A program made the position numbers and the translations under genes. Of a stretch of DNA of 64,000 bases, positions 1-64,000 are shown one piece after another. Positions within the stretch are counted from its first letter, which is position 1, and each line of letters begins with the position of its first letter. The DNA comes from Nitratidesulfovibrio termitidis HI1 (GTDB taxonomy: Bacteria > Desulfobacterota > Desulfovibrionia > Desulfovibrionales > Desulfovibrionaceae). Under the pieces are notes generated by a model. The model saw only the letters and a list, made by a program, of their open reading frames with translations, had not been told where the DNA came from and did not search any database. The stretch lies in contig NZ_KI632512.1 in the NCBI RefSeq assembly GCF_000504305.1, forward strand, positions 652,388 through 716,387, given 5' to 3'.

Positions 1-289
1 CGAAACCTCGCGCCCCACCACCCATGCCGAGCCGGTATACGTGGTGGACGGCGTGAACCACTACTGCGTGGCCAACATACCCGGCGCTGTGGCCATGACA
101 TCCACCGCCGCACTGACCAACGCCACCCTTCCCTATGCCCTGGCCATCGCCGACCTGGGCTGGAAGGAAGCCTGCCGCCGCCACGAGGACATCCGCAAGG
201 GCCTCAACGTGGTGAACGGCAAGATCACCTACCCGGCAGTGGCGGAAGCCTTCGGGCTGCCGCACGTACCGGCGGCAGAGATGTTGTAG
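1..289 (+). CDS. ald: Alanine dehydrogenase, C-terminal fragment (5' end outside window)
   Basis: The open frame enters from the left edge (frame of base 2) and stops at TAG 287-289. About 95 residues are visible. The stretch GVNHYCVANIPGAVAMTST, followed by NATLPYALAIADLGW and a C-terminal GLNVVNGKITYPAVAEAFG, matches the end of the NAD-dependent L-alanine dehydrogenase / PntAA superfamily. The enzyme interconverts L-alanine and pyruvate plus ammonium. In sulfonate-using relatives it regenerates pyruvate after taurine:pyruvate transamination, which makes the downstream TauABC-type transporter interesting, but no link is proven here. A GC-rich hairpin (about 323-352) follows the stop and may end the transcript. 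Confidence 0.85.
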   Translation, partial: ETSRPTTHAEPVYVVDGVNHYCVANIPGAVAMTSTAALTNATLPYALAIADLGWKEACRRHEDIRKGLNVVNGKITYPAVAEAFGLPHVPAAEML

Positions 290-322
290 ACGGGGTGTTC
301 CGGGCTCGGCCGACCTCCGCGC

Positions 323-352
323 GGGGGGCGGCCGGGTACGCCCGGCCCCCGG
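323..352 (+). terminator. GC-rich hairpin after ald
   Basis: Inverted repeat GGCCGGG (330-336), loop TACG, CCCGGCC (341-347), extended outward by GGG/CCC with one bulged C. It lies 34 bases after the ald stop. There is no T-run, so it may be a Rho-dependent or mRNA-stabilising hairpin rather than a true intrinsic terminator. Confidence 0.4.
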
Positions 353-474
353 AGTCAGGACGACGACGCGGAATCCGCCGCCCCTGTCAACGCGGCGGCC
401 CGTTCCTTCCCGTCACCGGCCCCTGCCGGACCGACAGGGATGAACGGTCGCCCCCCCGCCGATGGAGCGTACCC

Positions 475-1230
475 GTGCAAGACGCCGCCAGACCACGGAC
501 CAAGATCGAAGTGTGCAACCTTACCAAGCGGTTCGGTGAACTGCTGGTGCTCAACGATATCTCCTTCTCTGTGGCAGAGGGCGAATTCGTGGCCATCGTC
601 GGCCCCACGGGCTGCGGAAAGACCACCTTTCTCAACACCCTGTCCTGCCTGCTGCCCGCATCGAGCGGACAGATCCTCATCGACGGCACCCCCGCCAACC
701 CCAAGCGGCACAACATCTCCTACGTCTTTCAGGAACCCACCTGCCTGCCCTGGCGCACCGTGCGCGAAAACGTGGCCTACGGCATGGAGGTCAAGGGACG
801 CCCCCGCAAGGAGATCGACGAGCGCCTGGACCATATCCTGGACCTGGTGGGGCTGACCCAGTGCGCCGACCTGTACCCCAACCAGATATCCGCCAGCATG
901 CAGCAGCGCATCGCGGTTTCGCGCGCCTTCGCCGTGGACCCGGACCTGCTGCTGATGGACGAGCCCTACGGCCAGCTGGACGTGAAGTTGCGGTTCTACC
1001 TGGAGGACGAACTGGTGAACCTGTGGCGCAAGCTGCAAAGCACGGTGCTGTTCATCACCCACAACATCGAGGAAGCGGTCTACGTTTCCGAGCGCATCCT
1101 TGTGCTGTCCAACAAGCCCACCCGCATCAAGGCGGAGGTGAAGGTGGACCTGCCCCGCCCGCGCGACTTCATGGATCCGGAATTCGTACGCATCCGCGAG
1201 CACGTCACGGATCTCATCAGATGGTGGTAA
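475..1230 (+). CDS. ABC importer ATPase 1 (NitT/TauT type) with degenerate signature motif
   Basis: A 251-residue nucleotide-binding subunit of a nitrate/sulfonate/taurine-type importer, acting at the cytoplasmic face of the membrane. Walker A GPTGCGKTT is at about 43-51, the Q-loop in YVFQEP, Walker B plus glutamate in LLLMDEP (about 158-164), D-loop GQLD, and the switch histidine in ITHN (H196). The signature, normally LSGGM, reads ISASM (138-142), losing both glycines. The start chosen is GTG 475, with GGAG seven bases upstream; the frame stays open back to 295, but that extension is Arg/Pro-rich and looks non-coding. First gene of a five-gene transporter cluster. The second ATPase (4207-4956) has the complementary defect, so the two probably form a heterodimer with one canonical ATP site. 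Confidence 0.9.
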   Translation: MQDAARPRTKIEVCNLTKRFGELLVLNDISFSVAEGEFVAIVGPTGCGKTTFLNTLSCLLPASSGQILIDGTPANPKRHNISYVFQEPTCLPWRTVRENVAYGMEVKGRPRKEIDERLDHILDLVGLTQCADLYPNQISASMQQRIAVSRAFAVDPDLLLMDEPYGQLDVKLRFYLEDELVNLWRKLQSTVLFITHNIEEAVYVSERILVLSNKPTRIKAEVKVDLPRPRDFMDPEFVRIREHVTDLIRWW

Positions 1231-1306
1231 CCCCGCAAGGGGACACGCAATGGCAAGAACATACGCCCAGACAGTCTACCGTAACCTGCTTCAAGGAGGT
1301 CTGACC

Positions 1307-2371
1307 ATGCTTCGGATGAAACGTTGGGTTGGATTTGCGGCTGCCGTGATGGCCCTTCTTGCCATGGTGGCAACGGCCTTCGCCGCCGAGGTGAAGGTCC
1401 TGAACACAACGTGGCAGGCAGAGCACGAAACCTTCGTGCCCTGGTATGCCAAGCAGCAGGGCTGGGACAAGGCCGCCGGTTTCGACTTCAAGCTGCACAT
1501 GTTCGATTCCGGCATGGCCCAGATAGAGGCCCTGCCCGCCAAACAGTGGGTCGTCGGCGGTACGGGCGGCGTGCCCATGATGTTCGGCGCGCTGCGCCAG
1601 AACGCCTACCTCATCGCCATTGCCAACGACGAATCGGTGACCAACGCGGTGCTGGTGCGCCCGGACAGCCCCATCCTGAAGACCAAGGGCTTCAACCCCA
1701 AGCATCCCGATGTGTTCGGCTCGCCTGAAAGCGTCAAGGGCAAGACCATCCTGGCCACCACCATCTCGTCCGGCCACTACGCCATGAGCCTGTGGCTGAA
1801 GGCCCTGGGCCTGACCGACAAGGACGTGATCATCAAGAACATGGACCCCGCCCAGTGCGTGGCCGCGTTCGAAAAGGGCATCGGCGACGCGGTCGTGCTG
1901 TGGGCGCCGCAGATGTACAACGGCCTCAAGAAGGGCTGGAAGGTTGCCTCCGACGTCAAGACGGCGGGCGGCTTCGTGCCCATCGTGCTCATCGGCGACA
2001 AGGAATACTGCGACAAGAATCCGGAAGAAGTGGCCCGCTTCCTCAAGGTGTACTTTCAGGGCATCGACGCGCTGCGCTCGCAGGGCGTGAAGCTGGCCCC
2101 CGAATACGCCCGCTTCCTCAAGTGGGCCGGCCTGAACATGACCGAAGAAGAAGCAAAGATGGACCTGGAACTGCACCCCGTGTTCACCCTGCAGGAACAG
2201 CTGAAGATGTTCGACGCCTCCACCGGCGAAAGCCAGGTGCATGCATGGCAGAAGGACCTGGTGAAGTTCTTTACCGAACTCGGCAAGCTGAAGCCCGCAG
2301 AAGGCGAAAAGCTGCTGACCGGCTACTACATCACCGACAAGTTCCTGAAGCTCGTGCCCACCGTGAAGTAA
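1307..2371 (+). CDS. Periplasmic substrate-binding protein of the NitT/TauT-type ABC importer
   Basis: A 354-residue secreted binding protein. The N-terminus MLRMKRW, a hydrophobic stretch and AFA-A form a Sec signal peptide with likely cleavage near residue 24; there is no lipobox, so it should be soluble in the periplasm. The body resembles the SsuA/TauA/NMT1 fold (for example VVGGTGGVPMMFGALRQ and the SVKGKTILATTISSG lobe). The start at ATG 1307 is supported by AAGGAGGT (1293-1300); the frame is open from ATG 1250, which lacks such a site. The ligand cannot be read from sequence: sulfonates, taurine, nitrate, thiamine precursors or other small organics are all possible for this superfamily. 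It sits between ATPase 1 and the two permeases. Confidence 0.88.
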   Translation: MLRMKRWVGFAAAVMALLAMVATAFAAEVKVLNTTWQAEHETFVPWYAKQQGWDKAAGFDFKLHMFDSGMAQIEALPAKQWVVGGTGGVPMMFGALRQNAYLIAIANDESVTNAVLVRPDSPILKTKGFNPKHPDVFGSPESVKGKTILATTISSGHYAMSLWLKALGLTDKDVIIKNMDPAQCVAAFEKGIGDAVVLWAPQMYNGLKKGWKVASDVKTAGGFVPIVLIGDKEYCDKNPEEVARFLKVYFQGIDALRSQGVKLAPEYARFLKWAGLNMTEEEAKMDLELHPVFTLQEQLKMFDASTGESQVHAWQKDLVKFFTELGKLKPAEGEKLLTGYYITDKFLKLVPTVK

Positions 2372-2441
2372 ACCAACCCACGCAGCGCCCGCCCCGCGCG
2401 GGGCGGGCGCCCCTTCCCACCCGCCGACACCGGAGGCATGC

Positions 2442-3239
2442 ATGGCCGCATATCGCGAGGTTGTCGTAAGAACGCCGTTGGCGCTGAAGGTGCTGCCCAT
2501 CCTCAGCGTAGCCACGTTCTTCATCGCATGGGAAATAGTCGTGCGCACCGGGGTCGTGCCGGATACCATGCTGGCCGCGCCCACCACAGTGACGCAACTG
2601 CTGTTCGACAAATTCACCAACGTGGACCCCGACGGCGCACTGCTGCACCAGCACGCCTGGGTCAGCATCCAGGAAGCCTTCGGCGGCTATTTCCTGGCCC
2701 TGGCCGTAGGGCTGCCGCTAGGGCTGGCCATGGGCTGGTTCAACGTGGCCGAAGGTCTTGCACGGCCCATCTTCGAAATCATCCGCCCCATCCCCCCGGT
2801 GGCGTGGATACCCCTGACCATCTTCTGGTTCGGCATCGGGTTGCCCGGCAAGATCTTCATCATCTGGCTGGGGGGGCTGGTTCCGTGCGTCATCAACGCC
2901 TACGTGGGGGTCAAGATGACCAACCCCACGCTCATCCAGATGGCCCGCACCTACGGGGCCAGCGACTGGCAGATTTTCCGGCAGCTGTGCATCCCTTCCG
3001 CCCTGCCCATGGTTTTCGGCGCATTGCAGATTGCGCTGGCCTGCTGCTGGACCAACCTTGTGGCGGCAGAACTGCTGGCCGCCGACGCGGGCCTGGGGTT
3101 CATGATCACCATGGGCAGGCGGCTGGCCTTGCCCGAAATGGTGGTGCTGGGCATGTTCATGGTGGGGCTGACCGGCGCCTTCATCGGCGTGATCATCGAC
3201 AGGGTGGAAAAGCGGCTGCTGGCCGGGATCAGGAGGTAG
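2442..3239 (+). CDS. ABC importer permease 1 (BPD_transp_1 family)
   Basis: A 265-residue inner-membrane permease with about six hydrophobic helices. The cytoplasmic coupling (EAA-type) loop is ARTYGASDWQIFRQLCIPSALP at about 166-187, keeping the conserved glycine and the I/L-P end that docks onto an NBD. The start ATG 2442 has GGAGG at 2432-2436. It ends three bases before the next permease start, so the two are translationally coupled. Two different permeases in one cluster imply a heterodimeric channel, matching the two different ATPases. Confidence 0.9.
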   Translation: MAAYREVVVRTPLALKVLPILSVATFFIAWEIVVRTGVVPDTMLAAPTTVTQLLFDKFTNVDPDGALLHQHAWVSIQEAFGGYFLALAVGLPLGLAMGWFNVAEGLARPIFEIIRPIPPVAWIPLTIFWFGIGLPGKIFIIWLGGLVPCVINAYVGVKMTNPTLIQMARTYGASDWQIFRQLCIPSALPMVFGALQIALACCWTNLVAAELLAADAGLGFMITMGRRLALPEMVVLGMFMVGLTGAFIGVIIDRVEKRLLAGIRR

Positions 3240-3242
3240 ACC

Positions 3243-4121
3243 ATGTCGCAGGAAGCCACATGCAGCGCCGCAAGTTCTTCCATCGCCAACGAGACCGTGG
3301 GACAGGTGGTGGACCGCGGTCCGCTTAACCTCACCCGCATCCTCACCAACCGCTGGTTCCTGCATACCGTGTCCATCGTGGCCTTTTTCTCGCTGTGGGA
3401 CTGGCTGGCGCGCTCCAACGTGCTGGGCGGGGGCAGCAGCGCCCTGGCCCGCCCGCTCGAAGTGCTGGAACAACTGGCGGTGCTCACCCGCGAGGAACTG
3501 GCGGAACTGACCCTGTGGGGCCACGTGTGGGCCAGCACCCAGCGCGTGGTGGTGGGCTTTTCCATCGCCGCCGCCATCGCCGTGCCGCTGGGCCTGTTCA
3601 TGGCCTTGAACCGCTACGTCAACGCCATCGTGAAACCCCTGTTCGACCTGCTGAAGCCCATGCCGCCCATTTCGTGGATATCCATTTCCATCCTGTGGTT
3701 CGGCATCGGCGAAACGTCCAAGGTGTTCATCATCGTGCTGGGCACCTTCGTGCCTTGCCTGCTCAACGCATACAACGGCGTGCGCCTGGTGGAACCGGAA
3801 CTGTACGACGTGGTGCGCATGCTGGGCGGCAAGCGGCGCGACGAAATCCTGCACGTCTGTTTTCCGGCCTCTTTTCCGGCGATCTTCGCGGGGCTGCAGA
3901 TATCGCTCAGCATCGCCTGGACCTGCGTGCTGGCGGCGGAACTGGTCAGCGCCCGTTCGGGCCTGGGGTACATCATCGTGCAGGGCATGAACCTGTCGCA
4001 ACCGGCCATGGTCATCGGCGGCATGGCGGTCATCGCGGCGGCGGCGTGGGGCACCACGCTACTGGTCACCGCGCTGGAACGCAAGCTGTGCCCGTGGAAG
4101 CGCAAGATCGCCGGGCTGTAG
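3243..4121 (+). CDS. ABC importer permease 2 (BPD_transp_1 family)
   Basis: A 292-residue permease paralogous to its neighbour. It has a longer cytoplasmic N-terminus (about 45 residues) before the first helix (TVSIVAFFSLWDWLA). The coupling loop VRMLGGKRRDEILHVCFPA retains the essential glycine. ATG 3243 lies directly after the TAG of permease 1, and an AGGAGGTAG overlaps that stop, serving as ribosome-binding site. The regions around PISWISISILWFGIGE and the corresponding PVAWIPLTIFWFGIG in permease 1 are clearly homologous, so the pair arose by duplication. Confidence 0.9.
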   Translation: MSQEATCSAASSSIANETVGQVVDRGPLNLTRILTNRWFLHTVSIVAFFSLWDWLARSNVLGGGSSALARPLEVLEQLAVLTREELAELTLWGHVWASTQRVVVGFSIAAAIAVPLGLFMALNRYVNAIVKPLFDLLKPMPPISWISISILWFGIGETSKVFIIVLGTFVPCLLNAYNGVRLVEPELYDVVRMLGGKRRDEILHVCFPASFPAIFAGLQISLSIAWTCVLAAELVSARSGLGYIIVQGMNLSQPAMVIGGMAVIAAAAWGTTLLVTALERKLCPWKRKIAGL

Positions 4122-4206
4122 CCCACCCCAATCCGGCTCAGCCGATCGCCCTGCTCCACGCCCGCAGTCCGCAGCAACCGCACACCCGCAAGGAAGGGAC
4201 GACGCC

Positions 4207-4956
4207 GTGATCGAATGCCGCAACGTAAGCAAGACCTTCATCCAGAAAGGCACGCAGGAAGTGCCGGTGCTCGAGGACGTGAGCATCGACGTGCAGGCCA
4301 ACGAATTCGTGGTCATTCTCGGCCCCGGCCAGAGCGGCAAGAGCACGCTTCTGCGCATCATCGCCGGGCTGGAAACGCCCACCACCGGCACCGTCACCCT
4401 GGACGGCGAGCCGGTGACCGGGCCAGGGGCCGACCGAGGACTGGTGTTCCAGGGGTACATGCTCTTTCCGTGGAAGACCGTGCTCGGCAACGTGGAAATG
4501 GGGCCGAAACTGTGCGGCCTGTCCAAGGAGGAAGCCCGCGACATCGCCATGCACTACATCGACCTTGTCGGGCTTTCCGGATTCGAGAAACACTACCCGC
4601 ATCAGCTTTCCGGCGGCATGAAGCAGCGCGTGGGCATTGCCCGCGCCTACGCCAACAAGCCCCGGGTGATGCTGCTGGACGAGCCCTTCGGCCAACTGGA
4701 CGCCCAGACGCGCATCTTCATGGAACAGGAAACCGAACGCATCTGGCAGACCGACAGGCGCACCGTCATCTTCGTGACCAACAACACCGACGAGGCGCTG
4801 TTCCTGGCCGACAGGATCGTCACCATCGAGGGCAAGCTGCCCGGTCGGGTGCAGCGCACCTACACCGTGGATCTGCCACGCCCCCGCGACCTGACGGGCA
4901 TGCGCTTTCTGGAAATGCGCCGTGAACTCATAGACGCCTCGGTGCTCACCCTGTAG
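4207..4956 (+). CDS. ABC importer ATPase 2 (NitT/TauT type) lacking the switch histidine
   Basis: A 249-residue nucleotide-binding subunit. Walker A GPGQSGKST is at 39-47, Q-loop LVFQGYMLFPW, an intact signature LSGGM at 134-138, Walker B MLLDEP at 155-160 and D-loop GQLD. The H-loop reads VTNNTDEA, so the histidine that polarises the gamma-phosphate contact in canonical NBDs is asparagine (N192). The start is GTG 4207, preceded by an AAGGAAGGGA stretch. Last gene of the transporter cluster, closed by a strong hairpin terminator at 4993. The defect complements that of ATPase 1 (intact histidine, broken signature). Confidence 0.9.
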   Translation: MIECRNVSKTFIQKGTQEVPVLEDVSIDVQANEFVVILGPGQSGKSTLLRIIAGLETPTTGTVTLDGEPVTGPGADRGLVFQGYMLFPWKTVLGNVEMGPKLCGLSKEEARDIAMHYIDLVGLSGFEKHYPHQLSGGMKQRVGIARAYANKPRVMLLDEPFGQLDAQTRIFMEQETERIWQTDRRTVIFVTNNTDEALFLADRIVTIEGKLPGRVQRTYTVDLPRPRDLTGMRFLEMRRELIDASVLTL

Positions 4957-4992
4957 CCCGCGCGACGGCGGACTGCCGCACCGAATGGCCAA

Positions 4993-5030
4993 GGGCCGGT
5001 CCCACCATGGGGGACCGGCCCTTCTTCATT
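4993..5030 (+). terminator. Intrinsic terminator of the ABC importer cluster
   Basis: Perfect 11-bp stem GGGCCGGTCCC (4993-5003) / GGGACCGGCCC (5011-5021) with a 7-base loop, followed by TTCTTCATTT. It lies 36 bases past the ATPase 2 stop, between it and the convergent mgtE gene. Confidence 0.85.
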
Positions 5031-5111
5031 TGCAATAGAGTTTCTCTTTCTCAGTACGTTGGAGGGACGCCCAAGGATACGTGGCGTCGCTCCGAAGCCA
5101 CGCGACACGCC

Positions 5112-6503
5112 CTAAAACAGGACCAGCGTCGCCAGCCCCAGAAAGATGAAAAAACCCGCGCCGTCGGTGATGGCGGTCAGGAAGATGCTGGACGCCTGCG
5201 CCGGGTCGCGCCCGACTGCCCGCAAGATGAGCGGAATGGACGCCCCGGCCAGCGCGCCCAGCAGCATGTCCAGCAGCAGCGCCAGTGACATCACCGTGGC
5301 CAGCTTCCACGACCCGGCAAACGCCCACACCGCGCACAGTACCAGCAGCGCGACAATGGCACCGCTGGAAAGTCCTATCTTGGCCTCGCGCAGCACGGCC
5401 CACCACGCCTTGCGCCGGTCGAACCGCTCGACGGCCAGTTGCCGGATCATCACGGCCAGCGCCTGCTGCCCGGTGTTGCCCGCCTGGTTGGCCACCATGG
5501 GCATCAGCACGGCCAGCACCGCCATCTGGGCAATGGACCCTTCGAACATGTACACGACGGACGCCGACACCGCAGAGTTCAGCATGTTGATGACCAGCCA
5601 CGGCAGGCGCTTCAGCACCGATTCGTGCCACGGCGTATCCACGCTTTCGTCCGTGCCTGCGCCCACCATGCCCAGCATGTCCTCGGACGCTTCGTCGTGG
5701 ATAATGTCGATGATGTCGTCGTGGGTGACCACGCCCAGCAGGCGGCCCTCGTAGTCCACCACGGGCATGGCCATGAAGTTGTAGTGGCCCAGCAGGTGCG
5801 CCACCTCTTCCTTGTCCTGGTCGAACAGCACGGAAATCAGGCCCTGGCCGCGGGCTTCGTCCCGCAGCCTGGTGCCGGGCTTGCACAGCATGATGTCGCG
5901 CAGCGAAAGCACGCCCACCAGGCGGTCCTGCTCGTCCACCACGTAGGCGTAGTAGGGAATTTCCTTGTCTTCGATCTCGGCGCGGATTTGCAGGATGGCC
6001 TGGTCGGCGGTCAGGCCGTGGTCGAGGATGATCACCTCGGTATTCATGACCCCGCCCGCGGTGTCCGGGTCAAAGGCCATGAGGTGACGGATTTCCTCGG
6101 CGTCCTCGGTTTCGAGGCTGCTCAGCAGGACGTCGCGGTGGTCCTCGTCCAGTTCGTCCAGCACGTCCGCCGCGTCGTCGGGCGACATTTCGGACAGGAT
6201 CTGGGCGGCCACGTCGGCGTCGAGGTTTTCCAGCAGGTCGACGCGTACGTGCTCGTCGAGTTCGGCCAGGGCCTCGGCGGCGTCCTCTGCGGGCAGGTGG
6301 CGCAGCACGCACACCTGTCGTTCCAGCGAAAGATTTTCCAGATGGTCGGCAACGTCGGCGGGGTGGGCAAACTCGGCGTCTTCACCCGGCGTGGCTGGGT
6401 CGCGGCACTCCTCGGGCAGCACGATGGTCCGGCAGGCGTCCCCCTCGTCGCGGGGGGCGCCGTCCACGCATTCGCGGTCGTGCTCGTGTTCCTGCCCGGT
6501 CAT
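5112..6503 (-). CDS. mgtE: MgtE-family magnesium transporter
   Basis: A 463-residue Mg2+ channel/transporter. The order is: acidic N-terminal MgtE_N superhelical domain (repeated AEDAAEALAELDE-like helices), two CBS domains (about 200-320, including VVDEQDRLVGVLSLRD and VVDYEGRLLGVVTHDD), then five membrane segments with PMVANQAGNTGQQ, the signature of the pore-lining region. The regulatory N and CBS domains in this family bind Mg2+ and gate the pore. The start is ATG 6503, preceded on the minus strand by AGGGGGATTTC; the frame stays open to 6701, but the extra 66 residues are encoded by 9-bp repeats and look untranslated. Divergent from nadC. Confidence 0.93.
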   Translation of the reverse strand: MTGQEHEHDRECVDGAPRDEGDACRTIVLPEECRDPATPGEDAEFAHPADVADHLENLSLERQVCVLRHLPAEDAAEALAELDEHVRVDLLENLDADVAAQILSEMSPDDAADVLDELDEDHRDVLLSSLETEDAEEIRHLMAFDPDTAGGVMNTEVIILDHGLTADQAILQIRAEIEDKEIPYYAYVVDEQDRLVGVLSLRDIMLCKPGTRLRDEARGQGLISVLFDQDKEEVAHLLGHYNFMAMPVVDYEGRLLGVVTHDDIIDIIHDEASEDMLGMVGAGTDESVDTPWHESVLKRLPWLVINMLNSAVSASVVYMFEGSIAQMAVLAVLMPMVANQAGNTGQQALAVMIRQLAVERFDRRKAWWAVLREAKIGLSSGAIVALLVLCAVWAFAGSWKLATVMSLALLLDMLLGALAGASIPLILRAVGRDPAQASSIFLTAITDGAGFFIFLGLATLVLF

Positions 6504-6571
6504 GAAATCCCCCTGCCCGTTACCCTGTGCAATCGAAAACTGCCGAGCCGCCCGGATGTGGCAGGCTGGCT

Positions 6572-6625
6572 GAACGGGGCCAACTGGCCGAACTGGCCGA
6601 GTTGGCCAGGCTGGCCGCACTGCCA
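6572..6625. repeat. Degenerate tandem repeat, 9-bp period
   Basis: About six imperfect 9-mers in phase: GAACGGGGC, CAACTGGCC, GAACTGGCC, GAGTTGGCC, AGGCTGGCC, GCACTGCCA. The same 9-bp, GGCC-rich periodicity recurs elsewhere in the window (45686-45739, 47711-47737, 55411-55446). Confidence 0.75.
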
Positions 6626-6741
6626 AACGGGGCTGCCCGTGCGGCAACGCCCGGCCTTCACCGGCCTTCACCGGCCTCACTGGGCTTTCTCGGGCATGCA
6701 CCCCACATGCCCGTTTCGTGTGGCGGCACGGCGGCGTTGGC

Positions 6742-6770
6742 TTGACGAAAGCGGGGCAGCCTCCTAACTA
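6742..6770 (+). promoter_or_regulatory. Putative sigma-70 promoter for nadC-nadA-nadB
   Basis: TTGACG (6742-6747), 17-base spacer, TAACTA (6765-6770). It lies about 120 bases before the nadC start in the divergent region. The match is good at the -35 and moderate at the -10. Confidence 0.45.
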
Positions 6771-6892
6771 CACGGCATGCGGCCCGTCTGCACAACTCGT
6801 GTGGCGCGCACAGTGGCGCACCCCGTGCGGCACCGAAAGACCTCCCCGCGACGCAGGCCGACGCGGGGCACCCTGCGTGTACCATCTAGCCC

Positions 6893-7816
6893 GTGACGGC
6901 ACAATCCATGTCATCGCATACCGTACCGGATTTCGACACATTCTTTGCGGGCCAACCCCGCGAACACCTGCTGGCCGCCATCGACCTGGCCCTGCTGGAA
7001 GACGGCCCGGACCTGACCAGCGACGCCGTGTTCGGCCCCGTGGACCGGCTGGCCGCCCAGATCGTGGCCAAGCAGCAGACCCTGGTGGCCGGGCTGCCCG
7101 TTGCCCCGCTGGTGATGGAACGTTGCGCCTCCCTGCTGGAAAGCCCGGTGGTGGGCGGCTGGACGTGGACTCCCCACACCGCCGACGGCGACGAACTGCC
7201 CCCCGGCTCCATCGCCGCCGACATCGAAGGTCCGGCGCGCCTAGTGCTGAAGGCGGAACGGGTCATCCTGAACTTCGTCTGCCACCTGTCCGGCATCGCC
7301 AATCTTACCCGCCGCTACGCGCGCGAACTGGACGGCACGTCCACCCGCCTGCTGGATACGCGCAAAACCCTGCCGGGGTTGCGCTTTCCCGAAAAGTACG
7401 CAGTACTGGTGGGCGGCGGGCAAAACCACCGCCGCACCCTGGCCGAAATGCTGATGCTGAAGGACAACCACATCGACGCCGCCGGGTCCATCACCGCCGC
7501 CGTGGCGGCGCTACGCGCGGCCTACGCGACCTGCCCGCCCATCGAGGTGGAATGCCGCACCCTGGACGAGGTGCGCGAGGCCGTGGCCAGCAAGGTGGAC
7601 CGCATCATGCTGGACAACATGGACCTTGCGCTCCTGCGCGAGTCGCTTACATTGGTGCCCCCCGGCATCGAAACCGAGGCCAGCGGCGGCGTCACCCTGG
7701 AAACGCTGCGGCAACTGGCCGAGGCATCTCCCCACGGGCCTGACTTCGTCTCCGTGGGCAGGCTTACCCACTCCGCCCCGGTGGCGGACTTCAGCATGCG
7801 CATACGCAAGGCATGA
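6893..7816 (+). CDS. nadC: Quinolinate phosphoribosyltransferase (nicotinate-nucleotide pyrophosphorylase)
   Basis: A 307-residue enzyme converting quinolinate plus PRPP to nicotinate mononucleotide, PPi and CO2, the third step of de novo NAD synthesis. Family motifs are visible: RLLDTRKTLPGLRFPEKYAV, GGGQNHR, MLKDNHI, then EVECRTLDEV, IMLDNM and EASGGV, the lysine/arginine/histidine-lined PRPP and quinolinate sites of the type II PRTase barrel. GTG 6893 is taken as start; ATG 6908 five codons on is equally possible, and neither has a strong Shine-Dalgarno. The stop TGA is one base before the nadA ATG. The order nadC-nadA-nadB is a complete quinolinate branch from aspartate. Confidence 0.93.
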   Translation: MTAQSMSSHTVPDFDTFFAGQPREHLLAAIDLALLEDGPDLTSDAVFGPVDRLAAQIVAKQQTLVAGLPVAPLVMERCASLLESPVVGGWTWTPHTADGDELPPGSIAADIEGPARLVLKAERVILNFVCHLSGIANLTRRYARELDGTSTRLLDTRKTLPGLRFPEKYAVLVGGGQNHRRTLAEMLMLKDNHIDAAGSITAAVAALRAAYATCPPIEVECRTLDEVREAVASKVDRIMLDNMDLALLRESLTLVPPGIETEASGGVTLETLRQLAEASPHGPDFVSVGRLTHSAPVADFSMRIRKA

Positions 7817-7817
7817 C

Positions 7818-8867
7818 ATGACCGCACAGCCCTCACAGAAAGAGCGCATTGCCGCGTTGCGCGCCGCGCTTGGCCCCAACCTGACCATCATGGGTCATCA
7901 CTATCAGCACGAATCGGTCATCCGGCACACCGACCTGCGCGGCGACTCGCTGGAACTGGCCCGCCGCGTGGCCGACACGGACGCCGCCGCCATCGTGTTC
8001 TGCGGGGTGTACTTCATGGCCGAATCCGCCGCCCTGCTGGCGCGGCCCGGCCAGAAGGTGTACCTGCCGGAGCATTCCGCCAACTGCGTCATGGCCCAGA
8101 TGGCCCCGGCGGAACGCGTGGACGCGGTGCTGCGCGCCCTTTCGGCCGATGGCCGCAAGGTGGTGCCGCTGGCCTACGTGAACACCTCGCTGGCGGTAAA
8201 AGCCGTGGTGGGGCGGCATGGCGGGGCCGTGTGCACATCCGCCAACGCGCGCACCATGCTGGAATGGACCCGCAAGCAGGGCGACGCCGTGCTGTTTCTG
8301 CCGGACAAGAATCTGGCCCGCAACACCGCGAACCTGCTGGGCATTGCCGACGCCAAGCGCCACATGCTGGACGTGCGCGCCGCCAGTTTCGGCGCAGACG
8401 TGCTGACCGACCAGGCCCGCCGGGCGGAACTGCTGATCTGGCCCGGCTGCTGCGCCATCCACGCCCGGTTCAACCTGCGCCAGATGGAAACGGCCCGCGC
8501 CGCGCACCCCGGCTGCCGCATCGTGGTGCATCCGGAATGTTCGCCAGAGGTGGTCGACGCCGCCGACGCCGCCGGGTCCACCACCACCATCATCCGCTTT
8601 GCGGAAAATGCCCCGGACGGTTCCACCGTCATCGTGGGCACGGAAATCAACCTCGTGCGGCGGCTGGCCCGCCAGCATGCCGGGCGGCTGACCGTGCTGC
8701 CCCTGCTGGAAAGCGCCTGTTCGCACATGGCCCGCGTGACCGAACCCAAGCTGCTGCGTACCCTGGAGGGCGTGGCGGCGGGCACGGAAACCCCGGTCAC
8801 GGTGCCCATGGACCTGCACGAACCCGCCAGGGCAGCCCTGCAACGCATGCTGGACGCCTGTGCCTGA
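7818..8867 (+). CDS. nadA: Quinolinate synthase A
   Basis: A 349-residue cytosolic [4Fe-4S] enzyme condensing iminoaspartate (from NadB) with dihydroxyacetone phosphate to quinolinate. Seen: GHHYQHESVIRHTDLRGDS near the N-terminus, VFCGVYFMAES, and the three cluster-region cysteines in SANCVMAQM, WPGCCAIHARF and LESACSHMARV, plus HPECSPEVV. ATG 7818 begins two codons after the nadC stop region (ATGACATGACC), so translation is probably coupled; the longer open frame from 7626 overlaps nadC and is rejected. Oxygen sensitivity of the cluster fits an anaerobe. Confidence 0.94.
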   Translation: MTAQPSQKERIAALRAALGPNLTIMGHHYQHESVIRHTDLRGDSLELARRVADTDAAAIVFCGVYFMAESAALLARPGQKVYLPEHSANCVMAQMAPAERVDAVLRALSADGRKVVPLAYVNTSLAVKAVVGRHGGAVCTSANARTMLEWTRKQGDAVLFLPDKNLARNTANLLGIADAKRHMLDVRAASFGADVLTDQARRAELLIWPGCCAIHARFNLRQMETARAAHPGCRIVVHPECSPEVVDAADAAGSTTTIIRFAENAPDGSTVIVGTEINLVRRLARQHAGRLTVLPLLESACSHMARVTEPKLLRTLEGVAAGTETPVTVPMDLHEPARAALQRMLDACA

Positions 8868-8887
8868 GCGGGCGTAGAGATGAACAG

Positions 8888-8931
8888 CGGCCCGCGCGAT
8901 GCCCGCCGATATATGGGCGCCGCGCGGGCCG
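8888..8931 (+). other. Hairpin in the nadA-nadB spacer
   Basis: Arms CGGCCCGCGCG (8888-8898) and CGCGCGGGCCG (8921-8931) pair perfectly around an inner GCCC/GGGC. It sits in the 237-base gap between nadA and nadB. No T-run follows, so it may be a processing or stability element rather than a terminator. Confidence 0.45.
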
Positions 8932-9104
8932 ACAAGCATCCCGCGTCCGGCCTGCCTGCCCTCAACTGACCGGGCAGGCCAGAGTTTTCCCCGCCCGCGC
9001 CAGCCGTCCCCTGCGCCACCGGGAATGCCCCGGCAACTGCAAGGCCCGACGCACGAGCACCGCACCACATCCCCTCACGCCCGCCATTTCGCAAGGGACG
9101 CGCC

Positions 9105-10697
9105 ATGAACAATTCCACCTACCGCCTGCACACTCCGGTACTGGTCATCGGCTCGGGCATCGCCGGGTGCACCACCGCCCTCACCCTGGCCGACAAGGGC
9201 ATGGAAGTGACCCTCATCAACAGCGGCCAGCAACTGGACAGCGGCAACTCTGCCCTGGCCCAGGGCGGCATCGTGTTTCGCGCGGGTGACGACGACCCCC
9301 GCCAGCTAGAAACCGACATCCTCATCGCCGGGCACCGCCACAACCACCTGCGCGCCGTGCGCCACATCGCCCGCAACGGCCCCAAGGCCGTGCAGGACAT
9401 TCTTGTGGACCGGCTGCACATTCCCTTTGCCAAAGGGCGCACCCCCGAATGCGAATGGGACCTGACCATGGAAGGCGGCCACGGCGCGCACCGCATCCTG
9501 CACTGCGCAGACTACACCGGTCGCGCCATCATGGACGGGCTGATGGCGGCGGTGGACGCCGCGCCCAACATCCGCGTGCTGTCGGAACGCACCGCCGTCG
9601 ACCTGCTGACCAGCCACCACCACGCCCGCAACAACGAATTCCGCTACCAGCTCAACAACCAGTGCGTGGGGGCCTACGTCTTCAACGAGCAGTTGCGCCG
9701 GGTAGAGACCATCCTTGCCGACATCACCGTGCTGGCCACCGGCGGCATCGGGCAGGTGTACCTGCACACCACCAACAGCCCGGCCTGCATCGGGTCTGGC
9801 GTGGCCATGGCCAGCCGCGCCTTCGTGCGCACCGAAAACCTGGAATACGTGCAGTTTCACCCCACCGCCCTGCTGCACCGCAGTTCGCGCCGGTTCCTGG
9901 TCACGGAGGCCATGCGCGGCGAGGGCGGGCGACTGGTGAACGGCAGCGGCGAACACTTCATGGAACGCTACGACCCGCGCGCCGACCTGGCCCCGCGCGA
10001 CATCGTGGCCCGGTCCATCGTGGAGGAAATGCTGCGCAACGGCGAGGAATGCGTGTACCTGGACGCCCGCCACATGGAACAGGACCCGTCCGAGCGCTTT
10101 CCCACCATTTTTGCGCGGTGCATGGAGCTTGGCATCGACATCCGGCGCGACCTGATTCCCGTGGTGCCAGCCGCGCACTATTTCTGCGGCGGCATCCTTA
10201 CCGACCTGACGGGCCGCACCACCCTGGAGCGGCTGTACAGCGTGGGCGAATGCAGCTGCACCGGCGTGCACGGGGCCAACCGCCTGGCGTCCACCTCGCT
10301 GCTGGAAGCCCTGCTGTGGGGCCGCACCGCCGCAGAGGACATCGCCAGGCGCTCCGGCGGGCAGCGCGGCCTTGGCAAGCGCCTGCGCGACTCCATCCCC
10401 GACTGGCAGTCCTCCGGCGATGAACGCAACGACGACCCCGCCCTCATCGCGCAGGACTGGGCCACCATCCGCCACACCATGTGGAACTACGTGGGCATCA
10501 CCCGCACCCGCAGTCGCCTGCAACGCGCCTTCGAAGACCTGCGCGACCTGTCGCGCCACCTGCACGACTTCTACAAGCGCACCCCGCTCTCCAAGCCCCT
10601 CGTGGACCTGTTCCACGGTTGCCAGACCGCGTACATGGTGACCATGGCGGCCCTGCGGAACAAGCAGAGCCTGGGCTGCCACTACCGGGTGGATTAG
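9105..10697 (+). CDS. nadB: L-aspartate oxidase
   Basis: A 530-residue FAD flavoprotein oxidising L-aspartate to iminoaspartate, first step of de novo NAD synthesis. The N-terminal dinucleotide fold is VLVIGSGIAGCTTAL, then NSALAQGGI, the substrate region of the succinate dehydrogenase/fumarate reductase superfamily (EFVQFHPT-like EYVQFHPTALL, RGEGGRLVNGSG, HYFCGGI), and the family end GECSCTGVHGANRLASTSLLEALLWG. ATG 9105 follows AAGGGACGCGCC. It closes the nadC-A-B cluster; in anaerobes this enzyme commonly uses fumarate rather than O2 as acceptor. A repeat element and a strong terminator follow. Confidence 0.94.
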   Translation: MNNSTYRLHTPVLVIGSGIAGCTTALTLADKGMEVTLINSGQQLDSGNSALAQGGIVFRAGDDDPRQLETDILIAGHRHNHLRAVRHIARNGPKAVQDILVDRLHIPFAKGRTPECEWDLTMEGGHGAHRILHCADYTGRAIMDGLMAAVDAAPNIRVLSERTAVDLLTSHHHARNNEFRYQLNNQCVGAYVFNEQLRRVETILADITVLATGGIGQVYLHTTNSPACIGSGVAMASRAFVRTENLEYVQFHPTALLHRSSRRFLVTEAMRGEGGRLVNGSGEHFMERYDPRADLAPRDIVARSIVEEMLRNGEECVYLDARHMEQDPSERFPTIFARCMELGIDIRRDLIPVVPAAHYFCGGILTDLTGRTTLERLYSVGECSCTGVHGANRLASTSLLEALLWGRTAAEDIARRSGGQRGLGKRLRDSIPDWQSSGDERNDDPALIAQDWATIRHTMWNYVGITRTRSRLQRAFEDLRDLSRHLHDFYKRTPLSKPLVDLFHGCQTAYMVTMAALRNKQSLGCHYRVD

Positions 10698-10700
10698 AGG

Positions 10701-10757
10701 GGAGGTTTTTTGTACGCCTCCGGCGGGCAGGGGGCGATGCCCCCTGCACCCCTGTAT
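10701..10757 (+). repeat. 3'-end repeat element B, copy 1 (after nadB)
   Basis: Begins 3 bases after the nadB stop. It reads GGAGG, a T-rich spacer, CCTCC (first stem), then GGCGGGCAGGGGGC, a short loop and GCCCCCTGCACCCC (second stem), ending TGTAT. Two more copies occur at 11346-11400 and 63582-63637, each just downstream of a gene and in the gene's orientation. Confidence 0.8.
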
Positions 10758-10797
10758 AAAACAGCCCAGAACGCTGTTCTGGGCTGTTTTCATTTTA
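10758..10797 (+). terminator. Intrinsic terminator of nadCAB
   Basis: 15-bp perfect stem AAAACAGCCCAGAAC (10758-10772) / GTTCTGGGCTGTTTT (10776-10790), loop GCT, followed by CATTTTA. The A-tract before and T-tract after could let it work in both directions. Confidence 0.9.
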
Positions 10798-10859
10798 CTA
10801 TCTCATCCTGACGATTAGCAGTAGTGGTGTCCAGAGAAACACCTAATTACGCTACATCG

Positions 10860-11201
10860 TTATTTATCAAAAGCCTTCTGAGCCTGCGCCTGACTTTCTG
10901 ATGCCAACCTGTGTATTTCAGCATATGCTTTTTCAAAATCAATTACTTTTGTATCACCGGACAGGAATCTCTGAATGCTTTCATACGCTACAGGTAAAAA
11001 TGCACTTAACGGTGGAATTCTAGATGGCCTAGAGTCTTCCTTGGCGACATCAATCATTTGTCTCCGTTCCTCAAGTGCCATTTCAAGAGCAAGCTGCCTA
11101 AGTTGCCGCCTGTTTTGAGCATTGCCATTCATTTTTGCTATAATAAGCGTGGGGAGCGCCCCAATCACTGCACCGATTACTACAAACAATCCACTCTCCA
11201 T
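10860..11201 (-). CDS. Small AT-rich hypothetical membrane protein
   Basis: 113 residues, function not recognised. The N-terminus GLFVVIGAVIGALPTLIIA is a single membrane helix, followed by a charged, probably coiled-coil stretch (RRQLRQLALEMALEERRQMIDVAKED) and a C-terminal helical region, so it is likely anchored with a cytoplasmic tail. The start ATG 11201 has AAGGAG at good spacing (minus strand AAGGAGATATGCT). The gene and its flanks (about 10790-11340) are visibly more AT-rich than everything around them and use A/T-ending codons, suggesting acquisition by transfer. No mobile-element genes are next to it. Confidence 0.65.
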   Translation of the reverse strand: MESGLFVVIGAVIGALPTLIIAKMNGNAQNRRQLRQLALEMALEERRQMIDVAKEDSRPSRIPPLSAFLPVAYESIQRFLSGDTKVIDFEKAYAEIHRLASESQAQAQKAFDK

Positions 11202-11345
11202 AGCATATCTCCTTATTTTTCAGGAAGAATAGCATGGTGATGGCCATCAATAAATCCTACTATTGCTGCTTAGGCAACATCACATGGTGCAAGCCAAGCG
11301 TGACAAACAACATAGGGAATATATTACCCACTGAAAACCAACTCG

Positions 11346-11400
11346 ATACGGGGGTGCAGGGGGCGTTAGCCCCTTGCCCGCCGGAAGCTTCCAGCCCTCC
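11346..11400 (-). repeat. 3'-end repeat element B, copy 2 (after larB)
   Basis: Read on the minus strand: GGAGGGCTGGAAGCTTCC, then GGCGGGCAAGGGGC, loop, GCCCCCTGCACCCCC, GTAT. It starts five bases beyond the larB stop and shares its architecture and most bases with the copies at 10701 and 63582. Confidence 0.8.
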
Positions 11401-11404
11401 TCGC

Positions 11405-12160
11405 CTACTCCGCAAACAGGTTGTTGATGCGGCACGCGGCGCAGGCCGCGCCGAACCCGTTGTCGATGTTGACCACGGTGATGCCGCTGGCGCACGAGGT
11501 AAGCATGCCCAGCAGCGCGGACAGCCCGGCGAAGTTGGCCCCGTAGCCCACCGAGGTGGGAACGGCGATGAGCGGCTGCGAGACAAGGCCGCCCACCACA
11601 CTGGTAAGCGCGCCTTCCATGCCCGCCACCACGATGAGCACGCGGGCCTTGCGCAGTTCGTCCAGCCGGTCGAACAGGCGATGCACGCCCGCCACGCCCA
11701 CGTCGGAGATGACCCACGCCTTGCTGCCCAGCATCTCGCAGGTCACGCGGGCTTCCTCGGCCACGGGCAGGTCGGAGGTGCCAGCGGTAATGATGCCGAT
11801 TTCGCCGGGCTTGAAGGTCAGTTCACCATGCAGCATGGTCAGGGTGCGGCCAAGGGCGTTGTAGCTGGCCTCCGGGCAGGTGGCCAGCACGTGCTCCGCC
11901 ATTTCCGGCGAAACACGGGTCGCCAGCACGTGGCTGAGGCCGCGCAGCCGGGTGAAAATCTCCGCCACCTGTTCGGGCGTCTTGCCCGCACCGTAGACCA
12001 CCTCGGGAAAACCGTTGCGCAGCTTGCGGTGCAGGTCGAAGCGGGTGTGGCCCATTTCAAGGTACGGCAGGTCGCGCAGTTGCGACATGCCCTTGTCCAC
12101 ATCGATGGTGCCCGCGCGGATGCCTTCCAAAAGGTCCCGCAGGGCGTCTGTCCTGTCCAT
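11405..12160 (-). CDS. larB: LarB, pyridinium-3,5-biscarboxylic acid mononucleotide synthase (nickel-pincer cofactor)
   Basis: About 251 residues. LarB carboxylates and hydrolyses nicotinic acid adenine dinucleotide to make P2CMN, the first intermediate of the nickel-pincer nucleotide used by lactate racemase and related LarA-type enzymes. The C-terminal AIR-carboxylase (PurE-like) domain shows GIITAGTSDLPVAEEA, MEGALTSVVGGLV, PLIAVPTSVGYGA and NIDNGFGAACAA. ATG 12160 gives a usual-length protein; in-frame ATG 12208 and TTG 12214 upstream are alternatives. It lies downstream of larC in the same direction. No LarA or LarE is in the window, so the target enzyme is unknown here. Confidence 0.9.
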   Translation of the reverse strand: MDRTDALRDLLEGIRAGTIDVDKGMSQLRDLPYLEMGHTRFDLHRKLRNGFPEVVYGAGKTPEQVAEIFTRLRGLSHVLATRVSPEMAEHVLATCPEASYNALGRTLTMLHGELTFKPGEIGIITAGTSDLPVAEEARVTCEMLGSKAWVISDVGVAGVHRLFDRLDELRKARVLIVVAGMEGALTSVVGGLVSQPLIAVPTSVGYGANFAGLSALLGMLTSCASGITVVNIDNGFGAACAACRINNLFAE

Positions 12161-12227
12161 GTCGTCGTCCGTCAATGCGGCGCGCCGCGCGGGCGCTGCC
12201 GGTATCATTGTCAAAAATCGTGTCGTA

Positions 12228-13769
12228 TTAAGTGCGAGCCTTCCCGATAGCCAGATACACGTCGGCCAGCGGGATGGAATGCTTGCGCGCCAGCGCCTTG
12301 CAGTCTTCCAGTTCCGGCTTGGCGCGCAGCACTTCGCCGTCCAGCAGGGCCAGCTTCATGGTCACCGGCCCCAGCGGGGTTTCCAGCCGCTCGAAGCGCG
12401 TTTCCAGCACCAGCTTGTCGATGGGCACGCTCTTGATGCCCAGCGTGGTGGTGTGCCGGAACAGCAACCGGGCGAAGCGTTCCTGCTCGCTCAGGGCACA
12501 GAGCAGCGAAACGCAGGTGGCGGGCCGCCCTTTCTTCATCATGATGGGGGTGAAATGCACGTCCATGGCGCCTGCTTCCATCAATTGCTCCATGGCCACG
12601 GCCAGTTGCTCGGCGGTCATGTCGTCGATGTTGCATTGCAGCAGGCGCGCGGGTTCCACGGGCAGCGGGGATGCTGTCCCGGATGCGGTGGTGAACGCCG
12701 CAGAAGACGCCCCGCCAGCCGCCAGACCGGCATGCGTTGCGTCCACCTCGGCCAGATGCACCCGCAGCAGGTTGGGCAATTCGGTATCGCGGTGGCCGAT
12801 GCCGTAGCCGGTACGCTGCACGGCCATGCGCGGCGCAGCGGTGAACCGGCTCACCAGCGTGGCCAGAATGGCCGCGCCCGTGGGGGTGGTGGTTTCATGC
12901 GGGGTGGCCCCGCGCGTGGTGGGGATACCCGACAAAAGCTCTGCCGTGGCTGGCGCGGGCACGGGCATCAGCCCGTGGGCGCACCGCACGAAGCCGCCGC
13001 CAAGCTCCACGGGCGAGGCCCAGGCCGCGTCCACGCCAAGGCGATGGTAGCAGATGGCCGCGCCCACGATGTCCACGATGGAATCGGTGGCGCCCACCTC
13101 GTGAAAATGCACCTCGTCCACCGGCTTGCCGTGCACCTTGGCCTCGGCCTCGGCCAGCTTGCGGAAGATGGCCAGACTGGTGCGCTGCACCTGCTCCGGC
13201 AGCGTGCTGGCGGTGATGATGGCCGCAATGTCCGGCAGGTTGCGATGCGGCGGGTGGTGATGGTCATGCGCATGCGCGTGGGCATGATGATGCCCGTGGG
13301 CATGCTCTCCCTGTGCATGTTCGTCATGTGCATGGTGCGCGTGGGCATGATCGTGCGCGGCATGCTGTTCCGCGTCGTGCGCGTGGGCGTGATCGTGTCC
13401 ATGGTGATGATCGTGGTGGTCGTGGTGATCACCATGGTGGTTGTCGCCATGTTCGTGGTACGCATGGTGATGCCCATGGTCATGATGCGCATGCTGGTCG
13501 GGCGCATGCCCATGCGCGTGATGATGCCCATCACCCTGCCCGCAGTCCTGCCCCTCAGCGGGGCCTTCGTGCGCCAGCACCACGTCCACGCGCAGCCCGG
13601 CAATGCCCTTGCGCATGTCGGGCGTCACCCGCAGTTCGAACTCGTGGTCCAGGCCCAGCTTCGAAAGCTCGGCCCGCAGGTAGTCGGGCTCCACGCCAAG
13701 TGACAGCAGCGCGGCCAGATGCATGTCGCCGCTCATGCCTGCGAAGCAATCGTAGAACAGTATCTTCAC
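12228..13769 (-). CDS. larC: LarC, nickel insertion enzyme for the nickel-pincer cofactor, with His-rich insert
   Basis: 513 residues. LarC is the CTP-dependent cyclometallase that inserts Ni into P2TMN. The N-terminus MKILFYDCFAGMSGDM and the internal DEVHFHEVGATDSIVDIVGAA, TTPTGAAIL and NIDDMTAEQLA blocks are diagnostic. Residues about 81-175 are an insertion of roughly 95 residues containing about 47 histidines (HHDHGHHH-type runs with Asp, Ala and Gly), a plausible nickel store or chaperone segment. In Lactobacillus larC is split by a programmed frameshift; here it is one continuous frame. The DNA encoding the insert (about 13243-13530) is CAT/CAC-rich and repetitive, so its length may vary between strains. 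Confidence 0.92.
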   Translation of the reverse strand: MKILFYDCFAGMSGDMHLAALLSLGVEPDYLRAELSKLGLDHEFELRVTPDMRKGIAGLRVDVVLAHEGPAEGQDCGQGDGHHHAHGHAPDQHAHHDHGHHHAYHEHGDNHHGDHHDHHDHHHGHDHAHAHDAEQHAAHDHAHAHHAHDEHAQGEHAHGHHHAHAHAHDHHHPPHRNLPDIAAIITASTLPEQVQRTSLAIFRKLAEAEAKVHGKPVDEVHFHEVGATDSIVDIVGAAICYHRLGVDAAWASPVELGGGFVRCAHGLMPVPAPATAELLSGIPTTRGATPHETTTPTGAAILATLVSRFTAAPRMAVQRTGYGIGHRDTELPNLLRVHLAEVDATHAGLAAGGASSAAFTTASGTASPLPVEPARLLQCNIDDMTAEQLAVAMEQLMEAGAMDVHFTPIMMKKGRPATCVSLLCALSEQERFARLLFRHTTTLGIKSVPIDKLVLETRFERLETPLGPVTMKLALLDGEVLRAKPELEDCKALARKHSIPLADVYLAIGKART

Positions 13770-13903
13770 GCCGGATAACCCTCTGGTGGCTGGGACATCG
13801 CTGCCCGCACGGAACGGACGGTGAGAACGTGGTGCGTATCAGTATCCGGGCCTGAAGCCTGCCCGGTGTCAATCAACTACACATTCAGCAAAAGCATATC
13901 CGG

Positions 13904-13930
13904 GGCCGGGGCGAATGGTCCACCCCGGCC
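13904..13930 (-). terminator. Hairpin downstream of the aldo/keto reductase gene
   Basis: GGCCGGGG (13904-13911) pairs with CCCCGGCC (13923-13930). It lies about 45 bases beyond the reductase stop. On the minus strand a TTTT occurs only some ten bases later, so termination strength is doubtful. Confidence 0.4.
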
Positions 13931-13972
13931 TGCCGGGTTCATTCAATCCTGTGAACTCCGTCCTGCTCGCTC

Positions 13973-15175
13973 TTACGCAGTGCGGCGCAAAAACTGCCGC
14001 CCCGCCTCCTGCAACTGTGCAAAGTCCGGCCCTTCCAGTTCGGCGGCCAGCTCGGCCAACACTTCCGGAATGGCGATGTTCTGCGGACAGTTCTCGACAC
14101 ACTGGCCGCAGGCCACGCACTGCGAGGCGTAACCGGGGCCTTCGCTGCCGATCTCGCCACTCATGCGCAGGGCGTACAGGAACTTGCCTTCCTGAATGTT
14201 ACCGAACATGTGCATCTTGTTGTAGGTTTCGAAGCACATGGGAATGGAAACACCCATGGGGCACGGCATGCAGTAGCCGCAGCCGGTGCAGCGCACCTTC
14301 ATCAGTTCGCGGTACTTGGCGCTGGCGCGGGCCACCAGTTCCAGTTCCTGCGAGGTCATGGACCCGGCCTCTGCGGAACCGGCAATGGCCATGTTCTCGG
14401 CGATGTGGGCTTCCTCGTTCATGCCGGACAGTACCAGCGTCACTTCCGGATGGTTCCACACCCAGCGTAGCGCCCATTCCACCGGGGTGCGCCGCACGGG
14501 CGACTCGTCCCAGATGGCCTGCACGGCGGGCGGCGCGGTGATCAGCCCCAGGTTGCCGCCACGCAGCGGCTCCATGATGATCACGCCAATGCCCTTGCCT
14601 GCGGCGTAACGCAGCCCATCGGTACCCGCCTGATAGGTCTCGTCCAGGTAGTTGTACTGGATCTGGCAGAACGTCCAGGGGTAGGCGTCGACGATGCGCT
14701 TGAAGTCTTCCGCCAGGCCATGGAACGAAAACCCGATGTTGGTGATACGCCCGTCGGCCTTGGCCGTTTCCAGAAATTCCAGCACGCCAAGCCCGCGCAC
14801 GGTATCCCACAGGGGGCCGTTCAGCGCGTGCACCAGGTAGTAGTCGATGCAGTCGACGCCAAGGCGTTCAAGCTGCGCGTCCAGGTAGCGGTCCATGTCG
14901 GCGCGGGTCTTCAGCAGCCACGATGGCAGCTTGGTGGCCACCTTGACCTTTTCGCGATAGCCTTCACGCAGGGCCTTGCCGAGCACGATTTCGCTCTCGC
15001 CATGGTGGTACGGCCATGCCGTGTCCACGTAGTTGACCCCGCCGTCGATGGCGCTGCGGATCTGGGCAATGGCGCGGGCTTCGTCCACCTTGCCGTCCTG
15101 CATGGGCAGGCGCATGCAGCCGAAACCCAGCGCGGACAGCTTGTCACCGTTCTTGGGCATGGTTCTGTACAGCAC
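13973..15175 (-). CDS. Aldo/keto reductase with C-terminal Fe-S domain (COG1453-like)
   Basis: 400 residues. An N-terminal aldo/keto reductase barrel (GFGCMRLPM, YVDTAWPYHHGESE with the catalytic Asp and Tyr, KLPSWL, DYYLVHALN) is fused to a C-terminal cysteine-rich region. That region has CTGCGYCMPCPMGV and, further on, CVACGQCVENCPQ, enough for one or two [4Fe-4S] clusters. Such fused proteins are thought to be oxidoreductases that may use ferredoxin-type electrons; the substrate is unknown. GTG 15175 is taken as start because AAGGAG lies six bases upstream. It is divergent from an AraC_N-type regulator 310 bases away, an arrangement reminiscent of YqhC and its aldehyde reductase targets in E. 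coli. Confidence 0.88.
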   Translation of the reverse strand: MLYRTMPKNGDKLSALGFGCMRLPMQDGKVDEARAIAQIRSAIDGGVNYVDTAWPYHHGESEIVLGKALREGYREKVKVATKLPSWLLKTRADMDRYLDAQLERLGVDCIDYYLVHALNGPLWDTVRGLGVLEFLETAKADGRITNIGFSFHGLAEDFKRIVDAYPWTFCQIQYNYLDETYQAGTDGLRYAAGKGIGVIIMEPLRGGNLGLITAPPAVQAIWDESPVRRTPVEWALRWVWNHPEVTLVLSGMNEEAHIAENMAIAGSAEAGSMTSQELELVARASAKYRELMKVRCTGCGYCMPCPMGVSIPMCFETYNKMHMFGNIQEGKFLYALRMSGEIGSEGPGYASQCVACGQCVENCPQNIAIPEVLAELAAELEGPDFAQLQEAGRQFLRRTA

Positions 15176-15485
15176 GTCTCGCTCCTTCGGTGCCGGGCGC
15201 GGTGCGCCCGTTCACGGTTTCACGGCCTGTGCGACGCCCCGCGTCCGTGGGAACTCGCGCGGAAAGGGCCGCCGCTGCCGCCATCCGTACCGCGCTCCGC
15301 CGGATGCACCGGCGGAACATGGGGGATGTTCGATGCTCCGTGAATAAACGGACCATGCCCCGGCGTGAAGGCACATTCCTGCCAAACTCTTGCCTGATCC
15401 TGCGACTGGTGGCAGAAACACGTCAAAACGGTTACTGTCCATGGACCGGCGGGCGCCCTTGGCAACCTGCCGCACAGGAGGATAC
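15176..15485. other. Divergent control region between the reductase and the AraC-type regulator
   Basis: 310 bases without a supported gene. An interrupted inverted repeat CTGCCA (about 15379) / TGGCAG (about 15411) is the only symmetric feature noticed; AraC-family sites are often direct repeats, so this is weak. No clear -35/-10 pair was recognised. Confidence 0.4.
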
Positions 15486-16364
15486 ATGCCTGAAATAGCA
15501 GAACTCATGAGCAAACTTGCCATCAGCGAGGGCAAGACGGAAACCGGGCTGCCCGGCGTGGGGCTGTACAAAACATCAGGATCCATCCACCGGACACCGC
15601 TGCTGTACCAGCAGGGGTTGCTCATTCTCGGCCAGGGGGCCAAGCTGGTGCACTTTGGCGGGCGGGTCTACCAGTACGACCAGGACCACTACCTGGCCCT
15701 CAGCGTGCCCATTGCCGCCGAATGCGAAGCCGTGGCCACGCCGGAAAAGCCGTTGTTGTCCCTGGTCGTGGACATCGACCTTGGCGTGCTCAACCAACTC
15801 ATAGGTCAGATAGAAGACCGTATCGACTACCGCTCGCTGACGCAAGGGTGCACCCATCAGGGGCTGTTCCTGGCCAAGGCAGACGCCGCGTTCAAGAACA
15901 CGGTGCTGCGCCTGCTGATGGCGCTGTCCTGCCCGCTGGAAGCGCAGGTGCTGGGGCCGGGGCTGGTGCGCGAACTGCTGTTCCGGGTGCTGTGCGGAGA
16001 GAATGCGGCGGCGCTGCACGCACTGGCCACCAAGAACACCAACATGTCGCGCATCGAAAAGGCCCTGAAGCAGATCCACGGCAACTTTTCGGAGCCCTTC
16101 AACGTGGACCAGCTGGCGGGGTTCGTGAACATGAGCCCGTCCACCTTCCACCGGGCCTTCAAGGACGTGACCGCCTTTTCGCCCATCCAGTACCTGAAGC
16201 GGGTGCGCCTGAACAAGGCGCGCAGCCTGCTGCGCGAGGACGGCGTGCGCGCCAGCGAGGCCGCGCGCATGGTGGGCTATGAAAGCGTTTCGCAGTTCAG
16301 CCGGGAATTCCGCCGCTATTTCGGTATCAGCCCCAGCCACGCGGGCGGGTTGAATGGGGAATGA
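15486..16364 (+). CDS. AraC-family transcriptional regulator with AraC_N (YqhC-like) sensor domain
   Basis: 292 residues. The N-terminal two thirds (TGLPGVGLYKTSGSIHRTPLLYQQGLLILGQG, HYLALSVPIAAEC, PLLSLVVDID) match the AraC_N cupin-type domain. The C-terminal two helix-turn-helices are NVDQLAGFVNMSPSTFHRAFKDV and SEAARMVGYESVSQFSREFRRYFGISPS. ATG 15486 is preceded by CAGGAGGATAC. In E. coli the AraC_N protein YqhC senses aldehydes and switches on neighbouring reductases; the divergent Fe-S aldo/keto reductase here is the obvious candidate target, by inference. Confidence 0.88.
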   Translation: MPEIAELMSKLAISEGKTETGLPGVGLYKTSGSIHRTPLLYQQGLLILGQGAKLVHFGGRVYQYDQDHYLALSVPIAAECEAVATPEKPLLSLVVDIDLGVLNQLIGQIEDRIDYRSLTQGCTHQGLFLAKADAAFKNTVLRLLMALSCPLEAQVLGPGLVRELLFRVLCGENAAALHALATKNTNMSRIEKALKQIHGNFSEPFNVDQLAGFVNMSPSTFHRAFKDVTAFSPIQYLKRVRLNKARSLLREDGVRASEAARMVGYESVSQFSREFRRYFGISPSHAGGLNGE

Positions 16365-16555
16365 TCCGTCGGAACGGCAATGGAACCCCACGCGCCCTGA
16401 TCCGCCCGACACCCACCGTGCATCCGTCCCGTTGCCCTGCAAACGCGCAGGCGACGAACGTCCGTTGCATGCCGCCCCGGCGCATGCAAAACGCCCGGCA
16501 GCAGCAGGACAGTCTTGCCGCACACCGGGCGCAAGTGCGCGTGAAAGCCCGTGGG

Positions 16556-16978
16556 CTACAGCAGGTAGTCGCGTACCACGCCGATGCCCGTCCACAACTG
16601 CCACAGGGCCAGCAGCACCAGCAGCAGGTTGTTGACGCCGTGCACCAGCGGCAGCAGCTTGCGGCGTTTCTTCACCACGTCCATGCGCTGCCCGGTCAGA
16701 TAGCCCACCGCGCACAGCGGCACCATCAGCAGGCCGATCCAGGCGTGCGATCCGGTCAGGAACATGTTGGACCACGCCAGCCGGGCCACGACCAGCCCCA
16801 GCAGCGAACCCGCCGCCCATACGCCAAGGGCCACGGTGCCCCATTTGACGTGCGGCTTCCACGGAAAGACCAATTTGCGCCCCATGTGCGAGGTCTGAAA
16901 GCGTACCCAGCCGAAATACATGGCGTACAGGCCGATGAGCGTGGCGACGAATTGCAGGACGGGGTGAATCCAGACCAT
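16556..16978 (-). CDS. DUF4079-like four-helix membrane protein at the end of the cox operon
   Basis: 140 residues with four hydrophobic helices (VLQFVATLIGLYAMYFGWV, TVALGVWAAGSLLGLVVA, HAWIGLLMVPLCAVGYLTG, GVNNLLLVLLALWQLWTG). Conserved-looking histidines occur at helix ends (H5, H97 region, H132 region), as in cytochrome b561-like heme proteins; heme binding is only a suggestion. The resemblance to DUF4079 is by recollection of family appearance. It begins 47 bases after ctaB in the same direction, so it is probably cotranscribed with the oxidase genes and may serve oxidase assembly or quinone/heme handling. Confidence 0.65.
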   Translation of the reverse strand: MVWIHPVLQFVATLIGLYAMYFGWVRFQTSHMGRKLVFPWKPHVKWGTVALGVWAAGSLLGLVVARLAWSNMFLTGSHAWIGLLMVPLCAVGYLTGQRMDVVKKRRKLLPLVHGVNNLLLVLLALWQLWTGIGVVRDYLL

Positions 16979-17025
16979 GGCGGCTCCCGGTGCGGATGTG
17001 AAGGGGCGGGGTATGTTTCTTATGC

Positions 17026-18099
17026 TTAGAATAAAGGCAGCATCCGGTCCAGCAGCAACAGCAGCATCAGCGCTGGCATGGCTGCATCGGCGGCGCGCAG
17101 GGCGATGATCTCGCGCCGGGCCATGCGGGTGGAGGCGGAACCCTGCACAACGCCTGCTTCCACGCCCCCTCCCGCTGCTGTTGCCGCCGCATCACCTGCC
17201 TTCCGCGCCAGCGTCGATACCACCAGCAGCCCCACGCCCAGCAGGACCACCCCGGCGCGCACCAGCGGGGCGTGCAGCAGGGGGAACACCGGCAGCATCA
17301 GCACGGCCACGGCATAGGCGTGGTACCACACCCGCAGCAGCCGGGCGTAGCGCGCGCCGGCGAACTGGGCCGGGGGCACGGGCAGCCCGGCCCGGGCGTA
17401 ATGGATGCGTTCACGCTGGGCGCGCAGCCAGAAATGGGGCACCTGCCACAGCACGTACACCCCGTACAGCAGGATGGCCACGGGGTCGCGCGGGTCGCCG
17501 CCCGCCGCCATCCAGCCCAGCAGGGGCGGCATGGCCCCCACCAGCGCGCCCGGCAGCAGGGCGAACGACGTGACGCGCTTCAGCGGGGTGTACACCCCGT
17601 TGTAGACCACGGCGATGCCCATGCCCACCAGAAGCAGCAACACCCCTGACACCGGCGTGCCCGTGCCGGGCGAAGCGTCGTGCCAAGGGCCCCCGGCCTG
17701 TCCGTACGCCAGCACTGCGGCCAGTTCTCCGGCAGCATGCAGGCAACCCAGCGCCGCAAGAAACAACACCACGCCGATGCCTGCGGCCAGCCACGGCCCC
17801 ATGCGCCCCATACGCCCAGTCGGCAGGGGGCGCCCCGCCGTGCGTGGCAGCAGCGCGTCGATGTCCCGCTCCTGCACCTGATTCCATGCCGAACAGGCTG
17901 CGGCCAGCAACATGGCCCCGGCGACCACAAAGGCCAGGGCGGCAGCGGGGCTGCCATCACCCTCTCCCGTGCCGCCACCATGCGGCAGCGGCACGGCCAG
18001 CAGAAAGCCGAACGCCGTGGCCGCCCCCACCATCAGGGTCACGTTCAGGCGCAGCAGCAGGCGCAGGTCATGCAGGCGGGGCATACGGGTCTTGCGCAT
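17026..18099 (-). CDS. ctaB: Protoheme IX farnesyltransferase (heme O synthase)
   Basis: About 357 residues, UbiA-type prenyltransferase with around eight or nine membrane helices. It adds farnesyl to heme b to give heme O for the oxidase. The first Asp-rich motif is NQVQERDIDALLPRTAGRPLP, the CtaB/CyoE signature; the second region is YTPLKR followed by GALVGAMPPLLGW, and QVPHFWLRA is the usual third block. A Pro/Gly-rich segment (about 40-52) and a loop near 140-150 are longer than usual. ATG 18099 overlaps the coxB stop (TGATG), so translation is coupled. No CtaA (heme A synthase) is seen, so an o-type or mixed-heme oxidase is likely. Confidence 0.88.
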   Translation of the reverse strand: MRKTRMPRLHDLRLLLRLNVTLMVGAATAFGFLLAVPLPHGGGTGEGDGSPAAALAFVVAGAMLLAAACSAWNQVQERDIDALLPRTAGRPLPTGRMGRMGPWLAAGIGVVLFLAALGCLHAAGELAAVLAYGQAGGPWHDASPGTGTPVSGVLLLLVGMGIAVVYNGVYTPLKRVTSFALLPGALVGAMPPLLGWMAAGGDPRDPVAILLYGVYVLWQVPHFWLRAQRERIHYARAGLPVPPAQFAGARYARLLRVWYHAYAVAVLMLPVFPLLHAPLVRAGVVLLGVGLLVVSTLARKAGDAAATAAGGGVEAGVVQGSASTRMARREIIALRAADAAMPALMLLLLLDRMLPLF

Positions 18100-19316
18100 C
18101 AATGTGCGTGTTCGCCAAGGGACTTGATGTATTCCACCATGCTTCCCAGTTGCTCCGGCGTCAGATGCTCGTACGGCGGCATCATGGGGTCGAAGCCCTT
18201 TACCGTGCCCAACGACGGCGCATTGGCGATCTTGGCGCGCAGGTACGCCTCGTCGGCGGTGACCTGCTGCTCCTTGCCGTCACGCAGCACCGTGGTGGGC
18301 GCGTTCCACAGCCCTTTCAGGCTCGGCCCGGCGATGATCGAGCCGTCGGTGGAATGGCACGAGATGCAGCCCTCGGCCTCCATCAGCCGCCGGCCTTCCT
18401 CGCGGCCCACCTCGTTGCCGTGCATCAGCCAGGCCAGCATCTGCTCCATGTCCTCGTTGGGCACCGTGCCTTCCGTGGAGGGCATGATGGGGTCATAGCC
18501 CACCACCACCTCGCCGTTGGGATCGGTGAAGGCACGGCGCAGGTATCCTTCGTCGGCCACCACCTTGCGCTTGGTGCCGTCGGGCAGGGCCACCTCGCGC
18601 TCGGCGCCATACAACCCCTTGAAGGTGGGGCCGACGCCGGGTGAGCCGTCCAGCGAATGGCACGAAAGGCAGCCGTGGGTCTCCATCAGCGCCCTGCCCT
18701 TGCCTTCGGGCGCGTCGGTGCTGGCCAGCCAGGTGTCGAAGGCGGGCTTGTCCACCACCTTGACCGTGGTGATCATGTTGGCGTGCTTCAGGCCGCAGTA
18801 TTCGGCGCACAGCAGGTCGTATTCGCCAGTGCGGTCGGCCTTGAACCAGGCATAGGTTTCCATGCCGGGCACGGTGTCCATCTTGATGCGAAAGGCAGGC
18901 ACGTACAGACTGTGGATCACGTCCACGCTGGTCATGTTCAGTTTGACCGGGGTGTCCACGGGCACCACCAGCACGCTGTTCCGCTTGCCGCCGGGGTACT
19001 CGAACACCCACGACCACATGCGGGCGGTCACCTTCACCTCCATGGCGTCCTTGGGCACGGTGCGCAGGGCCTTGTAGCCCTCCCACCCGTAGTAGAACAG
19101 CCCCATGACCAGAATGGAGGGAATCAGCGTCCAGGCGATCTCGGCGGGCACGTTGCCCGATATCTGCGCGGGCACCGGGTGGCGAGATTCGCGGTAGTGC
19201 CACACGAACCACAGCATGGCTGCGGTGATGGCCAGCAGCACGAACACCGAGAACCCGAAGATGACGGTGAAGATGAAATCAACCTGCTGCACCGGCGACA
19301 ACGATTGCGGATACAT
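18099..19316 (-). CDS. coxB: Cytochrome c oxidase subunit II fused to two cytochrome c domains
   Basis: 405 residues. Two N-terminal membrane helices (about 13-40 and 62-78) are followed by the cupredoxin domain with a complete CuA set: H135, C170, C174, H178 and M181 in HSLYVP...CAEYCGLKHANM. Two consecutive monoheme modules follow, CLSCH (216-220) and CISCH (317-321), with probable Met ligands in DPIMPS and DPMMPP. Subunit II with one c domain is the caa3/cao3 type; two domains is the rarer cc-type reported for Desulfovibrio. It should accept electrons from the two c553 cytochromes of this operon. ATG 19316 follows AGGTAGGTGACC; GTG 19322 is an alternative. Confidence 0.92.
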   Translation of the reverse strand: MYPQSLSPVQQVDFIFTVIFGFSVFVLLAITAAMLWFVWHYRESRHPVPAQISGNVPAEIAWTLIPSILVMGLFYYGWEGYKALRTVPKDAMEVKVTARMWSWVFEYPGGKRNSVLVVPVDTPVKLNMTSVDVIHSLYVPAFRIKMDTVPGMETYAWFKADRTGEYDLLCAEYCGLKHANMITTVKVVDKPAFDTWLASTDAPEGKGRALMETHGCLSCHSLDGSPGVGPTFKGLYGAEREVALPDGTKRKVVADEGYLRRAFTDPNGEVVVGYDPIMPSTEGTVPNEDMEQMLAWLMHGNEVGREEGRRLMEAEGCISCHSTDGSIIAGPSLKGLWNAPTTVLRDGKEQQVTADEAYLRAKIANAPSLGTVKGFDPMMPPYEHLTPEQLGSMVEYIKSLGEHAH

Positions 19317-19322
19317 GGTCAC

Positions 19323-19613
19323 CTACCTGTAGGCCACGTCGAAGAAGGTGAACCCGATGGCGATGGCAAGGATGACGAAGGCCGTGAACACCATCAGCCG
19401 GATGACCCTGCCCTCGTAGCGCAGGTGCATGAACCACAGGATGACCAGCCCCGCCTTGGTGGTGGCCACGGTCAGCGCCACCACCACGTTCAGGAAGCCG
19501 AAGTCGAAACTGGTAACCCCCACGGTGATGGCGGTCAGCGTCAGCAGCGCCACCCACACCAGCATGTTGGTGCGCAGGGGGACGGCATGGTGCTCTGTAT
19601 CATGTCCGGTCAT
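19323..19613 (-). CDS. coxD: Cytochrome c oxidase subunit IV (small membrane subunit)
   Basis: 96 residues with three hydrophobic helices (MLVWVALLTLTAITVGV, FLNVVVALTVATTKAGLVILWFMHL, LMVFTAFVILAIAIGFTF). The ATTKAGLVILWFMHLRYE stretch is the hallmark of prokaryotic cytochrome oxidase subunit IV (COX4_pro/CyoD group). It lies between coxC and coxB; its stop is six to seven bases from the coxB start. Likely structural or assembly role. Confidence 0.85.
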   Translation of the reverse strand: MTGHDTEHHAVPLRTNMLVWVALLTLTAITVGVTSFDFGFLNVVVALTVATTKAGLVILWFMHLRYEGRVIRLMVFTAFVILAIAIGFTFFDVAYR

Positions 19614-19622
19614 GCTGGCCCC

Positions 19623-20211
19623 CTAGACCACAAGGTAGAAGAGCGGAAACAGGTAGATCCACACCAGGTCCACCAGGTGCCAGTACAGGCCGCCGTTTTC
19701 CAGGAACACGAAGTGCTCCGGGGTAACCCGGCCCGCGCGCATCAGGTGCCAGCCGTACAGCAGCACGGCACCGCCGATGATCACGTGGACGCCGTGCAGC
19801 CCGGTCATCAGGTAGTACAGGTTGAAGAACACCATCTCGCCGGGCGGCAGCTTGAGCAGGCCGGGGCTGTTGGGATAGATGCCATGGCCGATCTTGGCGC
19901 TCCACTCGAAGAACTTGTTCACCAGAAACACCCCGGCCATGGCCACGGTAAGCAAAACCAGCCGTTGCGAAAGCAGCGTCTTGCCGCGTTGCAGCGCGCT
20001 GATGGCCAGGGCCATGCACAGTGAACTGGTGATGAGCACCACGGTGTTGGCGGTGCCGAAAATGCGGCTCAGATCCTTGCCCGCAGCGTGAAATTCCGCC
20101 GGGTAGCGGTGCAGGTACACGGCATAGAGCAGGAACAGCCCGCCGAACAGCAGCACTTCCGTGAACAGGAACAGCCACATGCCGATCTTGGCGCCTTCGT
20201 AGTCGCGGGGC

Positions 20212-20219
<8 letters not shown>
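19623..20219 (-). CDS. coxC: Cytochrome c oxidase subunit III
   Basis: 198 residues with five predicted helices, the short form of subunit III found in caa3/bo3-type oxidases. Visible signatures are AKIGMWLFLFTEVLLFGGLF near the N-terminus, FFNLYYLMTGLHGVHVIIG and HLVDLVWIYLFPLFYL at the end. The start overlaps the coxA stop by eight bases, indicating coupled translation. It stabilises the catalytic core and may help O2 entry. Confidence 0.9.
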
Positions 20220-21837
<1,618 letters not shown>

Positions 21838-21929
21838 GCGATGGTCTCCTGTGGCTGATACGGGCGTTGGACCGGCAATGGACGGCCAGCGGAAACAAAC
21901 CTGCGCGTGCGAGAGGCCGAAGTGGAGCC

Positions 21930-23192
21930 CTATCCCTGGGGAGGCCCTGGCTTTGGCGGATCCGACGCGGACGGGTCGGATGAAGATGAACCAGATGGGG
22001 AGGAGCCGGACGTGGGAGTGCTATCTCCCCCCTTGCGCTCCTTCCTGCGCGGGCCGCCCCGCACCAGCACGAACAGCAGCACCGCCGCGCCGAACAGAAT
22101 GATCAACCCGGCGATGCGCATGAAATCGAACACGTAGCGCCGCCCTTCCGGGTCGTAGGTGAAGCAGTACGACAGCACGCGCTTCACGGACAGGCCGATG
22201 GTGCCGTGCGAGGCCTCGGTGACGGCCATGGTCAGGTCGAAGGGCAGAAAGCTTTGGCCGTACAGGTAACGCACCACCTTGCCCCCGGGCGCGGCGACCA
22301 CCAGCACCACGGGATGGATGAAGTCGCGCCCCTGCCGGGTGAACCGGAAGCCGATGGCGTCCATGAACCTGTTGATGGACGCAAGGTCGCCGGACAGGAA
22401 ACGCCAGCCGTCTTCCGGATAGGCAAAATTCATGGCCGCGAAATAGTTCTGCTTCTTGCGCGCGGCCAGTTGCGGGGTGTCCGTCTCGTCAAAGCTCACG
22501 GACAGCACCCGGTACTCCTTGCCCGGTTGCAGCGACACCTGCGGCAGCACCCGCGCCAGCGAGCTTTGCAGCATGTTGCACACGGTGGGGCAGGAATAAT
22601 AGATGGGCGCGATGATCACCGGTACGTCCATCAGGGTGCGCGGGTCGACGGGCGTGCCCGACTCGTCGCGCAGCAGGATGCCTTCGGGAATGATGTCGCC
22701 GAGGCGCTCGTCCACCCCCGCAAGCGGCGTCTGGGCGGACGGGTTGCCGGAAGCGCCCTGCCCCGGCTGAATCGACTGACCGGGTTGGCCGGGCTGGCCC
22801 AGCTTTCCCGTGGTGGGCGGGGGGACCGGGTGTACGTGTTCCGTCGGGAGCTGACCGGTATCGGCGGGGGCATGCCCCTGATGGGGGGCGGCATCGCCGG
22901 AGGCGTTTGCCATGGGGGCAGGCATGACGTGCCCCGCATGCTCGGCGGGCATGGTCGCTTCGCCGTTTCCGCCCTGCCCGCTCTGCCCGGAATGTCCGGT
23001 ATGGGCCGCTCCGCTCGCGGCATCCATGGCGGAATGGGGCATGTCGGCGGCGGCGAGCAGAACGGGGGGCGGAGCGGCGGCCATGACCGTCGCTCCTCCC
23101 CCCGTGGTCAACACTGCGGGAAGGCAGAGCAGCAAGGCAGCGGCAAACGCGCGTACGCAGGCAGCCGTCACGGAATGGAAGCGTACGCGCAT
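21930..23192 (-). CDS. Sco/SenC-family copper chaperone with His/Met-rich N-terminal segment and C-terminal membrane anchor
   Basis: About 420 residues, double the usual Sco length. After a signal peptide (residues about 1-40) comes a roughly 100-residue low-complexity region rich in His, Met, Gly and Pro (AEHAGHVMPAPM, APHQGHAP, TEHVHP), then the thioredoxin-like Sco domain with YYSCPTVC (copper cysteines about 201 and 205) and the distal FIHPVV histidine (about 293). A membrane helix (FMRIAGLIILFGAAVLLFVLV) and a charged Ser/Pro tail end the protein. It would deliver copper to CuA of CoxB. ATG 23192 has AGGGG eight bases upstream; ATG 23198 is an alternative but is too close to it. Confidence 0.88.
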   Translation of the reverse strand: MRVRFHSVTAACVRAFAAALLLCLPAVLTTGGGATVMAAAPPPVLLAAADMPHSAMDAASGAAHTGHSGQSGQGGNGEATMPAEHAGHVMPAPMANASGDAAPHQGHAPADTGQLPTEHVHPVPPPTTGKLGQPGQPGQSIQPGQGASGNPSAQTPLAGVDERLGDIIPEGILLRDESGTPVDPRTLMDVPVIIAPIYYSCPTVCNMLQSSLARVLPQVSLQPGKEYRVLSVSFDETDTPQLAARKKQNYFAAMNFAYPEDGWRFLSGDLASINRFMDAIGFRFTRQGRDFIHPVVLVVAAPGGKVVRYLYGQSFLPFDLTMAVTEASHGTIGLSVKRVLSYCFTYDPEGRRYVFDFMRIAGLIILFGAAVLLFVLVRGGPRRKERKGGDSTPTSGSSPSGSSSSDPSASDPPKPGPPQG

Positions 23193-23202
23193 CGCCATGC
23201 CC

Positions 23203-23511
23203 CTACAGCTTGGACATGTAGTCGGCCATGGCCTTCATTTCCTCGTCGGAATAGCGCTTGACGAGGTTGGTCATGACGGCCTTCTTTTCGCCGCCGTAGC
23301 TGCCGTCGGCATAGCCCTTCAGCTTCTTGAACAGTTCGTCGGCCTTCTGGCCCTTCACGGCGTGGCCCACGCCCATGGCCTGCTTGGAGCCGTCGGCCCC
23401 GTGGCAGCCCACACACGACTTGTACAGTGTGGCGCCGTCAGCGGCCATGGCGACGGAAACACCAAAGGCAAGGGCGGCACAGATGCTCATGACCACAAGA
23501 ATGCGTTTCAT
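23203..23511 (-). CDS. Cytochrome c553, periplasmic monoheme
   Basis: 102 residues: signal peptide [23 protein letters not shown], then mature [19 protein letters not shown] with the CxxCH heme site, and the Met ligand in the [16 protein letters not shown] region. It closely resembles the classic Desulfovibrio vulgaris cytochrome c553. ATG 23511 is chosen because AGGAGAATTCGC precedes it. As the gene beside the oxidase, it is the likely soluble electron donor to the c domains of CoxB. Confidence 0.9.
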
Positions 23512-23580
23512 GCGAATTCTCCTGTTCTGATGATGTCTGGTTTCACCGGCGCACTCGCGGAGCACTCCGCGCTGCCGGGT

Positions 23581-23907
23581 TTAGAAGGAGGCCATGTGCG
23601 CGGCCAAAGCGCGCATGTCCCCGTCCGAAAGCTTTTTGGCGATGCCCGCCATGACGGCCTTCTTATCGCCGCCGTAACTGCCGTTCGCATAGCCCTTGAG
23701 CTTGCCGTACAGGGTGTCGGCGGTCTGTCCCTTCACAGGGCGGGCGGCGCCAAGGGCGGCCTTGCTTCCGTCCTCTCCATGACAGCCTGCGCATTGTGCG
23801 TACAATGCCGCGCCATCAGCGGCCAGGGCAGTGTCGGCGACAGCCGGAATCCATGCCGTACAGGCCAGCAGCGCGCCCAAAACCGCAATGCCCACGATTG
23901 CCTTCAT
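23581..23907 (-). CDS. Second cytochrome c553-like monoheme protein (first gene of the cox operon)
   Basis: 108 residues: a signal peptide (MKAIVGIAVLGALLACTAWIP...ALA), then ADGAALYAQCAGCHGEDGSKAALG with one CxxCH, and the AVMAGIAKKLSDGDM region carrying the probable Met ligand. It is a paralogue of the adjacent c553 (same spacing, GYANGSYGGDKKAV versus [14 protein letters not shown]). ATG 23907 follows GGAGGCAAC. Together they look like a tandem duplication giving two donors to one oxidase. Confidence 0.88.
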   Translation of the reverse strand: MKAIVGIAVLGALLACTAWIPAVADTALAADGAALYAQCAGCHGEDGSKAALGAARPVKGQTADTLYGKLKGYANGSYGGDKKAVMAGIAKKLSDGDMRALAAHMASF

Positions 23908-23946
23908 GTTGCCTCCACAGGACAAAAACGATTCCAAGTGCCTGTA

Positions 23947-23975
23947 GGATAACGCCTGATGGCAAAAAAAAGCAA
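23947..23975 (-). promoter_or_regulatory. Putative sigma-70 promoter of the cox operon
   Basis: On the minus strand TTGCTT (23975-23970), 17-base spacer, TTATCC (23952-23947), followed by TACAGG. It is about 40 bases before the first cytochrome start. The same TTATCCTACA string occurs in the candidate cbpA promoter at 62088. Confidence 0.5.
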
Positions 23976-24035
23976 CCGCCTTCGCGCATTGGCCGCAAAC
24001 CCCGCGCCGCGGCATCGCCCCTTTCGCGCCATATG

Positions 24036-24079
24036 CCGCAATCCTTGCGCAATCCTTACGCAGTTCTTACGCAATTGGC
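24036..24079 (-). promoter_or_regulatory. Four 11-bp direct repeats upstream of the cox operon
   Basis: Plus-strand units: CCGCAATCCTT, GCGCAATCCTT, ACGCAGTTCTT, ACGCAATTGGC, each exactly 11 bases. One helical turn spacing places all copies on one DNA face, as seen for OmpR/PhoB-type response regulators. They lie about 60-105 bases upstream of the -35 candidate. A regulator gene is not nearby. Confidence 0.55.
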
Positions 24080-24100
24080 GGATATTGAGGATGATAACAT

Positions 24101-24133
24101 GAAAAACGGGCGGCACTCGCGCGCCGCCCGTTT
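24101..24133 (-). terminator. Intrinsic terminator after secF
   Basis: Stem AAACGGGCGGC (24104-24114) / GCCGCCCGTTT (24123-24133), loop of eight bases; on the minus strand the stem is followed by TTTTTCATG. About 30 bases past the secF stop. Confidence 0.85.
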
Positions 24134-24161
24134 GTTTTCGATCCTTGCCGGAAAAAACCGC

Positions 24162-25247
24162 CTACACGGCTCCTTCCTGGCCGACACGCGGCGCGGGTTC
24201 CTTTTCCTCCTCGGGCATGCCGAAGTGCAGCAGCACCGGGCTGGCCACGAAGATGGAGGACAGGATGCCCACGAACACGCCCACCAGCATGGTCAGCGCG
24301 AAGTCGTGGATGACCCCGCCCCCCAGCACGAACAGCGCCAGGATGACCAGCAACGTGGTGCCGCCCGTCAGGATGGTGCGGCTGAGCGTCTGGTTGATGC
24401 TGGTGTTGATGATGTGCGCGTAGTTCCATTCCTTGCGGTGGGTGCGCAGCGTTTCGCGGATGCGGTCGTAGACGATGATGGTGTCGTTCAGCGAGTAGCC
24501 GATCAGGGTCAGCAACGCCGCCACGATGTTCAGGTCCACTTCCTTGTCCAGCAGGGAAAGCACGCCGAGGGTGATCATGACGTCGTGCACCAGTGCCACG
24601 ATGGCCCCCAGCGCGAAGTTGAGGCGCAATTTCCAGCACAGCACCATGGTGAGCACCAGCGAAAACGGCACCAGCCACAGCTTGGGCACGCCGATGAGCC
24701 CCAGCAGGTACATGCCGCCCGCCAGCGTGCCCGCCATGACGGCGGACGCCATCCAGCGCCGCTCGAACCGGCCGGAGATGTAGATGGCGATGAGCAGCAC
24801 CGCGTAGTACAGCGCCTCCACGGCCTTGCTCTTCAGGTCCGCGCCCACCTTGGGGCCGACCATTTCCAGCCGCTGCACCTCGAACTTCGCGTCCTTGAGG
24901 TTGGTCGTCAGCGCCTCGGTTACGGACGAACGCAACGTCTCGGCCGATTCGTCGGTGTGCGACATGCGGATGAGGTATTCGGTTTCGCCCTCGCCGAAGC
25001 GCTGCACGGCAAGACCGGGCAGGCTGGCCTCGGCAAGGCTCTTCTTCAGGGTGTCGTCGGGCACGGGCCGGTCGAACTTGACCTGCACGATGGCCCCGCC
25101 CGCGAAGTCGATGCCGTAGGTAAGGCCGCCCTTGAAGACCATGGACAGCAGGCCCACGACGATGATCGCGATGGAGATCACGTACGCCTTGTGGCGCATG
25201 CTCACGAAATCGACATTGGTATCATGCCGGATGAACGAGAAACCCAT
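24162..25247 (-). CDS. secF: Protein translocase subunit SecF
   Basis: 361 residues, inner membrane, six helices with one large periplasmic loop after the first. Motifs: YGIDFAGGAIVQVKF (N-terminal SecF block), GVLSLLDKEVDLNIVAALLTLIGYSLNDTIIVYDRIRE (the RND-type helix 4 region) and NTSINQTLSRTILTGGTT. With SecD it uses the proton gradient to pull preproteins out of SecYEG. The start ATG 25247 lies 15 bases after the secD stop. Last gene of yajC-secD-secF. Confidence 0.95.
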   Translation of the reverse strand: MGFSFIRHDTNVDFVSMRHKAYVISIAIIVVGLLSMVFKGGLTYGIDFAGGAIVQVKFDRPVPDDTLKKSLAEASLPGLAVQRFGEGETEYLIRMSHTDESAETLRSSVTEALTTNLKDAKFEVQRLEMVGPKVGADLKSKAVEALYYAVLLIAIYISGRFERRWMASAVMAGTLAGGMYLLGLIGVPKLWLVPFSLVLTMVLCWKLRLNFALGAIVALVHDVMITLGVLSLLDKEVDLNIVAALLTLIGYSLNDTIIVYDRIRETLRTHRKEWNYAHIINTSINQTLSRTILTGGTTLLVILALFVLGGGVIHDFALTMLVGVFVGILSSIFVASPVLLHFGMPEEEKEPAPRVGQEGAV

Positions 25248-25262
25248 TGTGGCTCTCCTCCG

Positions 25263-26861
25263 CTATATGCTGAGGCGTTTGTCGCCCGAACGGCCCATCC
25301 AGGCCTGGAAGACCACCCGAGAGACGAAGATGGCCGTGAACATGGACGCGATGATGCCGAGCGACAGCGTGACGGCAAAGCCGCGCACGGGCCCCGTGCC
25401 GAACTGGTACAGGATGGCCGCCGCGATGATGGTGGTCAGGTTCGAGTCGGTGATGGCCAGGGTGGCCCGGTCGAAGCCTTCGTGAATGGCGGAAAGGGCG
25501 GTGTGCCCCTTGCGCATTTCTTCGCGGATGCGTTCGTAGATCAGCACGTTGGCGTCCACGGCCATGCCCAGGGTCAGCACGATGCCCGCAAGGCCCGGCA
25601 GGGTCAGGGTGGCCCCGAAGGCCGCCATGCCCGCAAGGATGAGCAGCACGGTGAAGCTCAGCATGACGTCGGCGATAAGGCCGGACACGCCGTAGTACAC
25701 CACCATGAACACCATCACCACCACGCCGCCGACCGCGGCCGCCAGAATGCCCTTGTCGATGGATTCCTGACCCAGCGAAGGACCGACGGTGCGTTCTTCA
25801 AGCACGGTCACCGGAGCGGGCAGCGAACCCGCGCGCAGCACGATGGCAAGGTCCTGCGCTTCCGCCGTGGAGAACTTGCCGGTGATGCTGGCGCGACCGC
25901 CGCCGATCTTTTCCTGGATCACCGGCGCGGAGTAGACCTTGCCGTCCAGCACGATGGCCAGGCGCTTGCGCACGTTTTCCTGGGTGATGCGTTCGAACAT
26001 GGCCGCGCCGCGGCTGTTGAAGGTCAGCATCACGTAGGCCTGGTTGAAATTGTCGAAGCCGGGCCGCGCGTCGGCCACGTATTCGCCGGTCAGCACCGCT
26101 TCCTTGTCCACCACGATGGGCGTTTCGGACTGGCTGCCGTTGGCGCCGCGCCGGATCATGGTGCGCACCTCGGTGCCGGGCGGCAGAATGCCGCGCGCGG
26201 CCTTTTCCGCGTCCACGTCGTCTCGCACGATGTGGAATTCCAGGTGGGCCGTCTGGCCAATGATCTGGATGGCGCGCTGCGGATCGCTCAGGCCGGGCAG
26301 CTGGATCTGGATGCGATTGTCCTGCTGCTTGCGGATGTCCGGCTCGGCCACGCCGAACTGGTCGATGCGGTTGCGGATGGTCTTGACCGCCTGCTCCAGC
26401 GCCATATCGCTGATGGTCTTGCGATATTCAGGCTTCATGGTGGCCACGTAGCGCAGCTGCCCGTCATCGGTGGTCTGCGGCGCGGCAACGCTGAGCTGCG
26501 GGAACTGCTTGGCCAGCAGTTCGCCCAGCACCTCGCGCTGTTCGGCCTTGGCCAGCACGAATTCGATGCGGTCGCCGGGCATCACGCGCGGGCGCAGCAC
26601 GAAAACTTCCTTGTCGCGCGCCGAGGTGCGGATGTCCTGGCCCATCTGGGTCAGCGAATTTTCCACGGCCTTCTCCACCTCCACGCCGAGCGTCAGGTGG
26701 ATGCCGCCCATGAGGTCGAGCCCGAGGCTTATGGTGCTGTCGGGCAGAAACCTGCCCAGCGGCGAAGACTTGATGCCCGGCAGGCTCGGCAGCACATAGG
26801 CCGCGCCGAACAGCAGCACGGCCAGCACCACGGCGAGTCTCCAGCGGAAACCCTCTTTCAT
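25263..26861 (-). CDS. secD: Protein translocase subunit SecD
   Basis: 532 residues: N-terminal helix, a large periplasmic P1 region starting at LGLDLMGGIHLTLGVE, then LPGLSDPQRAIQIIGQTAHLEF, and five C-terminal helices with GLIADVMLSFTVLLILAGMAAFGATLTLPGLAGIVLTLGMAVDANVLIYERIREE, the conserved D-x-N motif of SecD. It partners SecF. The downstream spacer to secF is only 15 bases; the upstream spacer to yajC holds an intrinsic-terminator-like hairpin. Confidence 0.95.
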   Translation of the reverse strand: MKEGFRWRLAVVLAVLLFGAAYVLPSLPGIKSSPLGRFLPDSTISLGLDLMGGIHLTLGVEVEKAVENSLTQMGQDIRTSARDKEVFVLRPRVMPGDRIEFVLAKAEQREVLGELLAKQFPQLSVAAPQTTDDGQLRYVATMKPEYRKTISDMALEQAVKTIRNRIDQFGVAEPDIRKQQDNRIQIQLPGLSDPQRAIQIIGQTAHLEFHIVRDDVDAEKAARGILPPGTEVRTMIRRGANGSQSETPIVVDKEAVLTGEYVADARPGFDNFNQAYVMLTFNSRGAAMFERITQENVRKRLAIVLDGKVYSAPVIQEKIGGGRASITGKFSTAEAQDLAIVLRAGSLPAPVTVLEERTVGPSLGQESIDKGILAAAVGGVVVMVFMVVYYGVSGLIADVMLSFTVLLILAGMAAFGATLTLPGLAGIVLTLGMAVDANVLIYERIREEMRKGHTALSAIHEGFDRATLAITDSNLTTIIAAAILYQFGTGPVRGFAVTLSLGIIASMFTAIFVSRVVFQAWMGRSGDKRLSI

Positions 26862-26919
26862 TGCGACTCCTGGAGTTGCGGTATGTCACGCGGGTGCGGC
26901 GCGCGGCCGCGGTCACGGC

Positions 26920-26966
26920 AAAAAGGCAAGCAGGCGCCAGCCGGTACGACGGCGCGCGTGCTTGCC
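26920..26966 (-). terminator. Terminator/attenuator-like hairpin between yajC and secD
   Basis: On the minus strand GGCAAGCA (26966-26959) pairs with TGCTTGCC (26932-26925), with further GC pairing inside, followed immediately by TTTTTGCC. It is 20 bases past the yajC stop and 64 bases before secD, so it would reduce secDF transcription relative to yajC. Confidence 0.65.
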
Positions 26967-26986
26967 CCATGCCGAGGGAAACGGGA

Positions 26987-27373
26987 CTACTTCTGCCCGT
27001 CCTTCCCGTCTTCCTTCTTGTCCGCGCCCTTGGCGGCCTTCTTTTCTTCCTTCTTCGCCCTGGGGTCGATGACCGCGCTGACGAAGGAACGGCCCACGCG
27101 GACCTTGGTTTCGCCAAGGTCGAGCACCAGCACGTCGTCCTGCACTTCGAACACGCGGGCGTAGATGCCCCCGGCGGTCACCACGTTGTCGCCCTTCTTG
27201 ATGGACTCCAGCATGGCCTTGTGTTCCTTGGCCTTCTTCTGCTGGGGACGAATCAGGAGAAAGTAGAAAATGGCGAACATCAAAATCAGGGGCACGAAAG
27301 ACGCGATGGGGTTGGCACCGCCGCCTGCCGACTGACCCGCGCCCATGGCATGCGCCACGTTGGTCCAGAACAT
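26987..27373 (-). CDS. yajC: Preprotein translocase accessory subunit YajC
   Basis: 128 residues: one membrane helix (FVPLILMFAIFYFLLIRPQQKKAKEH, the family signature), a cytoplasmic beta-rich domain (KKGDNVVTAGGIYARVFEV) and a Lys/Glu-rich tail (KKEEKKAAKGADKKEDGK). It is a little longer than typical because of that tail. ATG 27373 has AAGGAGGCC upstream. It binds SecDF in the holotranslocon. Confidence 0.93.
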   Translation of the reverse strand: MFWTNVAHAMGAGQSAGGGANPIASFVPLILMFAIFYFLLIRPQQKKAKEHKAMLESIKKGDNVVTAGGIYARVFEVQDDVLVLDLGETKVRVGRSFVSAVIDPRAKKEEKKAAKGADKKEDGKDGQK

Positions 27374-27391
27374 GAGGCCTCCTTGAAGGTT

Positions 27392-27412
27392 ACGCCCCCA
27401 CGTGGAGGGCGT
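27392..27412 (-). promoter_or_regulatory. Near-perfect 21-bp palindrome in the yajC leader
   Basis: ACGCCCCCACGTGGAGGGCGT is symmetric around CACGTG with a single mismatched pair. It lies 19-39 bases before the yajC start, just upstream of the ribosome-binding site, so it could be a 5'-UTR hairpin or an operator. Confidence 0.5.
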
Positions 27413-27595
27413 TATGGTCGCAAAACGTGACTTACCTACCTGCCGTGGCCTTTTTTTTCAACGCTTTTCTGTCCGCCGGACCTCCTGCCCCCGTGGCGCG
27501 AAGGCCAGGAAGACACGCGGCGGCGGGCGTGTCCGCCGCCCGGACAGTGGCAGACTCCGCAAGCGGCGCCGGCCTCTCTGGCAACAGGGCAATGT

Positions 27596-29437
27596 TCAGC
27601 AGAAGTCGCGGCGGATGCGCCTGCGCTCTGTCTCCACCTGTTCGTCGGTGGCGCCCAGTTCGCGCAGCAGGAAGGTGGACAGCGCCAGGGCCACCGCCCC
27701 TTCGCCGGAAAAGACCACCTCCGCCCCGCCCGCGCGCAGGGCCTCTGCCTCGCGCAGGTAGGTGGTGTGGATGAGGATGCGTACGTCGGGATTGACCCCG
27801 CGCGCCACCTCGATGATTTCACGCGCGGGGGCCGTCGCCGTGGAAATGATCAGCGCCTCTGCGTCTTCCAGCCCCGCATGACGCAGTATTTCGGCCTGGG
27901 TGGCATCGCCGTGCACGGCATGCAGGGGGCGCAGGGGGTGCCCTGCGCTGCTGCCGGAGTTGTCTGAAGCATCACCGCCGGCAGCGTCACCCGCCCTGCC
28001 GTCGTCGGCCTCATCCTGCGCGTTCAGATGCGCCGCCTCGAGCTCGGCCTGCTCGTGCAGTTCGCGCACCGTGTCGATGTTCATTTCCACCACCACCACG
28101 TCCATGTCGTTGTCGCGCAGGATGCGGGCAATGGCCCGTCCCACCGGGCCGTAGCCGATCAGCACCACGCGGTGGGCATCGTCGTCGGGCACCGGCACGG
28201 GGCCATCCCCCGCAGCCGGACGCGCCACGCCGATGCCCCGGCGTGCCAGCGACTTCATCAGAGGATCGATCCCCTTGTACAACAGAGGATTGATGGTGAT
28301 GGACACCACCGCAGCCACCACCATGGCGTTGCCCGCCTCTGGCGGCAACACGCCCAGCGCCGTGCCCAGCGACGCGAGAATGAACGAGAATTCGCCGATC
28401 TGGGCCAGCGCCACGGCCACGGATACGGCCTTGCGCAGGGGGTGCCCCAGCACCAGCACCACCAGCAGGGCAGCCAGCGGTTTGCCCAGCAGCACGATGC
28501 CGAGGGTGACCAGCATCAGCGGCCAGCCGGTGGCCAGCGAGGCAGGGTCGAACAGCATGCCCACGGACACGAAGAACAGCACCGCAAAGGCGTCGCGCAT
28601 GGGCAGCGCCTCTGCCGCCGCGCGGGCGCTGAAGTCGGACTGGCCGACAACCATCCCGGCAAGAAACGCCCCCAGCGCCATGGATGCGCCGAAGAATTCC
28701 GCCGCGCCCACGGCAATGCCCAGCGCCAGCACCAGCACGGCCAGGGTGAACAGGTCGCGCGTGCCCGTACGGGCCACGTAGCCCAGCAGCAACGGAATCA
28801 GTCGCTGCCCTGCCACCAGGGTGAATACCACCAGGGCGCCCAGTTTCAGGGTGGTGGCGCCCAGGGTGGTCCACACCGAAACGGACGCACCCACTGCACC
28901 GCCAGACGCCGTGGCGGGCGGAAACAGCGCGGGCAGCAGCACCAGCACAAGGATGGTGAACAGGTCCTCCACCACCAGCCAGCCGATGGCCACGTGCCCC
29001 ACGGGGGTGTGCATGGCCCGGTTGTCGGCCAGCACGCGGGTAAGCACCACGGTGCTGGCCACCGAAATGGCCATGCCGAACACGGCACCCGCCGTCCACG
29101 ACCAGCCGAAGAAATGCGTGGCCAGCATGCCCAGCACGGTGGCGGCGGCAATCTGCACGATGGCCCCCGGCACGGCCACGGAACGCACGGCCATCAGATC
29201 CTTGAGATGAAAATGCAGCCCCACCCCGAACATCAGCAGGATCACGCCCAATTCGGCAAACTGGGTGGCCGTGTCCGCATCGGCCACGAAACCGGGCGAA
29301 TACGGCCCCACCACCATGCCCGCCAGCAGATAGCCCACGATGGGCGACAGGCGCAGCTTCTGGGTGATGAAACCAAGGGCCAGCGCGGCGGTAAGCCCGC
29401 CCGCCAGGGTCAGGATGAGGTCGATGTTGTGAGGCAT
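27596..29437 (-). CDS. Kef/YbaL-type monovalent cation:proton antiporter with RCK domain
   Basis: 613 residues of the CPA2 family. Twelve or thirteen hydrophobic segments (GYLLAGMVVGPYSPGF, SVASTVVLTRVLADN, the FGASMALGAFLAGMVVGQSDF block) carry Na+/H+-exchanger features. They are followed by a cytoplasmic TrkA-N domain with the nucleotide-binding RVVLIGYGPVGRAIARIL and a distal acidic VVVVEMN. The RCK domain is interrupted near residue 480 by a Gly/Asp/Ser-rich insert of about 30 residues (GRAGDAAGGDASDNSGS). Probably K+ efflux or pH homeostasis. ATG 29437. It lies upstream of yajC in the same direction, with a 222-base gap. Confidence 0.88.
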   Translation of the reverse strand: MPHNIDLILTLAGGLTAALALGFITQKLRLSPIVGYLLAGMVVGPYSPGFVADADTATQFAELGVILLMFGVGLHFHLKDLMAVRSVAVPGAIVQIAAATVLGMLATHFFGWSWTAGAVFGMAISVASTVVLTRVLADNRAMHTPVGHVAIGWLVVEDLFTILVLVLLPALFPPATASGGAVGASVSVWTTLGATTLKLGALVVFTLVAGQRLIPLLLGYVARTGTRDLFTLAVLVLALGIAVGAAEFFGASMALGAFLAGMVVGQSDFSARAAAEALPMRDAFAVLFFVSVGMLFDPASLATGWPLMLVTLGIVLLGKPLAALLVVLVLGHPLRKAVSVAVALAQIGEFSFILASLGTALGVLPPEAGNAMVVAAVVSITINPLLYKGIDPLMKSLARRGIGVARPAAGDGPVPVPDDDAHRVVLIGYGPVGRAIARILRDNDMDVVVVEMNIDTVRELHEQAELEAAHLNAQDEADDGRAGDAAGGDASDNSGSSAGHPLRPLHAVHGDATQAEILRHAGLEDAEALIISTATAPAREIIEVARGVNPDVRILIHTTYLREAEALRAGGAEVVFSGEGAVALALSTFLLRELGATDEQVETERRRIRRDFC

Positions 29438-29574
29438 GCAAGGCTCCGGTCGGGGTGAAGGCGCGGCGCACGGGGCAACGCCGAAAATGCGGGACTGCGG
29501 ACCAATGAGTGATTATGCGCACTCCGGCCATGCCACGCAACCCTCGGCATGCCCGAAACGACGGACCACTACGC

Positions 29575-29607
29575 AAAAGGCCCCGGGCATTCACGCGCCG
29601 GGGCCTT
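29575..29607 (-). terminator. Intrinsic terminator after the glutamate synthase cluster
   Basis: AAGGCCCCGG (29577-29586) pairs with CCGGGGCCTT (29598-29607), loop of 11; on the minus strand it is followed by TTTTGCG. It is 40 bases past the GXGXG gene. Confidence 0.85.
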
Positions 29608-29647
29608 CATGCGTCAAGCGATTCTGGCGTGTTGCGGTAGCAAACAG

Positions 29648-30505
29648 CTAGTTCGTTCCCACGTACATGTTGCCGTACGGGCGGTGCGAGAAGGGGCGTA
29701 TCTTCACGAACGGCTCGGACAGAATGGCGTCGGCCAGTACCGTGGCATCGGCGGGTTCCGTGCCCCCGTCCGTGTCCCCGTTCCCGAATTCGCTCGCGAA
29801 TTCCGCTGCAAAGTCGGCAACATGCCTCCGCAGGAACTCCAGATCCGCCTCGTCCACCGGCTCCATGGCAAGGCCCGGCCCAAGCTGGTATTCCGGCACC
29901 CGTCCGCGCAGGTAGATGACCCCGCCGTGCATGCCGGTGCCCAGATTGCGCCCGGTAATGGGCGCATCGGCCATGCCGGAATGCATGCCCAGCAGGATGA
30001 TGGCCCCGCCCGCCATGTATTCGCCCAGAAAGTCGCCTGCCTTGCCGCCCACCACGATGACCGGCACGCGGTCCATGTAGGCCTTCATGTGAATGCCCAC
30101 GCGGTAGCCCACGTCGCCGCGCACAAGGATGCGCCCGTCGCGCATGGCGTAGCCCAGCACGTCGCCCGCCATGCCGTGAATGACGATGCGCCCGCCGTCC
30201 ATGGTGTTGCCCACGCCGTCCTGCGCGTTGCCGTGCACGTGGATGGTGGGGCCGCGCATGAACGCGCCCAGATCCTGGCCCGGCACGCCGCGCACGGTGA
30301 AGCGCACGTCGCCCTCCACGGCGGTGGCGATGTAGCGCTGCCCGCGCACCTGCACCACCTCTATGTCGGTAACGCCGTGCTCCAGCGCGGCGCGAATCTG
30401 CTCGTTAAGCTGGCGGTAGTAGACGCCGGTGGCGTCGATGAGGCACCGCTCGCCCTCGCGCTGCACGCAGAAGCCCTTTTCGTCGCACATCACGTCCCCG
30501 CTCAT
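29648..30505 (-). CDS. Glutamate synthase GXGXG-domain subunit (split GltB, C-terminal part)
   Basis: 285 residues. The right-handed beta-helix of the GltB C-terminus is visible as repeating G-x-x-x-G turns (GQDLGAFMRGPTIHVHGNAQDGVGNTMDGGRIVIHGMAGDVLGYAMRDG, RNLGTGMHGGVIYLRG). It is a separate gene as in archaea and many anaerobes; in large bacterial GltB it is a structural domain. ATG 30505 overlaps the TGA of the amidotransferase gene (ATGA), so the two are coupled. The acidic tail with NGDTDGGTEPAD is a local extension. Confidence 0.9.
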   Translation of the reverse strand: MSGDVMCDEKGFCVQREGERCLIDATGVYYRQLNEQIRAALEHGVTDIEVVQVRGQRYIATAVEGDVRFTVRGVPGQDLGAFMRGPTIHVHGNAQDGVGNTMDGGRIVIHGMAGDVLGYAMRDGRILVRGDVGYRVGIHMKAYMDRVPVIVVGGKAGDFLGEYMAGGAIILLGMHSGMADAPITGRNLGTGMHGGVIYLRGRVPEYQLGPGLAMEPVDEADLEFLRRHVADFAAEFASEFGNGDTDGGTEPADATVLADAILSEPFVKIRPFSHRPYGNMYVGTN

Positions 30506-31611
30506 GCTGCACCCCCCTGCGGCAGGTAGTCGATGATCACGGGCTGGCCCGCCTTGGGCGCCCAGACCCGGTCAAGGTCGCGGCAGACCTCGCGGATGGA
30601 GCTTTCCTCGCTGGACATGAACACCCGGTCGCCCTTTTCGGCTACTACCAACGGACGCAGCTTGACCCGGTCGTTGAGGCCCATCATGCCGTTGGAGTCC
30701 GTCACCAGAATGGCGAAAGGACCGTTGAGCAGGGCCGAACCGTAGACCATGCGCAGGGCCTTGAAGGCCTCGCGCTCCGCCTCGGGCATGCGGTCCACCT
30801 CGTCCCAGAACGGCGGCGCGAACACCCAGCTGGCTTCGCGCTTGGTCAGGCCGTGCTTGCGGATCAGCATGTCGATCAGATAGGCCACCACCTCGGTGTC
30901 GGTCATCAGGGTGCACTCGTAGCCGTGCTGGCACAGGTAGCGCTTGTTGATGCCGTAGGACGAGATTTCGCCGTTGTGCACGATGGCCCAGTCCAGCAGG
31001 GTGAACGGGTGCGCCCCGCCCCACCAGCCGGGCGTGTTGGTGGGAAAGCGGTTGTGCCCGGTCCACATGTGGGCGTGGTATTCATCCAGCCGGAAGAAGT
31101 CGGCGATATCCTCGGGAAAGCCCACCCCCTTGAAGGCCCCCATGTCCTTGCCGCTGGAGAACACGAACACGCCGGGCACCTTGGTGTTGATGTGCATCAC
31201 CGTGCCCACCATGTAGTCGGCCTCGTCCCCGGTGGCCCAGGCGGGCCGGTTGGACTTGGGCGTGACGAAGAAACGCCAGACCACGGGCGGGTTCTTCACG
31301 CTGGCCACCTTGCGGGTGGGGATGGGCTCGGAATGGCGGATGTCGTGGAACTGCTTGATGACGCCTTCCGCCCGCTCCAGCGCATCGCGGTCGTCGCACA
31401 TCAGGTGAAAGGCGTACCAGTCCGCCCGGTCCGGATAGATGCCGTAGGCCGCAAAGCCGCCGCCCAGACCGTTGCCCCGGTCGTGCATGGTGCACATGGC
31501 CGCAATGGGCTCCGACCCCGGTATGAGCCGCCGCGCCCGGTCGATGATGCCGAACACGCCGCAGCCGGAAATGTCCTTATCGAAATGCCAGAAATCGCGT
31601 GGAGCCTGCAT
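30502..31611 (-). CDS. Glutamate synthase glutamine amidotransferase subunit (class II GATase)
   Basis: 369 residues. Ntn-hydrolase amidotransferase that releases ammonia from glutamine. The nucleophilic cysteine lies in GCGVFGIID near residue 17, so a short propeptide must be removed. Further motifs are RGNGLGGGFAAYG, HNRFPTNTPGWWGGAHPF and NGEISSYG. The start ATG 31611 follows GGAGAAAGGCC; the frame is open to 31671, but that part looks non-coding. It is separated from the FMN subunit gene by a 355-base spacer and overlaps the GXGXG subunit gene by four bases. Confidence 0.9.
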   Translation of the reverse strand: MQAPRDFWHFDKDISGCGVFGIIDRARRLIPGSEPIAAMCTMHDRGNGLGGGFAAYGIYPDRADWYAFHLMCDDRDALERAEGVIKQFHDIRHSEPIPTRKVASVKNPPVVWRFFVTPKSNRPAWATGDEADYMVGTVMHINTKVPGVFVFSSGKDMGAFKGVGFPEDIADFFRLDEYHAHMWTGHNRFPTNTPGWWGGAHPFTLLDWAIVHNGEISSYGINKRYLCQHGYECTLMTDTEVVAYLIDMLIRKHGLTKREASWVFAPPFWDEVDRMPEAEREAFKALRMVYGSALLNGPFAILVTDSNGMMGLNDRVKLRPLVVAEKGDRVFMSSEESSIREVCRDLDRVWAPKAGQPVIIDYLPQGGAA

Positions 31612-31966
31612 GGCCTTTCTCCGTGGTGGCCGGCCCGGCGGGGATGCCCCAACCATGACCGGTGCGTGCATATTCCGTAGTGTCGGCAGGTTACACCGAC
31701 TTCAAGTTCTTCTTTAACTCTTCATCACGCCATACCCCGCACAACCCCGGCGGGGCGCAGCGTGGGGCAGCGTCAGCGCTCTGTCTTTACCCGCCCGGGC
31801 CACCGAAACCTGTGCGCAGTTGCGGTCAGGAAAGGGCCAGAGCGTGCGGCAAGGGCAAGGAAAACCGTTTTTTTTGCGGAGGGAGTGTACTTTTGCTGTA
31901 CTCGACCGGAGCAAAAAAACGGTTTGACGCCGCCATTGCCCACGAAATGGTCGTTTCCGACCGCAA
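31612..31966. other. Spacer between glutamate synthase genes with a long inverted repeat
   Basis: 355 bases without a supported gene. Outstanding is an inverted repeat: AAACCG plus eight T plus GC (31862-31877) against GC plus seven A plus CGGTTT (31911-31925), separated by about 33 bases holding a smaller GTAC/GTAC symmetry. Such a spacer inside an operon suggests an internal promoter, attenuator or processing site for the amidotransferase-GXGXG pair. Confidence 0.55.
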
Positions 31967-33490
31967 CTACAGCCCAGCGTGCTTGATGCCCAGGACATTG
32001 AGCTCCACCTCGTTCAGCCCCACGCCCCGCAACTTGTCGCGGTTGCCGCGCAGACTTTCGATGGAGTTCAGCCCCATGCCGCCCAGCATTTCCTGAATCT
32101 CGTGGCCCCAGGCCCGGACCAGGTTGGCCATGCGCTGCGCGGCCACATCTGGATTCTGGCGCTTCTTGAGCTGCGCGGCGTTGGTGGCGATGCCCCACGG
32201 GCACTTGCCGGTGTAGCAGCGGCCGCACAGGGTGCAGCCCACGGCCACCAGCGCGGCGGTGCCGATGTACACGGCGTCGGCCCCAAGGGCGATGGCTTTC
32301 ACCACGTCGGCGCTGCACCGCACGCCCCCGGCCACCACCAGCGAGGCATGGTTGCGGATGCCCTCGTCGCGCAGGCGGTTGTCCACCGAGGCCAAGGCCA
32401 GTTCGATGGGAATGCCCACGTTGTCGCGGATCATGGTGGGGGCCGCGCCCGTGCCGCCCCGGAAGCCGTCGATGACCACGATGTCCGCCCCGGCACGCAC
32501 GATGCCGGACGCAATGGCCGGGGCGTTGTGCACGGCAGCGATCTTCACGGCCACGGGCACCCGGTAGCGGGTGGATTCCTTGATGGCGTAGATGAGCTGG
32601 AGCAGGTCTTCGATGGAATAGATGTCGTGGTGCGGCGCGGGCGAGATGGCGTCGGAGCCTTGCGGCACCATGCGGGTGCGCGAGACTTCCTCGTCAATCT
32701 TCTCGCCGGGCAGGTGCCCGCCAATGCCCGGCTTGGCCCCCTGCCCCACCTTGATTTCCACGGCGGCCCCGGCGTTCAGGTAGTCCTTGTGCACGCCGAA
32801 CCGGCCGGAAGCCACCTGCACGATGGTGTTGGCCCCGTACTGGTACAGGTCCGGGTGCAGGCCGCCTTCGCCGGTGTTGTAGCAGATGCCGAGTTCGGTG
32901 GCCGCGCGGGCCATGGCCACGTGCAGATTGAAGTTGATGGCTCCGAACGACATGGCCGCGAACATGATGGGGTATTCCAGCTGCAGTTGCGGCGGCAGGG
33001 GCTGCTTCAGGCGCGGGCCTTCGGGGGTGTGAATGAAATCCACGGCGTCAGGCTTGGCCCCCAGAAAGGTGCGCAGTTCCATGGGCTCGCGCAGCGGATC
33101 GATGGAGGGGTTGGTCACCTGGCTGGCGTCCAGCAGCATGTTGTCCCAGTAGATGGGCTTGGGCTGCGGGTTGCCCATGCCGGACAGCAGCACCCCGCCG
33201 GTGTCGGCCTGCTTGAAGATGTGCTTGATGTAGGTGGACGTCCACAGCGAGTTGTCGCGGAAGTCCGACGGTTTCTTGCGGATGGTCAGGCAACTGGTGG
33301 GGCACATGGCCGCGCAGCGGTGGCAGCCCACGCAGCGGGCGCTGTCGTGCACCACGAACTGGCGCGCCTCGTCCCAGAAGTGGGCCTCGTACGAACACTG
33401 GCGCACGCAGACTTCACAGTTGATGCACCGGGCGCGTTCGCGCTCGATGACGAAGTCGTTGAAATGCTGGCTGATGGGCTTCACATGCAC
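31967..33490 (-). CDS. Glutamate synthase FMN/ferredoxin subunit (split GltB, central part)
   Basis: About 507 residues. The N-terminus has two ferredoxin-type cluster sites, CINCEVCVRQC and CVGCHRCAAMCP. The FMN-binding synthase barrel follows: FAAMSFGAINFNLHVAMARAA, GEGGLHPD, GQGAKPGIGGHLPG, IDGFRGGTGAAPTMIRDN, and the cluster region CTLCGRCYTGKCPWG. It makes glutamate from 2-oxoglutarate plus ammonia from the amidotransferase. No NADPH-binding small subunit is present, so ferredoxin may be the donor. GTG 33490 with GAGG eight bases upstream is preferred; the open frame to 33622 is atypical in composition. Start confidence is moderate. Confidence 0.9.
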   Translation of the reverse strand: MHVKPISQHFNDFVIERERARCINCEVCVRQCSYEAHFWDEARQFVVHDSARCVGCHRCAAMCPTSCLTIRKKPSDFRDNSLWTSTYIKHIFKQADTGGVLLSGMGNPQPKPIYWDNMLLDASQVTNPSIDPLREPMELRTFLGAKPDAVDFIHTPEGPRLKQPLPPQLQLEYPIMFAAMSFGAINFNLHVAMARAATELGICYNTGEGGLHPDLYQYGANTIVQVASGRFGVHKDYLNAGAAVEIKVGQGAKPGIGGHLPGEKIDEEVSRTRMVPQGSDAISPAPHHDIYSIEDLLQLIYAIKESTRYRVPVAVKIAAVHNAPAIASGIVRAGADIVVIDGFRGGTGAAPTMIRDNVGIPIELALASVDNRLRDEGIRNHASLVVAGGVRCSADVVKAIALGADAVYIGTAALVAVGCTLCGRCYTGKCPWGIATNAAQLKKRQNPDVAAQRMANLVRAWGHEIQEMLGGMGLNSIESLRGNRDKLRGVGLNEVELNVLGIKHAGL

Positions 33491-33833
33491 GCTGGTAACC
33501 TCGGCTTGGCGAACCTGTGGAAATACTGCCGACGACGGCGAACCGGCTCGCCCTCTGCATAGCATGTTTCCGCGCCCGTGTCCGGTGTGGCCTGCGAAAA
33601 CGGAACACATCGGGTACGGCAAGGAGGCGGATCATGCGGCAAAGGGCCGGGGATGCGGCAGCGCAATCCCCCCGGAGCGTACGGCATGGTCAAGATTTAA
33701 CGATTCCGTGCAAAATCGTCAATCCCGCCATCCAGACAAGTCAGGATTGACCAGCCGCACAGCTGAAACAGTGCAATTGTTGCAGAATATTAGATTGTGA
33801 AATTATGTTTTTTGGAAAAAATGGCAAAAAACG
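33491..33833. other. AT-rich control region upstream of the glutamate synthase cluster
   Basis: No gene is supported here. From about 33690 the sequence is clearly AT-rich. It contains an inverted repeat GTCAATCC (33718-33725) / GGATTGAC (33744-33751) and another, ACGATT (33700-33705) / AATCGT (33714-33719), either of which may be an operator for the leftward glutamate synthase genes. A definite -10/-35 pair was not identified. Confidence 0.45.
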
Positions 33834-33853
33834 ACAAAAATAACATTTTTGTT
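33822..33853 (-). terminator. AT-rich intrinsic terminator after the esterase gene
   Basis: ACAAAAAT (33834-33841), AAC, ATTTTTGT (33845-33852) form a hairpin directly after the esterase stop; on the minus strand it is followed by CGTTTTTTGCC. Confidence 0.6.
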
Positions 33854-34600
33854 CTAAGAAAAAAGGCCCTGCACGAAATCCCGCACCGCCCCGCTCACCC
33901 TGTCGCGACATTCCGTATGCGTGGTGATGACGTGGTGCCCGGCGCGCCTGTCCGCGATGTCGAACAGCTTCAGGGTCACGTCAGGCGAGGCCACGTGGGC
34001 GGCAATGTGCAGGGCGTTGGAGTAGTGCACGGTGGCGTCGCCGCGCGCCTGCATCACCAACAGTGGCGCCGTCACCCGACCAAGCCCCCTGCGCACACCG
34101 GCTGCCCCCACGATAAGGCTGTGCAGTTGCGGCAAGGCCGTGGCTTCTTCATAGCCGCGCCAAGGGGCAACGACGCGCGCAACCTCGCTGCGCGGGGCGG
34201 ATGGCCACACCGGGCGCACATGACGCAGCAGCCCCACCAGCGGCAGCCGCCAGTCCTTCATGCGCCACGGTATGATGCGGTACACGTACATGGGGGCTGC
34301 CAGCGCCACCACGCCCAGGGGGCGGAACACCTGGGCCAGGTGCAGGGCGATGGCGCCGCCCATGGAAAGACCGATGGGCACCACCGCATCCACCTCGCGC
34401 TCCAGCGCGCGGTACTCGTCTTCCGCGTGGGCCACCCAATCCGCGAACACGGTGCGCCGAAAGTCCTCGAACGAGGTGTCGTGCCCCGGCAGGCGGATGT
34501 TGCGCACCACGCAGCCGATCTCGGCCAATGGGTCGACCAGCGGCTCCATTTCAAAGGGCGCACCGGTAAATCCGTGCACCAGCAAGCATCCCACGCGCAT
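33854..34600 (-). CDS. Alpha/beta hydrolase, carboxylesterase (Est30-like)
   Basis: 248 residues. Monoacylglycerol-lipase/carboxylesterase fold: GCLLVHGFTGAPFEM (oxyanion loop), nucleophile elbow GLSMGGA, an acid in ARGDATVHY and the catalytic histidine in GHHVITTHTEC. No signal peptide, so cytosolic. The start ATG 34600 has GGGGAGAAACGG upstream; the frame runs open to 34666. The natural substrate is unknown (small acyl esters are typical of this group). Confidence 0.85.
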   Translation of the reverse strand: MRVGCLLVHGFTGAPFEMEPLVDPLAEIGCVVRNIRLPGHDTSFEDFRRTVFADWVAHAEDEYRALEREVDAVVPIGLSMGGAIALHLAQVFRPLGVVALAAPMYVYRIIPWRMKDWRLPLVGLLRHVRPVWPSAPRSEVARVVAPWRGYEEATALPQLHSLIVGAAGVRRGLGRVTAPLLVMQARGDATVHYSNALHIAAHVASPDVTLKLFDIADRRAGHHVITTHTECRDRVSGAVRDFVQGLFS

Positions 34601-34773
34601 CCGTTTCTCCCCGGCGCTCCCTGCGCCCTTGCACGTTGCCACACGGGTGCCGCACGCTTGCGACACTTCATGCCCTATATTAATGAAAACCGATTCGTTG
34701 CCGGGCCGGCAGATACCGGATCATCCGCCCCCCCCCCCACGCCACGCCTGCGACGCATAGCCAAGGAGTCATC

Positions 34774-36096
34774 ATGACCCGCCCCTGCGACATCCTCATA
34801 CAGGCCGCCTGCATCGTTACACAAGACGCCATGCGCACCGTCATCGAAGACGGCGCGCTGGCCGTGGCCGACGGCACGGTACTGGCTGTCGGCCCGCGTG
34901 ATGCCGTGGCAGCCGCGCACACTCCGGCGCGGGTTCTGGATCTTGGCAACACACTGGTCATGCCCGGACTGGTCAACGCGCATACCCACGCGGCCATGAC
35001 CTTTCTGCGCGGCGTGGCCGACGACCTGCCGCTGATGGACTGGCTGACGCAGCATATCTTTCCCGTCGAAAAGCACCTCACGCCCGATATCGTGGAAGCC
35101 GGGGCACTGCTGGGCTGCGCCGAAATGCTGCGCACAGGCACCACCGCCTTCAACGACATGTACCTGATCCAGGACGCCACCTACCGCGCCGTGGACAGGG
35201 CGGGCCTGCGCTGCCTGGGCGGCGAGGGCATCTTCGGCTTTCCATCCCCTGCCTACCCCGACGCCGACGCGGGCCTGGCCCTGGTGCGCCAGCTGCACGA
35301 AACCTGGCGGCACAACCCGCGCATCCGCCAGTGCGTCACCCCGCATGCGGTGTACACCACCTCGCCGGAACTGCTGCAACGCTGCCAGGCCCTGGCCGAG
35401 GAACTGGACCTGCCCCTGCACATCCACCTGGCGGAAACCACCACGGAAACCGCCCAGTGCCAGCAGATGTTCGGCCAGCGGCCCGTGCCGTACTGCCATG
35501 GCCTTGGCCTGCTGACCCCGCGCGCCACCGTGGCCCACGCCGTGGACCTGACGGACGATGAAATCGACCTGCTGGCATCCACCGGCACGGCGGTGGCCCA
35601 CAACCCGGAAAGCAACATGAAGCTGGCCTCCGGCGCGGCCCCGGTGCCGCAAATGCTGGCGCGCGGCATTGCCGTGGGCATCGGCACCGACGGCGCGGCC
35701 AGCAACAACAGCCTGAACATGTTCACGGAAATGACCAGCTGCGCCATGTTGCACAAGCTGCGCTGCATGGACCCCACCTGCGCCCCGGCCCAGACCGTGC
35801 TGGACATGGCCACCGTGGGGGGCGCGGCGGCCCTGCACTGGCCCGGCCTTGGCCAGCTTGCCCCCGGCTGCCCGGCGGACCTGACCGCGCTGGACCTTTC
35901 CGCCCCCAACCTGCAACCCATGTACAACCCGGCTTCGCACCTGGTGTACGCCGCCACCGGGCACGAAGTGCGCCTGACCATTGTTGCGGGCGAGGTGCTG
36001 TACCAGGATGGCCGGTTCACCCGCTTCGACTACCCCGCCCTGGTGGCCCAGATGCGCGACGTGCGCCGCTGGGTGCTGGACAAGCTGGGCAGGTAG
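34774..36096 (+). CDS. mtaD: 5-methylthioadenosine / S-adenosylhomocysteine deaminase
   Basis: 440 residues of the amidohydrolase superfamily. Metal ligands: GLVNAHTHAAMTFLRGVADDLPLMDWL (H70, H72), HIHLAET, the later HAVDLT histidine and GTDGAASNNSLNMFTEM (Asp). These together are diagnostic of MtaD/SAH deaminases, which deaminate MTA, SAH or 5'-deoxyadenosine to inosine analogues in S-adenosylmethionine recycling. ATG 34774 is preceded by CCAAGGAGTCATC. It is divergent from the esterase gene. A C-run (34729-34738) lies in the leader. Confidence 0.88.
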   Translation: MTRPCDILIQAACIVTQDAMRTVIEDGALAVADGTVLAVGPRDAVAAAHTPARVLDLGNTLVMPGLVNAHTHAAMTFLRGVADDLPLMDWLTQHIFPVEKHLTPDIVEAGALLGCAEMLRTGTTAFNDMYLIQDATYRAVDRAGLRCLGGEGIFGFPSPAYPDADAGLALVRQLHETWRHNPRIRQCVTPHAVYTTSPELLQRCQALAEELDLPLHIHLAETTTETAQCQQMFGQRPVPYCHGLGLLTPRATVAHAVDLTDDEIDLLASTGTAVAHNPESNMKLASGAAPVPQMLARGIAVGIGTDGAASNNSLNMFTEMTSCAMLHKLRCMDPTCAPAQTVLDMATVGGAAALHWPGLGQLAPGCPADLTALDLSAPNLQPMYNPASHLVYAATGHEVRLTIVAGEVLYQDGRFTRFDYPALVAQMRDVRRWVLDKLGR

Positions 36097-36175
36097 CCTG
36101 CCTTTTCGGGCGCGGGAAGGTTTACTTCTGCCGTATGCATGATTGATTTTGGTTTACTTGTGGCCGCCTTTTTTA

Positions 36176-36201
36176 TTGACAACCGGGCCAAACTGTATAA
36201 T
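36176..36201 (+). promoter_or_regulatory. Strong-looking promoter of the PxxKW gene with short spacer
   Basis: A perfect TTGACA (36176-36181) and a perfect TATAAT (36196-36201) are separated by only 14 bases instead of about 17. With optimal spacing, the -35 would instead be TTATTG at 36173-36178. This is the most consensus-like promoter in the window. Confidence 0.6.
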
Positions 36202-36257
36202 TGGAACCTGCTTTCTGAAAGAACAAACGCGCTTCGCGCGCGACGGAGGATTTCGAG

Positions 36258-36533
36258 ATGAGCGCAACGAGCAACGTCCTTGCTGGTGCCACCAAGACGG
36301 CCGACGGCGTGGTGATGAACGGCATCACCCTCCAGCCCATCGTCGAACAGTGCGAAGGCTGTGAACGCATTCGCCTTTTCGAAGAAGAAAAGTTCTGCGG
36401 CAGCTACCCCATGCCCGAACGCAAGTGGGCGGGCGGCAAGTGCAACTTCGCCACGCACATCAAGACGCAGGCCGCTGCCGCCGCCAAGGTCAACCCCCTC
36501 AAGGCGTCCAAGCGCGCTGCCAAGGGCCGTTAG
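36258..36533 (+). CDS. PxxKW-family cysteine-rich small protein
   Basis: 91 residues. It has four cysteines in CEGCERIRLFEEEKFC and GGKCNFATH, and the motif PERKWAGGKC that names the PxxKW family in delta-proteobacteria. The Lys/Ala-rich C-terminus (AAAAAKVNPLKASKRAAKGR) is basic. The function is not established; the cysteine set suggests a small metal site. ATG 36258 has GGAGG upstream. It stands alone between a very strong promoter and a strong terminator, so it is probably highly expressed as a single-gene transcript. Confidence 0.82.
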   Translation: MSATSNVLAGATKTADGVVMNGITLQPIVEQCEGCERIRLFEEEKFCGSYPMPERKWAGGKCNFATHIKTQAAAAAKVNPLKASKRAAKGR

Positions 36534-36553
36534 CCTCCATACCGACTGCACGG

Positions 36554-36589
36554 GAAAGGGCGCGGGCAACCTCGCCCTTTCTTTTTTTC
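36554..36589 (+). terminator. Intrinsic terminator after the PxxKW gene
   Basis: GAAAGGGCG (36554-36562) / CGCCCTTTC (36573-36581), followed by seven T (36582-36588). Confidence 0.92.
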
Positions 36590-36707
36590 TCCGCCGCGCG
36601 CCAGCCAAGGCCATGCCCGGCGGGGTTCCCTTCTGACTCCTGACTCGGCGGCCGGGCCGCTCCATGCGGTTGCGGGCGCCACGCGCCACGCGCACGGGGT
36701 TTGCCGC

Positions 36708-37937
36708 ATGCCGCACCGCATCATTTCCGCCCTTGACGCCCGCCGCGACGCCGTCATCGAACTGCAACGCGAACTGACCAGCCGCCCGGCCCTGGGTCCG
36801 GAAAGCGGCGGCGAAGGCGAGCGCGCAAAGGCCGACTGGCTGCTTGACCACCTGCGCGCCATCGGCGTGACCGACATCGAGCAGATCAACGCCCCCGACT
36901 CCCGCGTGCCCTGCGGACATCGCCCCAACATCATCGCCCGCGTGCCCGGCGCATCTCCCCGCACCGTCTGGGTGCTGGCCCACATGGACGTGGTGCCCCC
37001 CGGCGACCCCACCCTGTGGGACGGCGACCCGTGGACCCTGCGCGTGGACGGCGACGTACTGTACGGACGCGGCGTGGAGGACAACCAGCAGGCCATCGTC
37101 TCCGGCCTTCTGGTGGCGCGCGAACTGCTGGAGCAGGGCGTCACCCCGCCCCTGTCGCTGGGCCTGGCCTTCGTGGCCGACGAAGAAACCGGCAACGCGC
37201 GCGGCATGGCCCACGTGGCTGCCGTGCGGCCCGACCTGTTCCGGCCCGACGACCTCATCGTGGTGCCCGACTTCGGCGACAGCGACGGCACCATGATAGA
37301 GGTGGCGGAAAAGAGCATGCTCTGGCTGCGCGTTGCCGTTACCGGCAGGCAGTGTCACGCCTCCACCCCCGATGAAGGGGTGAACTCCCTTTCCGCAGCC
37401 GCCGCGCTCATCCTGCGCATCCGCCATCTGAACGAACGCTTCCCCGACGCGGATCCGCTGTTCAATCCGGCCACCTCCACCTTCGTGCCCACCAAGAAAG
37501 AAGCCAACGTGCCCAACGTGAACACCGTGCCCGGATCGGACGTGTTCTACGTGGATTGCCGCGTGCTGCCCCGCTACGATCTGGACGAGGTCGTGACCGC
37601 GATGCGCGGGCTGGCCGACGAGGTGGAGCGGGAGCATGGCGTGACCATCGCCATCTCGCAGGTGCTGCGCGAACAGGCCGCCCCGCCCACCAGCCCGGAC
37701 GCGGAAGTGGTCACCCGGCTGCGCGCGGCCATCAGGGACGTGTACGGCGTCACCGCCCGTCCGGCTGGCATCGGCGGGGGCACCGTGGCCGCCATCGTGC
37801 GGCGCATGGGCCTTTCCGCCGCCGTATGGTCCAAGCTGGTGCCCAACGCCCACGTGCCCAACGAGGCCACGCGCGTGTCGTGCAACATCGGCGACGCCAA
37901 GGTCATCGCCACCATGCTGTTCGAGGGCGGCAAGTAG
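36708..37937 (+). CDS. M20-family metallopeptidase (ArgE/DapE-like)
   Basis: 409 residues. Two-zinc aminoacylase/carboxypeptidase fold: HMDVVPPGD (first His-Asp pair), [10 protein letters not shown] (bridging Asp), DEETGN (catalytic and ligand Glu), VPDFGD, and the dimerisation domain [21 protein letters not shown]-terminal histidine ligand occurs in [10 protein letters not shown]. It could be a peptidase or a diaminopimelate/ornithine-type deacylase; substrate not determinable. ATG 36708 lacks a clear Shine-Dalgarno. It ends five bases before mnmG, so the two may be cotranscribed. Confidence 0.85.
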
Positions 37938-37941
37938 CCGG

Positions 37942-39906
37942 ATGTCCGGCACCGCCCAACCCATCGCACCCCACACCACGGTATCGCACATGTCCGCACC
38001 TCTCATGCCGCGCAAGGCCCCGTTTCCCGCCCTTTTCGACTGCATCGTGGTCGGTGCCGGGCATGCCGGGTGCGAGGCGGCCATGGCCAGCGCGCGGCTG
38101 GGGCATCCCACCCTGCTGCTGACCAGCAACGCCGACCGCATCGGCCACCTGTCGTGCAACCCGGCCATAGGCGGGCTTGCCAAGGGGCACATGGTCAAGG
38201 AAATCGACGCGCTGGGCGGCATGATGGGCCTGTGGGCCGACGAGGCGGGCATCCAGTTCCGCACCCTGAACGTCAGCAAGGGCCCCGCCGTGCGGGCCAC
38301 CCGCGCCCAGATCGACCGCGACGCCTACCTGCACGCGGTGCGGCGCGACGTGTTCGCGCAGGACAACCTGTGGGTCTGGCAGGACACGGCGGAAGCAATA
38401 CTGGCCGAACAGGGCCGCGCAGCAGGGGTGCGCACCGGCCTTGGGCAGGAATTTCGCGCCCGCACGGTGCTGCTGACCACCGGCACCTTCCTGTGCGGGC
38501 TGATCCACGTGGGGCTCACCAACTTTCCCGGCGGCAGGCTGGGCGATGCCCCGGCTGTCGGGCTTTCCGCCTCGCTGCGCGCCCACGGGCTGGAACTGGG
38601 CAGGTTGAAGACAGGCACCACCCCGCGCCTGCTGCGGGCCAGCATCGACTTTGCGGTCATGGAAGAGCAGCCCGGCGACGAACCGCCGCGCCCGTTCAGT
38701 TTTCGCGGCCCCGGCGTGCGCCTGCCGCAGGTGCCCTGCCACATGACCTGGACCAACGAGCGCACCCACGCGGCCATCCGCGCGGGCTTCGACCGTTCGC
38801 CCATGTTCACCGGCGTCATCACCGGCACCGGGGCGCGCTACTGCCCGTCCATCGAGGACAAGGTGGCCCGCTTCCCCGACCGCGAACGGCACCAGATTTT
38901 CGTCGAGCCGGAAGGCCTGTCCAGCCCGGAATGCTACCCCAACGGCATTCCCACCAGCCTGCCGCTGGACGTGCAGAAAGCCATGATCGCCACCGTTCCG
39001 GGGCTGGAAAACGCCCAGATCGTGCGCCCCGGCTACGCCATCGAATACGACTACGCCGACCCCATCCAGTTGCACCCCACGCTGGAAACCAAGACGCTGC
39101 CGGGCCTGTACCTGGCCGGGCAGATCAACGGCACGTCCGGCTATGAAGAAGCGGCGGCGCAGGGCCTGTGGGCCGCGCTGAACGCCTCGTGCGCGCTGCG
39201 CGGGCTGCCGCCGTTCCTGCCGGGGCGCGATGCCGCTTACATGGCCGTGCTGGTGGACGACCTGGTCACCAAGGGCACGCGCGAGCCGTACCGCATGTTC
39301 ACCTCTCGCGCGGAGCATCGCCTGCTGCTGCGCGAGAACAACGCCGACGCCCGGCTGACCCCCATGGGCCGCGACCTGGGCCTTGTGGACGACGACCACT
39401 GGGCCGTGTTCCGCGCCCGCCACGACGCGCTGGCCGAACTCATGACGCAACTGGAGCAGCGCCGGGTAACCCCAGACGCGGCCACCCGCGCCGTCTTCAC
39501 CGACCTGGGCGAGGCCGTGCCCACCCGCGCGGTGTCGCTGGCCGAGTTGCTGCGCCGCCCCACCATGTCGCTGGAGCGGCTGCGCGCCTTCTGGCCCGAA
39601 GCCACGGACCACGCGCCGGAAGTGCGTGAAGAGGCGGAAACCATCATCCGCTACTCCGGCTATCTGGCCCGGCAGGAAGAACTGGTGGAGCGCGCCGCCC
39701 GGCAGGAATCCCAGCCCCTGCCAGAAGGCCTGGACTACGCGGCGGTGGCGGGGCTTACCCGCGAGATCGTGGAAAAGCTGACTCGCGTCCAGCCGCGCAC
39801 CATGGGGCAGGCCGCACGCATTTCCGGGGTGACCCCGGCGGCGCTGACCTGCATCGAAATCCATCTGCGCAAGCTGGAACGCAGCCAGGCCGGTCCAACT
39901 GCATAA
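37942..39906 (+). CDS. mnmG: tRNA uridine-5-carboxymethylaminomethyl(34) synthesis enzyme MnmG (GidA)
   Basis: 654 residues. FAD fold [26 protein letters not shown], then [82 protein letters not shown] and the C-terminal helical [14 protein letters not shown], all hallmarks of MnmG. With MnmE it modifies U34 of tRNAs. The first ATG is 37942, directly after the upstream stop; ATG 37990 sixteen codons later is an alternative, as the intervening residues are poorly conserved. The stop codon lies inside the first unit of a 17-bp tandem repeat. MnmE is not in the window. Confidence 0.94.
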
Positions 39907-39969
39907 ACTGTCCGGCTGCATAAAATGTCCGGCTGCATAAACTGTCCGGCAGCATGACTGTCTGACCGG
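39899..39969 (+). repeat. 17-bp tandem repeat overlapping the mnmG stop
   Basis: CTGCATAAACTGTCCGG occurs at 39899-39915 and 39933-39949, CTGCATAAAATGTCCGG at 39916-39932, and a decayed unit with CAGCATGACTGT...CCGG follows to 39969. The first unit supplies the TAA of mnmG. Confidence 0.9.
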
Positions 39970-40219
39970 ACAAGGCGGTTCCGCCACTTCCGCCACCTTC
40001 GCAAGTCCGGGCACCCCGGCCAGACCGGCAGACTCCGTCAGCCCCGCCCCTACGAGGGCCTTCCCGCGCCCACGCGCCTCCACGTCATCCTCCAGGCTCT
40101 AACGCCCACCCTGTTGCGGCAGAGGTCGTTTGGCGCTACCGTTCAAAGAGCGTCCGTCCGGCTTCGCACCCAGCCTGCCGCGCGTCCTTCGGCGTACCTC
40201 AACAGTCCGGGGCACCATC
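39970..40219. other. Spacer between mnmG and the PilZ-domain gene
   Basis: About 250 bases after the tandem repeat. Nothing convincing was recognised; an open frame continues from ATG 40130 into the PilZ gene, but residues encoded before 40220 look non-coding. Confidence 0.4.
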
Positions 40220-41614
40220 ATGAGCAGCGCCGCACCGTTCCCGTGGGACTTCTGCCTCTCCGGCCTCGTCGCCTTTGCCCGCCATGGCGCGGACAGTCTT
40301 TCCCTTCTCCTGCCTCCCGGGGCCGCCAGCTTTCTGGCCGATATTTCGCGCCACTTCGGCGACTACCAGGCAGATTTCACGCTGGTGCGCGAATTCGTGC
40401 TCATCGTGGCCGCCGTGGCAGCCCTGCTGGCCGTCATATTGCTGGTGGGCGGGCTGCGCCAGCGCCGCGAGCGTTACACTCCCGAAGGCTGGGTCAACGA
40501 CCCGCAGGTGATCCGCGAACTGTTCGACGCCGCCATCCTGCAACGGGGCCGCTTCGAAATGCAGTTCCACGGCCCCACGGGGCGTCGCTCCACGTACTGC
40601 ACCGCCGTTTCCATCGGGCGATCCGCGCTGACTCTGGAATGCTCGCTGCTGCGCACCGTGCCGGAATCATGGAAGGGACGCGAGGTGGACTGCTACTTCC
40701 GCACGCAGCAAAAGCGCATGCAGGTGTACTATCAGTTCACCTCGGTGATCACCGGCGCGCACCGCGCCCCTTCCGCCGACCGCACTGCCCCGCGCGGTCC
40801 GCACGCCACCGCCGACGCGGTATGGCTGGTGGACCTGGCCCTGCCGGAAAAGCTGGAACGGCGACAGAAGCGCGCCTTCCTGCGGCTGGACGTGCCGCGC
40901 CATCTGGTGCTGGGCCTGGCCGCATGGCCCATGGGCGCCGACACCCCGCCCCCCGCCGATGGCCGCCGCCTGGGCACGCCGCTGCTCGCCCTTCCCGACG
41001 CCACCAGCCTGAACAGCTTCACCGCGCACGGCACGCCGTGCCCGATCGATGCGCCACCTGCCTCCCCCGCCCCTGATGCCAGCCGTGTCCCCGATCGTGC
41101 CACTGCTTCCGGAGAACCTGCGCCATCCGCCTCCGGTGGCGGCAACGACACGCCGCCAATCCCGGCCTGCTCAGAATCGCCCCCCCTCGACGACATCGTT
41201 GCCCCGCTCTTTCCGGACGTCAGCCGAGCCCTGCCCGTGGCCCTGCTGAATCTTTCCGGCGGCGGGCTGCGCCTGCTGCTGCCACGCGCCACGGCCCGTT
41301 CCGCCGCTTCAAGGGGCATGAACATGGACATCGGCGGCCGCCTGACCGCCCTGCTGGAACTGTACGATCCCCAGCACGACCGCAGCCTGGGCTTCTGGCT
41401 GCAATGCCGCATCCAGAACCGCTTCGTGGCCTTCGAGACACGCGACGTGGAACTGGGCGTCCAGGTGCTGGCCTGGGGAGAACCCCACGACAACGCCCCA
41501 TACCTGGTCGGCTGGAAACCCCTGTCCGACGAGGGCGAGGTGGAACCGCTGGGCAACTGGGTGATTCGCCGCCACCTTGAGCTTTACAGGGAAAGCGGGA
41601 GCGATGTAGTGTGA
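40220..41614 (+). CDS. Membrane-anchored PilZ-domain (c-di-GMP receptor) protein with large insert
   Basis: 464 residues. One membrane helix near 56-78 (REFVLIVAAVAALLAVILLVGGL), a YcgR/PilZN-like region (about 95-185), then a PilZ domain recognised from its two c-di-GMP elements: RRQKRAFLRLDVP (arginines about 214-218) and NLSGGG (344-349). Between them lies an unusual insertion of roughly 100 residues rich in Pro, Ala, Ser and Asp. ATG 40220 is used; ATG 40130 is an in-frame alternative. The diguanylate cyclase at 45656 could supply its ligand. Likely controls motility or a membrane process; target unknown. Confidence 0.75.
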   Translation: MSSAAPFPWDFCLSGLVAFARHGADSLSLLLPPGAASFLADISRHFGDYQADFTLVREFVLIVAAVAALLAVILLVGGLRQRRERYTPEGWVNDPQVIRELFDAAILQRGRFEMQFHGPTGRRSTYCTAVSIGRSALTLECSLLRTVPESWKGREVDCYFRTQQKRMQVYYQFTSVITGAHRAPSADRTAPRGPHATADAVWLVDLALPEKLERRQKRAFLRLDVPRHLVLGLAAWPMGADTPPPADGRRLGTPLLALPDATSLNSFTAHGTPCPIDAPPASPAPDASRVPDRATASGEPAPSASGGGNDTPPIPACSESPPLDDIVAPLFPDVSRALPVALLNLSGGGLRLLLPRATARSAASRGMNMDIGGRLTALLELYDPQHDRSLGFWLQCRIQNRFVAFETRDVELGVQVLAWGEPHDNAPYLVGWKPLSDEGEVEPLGNWVIRRHLELYRESGSDVV

Positions 41615-41866
41615 GCGCGAACCGCAAGCGCCCGTACCCGCTGGATACCCCGGCCTGACTCGCGCATGCCCTGCCCGGCCCGGTCCCCGATCTGTCCGTA
41701 TCCGCCCAAGCCGGTCCGGAGCAGTTCGAACCAGTCTGCCACAGGGGCACGCAGGCATGCAGGCCCCGGCCAGCCGGGTACACCCGCGCGACGGCACCCC
41801 CGCCAGCCGCCGGTGGCGACTACCGCCCCGCCCCACGGCGACGTCACGACAACACAGGAGCCCCCC

Positions 41867-42688
41867 TTGGACGGAGAATCGGGCAGTCCCATCTGGTCGC
41901 GCATCACGCGGCTGTTCCAGAACCGCACCGGCGACTCGGTGGAACAAGCCATCATCGAAGCCCGCGAAGACGGCGAACTGGACGCCGAAGAAGGCTCGAT
42001 GCTGCTGAACATCCTGAGCCTTGACGACACGCAGGTTCAGGACATCATGACCCCCCGCACGGACATCGACTGCGTCGAGGTGGACAACTCCCTCGGAGAG
42101 GTCATCGAGCGCATCGTCGCCTCCGGGCATTCCCGCATCCCCATCTACCGCGACAACCGCGACAACATCGTGGGCGTGGTCTACGCCAAGGATCTCTTGC
42201 GCTGCTTCGTCGACCCCACCGGGTGCGCAACCCCGGTGGCCGAACTGATGCGCGAACCGTACTTCGTGCCGGAGACCAAGAACGTCTACGAACTGCTCCA
42301 GGAGTTCCGCAGCCGCAAGAACCACATGGCCATCGTGCTCGACGAGTACGGCGGCACCTCCGGCCTTGTGACCATCGAGGACGTGCTGGAACTCATCGTG
42401 GGCGACATCGAGGACGAGCACGACGCCCCGCGCGACGAGGACATCGTGGTCCTGGACGGCGAGAACTACCAGCTTTCCGGGCGCGCCCTGCTGGAAGACC
42501 TGGAAGAACTGGGCATCAGCCTGGATTCGGACGAGGTGGACACCATCGGCGGCTACCTCAGCATGCTGGCGGGCCACGTGCCCCAGGCGGGTGAAACGTT
42601 CGACCTGGTCGGACGCCGCTTCGAGGTTGCCGAGGCCGACGCCAAGCAGATCCGCACCGTGCGCGTGGGGCCGCTGGACGCAGCCTGA
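41867..42688 (+). CDS. CorC/HlyC-type CBS-domain protein
   Basis: 273 residues. N-terminal acidic helix region ([45 protein letters not shown]), two CBS domains ([37 protein letters not shown] and [40 protein letters not shown]) and the C-terminal CorC_HlyC domain ([17 protein letters not shown]...DTIGGYL). This matches CorC/YbeX, linked to magnesium/cobalt efflux and found beside lnt in many Gram-negatives, as here. The start is TTG 41867 with AGGAG six bases upstream; the open frame reaches 41666, but without a ribosome-binding site. Confidence 0.9.
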
Positions 42689-42932
42689 CCGCCGCCGGGC
42701 TGGGAGCCTGATACGCTGCAGGATGCCTGTCCTGCAGACTACAGGTCCAGCCAGCCACATGGCCGCCCGGCAAGCTGTCCGGCCAGTTGACCGCCGGGCG
42801 GCAGAACCTCGCGGCAGGACCTCGCGGCAGGATCGGGCATGCCGCCTTACCATGCGCCCGCCCGGCAAGCGCAACGCATCCGTAACCGCGCCGCGCTTGA
42901 CTTTTCCGCCACCGGGGGTTTCACCTCCTTGC

Positions 42933-44498
42933 ATGCGCAACACACTCTGCATCCTTCTCGGCGCCGTCGGGTTGTGGCTCGGCTTTCCCAACCCGCTGAT
43001 CCAACTGCCGCTGCTCGCACTCGCCTACCCCCTCGCCCTCCTGCTGCTGGGCCTTGGCGCTTCGGGCCGCTGGTCCGCCTTTCGTCTGGGCTGGCTTACC
43101 GGCATCGTCGGCGCTTCGGCCTGCCTGTACTGGCTGGCCCTGCCCGTGCACGAATACGGCCAGTTGCCCTGGGTGCTGGCCGTGCCCTGCGCCGTGGCCA
43201 TCGGCGCTTACGTGGGTCTGTACGGCGGGCTGTTCTGCCTGCTGGTTAACCTGACGCGCGACCGGCTGGGGCCGTTCCGGCGCGGGCTGTTCCTGGGCTG
43301 CGCCTGGCTGCTGCTGGAAGTGCTGCGCGGCGTGTTCCTGACCGGGTTCCCCTGGCTTACCCTGTCCGCCGCCTTCGTCCCATGGCCCGTGGCCATCCAG
43401 GGCGTTGCGCTGGTGGGCGCTTACGGCCTGTCCGGCCTGCTGGTGGCCGTGGTGTGCTGGGCCACGGGGGCCATCGCCCCGGAATGCGGCCCCCGCTGCC
43501 CCGGCCTGCGACGGTCCGTTTCCCCGGCGTCCCTGGCCCAGACCCTGGCCTGCGCGCTGGGGGCCTCGCTGGTGGCCTTCGGTCTGGTGGGGCATGGCGC
43601 CTATATCCTGTCGCGCGGCCTGCCCAGGGATGGCGAATCGTTCCGGGTGGCGCTGGTGCAGGGCAACATCGACCAGGACCAGAAGTGGGAACCCGCCTTC
43701 CAGCGGTCCACGGTGGACCGCTATCTTGCCCTGAGCAAGGACGCCGCCACCGCCGGGCACCCGGACCTGATCGTATGGCCCGAAACGGCCATGCCCTTCT
43801 ACTTTCAGGAGCACAAGGAATTCGGCCCGGCCATCCGCGCCTTTGCCGCCGCCAGCCGCACCCCGGTGCTGGTGGGCACGCCGGGCTACGTCAACGCGCC
43901 GGTGAAGCGGGGCTTTTTGCTGTACAACCGGGCCATGCTGGTGGACGAAAACGGCGGCGACGCCGGACACTACGACAAGGAACACCTTGTCCCCTTCGGC
44001 GAATACGCCCCCCCCGGCCTGGACATGCCCTTTCTGGAAACCCTGATGCAGGGCGTGGGCGACTTCACTCCTGGCGCCTCCGTGGCGCCGTTGCGCCTTG
44101 GCAATCTTGCGCTGGGCATACTCATTTGCTATGAAACTATTTTTCCGGAACTGGCCCAGCAGCGCGTGGCCGACGGCGCCAGCGTGCTGGTGAACATCAG
44201 CAACGACGCGTGGTTCGGCACCACATCGGCCCCGGAACAGCACCTGCAACTGTCGGTACTGCGGGCCGTGGAACAGGGCCGCTACGTGCTGCGCGGCACC
44301 AATACCGGCATTTCCGCCATCATCGACCCGCACGGGCGCATCGCAGAGCGCGGCGGCCTGTTCCGGGCAGAGGTGATTGGCGGCATGGCCACGGCACGCA
44401 CGGAGACCACCGTGTTCCACCGGGTGCAGCACCTGGTGTGGCCCGTGGCCCTGGCGCTTGCCGCCCTGGCGCTGGTGTGGCCCAGACGCCGTTCATAG
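42933..44498 (+). CDS. lnt: Apolipoprotein N-acyltransferase
   Basis: 521 residues: six to seven N-terminal membrane helices, then a periplasmic nitrilase domain with the Glu-Lys-Cys triad seen in IVWPETAMPF (Glu), YDKEHLVPFGEYAP (Lys) and GILICYETIFPE (Cys), plus a C-terminal anchor helix. It adds the third acyl chain to lipoproteins such as the predicted lipoprotein at 48073. ATG 42933 begins the recognisable sequence MRNTLCILLGAVGLWLGFPN; the frame extends to 42591 inside corC and is rejected. Its partner order corC-lnt is conserved in proteobacteria. Confidence 0.93.
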   Translation: MRNTLCILLGAVGLWLGFPNPLIQLPLLALAYPLALLLLGLGASGRWSAFRLGWLTGIVGASACLYWLALPVHEYGQLPWVLAVPCAVAIGAYVGLYGGLFCLLVNLTRDRLGPFRRGLFLGCAWLLLEVLRGVFLTGFPWLTLSAAFVPWPVAIQGVALVGAYGLSGLLVAVVCWATGAIAPECGPRCPGLRRSVSPASLAQTLACALGASLVAFGLVGHGAYILSRGLPRDGESFRVALVQGNIDQDQKWEPAFQRSTVDRYLALSKDAATAGHPDLIVWPETAMPFYFQEHKEFGPAIRAFAAASRTPVLVGTPGYVNAPVKRGFLLYNRAMLVDENGGDAGHYDKEHLVPFGEYAPPGLDMPFLETLMQGVGDFTPGASVAPLRLGNLALGILICYETIFPELAQQRVADGASVLVNISNDAWFGTTSAPEQHLQLSVLRAVEQGRYVLRGTNTGISAIIDPHGRIAERGGLFRAEVIGGMATARTETTVFHRVQHLVWPVALALAALALVWPRRRS

Positions 44499-44543
44499 AA
44501 CACTCCCCACGCACAACCCCGCAAAGACAGACATACCATCCAT

Positions 44544-45675
44544 ATGCTTCAGCTTGCCGAATTGCGCGCGCGCAGCGCCGCCCTCATCGACCAGTACGCC
44601 TCCCTCTGGGGGCGTCTTTGACCTTGCGGGCAACCGCAACCGCCTCGACGAGATCGAGCGCCAGCTTTCCAGCCCCGACGCCTGGAACAACCCCGAAAAA
44701 CTCACCCCGGTCCTGCAGGAAAAAAGCCAGCTCGAAGGCGAGATAACGCGCCTGGAGCGGCTGGAAACCTGCCGCCGCGACGTCACCGAATGGCTGACCC
44801 TGGCCGAGGAAGAAGAAGCGGCGGGCGAACCGGGGCAAGAAGCCCTGGAATCGCTGGCCGAACAGGTGACGGTGCTGGAAAACCTGCTGCAGGAGACGGA
44901 GATGAACATGCTCCTCTCCGGCAAGGAAGACCGCATGCCCGCCATCGTGGAAATCCACCCCGGCGCTGGCGGCACCGAAGCCCAGGACTGGGCCGAAATG
45001 CTGGTGCGCATGTACCTGCGCTGGGCCGACACCCACGACATGAAGGCCGAATACCTGGACTACCTGGCGGGTGACGAGGCAGGCGTGAAAAGCGTCACCC
45101 TGCGCATGTCCGGGGCCAATGCCTACGGTCTGCTGAAGGGCGAAAAGGGGATTCACCGGCTCATCCGCATTTCGCCGTTCGATTCGTCCGGCCGTCGGCA
45201 CACCTCGTTCGCCTCGGTGGACGTGATCCCCGACGTGGGCCAGGAAATCACCGTGGACATGAAGGAAACGGACCTGCGCATCGATATCTTCCGTTCCAGC
45301 GGCCCCGGCGGCCAGAGCGTGAACACCACCAGTTCCGCCGTGCGCATCACCCACCTGCCCACGGGCATTTCCGCCCAGTGCCAGAACGAAAAGTCGCAGC
45401 ACAGCAACCGCGACACGGCCATGCAGATCCTGCGCGCCCGGCTGTACGAACTGGAACTGCGCAAGCTGGAAGAAGAAAAAAAGGCCCAGTACGCGGGCAA
45501 GGACGCCATCGGTTTCGGCAGCCAGATCCGCACCTACACGCTGCAACCGTACCGCCTTGTGAAGGACCACCGCACCAATACGGAAATTGGCGACGTCGAG
45601 GCCGTGCTGGACGGCCGCATCGATCAGCTCCTGCGGGACTATCTGCTGTACCTCCATGGCCAGAAAACCAATTGA
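44544..45675 (+). CDS. prfB: Peptide chain release factor 2 (programmed +1 frameshift)
   Basis: The gene must be read as 44544-44618 joined to 44620-45675, giving 376 residues. The zero-frame start ATG CTT CAG runs to CGT CTT TGA (TGA 44619-44621), preceded by a Shine-Dalgarno-like TGGGGG; slippage by +1 on CTT continues as GACCTTGCGGG. This is the classic RF2 autoregulation: low RF2 favours the shift. Visible motifs are [16 protein letters not shown] (the SPF anticodon-like tripeptide recognising UGA/UAA) and [10 protein letters not shown] (GGQ catalytic loop). The UGA sensor is relevant here because UGA is also proposed to be recoded at 48688. Confidence 0.96.
44606..44622 (+). promoter_or_regulatory. 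RF2 +1 ribosomal frameshift site
   Basis: TGGGGGCGTCTTTGACC: an internal Shine-Dalgarno-like G-run, three bases, then CTT TGA C. This is the canonical slippery CUU-UGA-C context. Confidence 0.93.
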
Positions 45676-46636
45676 CGCTGCCATGACCGGCTGGACCGGC
45701 GGGACCGACGTGACCGGTGTGACCGGCGGGACCGACCACCCCGAACCGGTCGTCCCTTCCGCAGAAGCGGGAACCCCGGGCGATTCCGCCCAACTGCTGG
45801 GCGAACTCGACGCCCTGCGCCGCGCGCTGGCCGAAGAAGCCGCGCGAGCCGCTTCCGCCAATCCGGATCAGCCGGTCGACGCCCCCGCCGACGGCCCCCT
45901 GCTGGCCGTGGCCCGACTGTTTCCGGGCATGACCCGGCACCGCTGGCTGACCCTGGCCGAAGAACACGGCCTGCGCGAATGGTTCGCCATTGACCTGGAC
46001 AAGAGCACCAACTTCAACCTGCGCGAACTGCAAAAGGCCGTGGAAGAACTGGCCCACCAGCGCGATCACGACCCCCTCACCGGCCTGATGAACCGCCGGG
46101 CCTTCCTGCGCCAGGTAGAACTGGAACTGCAGCGGGTACACCGGGGCGGCACCGAGATATGCCTTGCCATGCTGGACCTGGACGACTTCAAGCGGGTCAA
46201 CGACACATGGGGGCACGCCTGCGGTGATCTGGTGCTGCGCCGCCTGGCCGACCTGCTGCGCGACGCCACCCGCGCCTACGACGTGGCGGCCCGCATCGGC
46301 GGCGAGGAATTCGTGCTGCTGCTGCCGGGCGCATCGCCCATGCGTGCCCAGGCCCTGCTGGAGCGGCTGTTGCAGGACCTGCGCGACGAATCCTTCGAAT
46401 GTCGTGGCGAAACCTTTCGGAGCAGCTTTTCGGCGGGCATCGCCGGGTGCAAGGGCGCCACGGTGTGCCAGGCGGAAGAACTGCTGGACCGGGCAGACAA
46501 GGCCCTGTACGAGGCCAAGGCCTCCGGCAAGGCCCGCGTGCGGGTGCACCGGCTGCCGGGCGTGCCCGACTACGACCGCTCGACCATGGTGCAGTCGGAC
46601 GAGAAGCAGTTTCTTTTTTCAGGAAATGATGACTAG
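45656..46636 (+). CDS. Diguanylate cyclase (GGEEF domain) with I-site
   Basis: About 326 residues. The N-terminal part is not a recognised sensor (an Ala-rich helix, then PLLAVARLFPGMTRHRWLTLAEEHG). A GGDEF domain follows: DPLTGLMNRRAFLRQVE, MLDLDDFKRVNDTWGH, active site GGEEF (about 215-219) and the inhibitory RxxD (RAYD, about 206-209) at the standard spacing. It should therefore make c-di-GMP and be product-inhibited. ATG 45656 overlaps the end of prfB; ATG 45683 is an alternative. The first residues (MTGWTGGTDVTGVTGGTD) are encoded by a 9-bp tandem repeat. No membrane segments are visible. Confidence 0.85.
   Translation: MARKPIDAAMTGWTGGTDVTGVTGGTDHPEPVVPSAEAGTPGDSAQLLGELDALRRALAEEAARAASANPDQPVDAPADGPLLAVARLFPGMTRHRWLTLAEEHGLREWFAIDLDKSTNFNLRELQKAVEELAHQRDHDPLTGLMNRRAFLRQVELELQRVHRGGTEICLAMLDLDDFKRVNDTWGHACGDLVLRRLADLLRDATRAYDVAARIGGEEFVLLLPGASPMRAQALLERLLQDLRDESFECRGETFRSSFSAGIAGCKGATVCQAEELLDRADKALYEAKASGKARVRVHRLPGVPDYDRSTMVQSDEKQFLFSGNDD
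45686..45739. repeat. Six-unit 9-bp repeat at the 5' end of the diguanylate cyclase gene
   Basis: Units ACCGGCTGG, ACCGGCGGG, ACCGACGTG, ACCGGTGTG, ACCGGCGGG, ACCGACCAC. Being a multiple of three it keeps frame and encodes TG-rich tripeptides. Confidence 0.85.
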
Positions 46637-46726
46637 CCGGGGCTGATGCCCCGCGCCGCCAGGCCGCCACGGCCCCGGCGCCGATCATCTCCCCACGGCC
46701 CACCGGGCCTGATGCACGGACGAAAC

Positions 46727-47545
46727 ATGACGCAGAACACCACACTCAGCGTTTCCATACTCAGCGGCAAGGGGGGCGTGGGCAAGACCAACATCGCCCT
46801 CAACCTCGGCTATTGCCTGTACCGCGGCGGGCACCCCCTGCTGCTCATGGACTGCGACCTCGGGCTGGCCAACCTGGACGTCCTGCTGGGCATTGCCCCG
46901 GACAAGAACATGCAGGACCTTCTGGACAGCGACGCCGCACCGCGTGACGTCGCCGTGCCCATCGAGCAGGGCGGCTTCGATTTTCTGCCCGCCGCATCGG
47001 GCGTGCCCGAACTGGTGGAAATGGACGGCGACATGCGCGCCCTGCTGGTGCGCAAGCTGGAGCCGCTGTTCGCGCAGTACGACTTCCTGTTTCTGGACCT
47101 TGGCGCGGGGATCAATCCCACGGTGCTGGCCTTCGCGGCCATGACCCAGTTGCGCGTCGTCATCGTGACGCCGGAACCCACCTCGCTCACCGACAGCTAT
47201 GCGCTGATGAAGGTGCTTTCCACCCAGCACGGGGTGCGCGACTTCTTCGTCATCGTCAACCAGGCGGAATCGCGCAAGGAAGAGACCCAGACCTTCGAGC
47301 GGCTGGCCGCCGCCTGCCGCAAGTTTCTGGACATCGAACCGCAATTTCTGGGCGGCGTGCGCCTGGACAAGGCCCTGCCGGACGCGGTGCGCAAGCAGAA
47401 GCCGCTGATGCGCGTTTCCCCGCAATCGCCTGCCGCGCAAGACCTTTTTTCCATCGCCGTCAAGCTGCAACGCATGCGTGCCGCCCTGCTGCCCGAACTG
47501 GCAGACAGGCACCCGCTGCGCGCACTTTCGGAAGAGGCATATTAA
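46727..47545 (+). CDS. MinD/FlhG-family P-loop ATPase
   Basis: 272 residues. Deviant Walker A SGKGGVGKTNIALNLG (about 12-27), Walker A' DCDLGLANLDVLLG, and switch II FLDLGAGINPTVL. This is the ParA/MinD superfamily; the form closely resembles FlhG (YlxH/MotR), which limits flagellar number, rather than MinD because no amphipathic membrane-targeting helix is evident at the C-terminus. ATG 46727 is used; ATG 46712 is in frame and close by, and neither has a strong Shine-Dalgarno. It follows the diguanylate cyclase and precedes HU. Confidence 0.82.
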   Translation: MTQNTTLSVSILSGKGGVGKTNIALNLGYCLYRGGHPLLLMDCDLGLANLDVLLGIAPDKNMQDLLDSDAAPRDVAVPIEQGGFDFLPAASGVPELVEMDGDMRALLVRKLEPLFAQYDFLFLDLGAGINPTVLAFAAMTQLRVVIVTPEPTSLTDSYALMKVLSTQHGVRDFFVIVNQAESRKEETQTFERLAAACRKFLDIEPQFLGGVRLDKALPDAVRKQKPLMRVSPQSPAAQDLFSIAVKLQRMRAALLPELADRHPLRALSEEAY

Positions 47546-47793
47546 CCCCTTGAAACCTTGACCATCTTCGGCCATAGTGCGTCCATCGTCTTTGGATTTG
47601 CCACGGAACCCCACCCTACCCCCCCATGGAAGGGTGGAAGGGCTGTTCCGGCAAGGCTTCAGCGCATCCGGCGGCAGGCTCCACGCCACGCACCGAAAGT
47701 TACAGGCCGCGTCGGCCACGTCGGCCACGTCGGCCACGTCATCCGGGGCGAAACGAGCCGCCCCCACCGCACCGCCGCATCACGGAGGATTCC
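47546..47793. other. MinD-type gene / HU gene spacer
   Basis: 248 bases containing a hairpin with arms CCACCCT (about 47611) and AGGGTGG (about 47632) and three perfect tandem 9-mers (47711-47737). No promoter was identified with confidence. Confidence 0.45.
47711..47737. repeat. Three perfect 9-bp tandem repeats upstream of HU
   Basis: GTCGGCCAC three times without mismatch, 57 bases before the HU start codon. It belongs to the same 9-bp period class as 6572-6625 and 45686-45739. Confidence 0.9.
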
Positions 47794-48069
47794 ATGAACA
47801 AGAGCGAACTCATCAAGACGCTGTCCGACGAGACGAACATCCCCATCGAGGAAGCCGCCATGGTCGTGAACACCTTCGTGGACAACATGAAGGAAGCGCT
47901 GGCCGATGGCGACCGCGTGGAAATTCGCGGTTTCGGCAGCTTCAAGGTCAAGGACTACGGCGGCTATTCCGGTCGCAACCCCAAGACCGGCGACATGGTC
48001 GTCGTCCAGCCCAAACGCCTGCCCTTCTTCCGCGCCGGGAAGGAACTGAAAGAATTCCTCAACGACTAG
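47794..48069 (+). CDS. HU-family DNA-binding protein
   Basis: 91 residues, the standard HU length. MNKSELIKTLSDETNIPIEEA begins the helical body; GDRVEIRGFGSFKVKDYGGYSGRNPKTGDMVVV carries the conserved GFGSF and the RNPKTG beta-arm tip whose proline intercalates DNA. Compacts and bends chromosomal DNA as a dimer. ATG 47794 is preceded by CACGGAGGATTCC. The stop is three bases before the start of the putative selenoprotein gene. Confidence 0.94.
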   Translation: MNKSELIKTLSDETNIPIEEAAMVVNTFVDNMKEALADGDRVEIRGFGSFKVKDYGGYSGRNPKTGDMVVVQPKRLPFFRAGKELKEFLND

Positions 48070-48072
48070 GCG

Positions 48073-49449
48073 ATGCCCTCGCAGTCATCGCCTGACGGCA
48101 CGGCGGCACGGGCTCTCCGTGCCGCCGCCCCGACGCTTCGCCCGCATCCGACCCCTCTTTTCCGTTTCACCCAGCCGCGCCCGCACGGGTTCGCGGCATG
48201 GTTGTGCCGTTGCCTGCTGCACGTGGCGCTGTGCGCCATGCTTGCCGCGTGTGCCGCGCCCGGACCGCACGGACAGTCTGGCCTATCTGGCACGGCCAGC
48301 GATGCTGCCGTGGCACCGGCACAGGATGCAACACCCGCCACACCGTCACGCGAAGTGGCCAGTGACGCGGCACCTGCCGCACCCGCCATGGCGCGCGACG
48401 GCCTGCCCTCTGGTCTGCCCTTTGCCTCTGCCGGGGAACCCCGCGTGCACATGCCCGCGCCAGCGGCTCCGTCAGCCGTCGAAACCGCTCCTGTTGCCGC
48501 TGCGCGCGGACTGGCGGATTTCGCCCTGGTGGGTACGCAGGGGCAGGATGGACGGAACGGACTGGACGGGGCGGACGCCACGGCGGCACAGGGCGATTTG
48601 GGAGGCTTCGGCGACGGGTCCGGCAGGCCGGTACTGCGCATCCTGTACAACGCCAGCACCAAGGGAACGCTGCACCCCTGCCCCTCCTGAGGGGGCGGCA
48701 CCTCTGGTGGGCTTGCCCGGCGGGCAGGCATGTTCAAGCAGTGGCGCGGGCAGGACAACATTCCGACCCTGGTGTTGACCGGCCCCGACGAATTTGCACC
48801 CGACGCAGGCGAAGATGCGGCTGGCCGCCTGGCAGCCATGACGCGCAAGGCCTACGACCTGCTGCGCGTGGACGATGGCTACCTGTCCGCCGCTGCCGCC
48901 GCCTGGTTCCGCGACAATGCAGGCGGCATGCCTGCGGGTTTCCGGGAGATGGGCGGCGAACCCGCCCCCCGCCTGCATCAGGTGGCCGGGCGCACGGTTG
49001 CCGTGGTCTTTCTGCCCGCGTTGCCCAAGCCGTGGGAAGACCCCACCCCCGCCATGGCCGCGCAGGCGGTGCAGGCCGGGCTGGCCGCACGCGCACGGGC
49101 CGACCTGGTCATCGGCGTGGCCGGATGGGGAGGCCTTGGCGAGCGGCGCTACCTGGCGGAGCTTGGGCAGGCCTTCCACATCCTGCTTGGCGGTGGCATC
49201 GGCACCGGTTTCGACGGGGTCGTGGACGGCGCGGCACCTTCGCTGCTATGGTCCCGGCCAGACATGCAGGGCAGAAGCGTCAACGTGGTGGACGTACTGG
49301 CCTGGCCCCGACGCGTACAAGGTTTTTCGCAGCCCCGGCACTGGATCGTGGGCCTGGATATTTCCGTCCGGCAGGTTCCCCTGAAGGACGCCGTGGAGCC
49401 GGATCCTGCCGTCGAGGCGGTCGTCGGCACGGTTCCCGCCGCCAGGTAG
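48073..49449 (+). CDS. UshA-like lipoprotein with in-frame UGA, probable selenoprotein
   Basis: Two adjacent open frames (48073-48690 and 48691-49449) lie in the same reading frame, separated only by one TGA (48688-48690). Read through, they give 458 residues: a lipoprotein signal peptide (LLHVALCAMLAAC lipobox), an Ala/Pro-rich linker, then LRILYNASTKGTLHPCPS-U-GGGTSGGLARRAG. The tail resembles 5'-nucleotidase/UshA-type proteins whose corresponding motif is PCxC...GGLARR, so the UGA (residue 206) falls where a cysteine is expected, as C-P-S-U. Metal-binding Asp/His of UshA look lost (NAS-TKG for ND-HG; GGGIGTG for GGHxH), so a redox role is more likely than phosphatase. A SECIS-like hairpin follows at 48711. 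ATG 48073 lacks a strong Shine-Dalgarno. The alternative is a nonsense-mutated pseudogene. Confidence 0.75.
48688..48729 (+). promoter_or_regulatory. UGA codon and SECIS-like stem-loop
   Basis: UGA at 48688-48690; GCTTGCCC (48711-48718) pairs with GGGCAGGC (48722-48729) through eight pairs including one G-U, apical loop GGC. The loop begins 29 bases after UGA and starts with G, within the range known for bacterial SECIS elements. A smaller hairpin CACC-TCT-GGTG (48699-48709) is an alternative. Confidence 0.6.
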
Positions 49450-49501
49450 GCAGCGCAACGCGCGCCCGCCCCGGCCCCGGCCAACACAAGGAGCACGCAG
49501 C

Positions 49502-50350
49502 ATGAGCGGCAAGGCACGCACCGTACCCATCCACAAGCTGCATGGGTGCGGCAACGACTTCGTATTCATCGACAACCGGGCGCTCGGCCTGCCCGTCGCG
49601 GCCATGCCCGACTGGGCCCGCTCCGTGTGCCGCCGCGCCTTCGGCGTGGGCGCCGACGGCCTCGTCTTTCTGGACGCAACGCCGAAAGACCGCGAAGGCG
49701 ACTATATCTGGCACTTCTACAACGCCGACGGCTCGCGCGCCGAAATGTGCGGCAACGCTTCGCGCTGCGCCGCGCTGCTGGCCGTGGAACTGGGTTTTGC
49801 CGGGCCGAAGCACGTCTTCGGCACCGATGCCGGGCTCATCCGCGCCGAGGCCGACGTGGCCGCCGGCATGGCCAAGGTGGAACTGACCCCGCCCCGCGAC
49901 CTGGCCCTGGGCATAGAACTGGACCTTGGCGAGGGCCGCGACATGGTGCACTTCGTGAACACCGGCGTGCCCCATGCCGTGGTGTTCAAACGCGACGCCT
50001 CGGCCGTGGACGTGCGCACCCTGGGCGTCGCGCTGCGCCGCCACGCGCACTTCGCGCCCGCGGGCACCAACGCCAACTTCGCGCAGGTCATCGACCGCAG
50101 GAACATTCACCTGCGCACCTTCGAACGCGGCGTGGAGGACGAAACCTACGCCTGCGGCACGGGGGCGGCGGCGGGCGCGTTCATCGCGCATGCGCTGGGG
50201 CTTACGGAGTCCACGGTGAATGTCAGGAGCTCCGGCGGCGAGATCCTGGGCATATCCATTGAAGGCGGCTCGGTGTTCCTTTCCGGCAAGGCCGTGCGCG
50301 TTTTCTCCGGCGAGATGTTCCTGGAAGGGCTGGGGCTGGCCCTGGCGTAA
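49502..50350 (+). CDS. dapF: Diaminopimelate epimerase
   Basis: 282 residues. Converts LL- to meso-diaminopimelate for lysine and peptidoglycan. The two catalytic cysteines are in MCGNASRCAALLA and YACGTGAAAGAF; HKLHGCGNDFVFIDN opens the protein and NTGVPHAVVF lies mid-way. ATG 49502 has AAGGAG upstream. Followed by dapA after about 140 bases. Confidence 0.95.
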   Translation: MSGKARTVPIHKLHGCGNDFVFIDNRALGLPVAAMPDWARSVCRRAFGVGADGLVFLDATPKDREGDYIWHFYNADGSRAEMCGNASRCAALLAVELGFAGPKHVFGTDAGLIRAEADVAAGMAKVELTPPRDLALGIELDLGEGRDMVHFVNTGVPHAVVFKRDASAVDVRTLGVALRRHAHFAPAGTNANFAQVIDRRNIHLRTFERGVEDETYACGTGAAAGAFIAHALGLTESTVNVRSSGGEILGISIEGGSVFLSGKAVRVFSGEMFLEGLGLALA

Positions 50351-50491
50351 CGCACCCGGCCCGCCGGGCCCCCTTGCCGTTGCCGCCCGCTGCCGCATGT
50401 TCAGGCCGTGCGACACAGGCAGGAGCGGCGGCCCCACGGGCATGGCGTGTCGAAGGCCGGGGCAGCAGGTACCCGGCCCAAAGGAGGCAAC

Positions 50492-51370
50492 ATGCAGTTT
50501 CAAGGCGCTTTCACCGCTCTCGTCACGCCGTTCCGCAACGGCGAGGTGGACGAGGAACGCTATCGCGCGCTGGTCGAATGGCAGATCGAACAGGGCATCA
50601 ACGGCCTTGTCCCCTGCGGCACCACCGGTGAATCGGCAACGCTCACCCACCAGGAGCACAAGGACGTCATCCGCATCTGCGTCGAGCAGGTCAAGGGCCG
50701 CGTGCCCGTACTGGCGGGCGCCGGTTCCAACAACACCCGCGAGGCGGTGGAGCTTACCCGCTACGCCAAGCAGGCCGGGGCCGACGGCGCGCTGCTGATC
50801 ACCCCCTACTACAACAAGCCCACCCAGGAAGGACTGTACCAGCACTTCAAGGCCATTGCCGCCGAAGTGCCCATGCCCTTCGTCGTGTACAACGTGCCCA
50901 GCCGCACCGGCACCAACCTGTGCCCGGAAACCCTGGCCCGCATGAAGCGCGACATTCCCGAGGTCGTCGGGGTCAAGGAAGCCACCGGCAACCTGATCCA
51001 GGTCTCGGAAATCATCGAATACTGCGGCGCCGACTTCCAGGTGCTGTCGGGCGACGACTTCACGGTGCTGCCCCTGCTGGCCGTGGGCGGCTGCGGGGTC
51101 ATCTCGGTGAGCTCCAACGTGGTGCCCGCCAAGATGTCCGAACTGTGCCGCGCCTTCTTCGAGGGCGACCTGACCACCGCGCGTCGGGTGCACTACGAGA
51201 TCGCGTCCATCAACCGCGCCATGTTCCTGGAAACCAATCCCATCCCGGTCAAGACGGCCCTGTCCATGATGGGCAGGCTTGAACTGGAACTGCGCCTGCC
51301 CATGGTGCCGTTGCAGCCCGCCAACCAGTCGCGGCTGCGCGACATCCTGTCGGCGGCGGGCATCGTCTAG
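50492..51370 (+). CDS. dapA: 4-hydroxy-tetrahydrodipicolinate synthase
   Basis: 292 residues, standard for the DapA barrel. [38 protein letters not shown], the catalytic tyrosine in [10 protein letters not shown] and the Schiff-base lysine in [11 protein letters not shown] are clear. It condenses pyruvate with aspartate semialdehyde. ATG 50492 has AAAGGAGGCAAC; the frame extends to 50408 without function. A hairpin terminator follows at 51424. Confidence 0.95.
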
Positions 51371-51423
51371 CCGCCGGGCGCCAGGACCGGCAACGGTCCG
51401 CAGGCGAAGCATCACGCCATACC

Positions 51424-51460
51424 ACGGGGGGGCGCCGCACGGCGTCCCCCCGTTCGTTTG
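51424..51460 (+). terminator. Intrinsic terminator after dapA
   Basis: ACGGGGGGGCGCC (51424-51436) / GGCGTCCCCCCGT (51441-51453), one mismatch, loop GCAC, then TCGTTTG. 54 bases past the dapA stop. Confidence 0.75.
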
Positions 51461-51814
51461 CCCCCCCCCTCCCCCGCCCGAACCCAACGCGCCTCTTTTT
51501 TCAGCCTTGCCCGCCATCAGGTCCGCACCTTCAAACGGTGACGTCCCCGTCCCTGTTCCGCAATCCCCCCGCCCTGTCCCGCGCCTGGACAGACGCACCG
51601 CAACAAGCCGCCGCCGTTCACGAAACCCCGTCCTCTTCCGACGCATGGCCGGAGGGTGTCTCCGTCTCGCGTCCGGCGCTCCGCCTGTGACGGGCGCAAA
51701 ACCCCTTGGCAGCGGTCGCTCTTCCGGCTAGCCTGTGGCATGGGGCCCCATGCGGCGAGTACCGGCATACAGGCTCGTCTCGCCTTTCAACGTATCCCGC
51801 ATGCCCGGCGTGCC
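51461..51814. other. dapA / MCP intergenic region
   Basis: About 350 bases of C-rich sequence without a supported gene or recognised RNA. The sigma-28-like promoter for the MCP gene lies at its downstream end. Confidence 0.5.
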
Positions 51815-51841
51815 TAAACAACCGTCGAAATGTGTCGATAA
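51815..51841 (+). promoter_or_regulatory. Sigma-28 (FliA) type promoter of the MCP gene
   Basis: TAAA (51815-51818), exactly 15 bases, GTCGATAA (51834-51841). The flagellar sigma-28 consensus is TAAA-N15-GCCGATAA, so 11 of 12 defined positions match. 36 bases before the MCP start. Confidence 0.75.
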
Positions 51842-51877
51842 GCCCCGCAAGAGATACACTGTTCCCGGGAGTACCGC

Positions 51878-54187
51878 ATGCGTTTCAAGAGCATCTCCAC
51901 GCAGATCACCGTCCTTACCGGCGGGCTGGTCATCTTCTTCATGTGCGCGTTCGTGTTCATTGCGTCCAAAACCGCTTACGACGGGACGTTGCGCAGTGAA
52001 ACCGCCAACATGGCCCAGGTGGGACAGCAGATCGAGAAGGTGGCGGAAGACTTCGTGACCGGCAACCTCACCGCCGTGCGCGGGCTGACCCAGCAGAAGG
52101 CGCTGGCCAGCGGGGTGCTGTACGGCAGCGCAAGCCTGGTCATGAAGGACCAGTTGCAGCAGACCCTGAAGGGCAATCCGCATTACGCCGCCATCCATGC
52201 GTTCGACGCCACGGGCAAGGTGCTCTACGGCTATACCGAGGACGGGCAGGACATTTCCGGCAAGCCGCTGGGCATGCCCGACGTGCTCGCCGCCGTCAGC
52301 GTGGGCAAGGAGTTCATCGGCACCACGCCGTTCAAGGGGGCCAAGGGCGATGTGCTGTTCACCGTCGCGGCCCCGGTGCTGAACGTCATGGGGCAGTCGG
52401 GCGGGGGCATCGCCATCACCCTCGACTGGACCAGCTTCAGCGCCCGCTTCATCGAAAGCGTGAAATTCGGCCAGCATGGCTACCCCTTCGTGCTTGACGG
52501 CAGCGGCCGGTTCCTCTCGCATCCCAACAAGGAACTGCTGCTCAGCGATGCAAGCCAGCACGACTTCGCACGCGTGGTCCTGGCGCAGCAGACCGCCCAG
52601 ATGGAATACCCCTGGGAGGGCAAGCTGAAGATACTGGTCAGCCGCACCATGCCCATAACAGGCTGGAAAATATGTTCATCTGCCTATGAGGACGATCTGG
52701 CCGGCGTGGCGCGCCAGCAACGCCTGCTCCTGGCCATCATGGGGCTGGTGGCCATGGTGGCCATGACCGGCTCCATCGTGCTGCTGACCCGCCGGGTGAT
52801 CCTGTCCCCCATGAACCGCATCCGCCAGTTTGCCGGACAGGTGGCCCAGGGCGACCTGCGCGCCGTCATGGACGGCGCGTACCGCTATGAACTGGACGAC
52901 CTGGCCCGCTCCATCCAATCCATGGTGGCCGACCTGAAGGAAAAGCTGGGGTTCTCGCAGAGCGTGCTTGAAGCCATGGTGGTGCCCGTGCTGATCGTGG
53001 ACCGCGAGGAACGCACGGTGTTCACCAACAAGGCCTGCATGGACATGCTGGAAATCGACACCGACCCCAAGGCGCAATACGGTCGCACCCTGGCCGAGGT
53101 GTTCTACAACGAACCCGGCCGCAAGACCGCCGTGGGCCGGGCCATGAACGAAAAGACCAGCATCAAGAACCTTGAGGTGGTCATTGCCGGGCACAAGGGC
53201 GGCAAGGTGGACGTGCTGGCCAACGTCACCTACCTGCAGGACCTGGACGGCAACGTCATAGGGGGTTTCTGCCTGTACATCGACACCACCGAGATGAAGC
53301 GCCAGGCCGCCATCATCGCCGAGCAGAACGAGCGCATCGCCCGGGCCTCGGCAGAGGCGGACGACGTGGCCTCGCAACTGGCTACCGCCTCGGAAGAGCT
53401 TTCGGCGCAGATCGAACAGTCCGCGCGCGGCTCGGACATCCAGCGTGAACGCACCGCCGAGGCCGCCACCGCCATGGAAGAAATGAACGCCAGCGTGCTG
53501 GAAGTGGCCCGCAATGCAGGCGGCGCCGCCGAAATGGCCGAAAAGGCCAAGGCCCGCGCCCAGGAAGGGGCCGAGGTGGTGGACGGCTCGGTGCGCACCA
53601 TCCAGCATGCCCATGATCTGGCATCGCACCTCAAGGCCGACATGGCCGAACTGGGCACCCAGGCCCAGGGCATCGGCCAGATCATGAACGTCATTGCCGA
53701 CATCGCCGACCAGACCAACCTGCTGGCGCTGAACGCCGCCATCGAGGCGGCCCGGGCCGGGGACGCCGGGCGCGGCTTTGCCGTGGTGGCCGACGAGGTG
53801 CGCAAGCTGGCCGAAAAGACCATGACCGCCACCAACGAGGTGGGCAGCGCCATCCGGGGCATTCAGGAAAGCGCGCGCAAGAACATCGACAATACCGAAA
53901 AGGCCACCGCCGCCATTGAAGAAGGCACGGGCATGGCCCGCCGTTCCGGCGACGTGTTGCGCGAGATAGTGGGCCTTGTGGAAAGCACCGCCGATCAGGT
54001 GCGGTCCATCGCCACGGCGTCCGAGCAGCAGTCCGCCGCCAGCGAGGAAATCAACCGCTCCACCGACGAGATTACCCGCATCGCCGCCGAAACGGCGGAA
54101 GCCATGCGCCACTCGGCGCAGGCGGTGGAAGACGTCTCGCGGCTGGCGTCGGACCTGAAGCGGGTCATTGGCGACATGCGCAGCTGA
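51878..54187 (+). CDS. Methyl-accepting chemotaxis protein (Cache-HAMP-PAS-MCP)
   Basis: 769 residues. TM1 at about 10-31 (ITVLTGGLVIFFMCAFVFIAS), a periplasmic Cache-type ligand domain (about 35-275, including FDATGKVLYGYTEDGQDISGKPLG), TM2 near 280-303, HAMP (ILSPMNRIRQFAGQVAQGDLR), a PAS domain (SVLEAMVVPVLIVDREERTVFTNKACMDMLEID), and the signalling coiled coil with hairpin tip DQTNLLALNAAIEAARAGDAGRGFAVVADEVRKLAEKT. The Cache plus PAS combination implies both external and internal sensing; ligands unknown. ATG 51878. Transcription by sigma-28 is suggested by the promoter at 51815. The last coding bases are duplicated just beyond the stop (54199-54214). Confidence 0.93.
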   Translation: MRFKSISTQITVLTGGLVIFFMCAFVFIASKTAYDGTLRSETANMAQVGQQIEKVAEDFVTGNLTAVRGLTQQKALASGVLYGSASLVMKDQLQQTLKGNPHYAAIHAFDATGKVLYGYTEDGQDISGKPLGMPDVLAAVSVGKEFIGTTPFKGAKGDVLFTVAAPVLNVMGQSGGGIAITLDWTSFSARFIESVKFGQHGYPFVLDGSGRFLSHPNKELLLSDASQHDFARVVLAQQTAQMEYPWEGKLKILVSRTMPITGWKICSSAYEDDLAGVARQQRLLLAIMGLVAMVAMTGSIVLLTRRVILSPMNRIRQFAGQVAQGDLRAVMDGAYRYELDDLARSIQSMVADLKEKLGFSQSVLEAMVVPVLIVDREERTVFTNKACMDMLEIDTDPKAQYGRTLAEVFYNEPGRKTAVGRAMNEKTSIKNLEVVIAGHKGGKVDVLANVTYLQDLDGNVIGGFCLYIDTTEMKRQAAIIAEQNERIARASAEADDVASQLATASEELSAQIEQSARGSDIQRERTAEAATAMEEMNASVLEVARNAGGAAEMAEKAKARAQEGAEVVDGSVRTIQHAHDLASHLKADMAELGTQAQGIGQIMNVIADIADQTNLLALNAAIEAARAGDAGRGFAVVADEVRKLAEKTMTATNEVGSAIRGIQESARKNIDNTEKATAAIEEGTGMARRSGDVLREIVGLVESTADQVRSIATASEQQSAASEEINRSTDEITRIAAETAEAMRHSAQAVEDVSRLASDLKRVIGDMRS

Positions 54188-54214
54188 CGCTGCGTGGGGC
54201 GACATGCGCAGCTA
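54171..54214 (+). repeat. Short direct duplication at the MCP stop codon
   Basis: GGCGACATGCGCAGCT occurs at 54171-54186, where it encodes the last residues and the stop, and again at 54199-54214, followed by AGGGACTGTC, the left edge of the MITE-like element. It may mark a local duplication linked to the insertion. Confidence 0.7.
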
Positions 54215-54533
54215 GGGACTGTCTCCAAATTGTCTTTTCGCCCGTTGGCTGACCGACCCGAAGGGCGCGAAGCGTGCCCGTTGGGCGAGCTTGTGAGCCC
54301 TACGGGCATCGTGCGCAACGCGGTCAAACTTCGCCTGCCATGGCTTTGCTGTCCTCATCCGTAAGACTCGCAAGCTCGTCTAACGGCTGAGGCTCGGTCG
54401 AATACGATAAGAGTATGCGTTGCGGTCGCCATCCGTAAGGCTCGCAAGCTCGCCTAACGGCTGCCGCACTCCCTCATGGCAGGCTAGTTTTCCTTGCCAA
54501 CGAACGAAAATCCTAATTTGGGAGACAACCCCT
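54214..54533. mobile_element. MITE-like element or IS remnant downstream of the MCP gene
   Basis: About 320 bases with no coding capacity, bounded by imperfect terminal inverted repeats: GGGACTGTCTCCAAATT (54215-54231) and AATTTGGGAGACAACCCC (54515-54532). CTA flanks both ends, a possible 3-bp target duplication. Inside are two copies (54360-54387 and about 54430-54463) of a hairpin motif CCGTAAG-C...G-CTAACGG whose stem covaries. No transposase is present, so it would have been mobilised in trans. Its presence 27 bases from the MCP stop separates that gene from the hairpin at 54590. Confidence 0.65.
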
Positions 54534-54589
54534 AAAAAACGCAGGGGCACTGCACCATCTCGACGCTTCGCAGACACCGCAAACATACA

Positions 54590-54617
54590 GGGGGAAGAAC
54601 CATGAGGTTCCTCCCCC
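54590..54617. terminator. Bidirectional hairpin between the MCP and cyclase genes
   Basis: GGGGGAAGAACC (54590-54601) pairs with GGTTCCTCCCCC (54606-54617) with one mismatch. TTCGTC follows on the plus strand; on the minus strand TGTATGTTTG follows, so either convergent transcript could end here. Confidence 0.6.
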
Positions 54618-54656
54618 TTCGTCATGCTGTTGCAAACGGGCGCACCCCCGCTCGAC

Positions 54657-55391
54657 TTATGAAATGAACGCCGTAACGGCCACCGGCGCACCGGTGCCGC
54701 CGCACAACCCCAGCGGGGCCAACAGCACGTGAGCCCCGGTGGCGGGCAGTCCGTCCAGCGCGGCCAGGCATTCCACCACCACGGCCCCGGCGGCCAAGGC
54801 CATGCGGTTGCACAAAAACTCCGCGTCGTCCGGGGCGTCCACCCCGTGGGTGTCGATGCCGATACCCGCCGCCCCCCGCTCATGCACCAGCAGGTGCACC
54901 GCATCGGTCGTGAACGAAGGGAACACCATGGGCGACGCATCCCCCGGTCCGGCGCGCAGCGCGCCCCACTGTACTCCCATGAACCGGTCAGGGTCGGACC
55001 ACAGGCGGTGCCAGCCGGTGTTGCACACGAACAGGCAGCCGCGCGGAACCCGGCCATGGGTGGCCTCCCAGGCCCGCACCTCGTCCGGGGTGCAGCGCGC
55101 GCCGGGGTCCGTCGCCGCCCTGCCGCGCAGGTCCAGCACGGCCAAGGGCAGCAGCAGCGGCCACGGTGCAGCAGTGCGCACGTCCGCGCCGCCGGGCAGG
55201 AAGGACAACGGCGCGTTGACGTGGGTGCCGCTGTGCTCGCCCATGGCAAAGACCCGCAGGTCGTAGCCGTCCTCTTCGCGGCTGGCCACATCCAGAAAGG
55301 TCACCGGCGGGTCGCCGGGCCAGCGCGGCATGCCGCTGCCGATGGGATGGGCAAGGTCCGCCAGGCGGGTGAACGTCAGGCCACGGGGCAT
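54657..55391 (-). CDS. Cyclase-family (kynurenine formamidase-like) protein with altered metal motif
   Basis: 244 residues. The Cyclase domain begins DLAHPIGSGMPRWPGDPPV. The metal/catalytic motif, usually HxGTHxDxPxH, reads HSGTHVNAPLSF, so the Asp is Asn and the last His is Phe. Later blocks GIDTHGVDAPDD and FLCNRMALAAGAVVVECLAAL fit the family. Known relatives hydrolyse N-formylkynurenine or cyclic amides; the altered site makes activity uncertain. Its start lies 16 bases inside the aspA end, so it is translated from the same mRNA as AspA. Confidence 0.8.
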   Translation of the reverse strand: MPRGLTFTRLADLAHPIGSGMPRWPGDPPVTFLDVASREEDGYDLRVFAMGEHSGTHVNAPLSFLPGGADVRTAAPWPLLLPLAVLDLRGRAATDPGARCTPDEVRAWEATHGRVPRGCLFVCNTGWHRLWSDPDRFMGVQWGALRAGPGDASPMVFPSFTTDAVHLLVHERGAAGIGIDTHGVDAPDDAEFLCNRMALAAGAVVVECLAALDGLPATGAHVLLAPLGLCGGTGAPVAVTAFIS

Positions 55392-56884
55392 GCGTCCCCT
55401 CCGTCTCCCCCATCAGGCCCATTCGGCCCATTCGGCCCGCCGCCCTGCTCCGCCGCTTTCTGCCGCCGGTCACCATTGCGGTGGCCGCGCACGTCACGCG
55501 GGCCGAGCATCTTGGCCGGGTCCATCAGGTCGTCGTAGTCCTCCGGCCGCATCAGTTCCCGCTCCACCAGCAGGTCGCGCGGGGTACGCCCGGTGGCGCG
55601 GGCGTCCTTCACCACGGTGGCCGCCGCCTCGTACCCGATGACCGGGGCCAGCGCGGTGACCATGCCCAGCGAGCCGTGCAGCAGTTCCAGGCAACGTTCG
55701 CGGTTGGCGGTGATGCCCTCCACGCAGCGCACCCGCAGGATGCGCGCCGCCCGCGTCAGTATTTCCAGCGACTGGAACAGGTTGCAGGCCATGATGGGGC
55801 CGAACACGTTCAGTTCCAGTTGCCCCGCCTCTGCCGCCAGGGTCACCGTAAGGTCGTTGCCGATGACCTGCTGGCAGACCTGGTTGACCAGTTCCGGGAT
55901 TACCGGGTTGACCTTGCCGGGCATGATGCTGGACCCCGGCTGTACGGCGGGCAGGGATATTTCGCCAAGCCCCGTGAACGGCCCGGACGATAGCAGCCGC
56001 AGGTCGTTGCATATCTTGGAAAGCTTCACCGCCACACGTTTCAGCAGCCCGGACAGGGTGACGTAGGCCCCGGCGTCGCTGGTGGCCTCCACCAGGTTGG
56101 GCGAAAGCGAGAGCGGCAGCCCGGTGATGTCCGCCAACCGGCAGCAGACCAGCGGCGCGTAGCCGGGCACGGTGTTGATGCCGGTGCCCACGGCGGTTGC
56201 GCCGATGTTCACCTCGCACAGCAGGCGGGCCACCTCTGCCAGGCGTTCGGTATCCTCGCCCACGGTCACCCCGTAGGCCGCGAATTCCGCGCCCAAGGTA
56301 ATGGGCACGGCATCCTGCAACTGGGTGCGGGCCATCTTGATGACGTCGGCAAAGGCCTCGCCCTTGGCGTGAAAGGCGTCGCGCAGTTCGCGCAGGGCGG
56401 CTTCCAGGTCGCGCGCGTACCACACCAGCGCGATGCGGAACGCCGTGGGGTACACGTCGTTGGTGGACTGCGAGAGGTTGACGTGGTTCAGCGGGCTGAC
56501 CACGCCGTATTCGCCGCGCGCCCGGCCCATCAGTTCCAGCGCGCGGTTGGCGATGACCTCGTTGGCGTTCATGTTCACCGAGGTGCCCGCCCCGCCCTGG
56601 ATGACGTCCACCACGAACTGCTCGTCAAAGCGGCCCTCGCGCACTTCGCGGCAGGCCTGCACGATGGCCTGCCCCACGTCGCCGTCCAGCAGGCCCAGCT
56701 CCATGTTGGCCAGGGCTGCGGCCTTCTTCACCGATGCCAGCGCCTGCACGAAGCGCGGGTGGCGGCCGATGGTCTGCCCGGTAACGTCGAAATTCTCCAG
56801 CGCCCGCAAGGTCTGCACGCCGTAGTAGGCGTGGGCGGGCACCTTGCGTTCGCCAAGGCTGTCGCGCTCGATGCGGTATTCCAT
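55376..56884 (-). CDS. aspA: Aspartate ammonia-lyase
   Basis: 502 residues. Deaminates aspartate to fumarate and ammonium. Superfamily signature GSSIMPGKVNPVIPELVNQV, TSVNMNANEVIANRALE, SQSTNDVYPTAFRIA and the GVQTLRALENF start favour aspartase over class II fumarase. The last 40 residues (NGDRRQKAAEQGGGPNGPNGPDGGDGG) are a low-complexity extension encoded by 9-bp repeats and not part of the fold. ATG 56884. The fumarate produced links to the anaerobic NadB reaction and to fumarate respiration. Confidence 0.9.
   Translation of the reverse strand: MEYRIERDSLGERKVPAHAYYGVQTLRALENFDVTGQTIGRHPRFVQALASVKKAAALANMELGLLDGDVGQAIVQACREVREGRFDEQFVVDVIQGGAGTSVNMNANEVIANRALELMGRARGEYGVVSPLNHVNLSQSTNDVYPTAFRIALVWYARDLEAALRELRDAFHAKGEAFADVIKMARTQLQDAVPITLGAEFAAYGVTVGEDTERLAEVARLLCEVNIGATAVGTGINTVPGYAPLVCCRLADITGLPLSLSPNLVEATSDAGAYVTLSGLLKRVAVKLSKICNDLRLLSSGPFTGLGEISLPAVQPGSSIMPGKVNPVIPELVNQVCQQVIGNDLTVTLAAEAGQLELNVFGPIMACNLFQSLEILTRAARILRVRCVEGITANRERCLELLHGSLGMVTALAPVIGYEAAATVVKDARATGRTPRDLLVERELMRPEDYDDLMDPAKMLGPRDVRGHRNGDRRQKAAEQGGGPNGPNGPDGGDGGDACPVA
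55411..55446. repeat. 9-bp repeat in the aspA 3' end
   Basis: CATCAGGCC, CATTCGGCC, CATTCGGCC, CGCCGCCCT in phase. On the coding strand it gives the GPNGPNGPDG tail of AspA. Confidence 0.8.
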
Positions 56885-57004
56885 GACGGTTGTTGTCCTT
56901 GCTGTCGGAGTGTCGCGATTGTGTCATGGCGGCCCCTGTACCGGCCACGCACGATTGCAGCATACCATCCTTGTAGCCGCCCGCCTATGGGCTACGCCGC
57001 CACG

Positions 57005-57042
57005 CAAAAGCGCCCCGCCACCCGGATGGGTGCGGGGCGCTG
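57005..57042 (-). terminator. Intrinsic terminator after the cyclophilin gene
   Basis: AGCGCCCCGC (57009-57018) / GCGGGGCGCT (57032-57041); on the minus strand it is followed by TTTTGCG. About 36 bases past the stop. Confidence 0.85.
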
Positions 57043-57077
57043 GTGATGCGTCGTTTCCGTCGTGCCGTGAATCGGGG

Positions 57078-57677
57078 CTACTTCGCCGCCGGGGGCATCA
57101 CGATGGCCTTCTTGATGACCACGGGGGTGGTGGGCACGTTCTCGAACGAACCCACGGTGGCGGTGCGCACCGCCTTGATCTTGTCCACCACGTCGGTGCC
57201 TTCGATCACCTTGCCGAACACGGCGTAGCCCCAGCCCTGCATGGTGGGCGCGCGGTGGTCGAGGAAGGCGTTGTCCTTCACGTTGATGAAGAACTGGGCG
57301 GTGGCGGAATGCGGGGCCATGGTACGGGCCATGGCCAGGGTGTACTTTTCGTTGCGGAGGCCGTTGTTGGCCTCGTTCTCGACCGGTTCGCGGGTGGGCT
57401 TTTCGTGCATCTTCTCGTCGTAGCCGCCACCCTGGATCATGAAGCCGTCGATGACGCGGTGGAAGATGGTGCCGTCGTAGTGGCCCGCCGCGACGTATTC
57501 GCGAAAGTTGGCAGCGGTCTTGGGAGCCTTTTCGTCATCCAGTTCGACGACGATGTCGCCCATGCTCGTTTCCAGCTTGATCACCGTGTGTCCCCTCTGT
57601 GCCGAAGCCGCCATGGCGGTTCCGTGACCTGCGAACGCGAAAAGGGCCGTAAGCGCGGCCAGCAGCAACCAACGCAT
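57078..57677 (-). CDS. Periplasmic peptidyl-prolyl cis-trans isomerase (cyclophilin)
   Basis: 199 residues: a signal peptide ([23 protein letters not shown]), then [54 protein letters not shown], the cyclophilin core with catalytic Arg in FHRV, and [13 protein letters not shown]. It assists folding of exported proteins. ATG 57677 has GGAG upstream. It lies about 200 bases downstream of clpB in the same direction, but a hairpin element (57807-57873) separates them. Confidence 0.92.
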
Positions 57678-57806
57678 GTTCTGCTCCGGGAATGTGAAAG
57701 TTGGATGGGCAAACAGCCCGTGCTGGTGCCATTATCAGAAGCGCCACCGCAGGGCAATCGGCATGGCATACCAATGGGCGGCGGGGGCAGACGATAAATA
57801 CACCTA

Positions 57807-57873
57807 TTGAAAAGTTTGGGAGGGGTGGGGGCCGGGGGAGGGGACACCCTTTCCAAAGGGTGCCCCTCCCCCG
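57807..57873 (-). repeat. 3'-end repeat element A, copy 1 (after clpB)
   Basis: Read on the minus strand: a 19-bp stem CGGGGGAGGGGCACCCTTT with a two-base apex and one bulged base, then CCCCCACCCCTCCC and the conserved CCCAAACTTTTCAA ending at 57807. It begins 11 bases past the clpB stop. Same architecture and identical tail as 63480-63544, with compensatory stem changes. Confidence 0.85.
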
Positions 57874-57884
57874 ATTCCTTCTCC

Positions 57885-60473
57885 TTATTCAAACGTCAGC
57901 TTGTCCAGCCTGACCCCGATGGTCACGTGCTGCCCGTCCTTGAGGTCGCCTGCGATCAGGCGGCGGGCCAGCGGGGTTTCCACGTTGGTCTGCAGGTAGC
58001 GCCGCAGGGGCCGCGCGCCGTACACCGGGTCGTAGGCGGATTCCGCGATGAAGTCGCGCGCCGCGTCGGAAAGGTCCACGGTGATCTTGCGTTCGGCCAG
58101 GCGCGCCCGCAGCCTGCCCAGCAGCAGTTCCACGATGCGCCCGATCTGCTCGGGCAGCAACGGGCGGAACATGACGATCTCGTCCACCCGGTTCAGGAAT
58201 TCCGGCCGGAAGTGGCGGCGCATCTCGTCCATCACCTTGTCGCGCACGCCGGAGCGGAACTCGCCCTCGTCGGTGATGCCGTCCAGCAGGTGCGACGACC
58301 CGATGTTGGACGTCATGATGATGATGGTGTTCTTGAAGTCCACGGTACGGCCATGGCTGTCGGTAAGCCGCCCGTCGTCCAGAATTTGCAGCAGCACGTT
58401 GAACACGTCGGCGTGGGCCTTTTCAATCTCGTCGAACAGCACCACGCTGTACGGCTTGCGGCGCACCGCCTCGGTCAGCTGACCGCCCTCGTCATAGCCC
58501 ACGTAGCCGGGGGGCGCCCCGATAAGCCGGGCCACCGCGTGCTTCTCCATGTATTCGCTCATGTCGATGCGCACGATGTTGTCCTCGCTGTCGAACAGCG
58601 ATTCCGCCAGCGTCTTGCACAGCTCGGTCTTGCCCACGCCCGTGGGGCCAAGGAAGATGAACGACCCGATGGGCCGCCCGGGGTCGGACAGCCCGGCCCG
58701 TGCGCGCAGCACGGCCTCGGCCACGGCCTGCACGGCCTCGTCCTGACCCACCACGCGCTCGTGCAGCACGTCGCCCAGACGCAGCAGCTTCTCGCGCTCC
58801 GATTCCAGCAGCCGGGTAACGGGAATGCCTGTCCAGCGGGCCACGATCTCGGCCACGTCGTCAGGGCGCACCTCTTCCTTCAGCAGGCGGTTCTCATCGT
58901 CGCCGCGTTCGGCGTCGCCCAGCTTGCGCTCAAGCTCCAGCAGCTTGGAATATTTCAGTTCCGCCGCGCGGTTGAGGTCGTAGTTGCGTTCCGCCTCGTC
59001 GATGGCAAGGCGGGTGCGTTCGATTTCTTCCTTGATGGAGCGCACGGCGTCGATGGAGCCCTTTTCGCGCTCCCACTGGGCCAGCAGGGTGGCCTGGCTG
59101 GCGCGCAGGTCGGCCAGTTCGTTCTCCAGCTTTTCCAGCCGCTCGCGCGAGGCGGCGTCCGTCTCGCGGCGCAGGGCCTCGCGCTCGATCTCGAGTTGCA
59201 TGACCTTGCGGTTCACCTCGTCCAGTTCGGCGGGCAGCGAGTCGATTTCAGTACGGATAAGCGCCGCCGCCTCGTCGATGAGGTCGATGGCCTTGTCCGG
59301 CAACTGGCGGTCGGTGATGTAGCGGTGTGACAGGGTCACCGCCTCCACGATGGCCGAATCGCTGATGCGCACGCCGTGGTGCACCTCGAACCGTTCGCGC
59401 AGGCCGCGCAGGATGGAGATGGTGTCCTCCACCGTGGGCTCGTCCACCACTACGGGCTGGAAGCGGCGTTCCAGCGCCGGATCCTTTTCGATGTACTTGC
59501 GGTACTCGTCCAGCGTGGTCGCGCCGATGCAGTGCAATTCGCCGCGCGCCAGCATGGGTTTGAGCAGGTTGCCGGCGTCCATGGCTCCGTCGGACTTGCC
59601 CGCACCCACGATGGTGTGCAGTTCGTCGATGAACATGACGATGCGGCCCTCGGCCTTTTCCACTTCCTTCAGCACGGCCTTCAGCCGTTCCTCGAACTCG
59701 CCCCGGTACTTGGCCCCGGCGATAAGCGCGCCCATGTCCAGCGCAAACAGGCTGCGGTTCTTCAGGCCTTCCGGTACGTCGCCCTTCAGGATGCGGTGGG
59801 CCAGGCCCTCGACGATGGCCGTCTTGCCCACGCCCGCCTCGCCGATGAGCACGGGGTTGTTCTTGGTGCGCCGCGACAGGATGCGCACCACGCGGCGGAT
59901 TTCCGCATCGCGCCCGATGACCGGGTCCAGCTTGCCCTTGCGGGCCTCTTCCACCAGGTCGCGCCCGTACTTCTGGAGCGCCTCGTAGGTGTCCTCCGGA
60001 TTGGGCGAGGTAACGCGCTGCGCGCCGCGCACGTCTTCCAGCACGGCCAGCAGTTTGTCCTGCGTCAGCCCGAATTCGCGGGCCACCCGGCCCATCTCGG
60101 TGGAGGCGGGTTCTTCCAGAAAGGCGCAGATCAGGTGCTCGACGCTGACGTACTCGTCCTTGAGCCGCTTGGCGAAGTCCTGCGCGCGCACCAGGGCCTG
60201 GTTCAGGCGCTGGGTAACGTATATCTGCCCCTGGGCAGCGCCGGGGCCGCTGACTGCCGGGCGCTTCTGCAAGGCAGCCTCAAGGGCGGCGGCAAAGGCA
60301 TCGGGCTTGTAGCCCGCCCGTTCCAGCAGGCGCGGCACCAGCCCCTGTTCCTGACGGACAAGGGCCAGCGCGGCGTGCTCCACGTCCACCTGCTGGTGCC
60401 CGAGGCGCACGGCGGTGGACTGGGCCTCTGCGATGGCCTGCTGCGATTTTTCGGTAAACTTGTTGATGTCCAT
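57885..60473 (-). CDS. clpB: ClpB ATP-dependent disaggregase
   Basis: 862 residues, full HSP100 length. Clp_N repeats ([33 protein letters not shown]), NBD1 with GEAGVGKTA, the coiled-coil middle domain (about 400-530, typical of ClpB not ClpA), NBD2 with [10 protein letters not shown], and the C-terminal arginine-rich [11 protein letters not shown]. Rescues aggregated proteins with DnaK. ATG 60473 has GGGGGAACAAACGCC upstream. Third gene after cbpA and cbpM. Confidence 0.95.
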
Positions 60474-60643
60474 GGCGTTTGTTCCCCCTTGCCCGGCGGG
60501 CCGGGACGCGAGCTTCTATGTGCCGGGGCGGCGGCCAGCTTCACCGGACTGGATGCCGGGAGCGGCGCGCCCGTGGCGGAAAATCTGATGCTGCCCGGTG
60601 CGGATGCTCCGCTGCCGGGCCGCGCAATCATCTGGTCATGGCG

Positions 60644-60994
60644 CTACCGCTGGGCCTCAAGCTCGCGCACCCTGCGTTCCAGCCGGTCGATGCGGTCCAG
60701 CAGGTCCACCACGATGGAGCCGCCCAGGCTGTTGAGTTCGAAGTCGGCGCAGATGCGTTCCAGCTTGCGGGTGCGGTACACGTCCATCCGGCGGAACAGG
60801 TAGCCTTCGCCCGCCGTGCGGCGCGGCTCCAGCCAGCCCAGTTCGATCAGTTCGCCCAGGCGGCTGGGGTGCACGCCGGACACCTGAAGGAACTCCGCCC
60901 AGGCGATGAATTCCGAACGAATGGGCAGTTCGCCGCCCTGCGCAAGGTCGTGCCCGCGCTCATGACCAGGGTCGTTGCCGTCATCGGGGTACAT
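60644..60994 (-). CDS. cbpM: Chaperone modulator CbpM-like protein
   Basis: 116 residues. MerR-like fold: SEFIAWAEFLQVSGVHPSRLGELIELGWLEPRRTAGEGYLFRRMDVYRTRKLERICADFELN, then a C-terminal dimerising coiled coil (LLDRIDRLERRVRELEAQ). E. coli CbpM binds and inhibits the DnaJ-like CbpA; the gene directly after cbpA here supports that role. ATG 60994 has GGAGG. An acidic N-terminal extension (YPDDGNDPGHERGHD) is local. Confidence 0.82.
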   Translation of the reverse strand: MYPDDGNDPGHERGHDLAQGGELPIRSEFIAWAEFLQVSGVHPSRLGELIELGWLEPRRTAGEGYLFRRMDVYRTRKLERICADFELNSLGGSIVVDLLDRIDRLERRVRELEAQR

Positions 60995-61060
60995 GTGCTG
61001 TCGCCTCCGGATGCAAGTCGTGTCGGCGGATGTCCGTGCCGGTTGCGGTCGTCTTGCCTG

Positions 61061-62035
61061 CTAGTCGCGCGCCCGAAACGCCGAGGTCCGGGCCAGTTCT
61101 TCCCACAGTTCCCGTTCACGCGGGGTGGCTTCCGCAGGCGTGCGGATGCCGATGCGCACATACTGGTCGCCGCGCGCCGCGCCTGTTCCCAGCCCCTTGC
61201 CGCGCAGCCGCAGCTTGCGCCCGCTGCACGCGCCGGGGGCCACGGTAACGTCCACCTCGCCGTCCAGCGTGGGCACGCGCACTGTTGCGCCAAGGGCCGC
61301 TTCCCACGGGGCCAGTTGCAGGTCGTAGATCACGTTGTCGCCATCCAGGGTAAACTGCGGATGCGGGGCCACGCGCACCTTCAGGTACAGGTCGCCCGCC
61401 GGGCCGCCGCCCATGCCGGGGTCGCCCTGCCCCGCAAGCCGGATGCGCCCGCCTTCGCGCACGCCGGAGGGAATGTTCACCTCCAGCGTCTTGCTGCCGC
61501 CGTTCGCCTCGCGCAGGGTCACGGCCTTGCGCCCGCCCCGGTAGGCTTCTTCGAGCGTCAGCGAAAATTCGGCCTCCACGTCGCGGCCACGCCGCTGCCG
61601 GGCCGAAAAGTTGCCGAACGGGTCCGGCCCGAAGCCGCCCTGTCCGCCCGGACCTCCCGGACCGCCCTGACCGCGCGCCCGCCCACCGCCACCACCGAAT
61701 AGCGTCTCGAAGAAGTCGCTGAACCCCGCACCTTCAAAGCCGCGCCCGCCGCCAAAGTCGAAACGCACGTTCTCGAAGCCGGGCGCGCCCTGAAACTGTT
61801 GTCCGTGCTGCCAGTTAGGCCCAAGTTGATCGTAGAGCCGACGCTTCTCGTCGTCCTTGAGCACCTCGTAGGCTTCGTTGATTTCCTTGAAGCGGTCTTC
61901 CGCGTTCTTGTCGCCGGGGTTCAGGTCCGGGTGATACTTGCGGGCAAGCTTCTTGTACGCCTTCGAGATGTCGTCGCGCGGGGAGGAACGCTCCACGCCC
62001 AGCAATTTGTAATAGTCCTTGTATTCGACTGCCAT
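61061..62035 (-). CDS. cbpA: CbpA-type DnaJ co-chaperone
   Basis: 324 residues. J domain at 1-70 with HPD (YHPDLNPGDKNAEDRFKEINEAYEVL), a Gly/Phe-rich linker lengthened by GGPGGPGG repeats, and the two-part C-terminal substrate domain (RRGRDVEAEFSLTLEEAYRGG...). No zinc-finger CxxCxGxG repeats, so it is CbpA/type II rather than DnaJ. It stimulates DnaK. The ATG 62035 is preceded by AAAGGAGAGC. Head of cbpA-cbpM-clpB, probably a heat-shock operon. Confidence 0.9.
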   Translation of the reverse strand: MAVEYKDYYKLLGVERSSPRDDISKAYKKLARKYHPDLNPGDKNAEDRFKEINEAYEVLKDDEKRRLYDQLGPNWQHGQQFQGAPGFENVRFDFGGGRGFEGAGFSDFFETLFGGGGGRARGQGGPGGPGGQGGFGPDPFGNFSARQRRGRDVEAEFSLTLEEAYRGGRKAVTLREANGGSKTLEVNIPSGVREGGRIRLAGQGDPGMGGGPAGDLYLKVRVAPHPQFTLDGDNVIYDLQLAPWEAALGATVRVPTLDGEVDVTVAPGACSGRKLRLRGKGLGTGAARGDQYVRIGIRTPAEATPRERELWEELARTSAFRARD

Positions 62036-62335
62036 CTCGTATAGCTCTCCTTTAGCGTCGATGAGGCTGCAAACCTGCTGCCATTGTAGGATAATCCGAC
62101 GCGCCCCGGTGTCAAGCGGCTTGCGTCAAAAGACCGACGGACAATGCGCCCAACCCGTTGCCGCGCGCCCTTCCGTACGCCCGACCGGGCCGCCCCGCAT
62201 GCCGTCTGCCATGCCGCCGCATGGTCCCATCCCCCTCGACGACCGCAGCCCGCTGCGCTACAAACGCCAAACGGGACCGCGTTTCCACGGCCCCGCCCTT
62301 TCATACCCCCAAACCGGCCCCGCCACCGTCACCGC
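62036..62335. other. Divergent cbpA / deacetylase region
   Basis: 300 bases without a supported gene. It contains a promoter candidate for cbpA at 62088-62115. Nothing clear was seen for the rightward deacetylase gene, which also lacks a Shine-Dalgarno. Confidence 0.5.
62088..62115 (-). promoter_or_regulatory. Putative promoter of cbpA-cbpM-clpB
   Basis: On the minus strand TTGACA (62115-62110), 16 bases, TATCCT (62093-62088), then ACAATGG. The CTTGACAC context also fits a sigma-32 -35 (CTTGAA), but the downstream half is not CCCCAT-like. Confidence 0.5.
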
Positions 62336-63469
62336 ATGTCCGCATCCCGCCCCGCCGTATCCGCTGGCCTGAAGAGCCTGCCCGTGCTGATGTACCACTA
62401 CGTCAGCCGCAGAAAGAATTCCATCGCCGTCCATCCCGACACCTTCGAGGCCCACTGCCAAGCCATGCGCCGCGCCGGGTGGACCGGCATCGGTCTGGCC
62501 GAGGCCGAGGCCTATCTGCTGGGCGAAGCGCCCCTGCCGCCGCGCAGCGCGCTGATCACCTTTGACGACGGGTTTCTGGACAACTACGTCTACGCCTGGC
62601 CCATTCTGAAAAAGTACGGGCACAAGGGCGTCATCTTTGCCGTGGCGGGCAAACTGGAACAGGGCACGCCCCGCCCCACCCTGGACGACGTGCGCGCGGG
62701 CCGCATCCGCGAAGACGACCTGCCCCGCGTGGATGCCCCCTACGTACGGCATGAACTGGGCTTTGACGAGCGCAAGGACCTGTTCTGCAACTGGGACGAG
62801 GCGCGGCTGATGGAGGCTGACGGCACCATGGCCGTGGCCGCCCATTCCCACTGGCACCACGCCGTGTTCGCCAAGCCGGAGTTCAAGGGCTTTCACGCCC
62901 CCGGCCACCGCTCGCGCACCTTCGACCGGGTGGATTTTGCCGTGCCGTGGGGGCTGCCCGCCTTTCCCCAGCGCCCCGCCCTGCTGCGCCGCGCCTTCGT
63001 GCCCGACCCGCAACTGGTGGAGGCCATCCGTGTCCTGGTTCCCCAGGACAAGGCCGGGGCCTACGCCTTTTTCCAGGATTCCGGCAAGGTGCGTGAACTT
63101 GAAGTATTGGTTGAAGCCTGCGCTGCCACGCCACCCGGCCTTGGCGCGTATGAATCCGACGCCGACCGCACCGCCCGCATGACGCGCGAACTGTCTGCCT
63201 GCGCCGCCACCCTTGCCGATGAACTGGGCCACCCCGTGCGCTCGCTGTGCTGGCCGTGGGGTGCGTACTGCGACGAAGCCCGCGACATCGCACGGACCCT
63301 TGGCTTTTCCGTGTTCTTCGCCACCACCATGGGGCCCAACCCGCCCGGCTGCGCCGCCCACGTCCACCGCTTCAAGGCCAAGGACAAACCCGCGTCGTGG
63401 TTGCTGCTGCGCCTGTTCCTGTACTCGCGCCCCTGGCTGGCCGGGCTGTACGCGAAGATGCGGTTGTAG
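62336..63469 (+). CDS. Polysaccharide deacetylase-family protein
   Basis: 377 residues. Carbohydrate esterase 4 (NodB) features: PVLMYHYVS at the N-terminus, ALITFDDGFLDNYVYAWPILKKYGHKGVIFAVAG with the metal/catalytic Asp pair, and a middle AAHSHWHHAVF likely giving the His ligands. A second half (DRTARMTRELSACAATLADELGHPVRSLCWPWGAYCDEARDIARTLGFSVFFATT) matches the NodB end. No signal peptide, so a cytoplasmic or membrane-face role in glycan modification is possible. ATG 62336 begins the conserved part; the frame is open to 62144. Confidence 0.85.
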   Translation: MSASRPAVSAGLKSLPVLMYHYVSRRKNSIAVHPDTFEAHCQAMRRAGWTGIGLAEAEAYLLGEAPLPPRSALITFDDGFLDNYVYAWPILKKYGHKGVIFAVAGKLEQGTPRPTLDDVRAGRIREDDLPRVDAPYVRHELGFDERKDLFCNWDEARLMEADGTMAVAAHSHWHHAVFAKPEFKGFHAPGHRSRTFDRVDFAVPWGLPAFPQRPALLRRAFVPDPQLVEAIRVLVPQDKAGAYAFFQDSGKVRELEVLVEACAATPPGLGAYESDADRTARMTRELSACAATLADELGHPVRSLCWPWGAYCDEARDIARTLGFSVFFATTMGPNPPGCAAHVHRFKAKDKPASWLLLRLFLYSRPWLAGLYAKMRL

Positions 63470-63479
63470 AAAAATCAAT

Positions 63480-63544
63480 GCGGGGGAAGAAACCTTTTGG
63501 AAAAGGTTTCTTCCCCCGCACCCCCAACTTCCCAAACTTTTCAA
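63480..63544 (+). repeat. 3'-end repeat element A, copy 2 (after the deacetylase gene)
   Basis: Perfect 19-bp stem GCGGGGGAAGAAACCTTTT (63480-63498) / AAAAGGTTTCTTCCCCCGC (63501-63519), then ACCCCCAACTT and CCCAAACTTTTCAA (63531-63544). It starts ten bases past the deacetylase stop. The stem differs from copy 1 at many positions but stays paired. Confidence 0.9.
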
Positions 63545-63581
63545 ATGGTGGGATTCCAGATCGCCAAGCGTTGCCCCACAA

Positions 63582-63637
63582 ATGGGGGGTACAGGGGGCA
63601 TGGCCCCCTGTCCGCCGGAGGCATATAAAACCCCTCC
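63582..63637 (-). repeat. 3'-end repeat element B, copy 3 (after the threonine aldolase gene)
   Basis: Minus strand: GGAGGGGTTTTATATGCCTCC, GGCGGACAGGGGGCC, then GCCCCCTGTACCCCCCAT. It is 25 bases past the aldolase stop. Relative to copy 1 the stem base pair G-C is A-T here (ACAGGGGGC / GCCCCCTGT), a compensatory change. Confidence 0.8.
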
Positions 63638-63662
63638 AGTTGTAGGATTCCTTGGACTTTAC

Positions 63663-64000
63663 CTACCCCAGCGCCTTCACGGCGTCGGTGAATTCCCGCA
63701 CGTCTTCCTCGGTGGTGTCGAAGCTGGTCATCCAGCGCACCTCGTGCAGCACCGGGTCCCATTCGTAGAAATAGAAATCCTGCTGCAACTTCGCGATGTG
63801 TTCGGGCGAAAGGCGCGCGAACACCGCGTTGGCCTCCACGGGCCGGGTGATGGTGACGTGCGGCAGGCCGCGCAGGCTGTCGGCCATCAGGCGGGCCATG
63901 TCGTTGGCGTTGCGGGCGTTTTCCAGCCACAGGCCGTCGTGCAGCATTTCGATGAACTGCGCGGCGATGAAGCGCATCTTGGAAATGAGCTGCATGCCCT
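63663..64000 (-). CDS. Threonine aldolase-family PLP enzyme, C-terminal fragment
   Basis: About 112 residues; the gene continues beyond the right edge. The sequence KMRFIAAQFIEMLHDGLWLENARNANDMARLMADSL, then PVEANAVFARLS and FYEWDPVLHEVRWMTSFDTTEEDVREFTDAVKALG matches the C-terminal part of low-specificity L-threonine aldolases, which cleave threonine/allo-threonine to glycine and acetaldehyde. The PLP lysine lies outside the window. The stop is TAG-strand-reverse at 63663-63665, followed by element B. Confidence 0.85.
   Translation of the reverse strand, partial: GMQLISKMRFIAAQFIEMLHDGLWLENARNANDMARLMADSLRGLPHVTITRPVEANAVFARLSPEHIAKLQQDFYFYEWDPVLHEVRWMTSFDTTEEDVREFTDAVKALG

Follow-up and report, generated by a model that had tools for sequence, protein, structure and literature searches.

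A predicted Cys-x-x-Sec protein of the UshA-like selenoprotein family 2, encoded across an in-frame UGA codon in Nitratidesulfovibrio termitidis HI1

Within the window, the whole stretch of 64,000 nucleotides of N. termitidis HI1 DNA that was analysed, a single reading frame runs from ATG at 48073 to TAG at 49447-49449 and contains one in-frame stop, TGA at 48688-48690, raising the question of whether this TGA separates two genes or is read as selenocysteine (Sec) inside one (for details see Table 1). The original prediction, made from the letters of the DNA alone, proposed a selenoprotein gene in one frame split by this TGA only, and quoted the residues across it as HPCPS-U-GGGTSGGLARR; both the frame and the residues were recovered in this study, the site reading CPSU. 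The TGA is kept in all seven copies compared from the genus of the window (7/7). Comparison of the window with six relatives of the genus gave dN/dS values of 0.13-0.26 downstream of the UGA in the same frame, and only 0-1 nonsynonymous changes per pair in the 18 codons on its 5' side; purifying selection acts on both sides of the UGA.

Table 1. Positions of the predicted selenoprotein gene, its elements and its neighbours in the window
Feature	Position	Strand	Remark
prfB, release factor 2	44536..45675	+	conserved neighbour, fourth gene upstream
GGDEF diguanylate cyclase domain protein	45683..46636	+	conserved neighbour
MinD/FlhG-type ATPase	46730..47545	+	conserved neighbour; longest frame from 46646
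HU/IHF-family DNA-binding protein	47794..48069	+	directly upstream; match adjoins the gene in 83/96 loci
Selenoprotein gene (predicted)	48073..49449	+	longest possible frame, 458 residues including Sec206; start codon unsettled
Lipobox LAAC	48241..48252	+	Cys60 of the longest frame; pattern only
UshA_like_Sel_2 domain NF049981	48634..49425	+	residues 188-451; 231.8 bits
Cys of the CxxU motif	48679..48681	+	Cys in 102/104 copies
UGA, predicted Sec206	48688..48690	+	Sec or Cys in 104/104 copies examined
GGLARR motif	48706..48723	+	common to 5'-nucleotidases; its codons make up much of the SECIS-like hairpin
SECIS-like hairpin	48711..48729	+	stem 48711-48718 / 48722-48729, apical loop 48719-48721 (GGC)
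dapF	49502..50350	+	conserved neighbour
dapA	50486..51370	+	conserved neighbour

The protein obtained by reading through the UGA matches the NCBIfam profile NF049981 (cut-off 140 bits) over profile positions 1-261 of 262, in good excess of the scores of the separate pieces, which are 164.6 bits for the downstream and 13.2 bits for the upstream piece. The CxxU or CxxC site by which members of NF049981 are recognized is present as CPSU, and the window protein appears, by profile and motif, to be a member of this already catalogued family. The first UshA-like family, NF041198 (UshA_like_PCGU), carries the motif CxU (PCGU), unlike the CxxU of the window, and its profile gave only 15.2 bits over positions 24-70 against a cut-off of 275, which places the window protein outside it. 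A table in a 2026 review (PMC13188914) gives 'UshA-like selenoprotein family 2, NF049981, CxxU' with the source 'GenBank annotated', and the same table holds the sister family NF041198 with CxU; a selenoprotein of this kind is therefore already known. NF041198 also appears in a 2022 review (PMC9312934), and a 2008 survey (PMC2398784) already prints 'COG0737, UshA-like, CxU'. The entries for the two families in these three sources give no tested function. The original prediction stated that annotation collections hold (seleno)protein families of this type, and NF049981 and NF041198 are such families.

Beyond what it has in common with NF049981, that is the full-length domain match far above the curated cut-off and the CxxU with UGA, the protein of the window's genus carries an extra lipobox and a long low-complexity linker, neither of which contradicts its membership. 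The N-terminal motif of NF041198 is similar, all 40 aligned NF049981 members matching that profile at E 0.1 or better (best 1.5e-14); NF041198 differs in its CxU, in a profile length of 519 positions, and in an end that matches multiheme cytochromes. Pfam gave zero family matches for the window protein and, for 40 family members, five weak matches of one member each. Of 297 genomes sampled from the class, 162 gave matches to the NF049981 profile (159 above the cut-off), as did 7 of 8 genomes of the window's genus, the gene in the window being the sole copy in its own genome.

In order to see which residue stands at the position of the UGA, we aligned copies chosen from among the NF049981 matches, at first 84 and later 104 in number. 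The codon at this column is UGA in 80 and Cys in 24 of the 104 copies, with nothing else, in line with the expectation that homologues would carry Sec or Cys here; further copies outside this set (L118-L121) all have UGA. The genome of the window gave matches to selA (552.2 bits), the SelB C-terminal domain (64.4 bits), selD (348.2 bits) and tRNA-Sec with the anticodon UCA (83.6 bits), and the sel genes for which a check had been proposed are all present. The selD of this genome (G000:C1:146539-147471, L116) itself carries an in-frame TGA; SelD proteins that are selenoproteins are known.

Among 20 genomes searched for selB, nine were positive, eight with a UGA copy and one (G179) with a Cys copy. 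selB was thus above the cut-off in 8 of 10 genomes with UGA, while 9 of the 10 Cys-only genomes were without selB above the cut-off and the same nine without a selA match; G179 keeps its Cys copy despite selB and a weaker selA match. The relation is visible also inside one group of sequences (g26), in which the UGA genomes G281 and G287 have selA and selB, and the seven Cys copies come from six genomes without selA and selB and from G179, the exception. The UGA genomes G289 and G297 gave no selB match, G289 no selA match either, and six more (G189, G210, G251, G256, G279 and G288) have UGA and selB with no selA match; these eight exceptions are drafts of at least 140 contigs and 75-96% completeness, and assembly gaps are the likely reason for the missing matches. 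A quick tree of the 104 copies, with long-branch warnings, gave a rough count of seven changes between Sec and Cys, and a test of independent pairs on this tree was not significant (2 supported pairs). At seven main loci of another group, g7 (L056-L060, L065 and L066), Cys and Sec copies stand in tandem.

The bacterial SECIS element is a hairpin just 3' of the UGA with G among the first bases of its loop. In the window an 8-bp stem with the sequence GCTTGCCC-GGC-GGGCAGGC lies just downstream, the stem beginning 20 nt and the loop 28 nt after the UGA, and G is the first base of the loop; the stem-loop at 48711-48729 with a G-starting loop, as described in the original prediction, was found again. 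All six inner pairs are formed in 62 of the 64 distinct UGA copies among the first 84, against 2 of the 11 Cys copies, and in the set of 104 the complete six-pair stem is found in 78/80 UGA copies versus 3/24 Cys copies. When the register was slid to 13 other positions, at most 4 of the 64 UGA copies formed all six pairs. L067 and L091, the only UGA copies to lack the standard stem of six pairs, cluster together in the quick tree. A search of Rfam with positions 47000-50500 returned no match of SECIS type, and two weak matches below the gathering score.

Sec and Cys copies mostly encode identical residues at this place (ARR), so the difference in the hairpin between them lies largely in the RNA. 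At codon 11, CGG or AGG is used by 62 of the 64 UGA copies, and CGC by 7 of the 11 Cys copies. The two groups also prefer different Arg codons, the share of CGC elsewhere in the domain being 35% for UGA copies against 61% for Cys copies, and a part of the stem loss in Cys copies is attributable to this difference. Within the UGA copies themselves, CGG and AGG together account for 36% elsewhere in the domain as against 97% at the hairpin site, and this share, far above the background, speaks more strongly than any other evidence for a function of the hairpin in UGA decoding. Taken as a natural experiment, the replacement of Sec by Cys and the decay of the hairpin, mostly where sel genes were not found, support the selenoprotein call. 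The 80/24 division of UGA and Cys at the column, the sel genes, and the retention of the stem together with the UGA support the reading of the UGA as Sec to the extent possible from sequence, and strongly indicate that the UGA at 48688 would be used for selenocysteine insertion. SelA, SelB, SelD and tRNA-Sec would then decode this codon, as directed by the hairpin lying inside the coding sequence.

A profile made from 40 members of the first 84 copies gave weak matches to 5'-nucleotidases in PDB (best E = 0.002), and with UshA and related 5'-nucleotidases (PDB 5h7w, 7d0v and 2z1a) the family has in common the N-terminal strand and the GG-ARR motif. An AlphaFold2 model of the window domain with three other close sequences (four in total, including L002-L004) had a mean pLDDT of 37.4 and was unusable, so that the fold assignment, an N-terminal domain of 5'-nucleotidase (UshA) type, rests on the profiles. 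The family differs from these enzymes in that the metal ligands are largely lost and a Cys-x-x-Sec lies beside the former site; its domain of 262 positions would, moreover, be too short for a two-domain UshA enzyme. In six ligand columns aligned by this profile, 84 of the 104 copies keep no ligand-type residue, 17 keep one and three keep two, none keeping more, and the apparent loss of the UshA metal ligands noted in the original prediction is supported to this extent. At the six columns the window reads S, K, T, D, G and I, the Asp of motif II being the single one kept. The Asp of motif I is kept in 6/104 copies and its His in 5/104, and the first His of GHxH in 0/104 and the second in 3/104; the residues marking an UshA/5'-nucleotidase enzyme (motif I Asp and His, DxGD, GHxH) are accordingly missing as a set from the window protein. 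Invariant in the 40-member alignment are, among others, Sec/Cys17, GG..RR, P126, E168 and three further Gly. With the former motif I on one side and GG-ARR on the other, the Cys-x-x-Sec probably adjoins the former metal site.

The product is predicted to be exported, and in the window's genus it is probably anchored by a lipid. Signal peptides often end in AxA, and by a rough test an AxA pattern was present within 12 residues before the domain in 63 of 83 relatives. A lipoprotein, as in the original prediction, would agree with the LAAC pattern of the window, the start codon being unsure; behind this pattern lies a linker of low complexity, about 125 residues long. The lipobox pattern was present in only 7 of 84 rows, namely the window, the four genus relatives whose sequence includes the N-terminus (L043-L046), and L084/L085. 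The lipobox is for this reason not family-defining, and the lipoprotein form appears to be a local variation.

As to the gene neighbourhood, 80 of 96 loci have a MinD/FlhG-like ATPase upstream and 66 have dapF or dapA on the downstream side, a count that excludes the window and includes many short loci. Seven of the 96 loci have no HU, MinD/FlhG or dap neighbour at all, and all seven are second copies located elsewhere, L068, L077 and L115 of Sec type among them. The neighbours prfB, GGDEF, MinD/FlhG-like, HU, dapF and dapA are uninformative on a redox role. The prfB product terminates translation at UGA and therefore competes with Sec decoding; its presence in the conserved neighbourhood of a Sec gene is probably a coincidence.

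More is suggested by the second copies. Six unlinked second copies of Sec type were examined (L068, L077, L115, L118, L119 and L120), and all six follow a gene for a TPR protein (truncated in L120, where the contig ends) and are followed by a gene for a P-type (E1-E2) ATPase on the same strand. In five of these loci ccmF lies upstream of the TPR gene, the contig of L120 ending before this position, and the CcmH/CycH TPR model gave sub-cut-off matches to both TPR proteins tested (L068 and L077). This order, (ccmF)-TPR-selenoprotein-P-type ATPase, points to a possible function close to cytochrome c maturation or metal handling. At the ccmF locus of the window genome no copy of the motif was found. 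The four second copies of Cys type (L064 and L107-L109) are all accompanied by genes for a prepilin-like protein and an ExeA-like AAA ATPase. The last part of the NF041198 profile (positions 399-518) finds matches among the cytochrome c554-like proteins of the window genome, and these matches and the TPR/ccmF context of the second copies are new in this study; together they are a hint, as yet unproven, of c-type cytochrome chemistry.

For the locus as a whole we consider it quite probable that the UGA is decoded and that the product is an exported thiol/selenol redox protein with a Cys-x-x-Sec site on a dead 5'-nucleotidase fold. One objection, that the TGA is an ordinary stop, a sequencing error or the mark of a pseudogene, leaving two pieces or a dead gene, draws on the standard code, which splits the frame, and on a 239-codon frame (48730-49449) whose ATG comes just past the hairpin. 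It is extremely improbable in view of the UGA kept throughout the genus copies and in 80 of the class copies, of the selection on either side of it, and of the Cys that takes its place in 9 of 10 genomes in which selA and selB were not found; a start at 48730 would, in addition, leave out the conserved GGLARR that lies between the UGA and this ATG. It is likewise very unlikely that the protein has stayed an active hydrolase, either a phosphohydrolase like UshA or a thiosulfohydrolase like SoxB, with Sec as part of its active site. Homology to the 5'-nucleotidase N-terminal domain, the one ligand-type Asp of the window, and weak matches of 3 of 40 members to SoxB (best E 3.7e-4) speak for it; against it stand the ligand columns, empty in most copies, and the Pfam metallophosphatase models, which match none of the 40 members at E 0.1.

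CxxC is the usual spacing of thiol-redox pairs, and the replacement of CxxU by CxxC is most naturally read as a sign of thiol/selenol redox activity, but CxxC-type spacing is also used by metal sites. That Sec or Cys here serves as a metal or heme ligand or in a metal-handling site of an exported metal-binding or metal-trafficking protein is unlikely on the whole, even with the P-type metal ATPase gene behind all six Sec-type second copies, and with MerR and heavy-metal-resistance proteins at the L068 locus, in its favour; no metal gene is found among the identified neighbours of the main locus, and the CxxU or CxxC pair is kept in 102 of 104 copies. The remaining two, L070 4092-4868 (PIKA-U) and L114 (PEAG-U), retain the UGA and the hairpin with the first Cys of CxxU gone, so Sec alone can be the conserved element. 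They agree with a metal site and count against a plain CxxU exchange, which does not predict them.

If the redox reading is correct, the Cys-x-x-Sec would most likely carry out thiol/selenol-disulfide chemistry on another exported protein, most likely in maintaining or assembling exported proteins, c-type cytochromes for example, this last choice being made because of the gene neighbours of the second copies and the cytochrome-like end of the sister family. Sulfate reducers are rich in c-type cytochromes. CcmG and CcmH, the thiol oxidoreductases of cytochrome c maturation, have thioredoxin folds, and in E. coli their genes lie downstream of ccmF. Both systems would have an exported thiol pair, and the linked second copies are located about where ccmG and ccmH lie in E. 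coli; the UshA-like family differs in its fold, as predicted here from sequence, and the copy in the window lies outside a ccm locus. A bolder proposal, rather unlikely at present, is that the UshA-like selenoproteins form a Sec-based exported thiol-reductase system for c-type cytochromes that replaces the work of CcmG/CcmH in Desulfovibrionia. If so, a dead 5'-nucleotidase fold would do the job of CcmG/CcmH, with a fusion to a multiheme cytochrome in family 1 and a ccmF-linked branch in family 2, and the gene in the window would be its housekeeping member. The gene contexts turn the functional gap of NF049981 into a testable idea on c-type cytochromes.

Some minor observations were made on the extent of the family. 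A second family copy at G204:C2:107100-107877 is split into two frames, with a TGA inside the first piece. The paralogue that seemed to lie on the opposite strand beside L008, L010, L013 and L021 was rejected as an antisense artefact, as judged from L010, where this frame is antisense to the gene and dapA and crosses stops. In a sample of 297 genomes from the phylum, 118 that lie beyond the class gave matches below the cut-off, many of which may belong to NF041198, the two families not being separated in this count; among the matches listed, most contain one TGA. The superfamily of UshA-like selenoproteins seems to be much wider than NF049981.
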